Source: DRGV01 sp018903055 [NCBI: bacterium]
GTDB lineage: Bacteria > UBP18 > UBA7526
Reading direction: 5' to 3'
DNA: 6,507 nucleotides
NCBI GenBank assembly: GCA_018903055.1
Contig: JAHIPW010000143.1
Coordinates: forward strand, 1 to 6,507
Below the pieces are notes generated by a model. It was given only the letters and a program-made list of their open reading frames with translations. It did no database searches and was not told the DNA's origin. The translations under genes and the position numbers were made by a program. Numbering within the stretch: position 1 is the first letter of the stretch; each line of letters begins with the position of its first letter. Shown here in pieces: positions 1-6,507 of this stretch.

Positions 1-1466
1 CCCTCTAAATCTGCAATAGTTCGGGAGACTTTCAGTATCCTATCGTAGGCTCTTGCAGAGAGGCCTAACTGGGTGATGGCCAATTTAATGAGGTCCTGGG
101 ATTCGGTTGTTATCTTGCAGAACTCCTTAATCTCTTTAGTCTCCATATGGGCATTGCAGAATATTCCCTTCTGGCCCTGGAACCTCTTCTGTTGAATGAC
201 CCTTGCCCTGTTTACCCTCTTCCTTATCACTTCTGATCTCTCTCCCGTCTCCTGAGAGGCAAGATCCTTATACTTCACCCGGGGAACTTCTAAGTGGATA
301 TCAATCCTATCCAGTAATGGTCCGGATATTCTTGATCTATACTTCTGAATTTTGGGAGGAGTGCAGGTGCACTCATTCACCGGGTCACCGAAAAAACCAC
401 AGGGGCAGGGGTTCATAGCGCAAGTGAGCATAAACTGCGCCGGATAAGATAAAGAGGTAACCGCCCGGGATATGGTGACCGCCCCATCCTCTAATGGCTG
501 GCGCAGGACCTCTAAGACATTTCTCTTAAACTCTGGCAACTCATCTAAGAATAGAACTCCATGATGGGCAAGGCTCACCTCCCCTGGCCGGGGAATCCTC
601 CCCCCTCCTATTAAGGCGATATCTGATGCCGTATGATGGGGACTTCTGAAGGGACGAATGGCAATGAGCGCTGTCTGGGGAGGAACGAGGCCGGCGATAG
701 AGTGAATCTTTGTTGTCTCTAACGCCTCCTCTAAAGTTAAATCGGGAAGGATGGTAGGGAGTCTACGAGAAAGCATGGTTTTTCCCGATCCCGGAGGACC
801 GATCATGATTACATTGTGCCCTCCGGCTGCTGCTACTTCTAAGGCTCTTTTGGCATGTTCCTGCCCCTTGACATCCGTAAAGTCTACCTTATATTCTCTC
901 CCTTTTTCAAAGACCCCTTCCAGGTCTAACGAAAAGGGCTCGATCTCTATCTTCCCCGTTAAGAAATCAACTGTCCGGGAGAGGTTTTCCACGGGATAAA
1001 CATTCAGACCCTTTACTACCGCTGCCTCTGCTCTGTTATCCAGAGGTAGGATAATTCCCTCCCTTCCCTCTTTCTGCGCAGCCAGGGCAATGGGTAGGGC
1101 ACCAGGGATGGAGCGCACTCCTCCATCCAGGGATAACTCCCCCAAAATAACGTATTTCTTAAATTCCGCCTTCTCTATCTGACCGGTGGCTGCCAAGATC
1201 CCTAAAGCGATAGGCAGATCGAATAAAGAGCCTTCTTTCTTAACGTCTGCTGGGGCGAGATTGACAGTAATTCTCTTTGTCGGAAATTTAAAGTCCGAGT
1301 TCTTTATGGCTGCCTTAACCCTATCCTTGGACTCCTTTACCGCCACATCGGGCAGGCCCACGGTATTGAAAGAGGGAAGACCCTTGGCGATATCTACCTC
1401 CACCTCTACAGAATAGGCATCTATTCCCAGTACCGCACTGCTATAGACCTTGGCTAAAGAGATCAA
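1..1466 (-). CDS. comM: ComM/YifB-family AAA+ ATPase (Mg-chelatase-like), C-terminus cut by window edge
   Basis: The reading frame is open from a TTG at 1466 to the window edge (488 codons, no stop); the family is usually about 500-510 residues, so only roughly 20 codons are missing. The N-terminus ([17 protein letters not shown]) is typical of ComM. An N-terminal Lon-protease-like fold domain covers about residues 1-165. The AAA+ module follows, with Walker A GPPGSGKT at 223-230, Walker B VLFLDE at 304-309, and the family cysteine cluster C354, C356, C366 and C368 before [13 protein letters not shown]. The visible end is [20 protein letters not shown], the usual C-terminal helical region. 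ComM of naturally competent bacteria is a hexameric helicase that promotes branch migration during integration of transformed DNA. The family is also common in bacteria not known to be competent, where its role is unclear. The TTG start is chosen because an AAAAGGAG site lies 6 nt upstream and the residues fit the family. It is the last gene visible, 260 nt after the previous one. Confidence 0.97.
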
Positions 1467-1472
1467 CTTTCA

Positions 1473-1480
1473 CTCCTTTT
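1473..1480 (-). promoter_or_regulatory. Ribosome binding site deciding the comM TTG start
   Basis: On the minus strand AAAAGGAG is followed by 6 nt and then TTG at 1466. A GTG overlapping the site is in another frame, and there is no in-frame ATG near the conserved N-terminus, so TTG is the supported start. Confidence 0.8.
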
Positions 1481-1485
1481 AGGCT

Positions 1486-1505
1486 GTTACAAAACTCGTT
1501 CCAAC
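1486..1505. repeat. Possible solo end of the MITE-like element
   Basis: The 20 bases GTTACAAAACTCGTTCCAAC match 15 of 20 positions of the left terminal repeat at 6003-6022 (GTTACGAAGCTCGTTTCGTC). No matching inverted partner was found in this spacer, so this could be a remnant or a chance similarity. Confidence 0.3.
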
Positions 1506-1514
1506 CTTTGATTA

Positions 1515-1546
1515 CACAGATTTTTCCGACGAGTATTTAATCTGTG
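1515..1546. repeat. Inverted repeat, 8-bp arms
   Basis: CACAGATT at 1515-1522 is the exact reverse complement of AATCTGTG at 1539-1546, with a 16-nt loop. It lies at the comM-proximal side of a 260-nt spacer that is made almost entirely of palindromic pieces. There is no T-run after the stem on either strand convincing enough for an intrinsic terminator. Confidence 0.5.
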
Positions 1547-1587
1547 CCTGCCTGTCCCTGCCCGACGGCAGGCGGGGGCAGACAGGT
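1547..1587. repeat. GC-rich palindromic repeat (CCTGCC/GGCAGG type)
   Basis: The outer arms CCTGTC (1551-1556) and GACAGG (1581-1586) enclose an inner hairpin CTGCC-CGAC-GGCAG (1558-1571). This GC-rich block differs sharply from the AT-rich spacer around it. Similar CCTGCC-rich palindromes are dispersed in many candidate-phylum genomes (established as a general pattern; not searched here). Confidence 0.6.
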
Positions 1588-1599
1588 AATCTAAATTTT

Positions 1600-1629
1600 T
1601 CAGCCTGAGGCTGATCCGCCTCTGGCGGA
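1600..1629. repeat. Two abutting 6-bp hairpins with 3-nt loops
   Basis: TCAGCC-TGA-GGCTGA (1600-1614) is followed with no spacer by TCCGCC-TCT-GGCGGA (1615-1629). Both stems are perfect and both loops are three bases, the same design as the double hairpin that follows at 1638-1696 and as those inside trmD. Confidence 0.65.
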
Positions 1630-1637
1630 AATCGGTG

Positions 1638-1696
1638 CCCCGAGAAATCCGAAGGATTTCCGGGATTAAGTACCCGCAATTCTTTGAATTGCAGGG
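1638..1696. repeat. Double triloop-hairpin element, intergenic copy
   Basis: The perfect stem GAAATCC-GAA-GGATTTC (1644-1660) is joined by a CGGG...CCCG linker (1661-1676) to a second perfect stem GCAATTC-TTT-GAATTGC (1676-1692), bounded by CCCC and AGGG. Read on the minus strand it aligns end to end with 5087-5151 inside trmD: both have CCCT, a hairpin with loop AAA, a GGGTACTT linker, a second hairpin, then GGGG. Stem bases differ between copies while pairing is kept. Confidence 0.75.
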
Positions 1697-1728
1697 CATA
1701 ATCAAGGGTAGCACTTTTGTGATGCCCT
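1693..1728 (-). repeat. Stem-loop at the 3' end of the exported-protein gene
   Basis: AGGGCAT (1693-1699) pairs perfectly with ATGCCCT (1722-1728), a 7-bp stem overlapping the TAG stop of the upstream gene (1727-1729). A smaller CAC-TTTT-GTG hairpin sits inside the loop. No U-run follows on the minus strand, so an mRNA 3'-end stabiliser or part of the repeat cluster is as likely as a terminator. Confidence 0.4.
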
Positions 1729-2239
1729 AGAATTTAATTTCTAATAGAGAGAGGTAGTATTCTTTTTCCTTAACATATACCGAAGGTGCCCCCATAACTA
1801 CTCTCCCCTTTTCAAGGTTAAGGAGGGCGGATCCTTCTCTCACTGGTTTAACAGTATAGATAGTAGCAACAGCGGCGCTTATCGCTGTTGCTGCACCAGC
1901 GAGGGCCGCTGGCTGAGGATCCACGTTAGGATGTTCAACAGCGAAATAGACCGTCAGACCTCCCAGAAGAGCGGTTATTATCCAACCACTTGCTACTACT
2001 TCTTTCTTCTGTTCTCTGGTAGGAAAGGAAGGGCTCCAGGGCCAGGTAGGAGGTAGCTTCACCTCCTCTTTTTTGTATGCCCGGATGACCTCTTCACTAT
2101 AACCCAACTGCCTTATCTGTTCCTCTACGCTTAAAGGCTTTTTTTCCTCTTCTGGCGCTTCAGCATAAAGAAGTGAACTACTCATTAGCATGATGAGAGA
2201 GAGTGTTAGCACTAAGCCTTTTTTTAATCTTTTATCCAT
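1727..2239 (-). CDS. Unrecognised exported or membrane-anchored protein, 170 aa
   Basis: I do not recognise this family. Residues 1-26 form a standard signal peptide: positive start (MDKRLKKG), hydrophobic core (LVLTLSLIMLMSSSLL), and a YAEA site suggesting cleavage around residue 26-28. A charged stretch follows (residues 29-62, EEEKKPLSVEEQIRQLGY), then a proline- and tryptophan-rich piece (LPPTWPWSPSFP, 62-73). Two hydrophobic segments, about 84-102 (WIITALLGGLTVYFAV) and 108-130 (alanine-rich), could form a helical hairpin in the inner membrane. The tail (131-170) is mixed charged/hydrophobic and would sit on one side of the membrane. AGGAGGAG lies 5 nt before the ATG, and the gene starts 15 nt after the yraN stop, so it is very likely translated from the same transcript. 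No catalytic motif is visible and its function is unknown. Confidence 0.75.
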   Translation of the reverse strand: MDKRLKKGLVLTLSLIMLMSSSLLYAEAPEEEKKPLSVEEQIRQLGYSEEVIRAYKKEEVKLPPTWPWSPSFPTREQKKEVVASGWIITALLGGLTVYFAVEHPNVDPQPAALAGAATAISAAVATIYTVKPVREGSALLNLEKGRVVMGAPSVYVKEKEYYLSLLEIKF

Positions 2240-2254
2240 TTCTTCTCCTCCTTT

Positions 2255-2638
2255 TTAGTAAAGATATCTATCATCTGATTGAAAAGCATCCTTGATGAGC
2301 TCTATTTCTGGTTCATTACCTAGAGAGAAGACAACCGCCACACAATCGAACCGGCAATCGGCATTCCTCAGGCCTTTTGCCTTAAGATAGGAAAGAGCAA
2401 CCCTTATTATCTGCTCCTGCTTTCTTTTATTCACCATCTCTTGGGGAAGAATATAGCTAGTATTGGATAGAGACTTCACCTCAATAAAGACCAGGCAATC
2501 CTTATCCTGAGCAATGATATCTATCTCACCTAAAGGAGTCTTGTAATTTCTCTCTAAGATGCGATATCTCTTTTTCCTCAAAAACTCAAAGGCCGCCTCT
2601 TCTCCTGACTCACCGAGTATCTGTCTCTCTTTGGTCAT
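2255..2638 (-). CDS. yraN: YraN/UPF0102 family endonuclease-like protein
   Basis: At 127 residues this is the normal family length. Landmarks are the N-terminal GESGEEAAFEFLRKKRYRIL (9-28), GEIDIIAQD (37-45) and LVFIEVKSLS (49-58). E38, D40, E53 and K55 correspond to the E-x-D...E-x-K core of the PD-(D/E)XK nuclease fold. The biochemical role of the family is not firmly established; nuclease-like or Holliday-junction-resolvase-like fold membership rests on structure. The ATG overlaps the rnhB stop by 4 nt (ATGA), indicating translational coupling. Adjacency to rnhB and comM is the usual genomic context and hints at a link to DNA or RNA/DNA-hybrid processing, but that is inference. Confidence 0.95.
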   Translation of the reverse strand: MTKERQILGESGEEAAFEFLRKKRYRILERNYKTPLGEIDIIAQDKDCLVFIEVKSLSNTSYILPQEMVNKRKQEQIIRVALSYLKAKGLRNADCRFDCVAVVFSLGNEPEIELIKDAFQSDDRYLY

Positions 2639-3234
2639 ATCCTTACTCCAGAAAAAGTCCTTCTGTGAATTCGAGAAGGACCGTTTCTCTTAAGGGCCCT
2701 TATATGTCTTTCTGTTCCATATCCCTTATGCCTATGGAAACCATACTCCGGATGCCTCTTATGACATCTCACCATCAACCTATCCCTGGTAACCTTGGCG
2801 ATAATAGAAGCAGCAGCAATGGAGGCGCTCTTCTCGTCTCCTCTTATTATTGCCTCCTGTGGAATCTCTACTCCTGGGATTTTAAATCCATCCACTAGTA
2901 ATAGATCGGGCCTGGTTCCCAGATGGGAGATGGCCCTCTTCATGGCAAGATGGGTTGCTTTTAAGATATTTATCCCGTCTATCTTTCTCTCCCCCACCCT
3001 ACCTAAACCAATGGCCAGAGCCTTTCTTTTTATCAGGGGATAAAGTTCCTCCCTTTTTTTCGGGGTTAATTTCTTGGAGTCATTTAGGCCTGGAATGCGA
3101 CATTTTGTAGGAAGGATGAGGGCGCAGGCCACTACTGGGCCGGCCAATGAACCCCTTCCTACCTCATCCACCCCAGCAATTAATTGATAACCCTTCTTCT
3201 TCATCCTTCTCTCATATCTTTTCATATCCTTCAT
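2635..3234 (-). CDS. rnhB: Ribonuclease HII
   Basis: RNase HII cleaves the RNA strand of RNA/DNA hybrids and removes single ribonucleotides from DNA in the cytoplasm, using two divalent metals. The 199-residue length fits the family. The four acidic catalytic residues align with E. coli D16, E17, D108 and D126: D23 and E24 in GVDEVGRG (21-28), D115 in LLLVDGFKIPG, and D133 in GDEKSASIAAASIIAKVTRD. GLNDSKKL (49-56) and YGFHRHKGYGT are also typical. Serine follows GRG where proline is commonest, a tolerated variant. The start at 3234 matches the usual length before GYQLIAGVDE, but no good ribosome binding site precedes it; ATG at 3225 (residue 4) is an alternative. A repeat element lies just upstream. 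The gene ends in the ATGA overlap with yraN. Confidence 0.97.
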   Translation of the reverse strand: MKDMKRYERRMKKKGYQLIAGVDEVGRGSLAGPVVACALILPTKCRIPGLNDSKKLTPKKREELYPLIKRKALAIGLGRVGERKIDGINILKATHLAMKRAISHLGTRPDLLLVDGFKIPGVEIPQEAIIRGDEKSASIAAASIIAKVTRDRLMVRCHKRHPEYGFHRHKGYGTERHIRALKRNGPSRIHRRTFSGVRI

Positions 3235-3255
3235 AAGATATACCCGTTTTTCGTC

Positions 3256-3354
3256 ATACGTTGAAGGGTTACGCTACTTGTTTCGTCTTGCGTTGTTCGG
3301 CTGCGTCTTTCCACGAGAAACGTTTGACGATTACCGTAACGAGCTGCGCAACCG
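3256..3354. repeat. MITE-like element, short copy (A)
   Basis: The left end ATACGTTGAAGGGTTACGCT and the right end CGAGCTGCGCAACCG carry imperfect terminal inverted repeats: GGTTACGCTACTTGTT at 3267-3282 against GGTTGCGCAGCTCGTT read in reverse from 3353, 12 of 16 matching. Bases 3255-3284 match the reverse complement of 6181-6210 at 26 of 30 positions, so this and 6001-6209 are inverted copies of one family. It has no coding capacity. Confidence 0.65.
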
Positions 3355-3364
3355 ATAGACGATA

Positions 3365-3415
3365 GTACATCCATTTGCATCCGCTATCATCTGTTTGAAT
3401 CCGTGGTTGCTTTTT
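3365..3415. repeat. Probable dispersed repeat fragment between lepB and rnhB
   Basis: This AT-balanced stretch contains GAATCCGTGGTTGC and CTATCATCTGTTTG. It has no plausible gene and fills the gap between element A and the lepB stop. Phrases of this kind recur as spacer repeats in other bacteria, but no second copy is present in this window, so the call rests on style only. Confidence 0.25.
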
Positions 3416-3420
3416 GAATT

Positions 3421-4056
3421 TTATCTGATGATCCCTATCCGATTGGGTGGCCAGTAGATAAATAATGCCCTTCCCTTGAGATACTTCCTCTCCAGGAATC
3501 CCCAAACCCGAGAATCGCTCGAGTGCTCCCGATTATCTCCCATCATGAAATAGGAATCGGAAGGAACGGTTACCGGTCCATAATGATTGAAGGAGAGATC
3601 TTCTATTGAATGAAAAGCATAGAGTTCATTCAGGGGCTCATCATTTATATAGACCTTTCCTTCCCGAATCTCAAGCACTTCTCCATAAAGTCCGACGAGC
3701 CTTTTAATATAATCCTTATGAGGATCGAGATTTATTCTCTTGAAGGTCAGAATGCGAATGACGGGAGCAATGAGCCTGAGAGAGAGCCTGCAGTAGGGAT
3801 CTCCAGGATAACGAAAGACGATGATGTCCCCTCTCTTGGGATGGCGCTGGAAGACCTTCTTATCCGTAAAGGGGAGGGAGAGCCCATAACTGAACTTACT
3901 GGCAAAGAGCCTATCCCCTATCTTCAGGGTGGGCTCCATGCTGGAAGAGGGGATATGAAAACTCTGAATGACAAAGGTTACAATGATGAGGTAAAGGATG
4001 AAAGCGGTAAGGATTACCTCTATCCACTCTTTTAAGACAGATTTTTTTCTTCTCAT
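3421..4056 (-). CDS. lepB: Signal peptidase I
   Basis: This inner-membrane serine protease removes signal peptides from exported proteins using a Ser/Lys dyad. A short cytoplasmic start (MRRKKSVLKEW) precedes one transmembrane segment at about residues 12-32 (IEVILTAFILYLIIVTFVI). The catalytic domain then faces outward. S39 in IPSSSMEPTL (box B) is the nucleophile and K118 in DYIKRLVGLYGE (box D) the general base. RGDIIVFRYP (75-84) and MGDNREHSSDSRVWG (172-186, box E) are also in place. At 211 residues with a single membrane anchor it has the layout common outside Enterobacteria. It starts 17 nt after the rplS stop, with only a weak GAGG site about 13 nt before the ATG, so it may rely on read-through from rplS translation. 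Pairing with rplS and rnhB is a common bacterial arrangement. Confidence 0.97.
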   Translation of the reverse strand: MRRKKSVLKEWIEVILTAFILYLIIVTFVIQSFHIPSSSMEPTLKIGDRLFASKFSYGLSLPFTDKKVFQRHPKRGDIIVFRYPGDPYCRLSLRLIAPVIRILTFKRINLDPHKDYIKRLVGLYGEVLEIREGKVYINDEPLNELYAFHSIEDLSFNHYGPVTVPSDSYFMMGDNREHSSDSRVWGFLERKYLKGRALFIYWPPNRIGIIR

Positions 4057-4073
4057 CTTTTATTTTTTCGCCT

Positions 4074-4346
4074 CTAACGAGACTTACGCAGATAGTAGAG
4101 CCTGGCCCTTCTTACCCTGCCTCTCTTCCTAACCTCAATCCTATCTATTCCTGGAAAATTGAGGGGAAAGGTTCTCTCCACCCCTACCCCATAGGAGACC
4201 TTCCTCACAGTAAAAGAACCTTGTGGTCCTTTCTTCTTTCTAATTACTATGCCTTCGAAGGCCTGTATCCTTTCCTTATCCTTCTCTTTGATCTTAACAT
4301 ATACTCTGACCGTATCTCCCGGTCTAAACTTTAACTCTTTTTCCAT
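4074..4346 (-). CDS. rplS: 50S ribosomal protein L19 (short form)
   Basis: L19 is a 50S protein lying at the 30S-50S interface. The core is unmistakable: [77 protein letters not shown]. The protein is only 90 residues against about 115 in most bacteria. The N-terminal helix of roughly 11 residues before RPGD is largely missing, and the tail stops at LYYLRKSR where most L19s continue with LRGKAARIKE. The ATG start has AGGAG 9 nt upstream, and no in-frame upstream start with a homologous N-terminus is visible. It follows trmD after a 160-nt repeat-bearing gap and precedes lepB by 17 nt. Confidence 0.95.
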
Positions 4347-4384
4347 ACATTTATTCTCCTTTTTTTACCCATTCCCCATTTTCC

Positions 4385-4416
4385 CGTCTCTCCGTCAGTC
4401 CGTCTGTCCGTCGGTC
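4385..4416. repeat. Four tandem copies of an 8-nt unit
   Basis: CGTCTCTC, CGTCAGTC, CGTCTGTC and CGTCGGTC follow one another without gaps, a degenerate CGTCNGTC array. It lies in the trmD-rplS spacer, upstream of the rplS ribosome binding site in transcript order. It may vary in copy number by slippage. Confidence 0.7.
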
Positions 4417-4442
4417 TGTTGCTCACTTTCCCACTCTCAAGT

Positions 4443-4508
4443 CTCCGAACTCTCCCTCGGGGACCTCGAGTCCCCTCGGGACGAGAGGCGAACTATAAAC
4501 TCCGAACT
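4443..4508. repeat. Hairpin element flanked by 9-bp direct repeats
   Basis: CTCCGAACT occurs at 4443-4451 and again at 4500-4508, the second copy overlapping the trmD stop codon. Between them is a hairpin GGGGAC-CTCGA-GTCCCC (4459-4475) with further CTCG/CGAG pairing possible. The layout looks like a small palindromic insertion bounded by a duplicated sequence. Confidence 0.5.
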
Positions 4509-5385
4509 ACTTGCCTTCAATCTCTCTCAACAGTCTCTTATCCTCACTGGATAACTTAATCCCTTGTAATAAATCCGGTCTCTTCTCTAGGGTCATTCTC
4601 AAGGCCTCCTTCCTCCTCCAGCTGGCAATTCTTTTGTGGTCCCCGCTTAAAAGTATCTTAGGGACTCTCATCCCCCGACACTCCTCTGGCCTGGTATAGT
4701 GGGGATAGTCCAGGAGGCCAGAATAGAAGGAATCGCAAATGATAGACTCTTCTTTCCCCAAGACCCCGGGAATGAGGCGCACTAAGGCATCGATGACTAC
4801 CAATGAGGCCAATTCCCCGCCAGTGAGGACATAATCACCGATGGATATTTCATCCGTTACTATTCTCTTCACCCTCTCATCTATCCCTTCATAGTGACCA
4901 CAGATAAATATGAGGTGTTTCTCTTTTGCCATCCTCTTTGCCATCCCCTGATCAAACCTTTTCCCCTGAGGAGTCAATAATATGATACGCTGCAGGTCAC
5001 AAGCCACAGGCTTCAGGCCTTTATCTTTACTTGGAGCTTGAAGCTTGCCCGCCCCGCTTCGCTTGGCGAGGCCGGGGGAGCTTGCACCCTGAAATTTCAA
5101 AGAAATTTCGGGTACTTTAGTCCCTGAAATTGCTCTGCAATTTCTAGGGGGAGCTTGTTTTATGAGCGATTCCACGGCTTCAAAGATGGGTTCCGGCTTC
5201 AAAACCATTCCGGCTCCTCCCCCATAGGAAGCATCGTCTGCTGTCCTATGCTTATTATGGGTAAAGGAGCGGATATTTAGAACATCTATTTTTACTAATC
5301 CTTTCTCCTGGGCCCTTTTCAGTATGCTTTCTTTTAAGGGTCCTTTAACCATATCAGGAAATAGAGTCAGGATGTCGATTCTCAC
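4507..5385 (-). CDS. trmD: tRNA (guanine-N1)-methyltransferase with an in-frame insertion
   Basis: TrmD methylates G37 of tRNAs that read CUN, CCN and CGG, using S-adenosylmethionine, and prevents +1 frameshifting. It is a trefoil-knot (SPOUT) dimer. Family motifs are [12 protein letters not shown] (1-12), [19 protein letters not shown] (54-72), [11 protein letters not shown] (136-146), [12 protein letters not shown] (161-172) and [12 protein letters not shown] (181-192). The catalytic pair R203 ([10 protein letters not shown]) and D218 ([17 protein letters not shown]) aligns with E. coli R154 and D169. At 292 residues it is about 40-50 longer than usual, and both catalytic residues are offset by +49 from E. 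coli. The extra sequence lies at about residues 77-132 and is built of palindromic repeats that remain in frame. The GTG start overlaps the rimM stop (GTGA), with GGAG 5 nt upstream. Confidence 0.97.
5052..5077. repeat. GC-rich triloop hairpin inside trmD
   Basis: CCCCG (5052-5056) pairs with CGGGG (5073-5077). The inner CTTCGC (5057-5062) pairs with GCGAGG (5066-5071, one G-T pair) around the 3-nt loop TTG, with one bulged C at 5072. This gives an 11-bp stem of the same triloop design as its neighbours. Confidence 0.6.
5087..5151. repeat. Double triloop-hairpin element, copy inside trmD
   Basis: GAAATTTC-AAA-GAAATTTC (5091-5109) and GAAATTGC-TCT-GCAATTTC (5126-5144) are both perfect 8-bp stems with 3-nt loops. 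They are joined by GGGTACTTTAGTCCC and bounded by CCCT and AGGGGG. The 11-mer GGGGGAGCTTG at 5074-5084 recurs at 5147-5157, so the unit is flanked by direct repeats. It is the inverted counterpart of 1638-1696. Confidence 0.75.
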
Positions 5386-5894
5386 AGGCTCTCCAGCCCC
5401 TCTATCATGTGAATGATCATCTTCTTATTCTTTAAATCGATTTTCTTAACTACTTCCTTTGTTGCTGGAATCCAGAGCTCCTTTCCGTTCTTTACAACGT
5501 AGATATCATTGCCTGGATTTTTTATGACATCAACGACCTTGCCCAACCTTTCTCCCTGCTCACTCTCCACTTCAAGGCCTATAAGATCGTCAATATAGTA
5601 CTCGCCCCTCTTTAACTTTATCCTCTCTTCTTCGGAAATGGCAGTGAAAGAATCTTTTAGTTCCTCTGCCTGGCTAATGCTATCATAACCTTTGATCTTT
5701 AAGATGACAAATCCCCTATGATGCCAGGCCTTCTCTATCTCTATGGTAAGGGGCTCTTTCCCCTTCTGGATCAAATAGATTTTTTTTAAACTTTGGAATC
5801 TATCTGGAAAATCGGTTAAGGGAATGACCCTTACCTCTCCCTTATTCCCCTGGGTAGCAACCACCCTCCCGATATTTACCAACTCTTCTTGCAC
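5382..5894 (-). CDS. rimM: Ribosome maturation factor RimM
   Basis: RimM binds S19 in the 30S head and assists late 16S rRNA maturation in the cytoplasm. With the GTG at 5894 the protein is 170 residues, the normal size. The N-terminal beta-barrel (about 1-85) opens with [20 protein letters not shown]. The C-terminal PRC-barrel (about 93-168) shows [31 protein letters not shown] and [22 protein letters not shown]. The GTG is chosen because AAGGTGAT (5899-5906) sits 4 nt upstream and the sequence begins where the family begins. A longer reading to ATG at 5990 would add 32 residues encoded partly by a repeat (ARDTSLWRGILNEVKG) and is unlikely to be used. The stop overlaps the trmD GTG (GTGA), so rimM and trmD are translationally coupled. 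Confidence 0.95.
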
Positions 5895-5898
5895 GGAA

Positions 5899-5906
5899 AT
5901 CACCTT
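5899..5906 (-). promoter_or_regulatory. Ribosome binding site deciding the rimM start
   Basis: The minus strand reads AAGGTGAT, a close match to the anti-Shine-Dalgarno complement, 4 nt before GTG at 5894. It supports the short RimM start over the upstream ATG at 5990, which falls in repeat sequence. Confidence 0.75.
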
Positions 5907-5942
5907 ATTTACAAATTTGTCGATTTTCGTCAGACGGTTGCC

Positions 5943-5998
5943 CTTCACTTCGTTCAGGATACCTCGCCAAAGTGAAGTATCCCGAGCCAACGGCGAGG
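5943..5998. repeat. Palindromic repeat with interlocking arms before rimM
   Basis: Three perfect inverted pairs share this segment: CTTCACTT/AAGTGAAG (5943-5950 with 5970-5977), GGATAC/GTATCC (5957-5962 with 5977-5982) and CCTCGCC/GGCGAGG (5962-5968 with 5992-5998). The second and third interlock, so only alternative folds or a pseudoknot are possible. It lies 37 nt upstream of the rimM ribosome binding site. Confidence 0.6.
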
Positions 5999-6000
5999 GG

Positions 6001-6209
6001 CGGTTACGAAGCTCGTTTCGTCTATCAGTGATTGGTAGCCGACTATAGAAAACAGAGATCGGTTGTTAGAAAACAGAAATCAGTAGGGAAAACAGAGAAC
6101 AGAAAACTGGAAAAACTGATTTCAGATTTCCGATTTCACTACCGTTTTCCGATTTCCATCAACTGTTTTCTGATTTCAATGAAACGAGTCGCGCAACCCT
6201 TCAACGTAT
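6001..6209. repeat. MITE-like element, long copy (B), in the khpA-rimM gap
   Basis: Terminal inverted repeats GGTTACGAAGCTCGTTTC (6002-6019) and GAAACGAGTCGCGCAACC (6181-6198) match at 14 of 18 positions when one is reversed. The interior, about 6050-6178, is a degenerate mix of the words GAAAACAG and GAAATC on one side and their complements on the other. Exact pairs are GAAATCAGT/ACTGATTTC (6076-6084 with 6115-6123) and AGAAAACAG/CTGTTTTCT (6068-6076 with 6163-6171). It is the inverted relative of 3256-3354 and carries no gene. Confidence 0.65.
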
Positions 6210-6273
6210 AAGGAAGCCTTTCGCTAACGCTCAAGAACCTTGTTTTCTCACTTCGTTTGAAAATAACGTTTTC

Positions 6274-6507
6274 CTATTCTGTAATCTTCAGAATGACCCT
6301 CTTGCCCGCTTTGGCTGCTGCAGCACTTAGAAGGATACGCAGAGCATTTGCTATCTTTCCTCCCTTTCCAATCACCTTTCCCAATTCCTCAGGTGCCGTA
6401 CGCAGCTCTAAAACGGTTACTCCTCCTTCCTCTTCTATCTCTCTCACCTCCACCTTATCCTTTTCATCGACCAAAGACTTGGCAATATACTCGATTAATT
6501 CCTTCAC
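6274..6507 (-). CDS. khpA: KH-domain RNA-binding protein KhpA (YlqC family)
   Basis: This small cytoplasmic RNA-binding protein consists of a single KH domain. In Firmicutes KhpA works with KhpB/Jag and affects cell size and sRNA binding; the role in this organism is inferred. MKELIEYIAKSLVDEKDKVEV is the usual N-terminus. The family segment VLELRTAPEELGKVIGKGGKIANALRILLSAA contains the KH loop GKGG at 47-50. The protein is 77 residues, full family length, starting with GTG exactly at the window edge (6507-6505). Its ribosome binding site is outside the window, so a slightly longer N-terminus cannot be excluded. It normally sits between rpsP and rimM. Here a 379-nt repeat-filled gap (5895-6273) separates it from rimM. 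Confidence 0.93.
   Translation of the reverse strand: MKELIEYIAKSLVDEKDKVEVREIEEEGGVTVLELRTAPEELGKVIGKGGKIANALRILLSAAAAKAGKRVILKITE

What the first reader, a model, noticed from the sequence alone, without database searches (positions are those of the whole stretch)
4990..5157. In-frame palindromic repeat insertion inside the essential gene trmD
Seen: TrmD is 292 residues, and its catalytic R203 and D218 are shifted +49 relative to E. coli R154 and D169. The extra residues (about 77-132) are encoded by stacked palindromes and stay in frame, while all flanking motifs are intact. Known: Rickettsia palindromic elements insert in frame into housekeeping proteins and are tolerated in surface positions. 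Inference: this genome has an analogous repeat family able to add a peptide to a core enzyme, here in the loop between the PEPIFEAVE helix and the first SPOUT strand. The alternative is excision at RNA or protein level.
Basis: partly seen in the sequence, partly recalled or inferred. Interest (0 to 1): 0.82.

Follow-up and report, generated by a model that had tools for sequence, protein, structure and literature searches.

The report
Nested palindromic repeats inside essential trmD
In an uncultured bacterial lineage, short repeats that normally litter the spaces between genes have been spliced in frame into surface loops of essential enzymes such as TrmD, so the proteins appear to carry pieces of junk DNA as extra floppy loops.

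Summary
Confirmed and extended. The trmD loop (window 4990-5169, residues 73-132) has 60 residues; the shortest relative (G002, record titled UBP18_UBA7526) has 7. It is composite: a degenerate 7-bp repeat array, also present in G004 from another genus, holding two palindromes, E1 (66 bp, double hairpin, 5085-5150) and E2 (30 bp, 5048-5077). G004 is an exact empty site for both, without target duplication. At least 16 E1 places and 18 E2 copies were found in the lineage's six held genomes, some in frame in cobT, fmt, cbiB, leuS, ribE and a gltD-like gene. E1's hairpins covary (99% paired in 12 copies). E2 is stop-free in all six frames; four are used. On 498 sampled ORFs, 22 of 37 internal in-frame inserts are hairpin-rich, against 1 of 22 in control lineages. 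Frame-breaking inserts were few and near ORF ends. AlphaFold predicts an intact TrmD core with a disordered loop (82-128). It works like Rickettsia palindromic elements but fails that family's length test, and homology was not tested. Translation is inferred; no RNA or protein data exist.

The parts
4507..5385 (-). trmD, 292 aa, tRNA (guanine37-N1)-methyltransferase with an expanded loop
   Evidence: NCBIfam NF000648/TIGR00088 and Pfam PF01746; the listed Foldseek hits are TrmD structures
4990..5169 (-). variable loop, residues 73-132; 180 nt here, 84 in G004, 72 in G005, 39 in G003, 21 in G002
5151..5157 (-). heptamer CAAGCTC, left edge of the repeat array
5085..5150 (-). E1, 66-bp double-hairpin palindromic element, residues 79-101
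   Evidence: exact extra 66 bp against G004; member of the E1 model set; covariation
5078..5084 (-). heptamer CAAGCTC between the two palindromes
5048..5077 (-). E2, 30-bp GC-rich palindrome, stop-free in all six frames, residues 103-113
   Evidence: exact extra 30 bp against G004; 18 copies in 5 of 6 genomes; frames
4990..5047 (-). rest of the 7-bp array (CAAGCTT CAAGCTC ... CCTGAAG CCTGTGG CTTGTGA CCTGCAG; units picked by eye), shared with G004
1638..1698 (+). spacer copy of E1 in the same window
   Evidence: noticed, used in the model, matched by it

Best explanation
The trmD segment is a two-layer repeat insertion. Layer 1 is a short 7-bp repeat array, of the kind that fills the spacers of these genomes, in a loop between the PEPIFEAVE helix and the next strand; relative to the 21-nt loop of G002 it adds 63 nt (shown). 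Layer 2 is two short palindromic elements, E1 and E2, placed exactly between heptamers, 66 and 30 bp, both multiples of three (shown by the G004 empty site; the direction, gain rather than loss, is inferred). The elements are dispersed repeats that recur in spacers and, in frame, in other housekeeping genes (shown). Selection keeps insertions that preserve frame, lack stops and fall in permissive loops, so the product is translated as a disordered loop on a working enzyme (inferred from frame bias, open frames and the structure model). The insertion machinery is unknown. Precise joining without target duplication and conserved hairpin pairing suggest a hairpin-recognising or template-switching mechanism acting on single strands (inference, weak). 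The array appears to have moved between genera by recombination of a tract of about 150 bp (inferred).
For: Empty site: G000 equals G004 plus exactly 66 and 30 bp, with the same heptamers in both. Around it 147 shared columns hold 2 mismatches, against 83-88% identity in the aligned pieces of the rest; nominal binomial P 1e-9 to 2e-6, the tract being chosen after the fact. Dispersed copies: E1 at least 14 places in G000, 1 in G001, 1 in G003 (150 of the 160-232 first-look candidates were scored in these genomes); E2 18 copies. In-frame hosts with Pfam support: cobT, cbiB, leuS, gltD-like, ribE and fmt of G001. In trmD only one of E1's six frames is open and it is the one used. 22 of 37 in-frame inserts fold better than 95% of gene segments (about 2 expected), 21 of 34 at 70% identity or more; controls 1 of 22. 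Structure: pLDDT below 50 at 82-128.
Against: No RNA, protein or long-read data. E1 is nearly confined to G000 and was not found in G002, G004 or G005. Apparent flanking duplications in other inserts are modest (mean slide 2.3 against 0.79; 8 of 37 at 4 or more), so different families may use different mechanisms. No mobility gene was identified. E1 length modulo 3 is only suggestive: 3 of 3 in genes are multiples of 3, 5 of 12 elsewhere. The trmD loop is length-variable elsewhere too (5-7 aa inserts in Dehalococcoidia/Chloroflexi), so part of the pattern is ordinary tolerance. 15 of the 37 inserts are not hairpin-rich. A frame-breaking insert lies 52 residues before the C-end of a TPR/YfiO-like ORF.
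Confidence: 0.85

Rival explanations
1. The segment is removed at RNA level or skipped by the ribosome (like the untranslated palindromic elements of Magnusiomyces mitochondria) or spliced from the protein, so TrmD has normal length.
For: Strong hairpins sit in the coding sequence; translational bypassing of palindromic elements is reported for a yeast mitochondrion (passage in PMC6649704).
Against: Removed segments need keep neither frame nor open codons. Of 5 net inserts of 12 nt or more that break frame, three lie within the first 42 residues of stop-to-stop ORFs, one within the last 30 and one 52 residues before the end, so nearly all internal inserts found keep frame. Only one of six E1 frames is open in trmD and it is used. 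No Rfam hit in the window; NCBIfam and Pfam report only TrmD families.
Confidence: 0.06
2. The segment is an ancient, functional TrmD loop that relatives lost, under protein-level selection.
For: G004 keeps a near-identical 99-bp part of it although the rest of the gene diverged.
Against: Relatives have other arrays at the same place (CAAGCTC, AAATCAA, AAAGTCC, or none). The identity is at DNA level and includes flanking bases, as after recombination. Predicted disordered.
Confidence: 0.04
3. The heptamer arrays and palindromes are produced locally by replication slippage and hairpin template switching, without any mobile element.
For: Arrays at homologous loops can differ by unit sequence as if rewritten in place (LeuRS site 1: GTTCACC in G005, GATCACC in G001). 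Slippage of 7-nt units is a proposed cause of heptamer abundance in bacteria (passages in PMC4692102, PMC4679880).
Against: Explains the arrays but not E2: nearly the same 30 bp lies within unlike flanks in 5 genomes and is exactly absent in G004 trmD.
Confidence: 0.15
4. Assembly or binning artefact of a metagenome genome.
For: All six held genomes of the lineage are drafts of 53-93% completeness; the four whose records were found are titled MAG.
Against: Separate assemblies share the trmD array (G000, G004) and the leuS E2 (G003, G004); inserts preserve frame in many genes.
Confidence: 0.03

Closest known systems
Rickettsia palindromic elements (RPE)
   Same: Dispersed palindromes in spacers and in frame within unrelated conserved proteins (passages in PMC2229807 and PMC10969869).
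   Different: RPEs are given as 105-146 or about 150 bp with a conserved peptide; here 30 and 61-67 bp, E2 read in four frames, nested in 7-bp arrays, in another phylum. No sequence comparison with RPEs was made.
Heptamer repeats in bacterial spacers (Calothrix, Xanthomonas, Nostoc; TAACTGA in Beggiatoaceae)
   Same: 7-bp tandem units, largely between genes; 24 sets within or overlapping the coding regions of 25 proteins are reported for one Beggiatoaceae genome (passages in PMC4692102, PMC4679880).
   Different: Here several unlike unit sequences per genome, at the same loops of housekeeping enzymes across genera, holding nested palindromes.
Mitochondrial hairpin elements and yeast GC clusters (including the in-frame cluster of VAR1)
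   Same: Short hairpin elements, also in double-hairpin form, differing by complementary substitutions and occurring in genes (passages in PMC2800124; the VAR1 cluster is recalled).
   Different: Organelle genomes; no shared sequence was tested.
REP/REPIN elements with RAYT transposase
   Same: 20-40 bp palindromes (abstract start of PMC3733652 in the listing).
   Different: No Y1 transposase match in any of the 6 draft genomes; copies inside genes.

Membership tests
Rickettsia palindromic elements | in-frame copies in unrelated conserved proteins plus spacer copies | tested here: met
   E1 in trmD, cobT, fmt; E2 in trmD, cbiB, leuS, ribE, gltD-like; others in spacers
Rickettsia palindromic elements | element length about 105-150 bp | tested here: not met
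   30 bp and 61-67 bp
Rickettsia palindromic elements | sequence homology to an RPE family | not tested
   no RPE sequence was fetched
REP/REPIN | RAYT (Y1 transposase) in the genome | tested here: not met
   0 of 6 genomes, all drafts of 53-93% completeness; control rings in 5 of 14
MITE | target site duplication | tested here: inconclusive
   none for E1/E2 at trmD; 5-8 bp for some other inserts, mean slide 2.3 against 0.79
STRR-like heptamer arrays (name recalled) | tandem 7-bp units over-represented in spacers | tested here: met
   lag-7 identity 0.30-0.35 in DNA outside ORFs of 100 aa or more, 0.27 inside, with echoes at 14 and 21, in 4 genomes
Self-splicing intron or intein | known intron fold or intein domain | tested here: not met
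   no Rfam match in the window; NCBIfam and Pfam report only TrmD families
Translational bypass element (byp) | segment absent from the protein | not testable with these tools
   needs proteomics; frame and stop evidence speaks against it

The most novel reading that the evidence does not exclude
A two-tier invasion of a bacterial proteome: 7-bp (and 8-bp) arrays colonise permissive protein loops and then act as landing pads for several families of very short palindromes whose in-gene lengths (30, 63, 66 bp) and open frames suit coding DNA, joined precisely by an unknown activity without target duplication and without a detected RAYT transposase, and passed between genera by recombination.
Probability: 0.35. 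Interest if true: 0.87.

Novelty: new variant of a known kind. Interest (0 to 1): 0.74.

Why it matters
Coding palindromes are described from Rickettsia (passages) and Wolbachia (a reference title). Here they appear in a candidate phylum, shorter, of several families, nested in heptamer arrays, with an exact empty site, and in several essential genes. It offers a natural experiment on how proteins accept random DNA, and a tractable case for finding how such tiny palindromes move. It also warns that extra loops in proteins from metagenomes may be repeat DNA rather than functional domains.

Tried and rejected
An 11-mer repeat count failed as a test of repeat origin: inserts 0.35 against control 0.30, 1 of 37 above the 95th percentile; lag-7 identity around inserts was 0.28 against 0.27. 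I replaced it by folding energy, stems and empty sites. Longest perfect stem alone was weaker: 10 of 37 at p 0.05 or less.

RAYT/Y1 transposase as mover: 0 of 6 genomes. Viral carriers: the exact E2 pattern had 0 matches in viral contigs. E1 model hits outside the phylum (G010, G012, G014; E 0.001-0.007, one each, of 25 such genomes) I take as chance. In one search one of the 21 genomes with the heptamer pattern (G045) hit the reversed control more often (51 against 7), so it is no evidence.

Rows dropped: 51 insert rows became 42 on non-shadow ORFs and 37 distinct places; pairs with masked residues were skipped. Three of the 37 come from pairs below 70% identity, one of them among the 22 hairpin-rich. 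Of 18 E2 copies six are in genes, two lie near a start codon and are ambiguous (G001:C43, G002:C2), and ten lie in no supported gene (the one in L197 lies upstream of an ORF). The G000 sample includes stretches chosen because they hold repeats, so rates for G000 are biased upward; G001, G003 and G004 samples mix contigs with hits and contigs taken by number. A tblastn inside one search was run by mistake with an antisense frame; I repeated the fmt comparison properly. A first count of the identical tract (165 columns, used) was wrong; the recount is 147.

Literature: ten searches gave no listing that, by title and abstract start, describes coding palindromes in this phylum; listings were capped and only open-licence PMC papers are held. 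Seen as passages only: PMC2229807, PMC10969869, PMC4692102, PMC6649704, PMC2800124, PMC4679880. Ogata 2000 and 2002 are known from reference lists; the VAR1 cluster is recalled.

Full report
What was checked. The ORF at 4507-5385 (minus strand) is a complete 292-aa TrmD. Its loop between the PEPIFEAVE helix and the next strand spans residues 73-132, window 5169-4990. Relatives of the same family carry 28 (G004), 24 (G005), 13 (G003) and 7 (G002) residues there. The same-genus genome G001 (53% complete) gave no trmD match. TrmD matched in 58 of 60 searched genomes. Of 40 other TrmDs aligned, 34 have 8 or fewer residues in the columns of residues 83-128; the rest have 11 to 25, two of them from this lineage.

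Anatomy. The 180-nt loop is 84 nt that include degenerate 7-bp repeats, plus E1 (66 bp) and E2 (30 bp); relative to the 21-nt loop of G002 the part without palindromes adds 63 nt, as many as nine heptamers. Without E1 and E2 the best period is 7 (shuffle p 0.0002). G004, of another genus, has that array and neither palindrome: the alignment shows two clean gaps, each between CAAGCTC/CAAGCTT heptamers, with no duplicated target. Over 147 shared columns the two differ at 2, while the aligned pieces of the rest of the locus are 83-88% identical. The nominal binomial P is 1e-9 to 2e-6; the tract was chosen after seeing it. I read this as recombination between genera, with the palindromes gained (or lost) on one side afterwards.

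The elements are dispersed. E2 (30 bp) has 18 copies in 5 of 6 phylum genomes: G000 11, G001 2, G003 3, G004 1, G002 1, G005 0, with a control pattern at 0. By eye its flanks are mostly 7-bp repeats of unlike sequence (CAAGCTC, CAATTTC, CAAAACT, CTGTTTT, GAACTCC), though not at ribE, gatB or the G001:C43 copy. Two sequence variants of it are stop-free in all six frames; the six in-gene copies (trmD, cbiB, leuS of G003 and of G004, gltD-like, ribE) use all three forward phases and one reverse phase. E1 has 14 places in G000, 1 in G001, 1 in G003 and none found in G002, G004 or G005; only 150 of the 160-232 first-look candidates were scored in five of the six genomes, so these are lower bounds. 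Nine of the 16 places were in the model's own alignment; seven are new. On 12 copies counted once, 283 of 286 pair cells are standard pairs and 12 of 24 pairs change on both sides. The tool count on both strands gives 98.8% paired against 21-62% for slid controls. Both counts use an alignment fitted to the structure. So the pairing is kept while letters change. In-gene E1 copies are 66 (trmD), 63 (cobT) and 63 (fmt of G001) bp; of 12 other measured copies 5 are multiples of 3 and 7 are not. One G000 place (C159) was not measured there.

Other genes. Aligning orthologues shows the same kind of loop in other enzymes. cobT: E1 in G000, absent in G002, G004 and G005 (G003 did not enter that alignment). 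cbiB: in G000 a GAACTCC array, another palindrome (E6) and E2; at the same loop G003-G005 share a TTTACGG array and G002 lacks it; a second loop holds an 8-bp array in G000 only. leuS: three loops with 7- or 8-bp arrays that mostly differ between genomes, though G001 and G005 share one at site 3; E2 is in G003 and G004 but not in G001, G002 or G005, and no close leuS was found in G000. fmt: the G001 protein has 36 residues, E1 included, that the G000 protein lacks; G000 has an LKPQASG-type repeat in the next loop. These hosts are confirmed by Pfam, with the insert inside or next to a domain match.

Scale. I sampled 386, 311, 220 and 178 kb of G003, G004, G000 and G001. Among 498 non-shadow ORFs there are 37 distinct internal in-frame inserts of 5 aa or more; 261 pairs at 70-97% identity give 74,627 aligned residues. 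Of the 37, 22 fold better than 95% of length-matched gene segments, about 2 being expected; among the 34 from pairs at 70% identity or more it is 21. Hosts among the 37 include an ABC transporter ATPase, a MutM-like glycosylase, a Dfp-like flavoprotein, an amino acid kinase with ACT domains, a class IV aminotransferase, a lipid A acyltransferase and a polysaccharide deacetylase; the MutM-like insert is not hairpin-rich. The peptide VNPAPARRSG occurs as a 30-bp insert in two unrelated genes of two genomes. Control neighbourhoods: Lacticaseibacillus 1 insert per 34,966 aligned residues, Tepidanaerobacteraceae 1 per 29,081, Dehalococcoidia and Chloroflexi 20 per 136,201, Jeotgalibacillus 0 per 6,206; hairpin-rich 1 of 22 in all. 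The controls are the trmD neighbourhood only, so the comparison of rates is rough; five phylum loci at that neighbourhood give 4 inserts per 17,173 residues, all in the trmD loop, 1 of them hairpin-rich.

Frame. A tblastn search for split matches found 12 rows; 6 have a net insert of 12 nt or more, 5 of them not a multiple of 3. Three of these five split the first 20-42 residues of stop-to-stop ORFs and one the last 30, where spacer is likely; one lies 52 residues before the end of a YfiO/TPR-like ORF, inside its family match. The other six rows are net shifts of -20 to +1 nt. The 37 inserts are in frame by construction; the point is that frame-breaking partners were looked for separately and are few.

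Protein. AlphaFold on 41 aligned TrmDs gives mean pLDDT 77, with 82-128 below 50; most of the rest is confident, but residues 51-60 average 55. Foldseek's listed matches are TrmD structures (best E 2.5e-25; 8byh_B target TM 0.83). So the segment is predicted to be a disordered excursion from a TrmD fold.

Genome background. DNA outside long ORFs has a clear 7-bp periodicity (lag 7: 0.30-0.35 against 0.27 inside) with echoes at 14 and 21, and an 8-bp signal, strongest in G001 and G004. One heptamer array, (AAATCCG)3 with up to 2 mismatches, occurs in 21 of 193 genomes searched, 5 of 6 within the lineage, so such arrays are not unique to it.

Interpretation. The best account is a selfish-repeat invasion filtered by frame: a 7-bp array in a permissive loop, with palindromes nested in it, translated as a disordered loop. 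Shown: the modules, the empty site, the dispersed copies, the in-frame locations, the covariation. Inferred: translation, direction, mechanism, recombination. Compared with Rickettsia palindromic elements it works alike, but length, reading-frame use and nesting differ and no homology was tested, so I do not file it there.

Noticed in passing
window 1638-1698: A second E1 copy lies in the spacer after the ComM-like gene (name recalled) of this same window.
   Followed up: yes
window, about 6208-6262: Spacer copy of another hairpin family (core GAACCTTGTT; 31 sites in the sampled DNA) whose stem letters differ between copies but look complementary by eye; it also sits in frame in ORFs of G001 and G004.
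   Followed up: partly
window, about 4440-4506: GAACTCC-type heptamers with a CTCGGGGACCTCGAGTCCCCTCGGG palindrome (E6) in the spacer between trmD and the rplS-like ORF (name recalled); the same palindrome is inside cbiB of this genome.
   Followed up: partly
window 3250-3284 and 6181-6215: A 35-nt inverted pair (86% complementary) in two spacers, perhaps one more dispersed family.
   Followed up: no
L301, L302, L303, L304 (leuS): Three loops of leucyl-tRNA synthetase hold 7- or 8-bp arrays; at site 1 the four genomes read have different unit sequences, two of them differing by one base.
   Followed up: partly
L246:19331-19999 (minus): A lipid A acyltransferase homologue with a tandem pair of 84-bp palindromic inserts, 56 extra residues in frame.
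   Followed up: partly
sampled DNA of G003 and G004, e.g. L185, L204: 75 ACCCCGC(A/C)CC sites in all sampled DNA, a number of them paired as ACCCCGCACC...GGTGCGGGGT, looking like a small terminal-inverted-repeat family.
   Followed up: no
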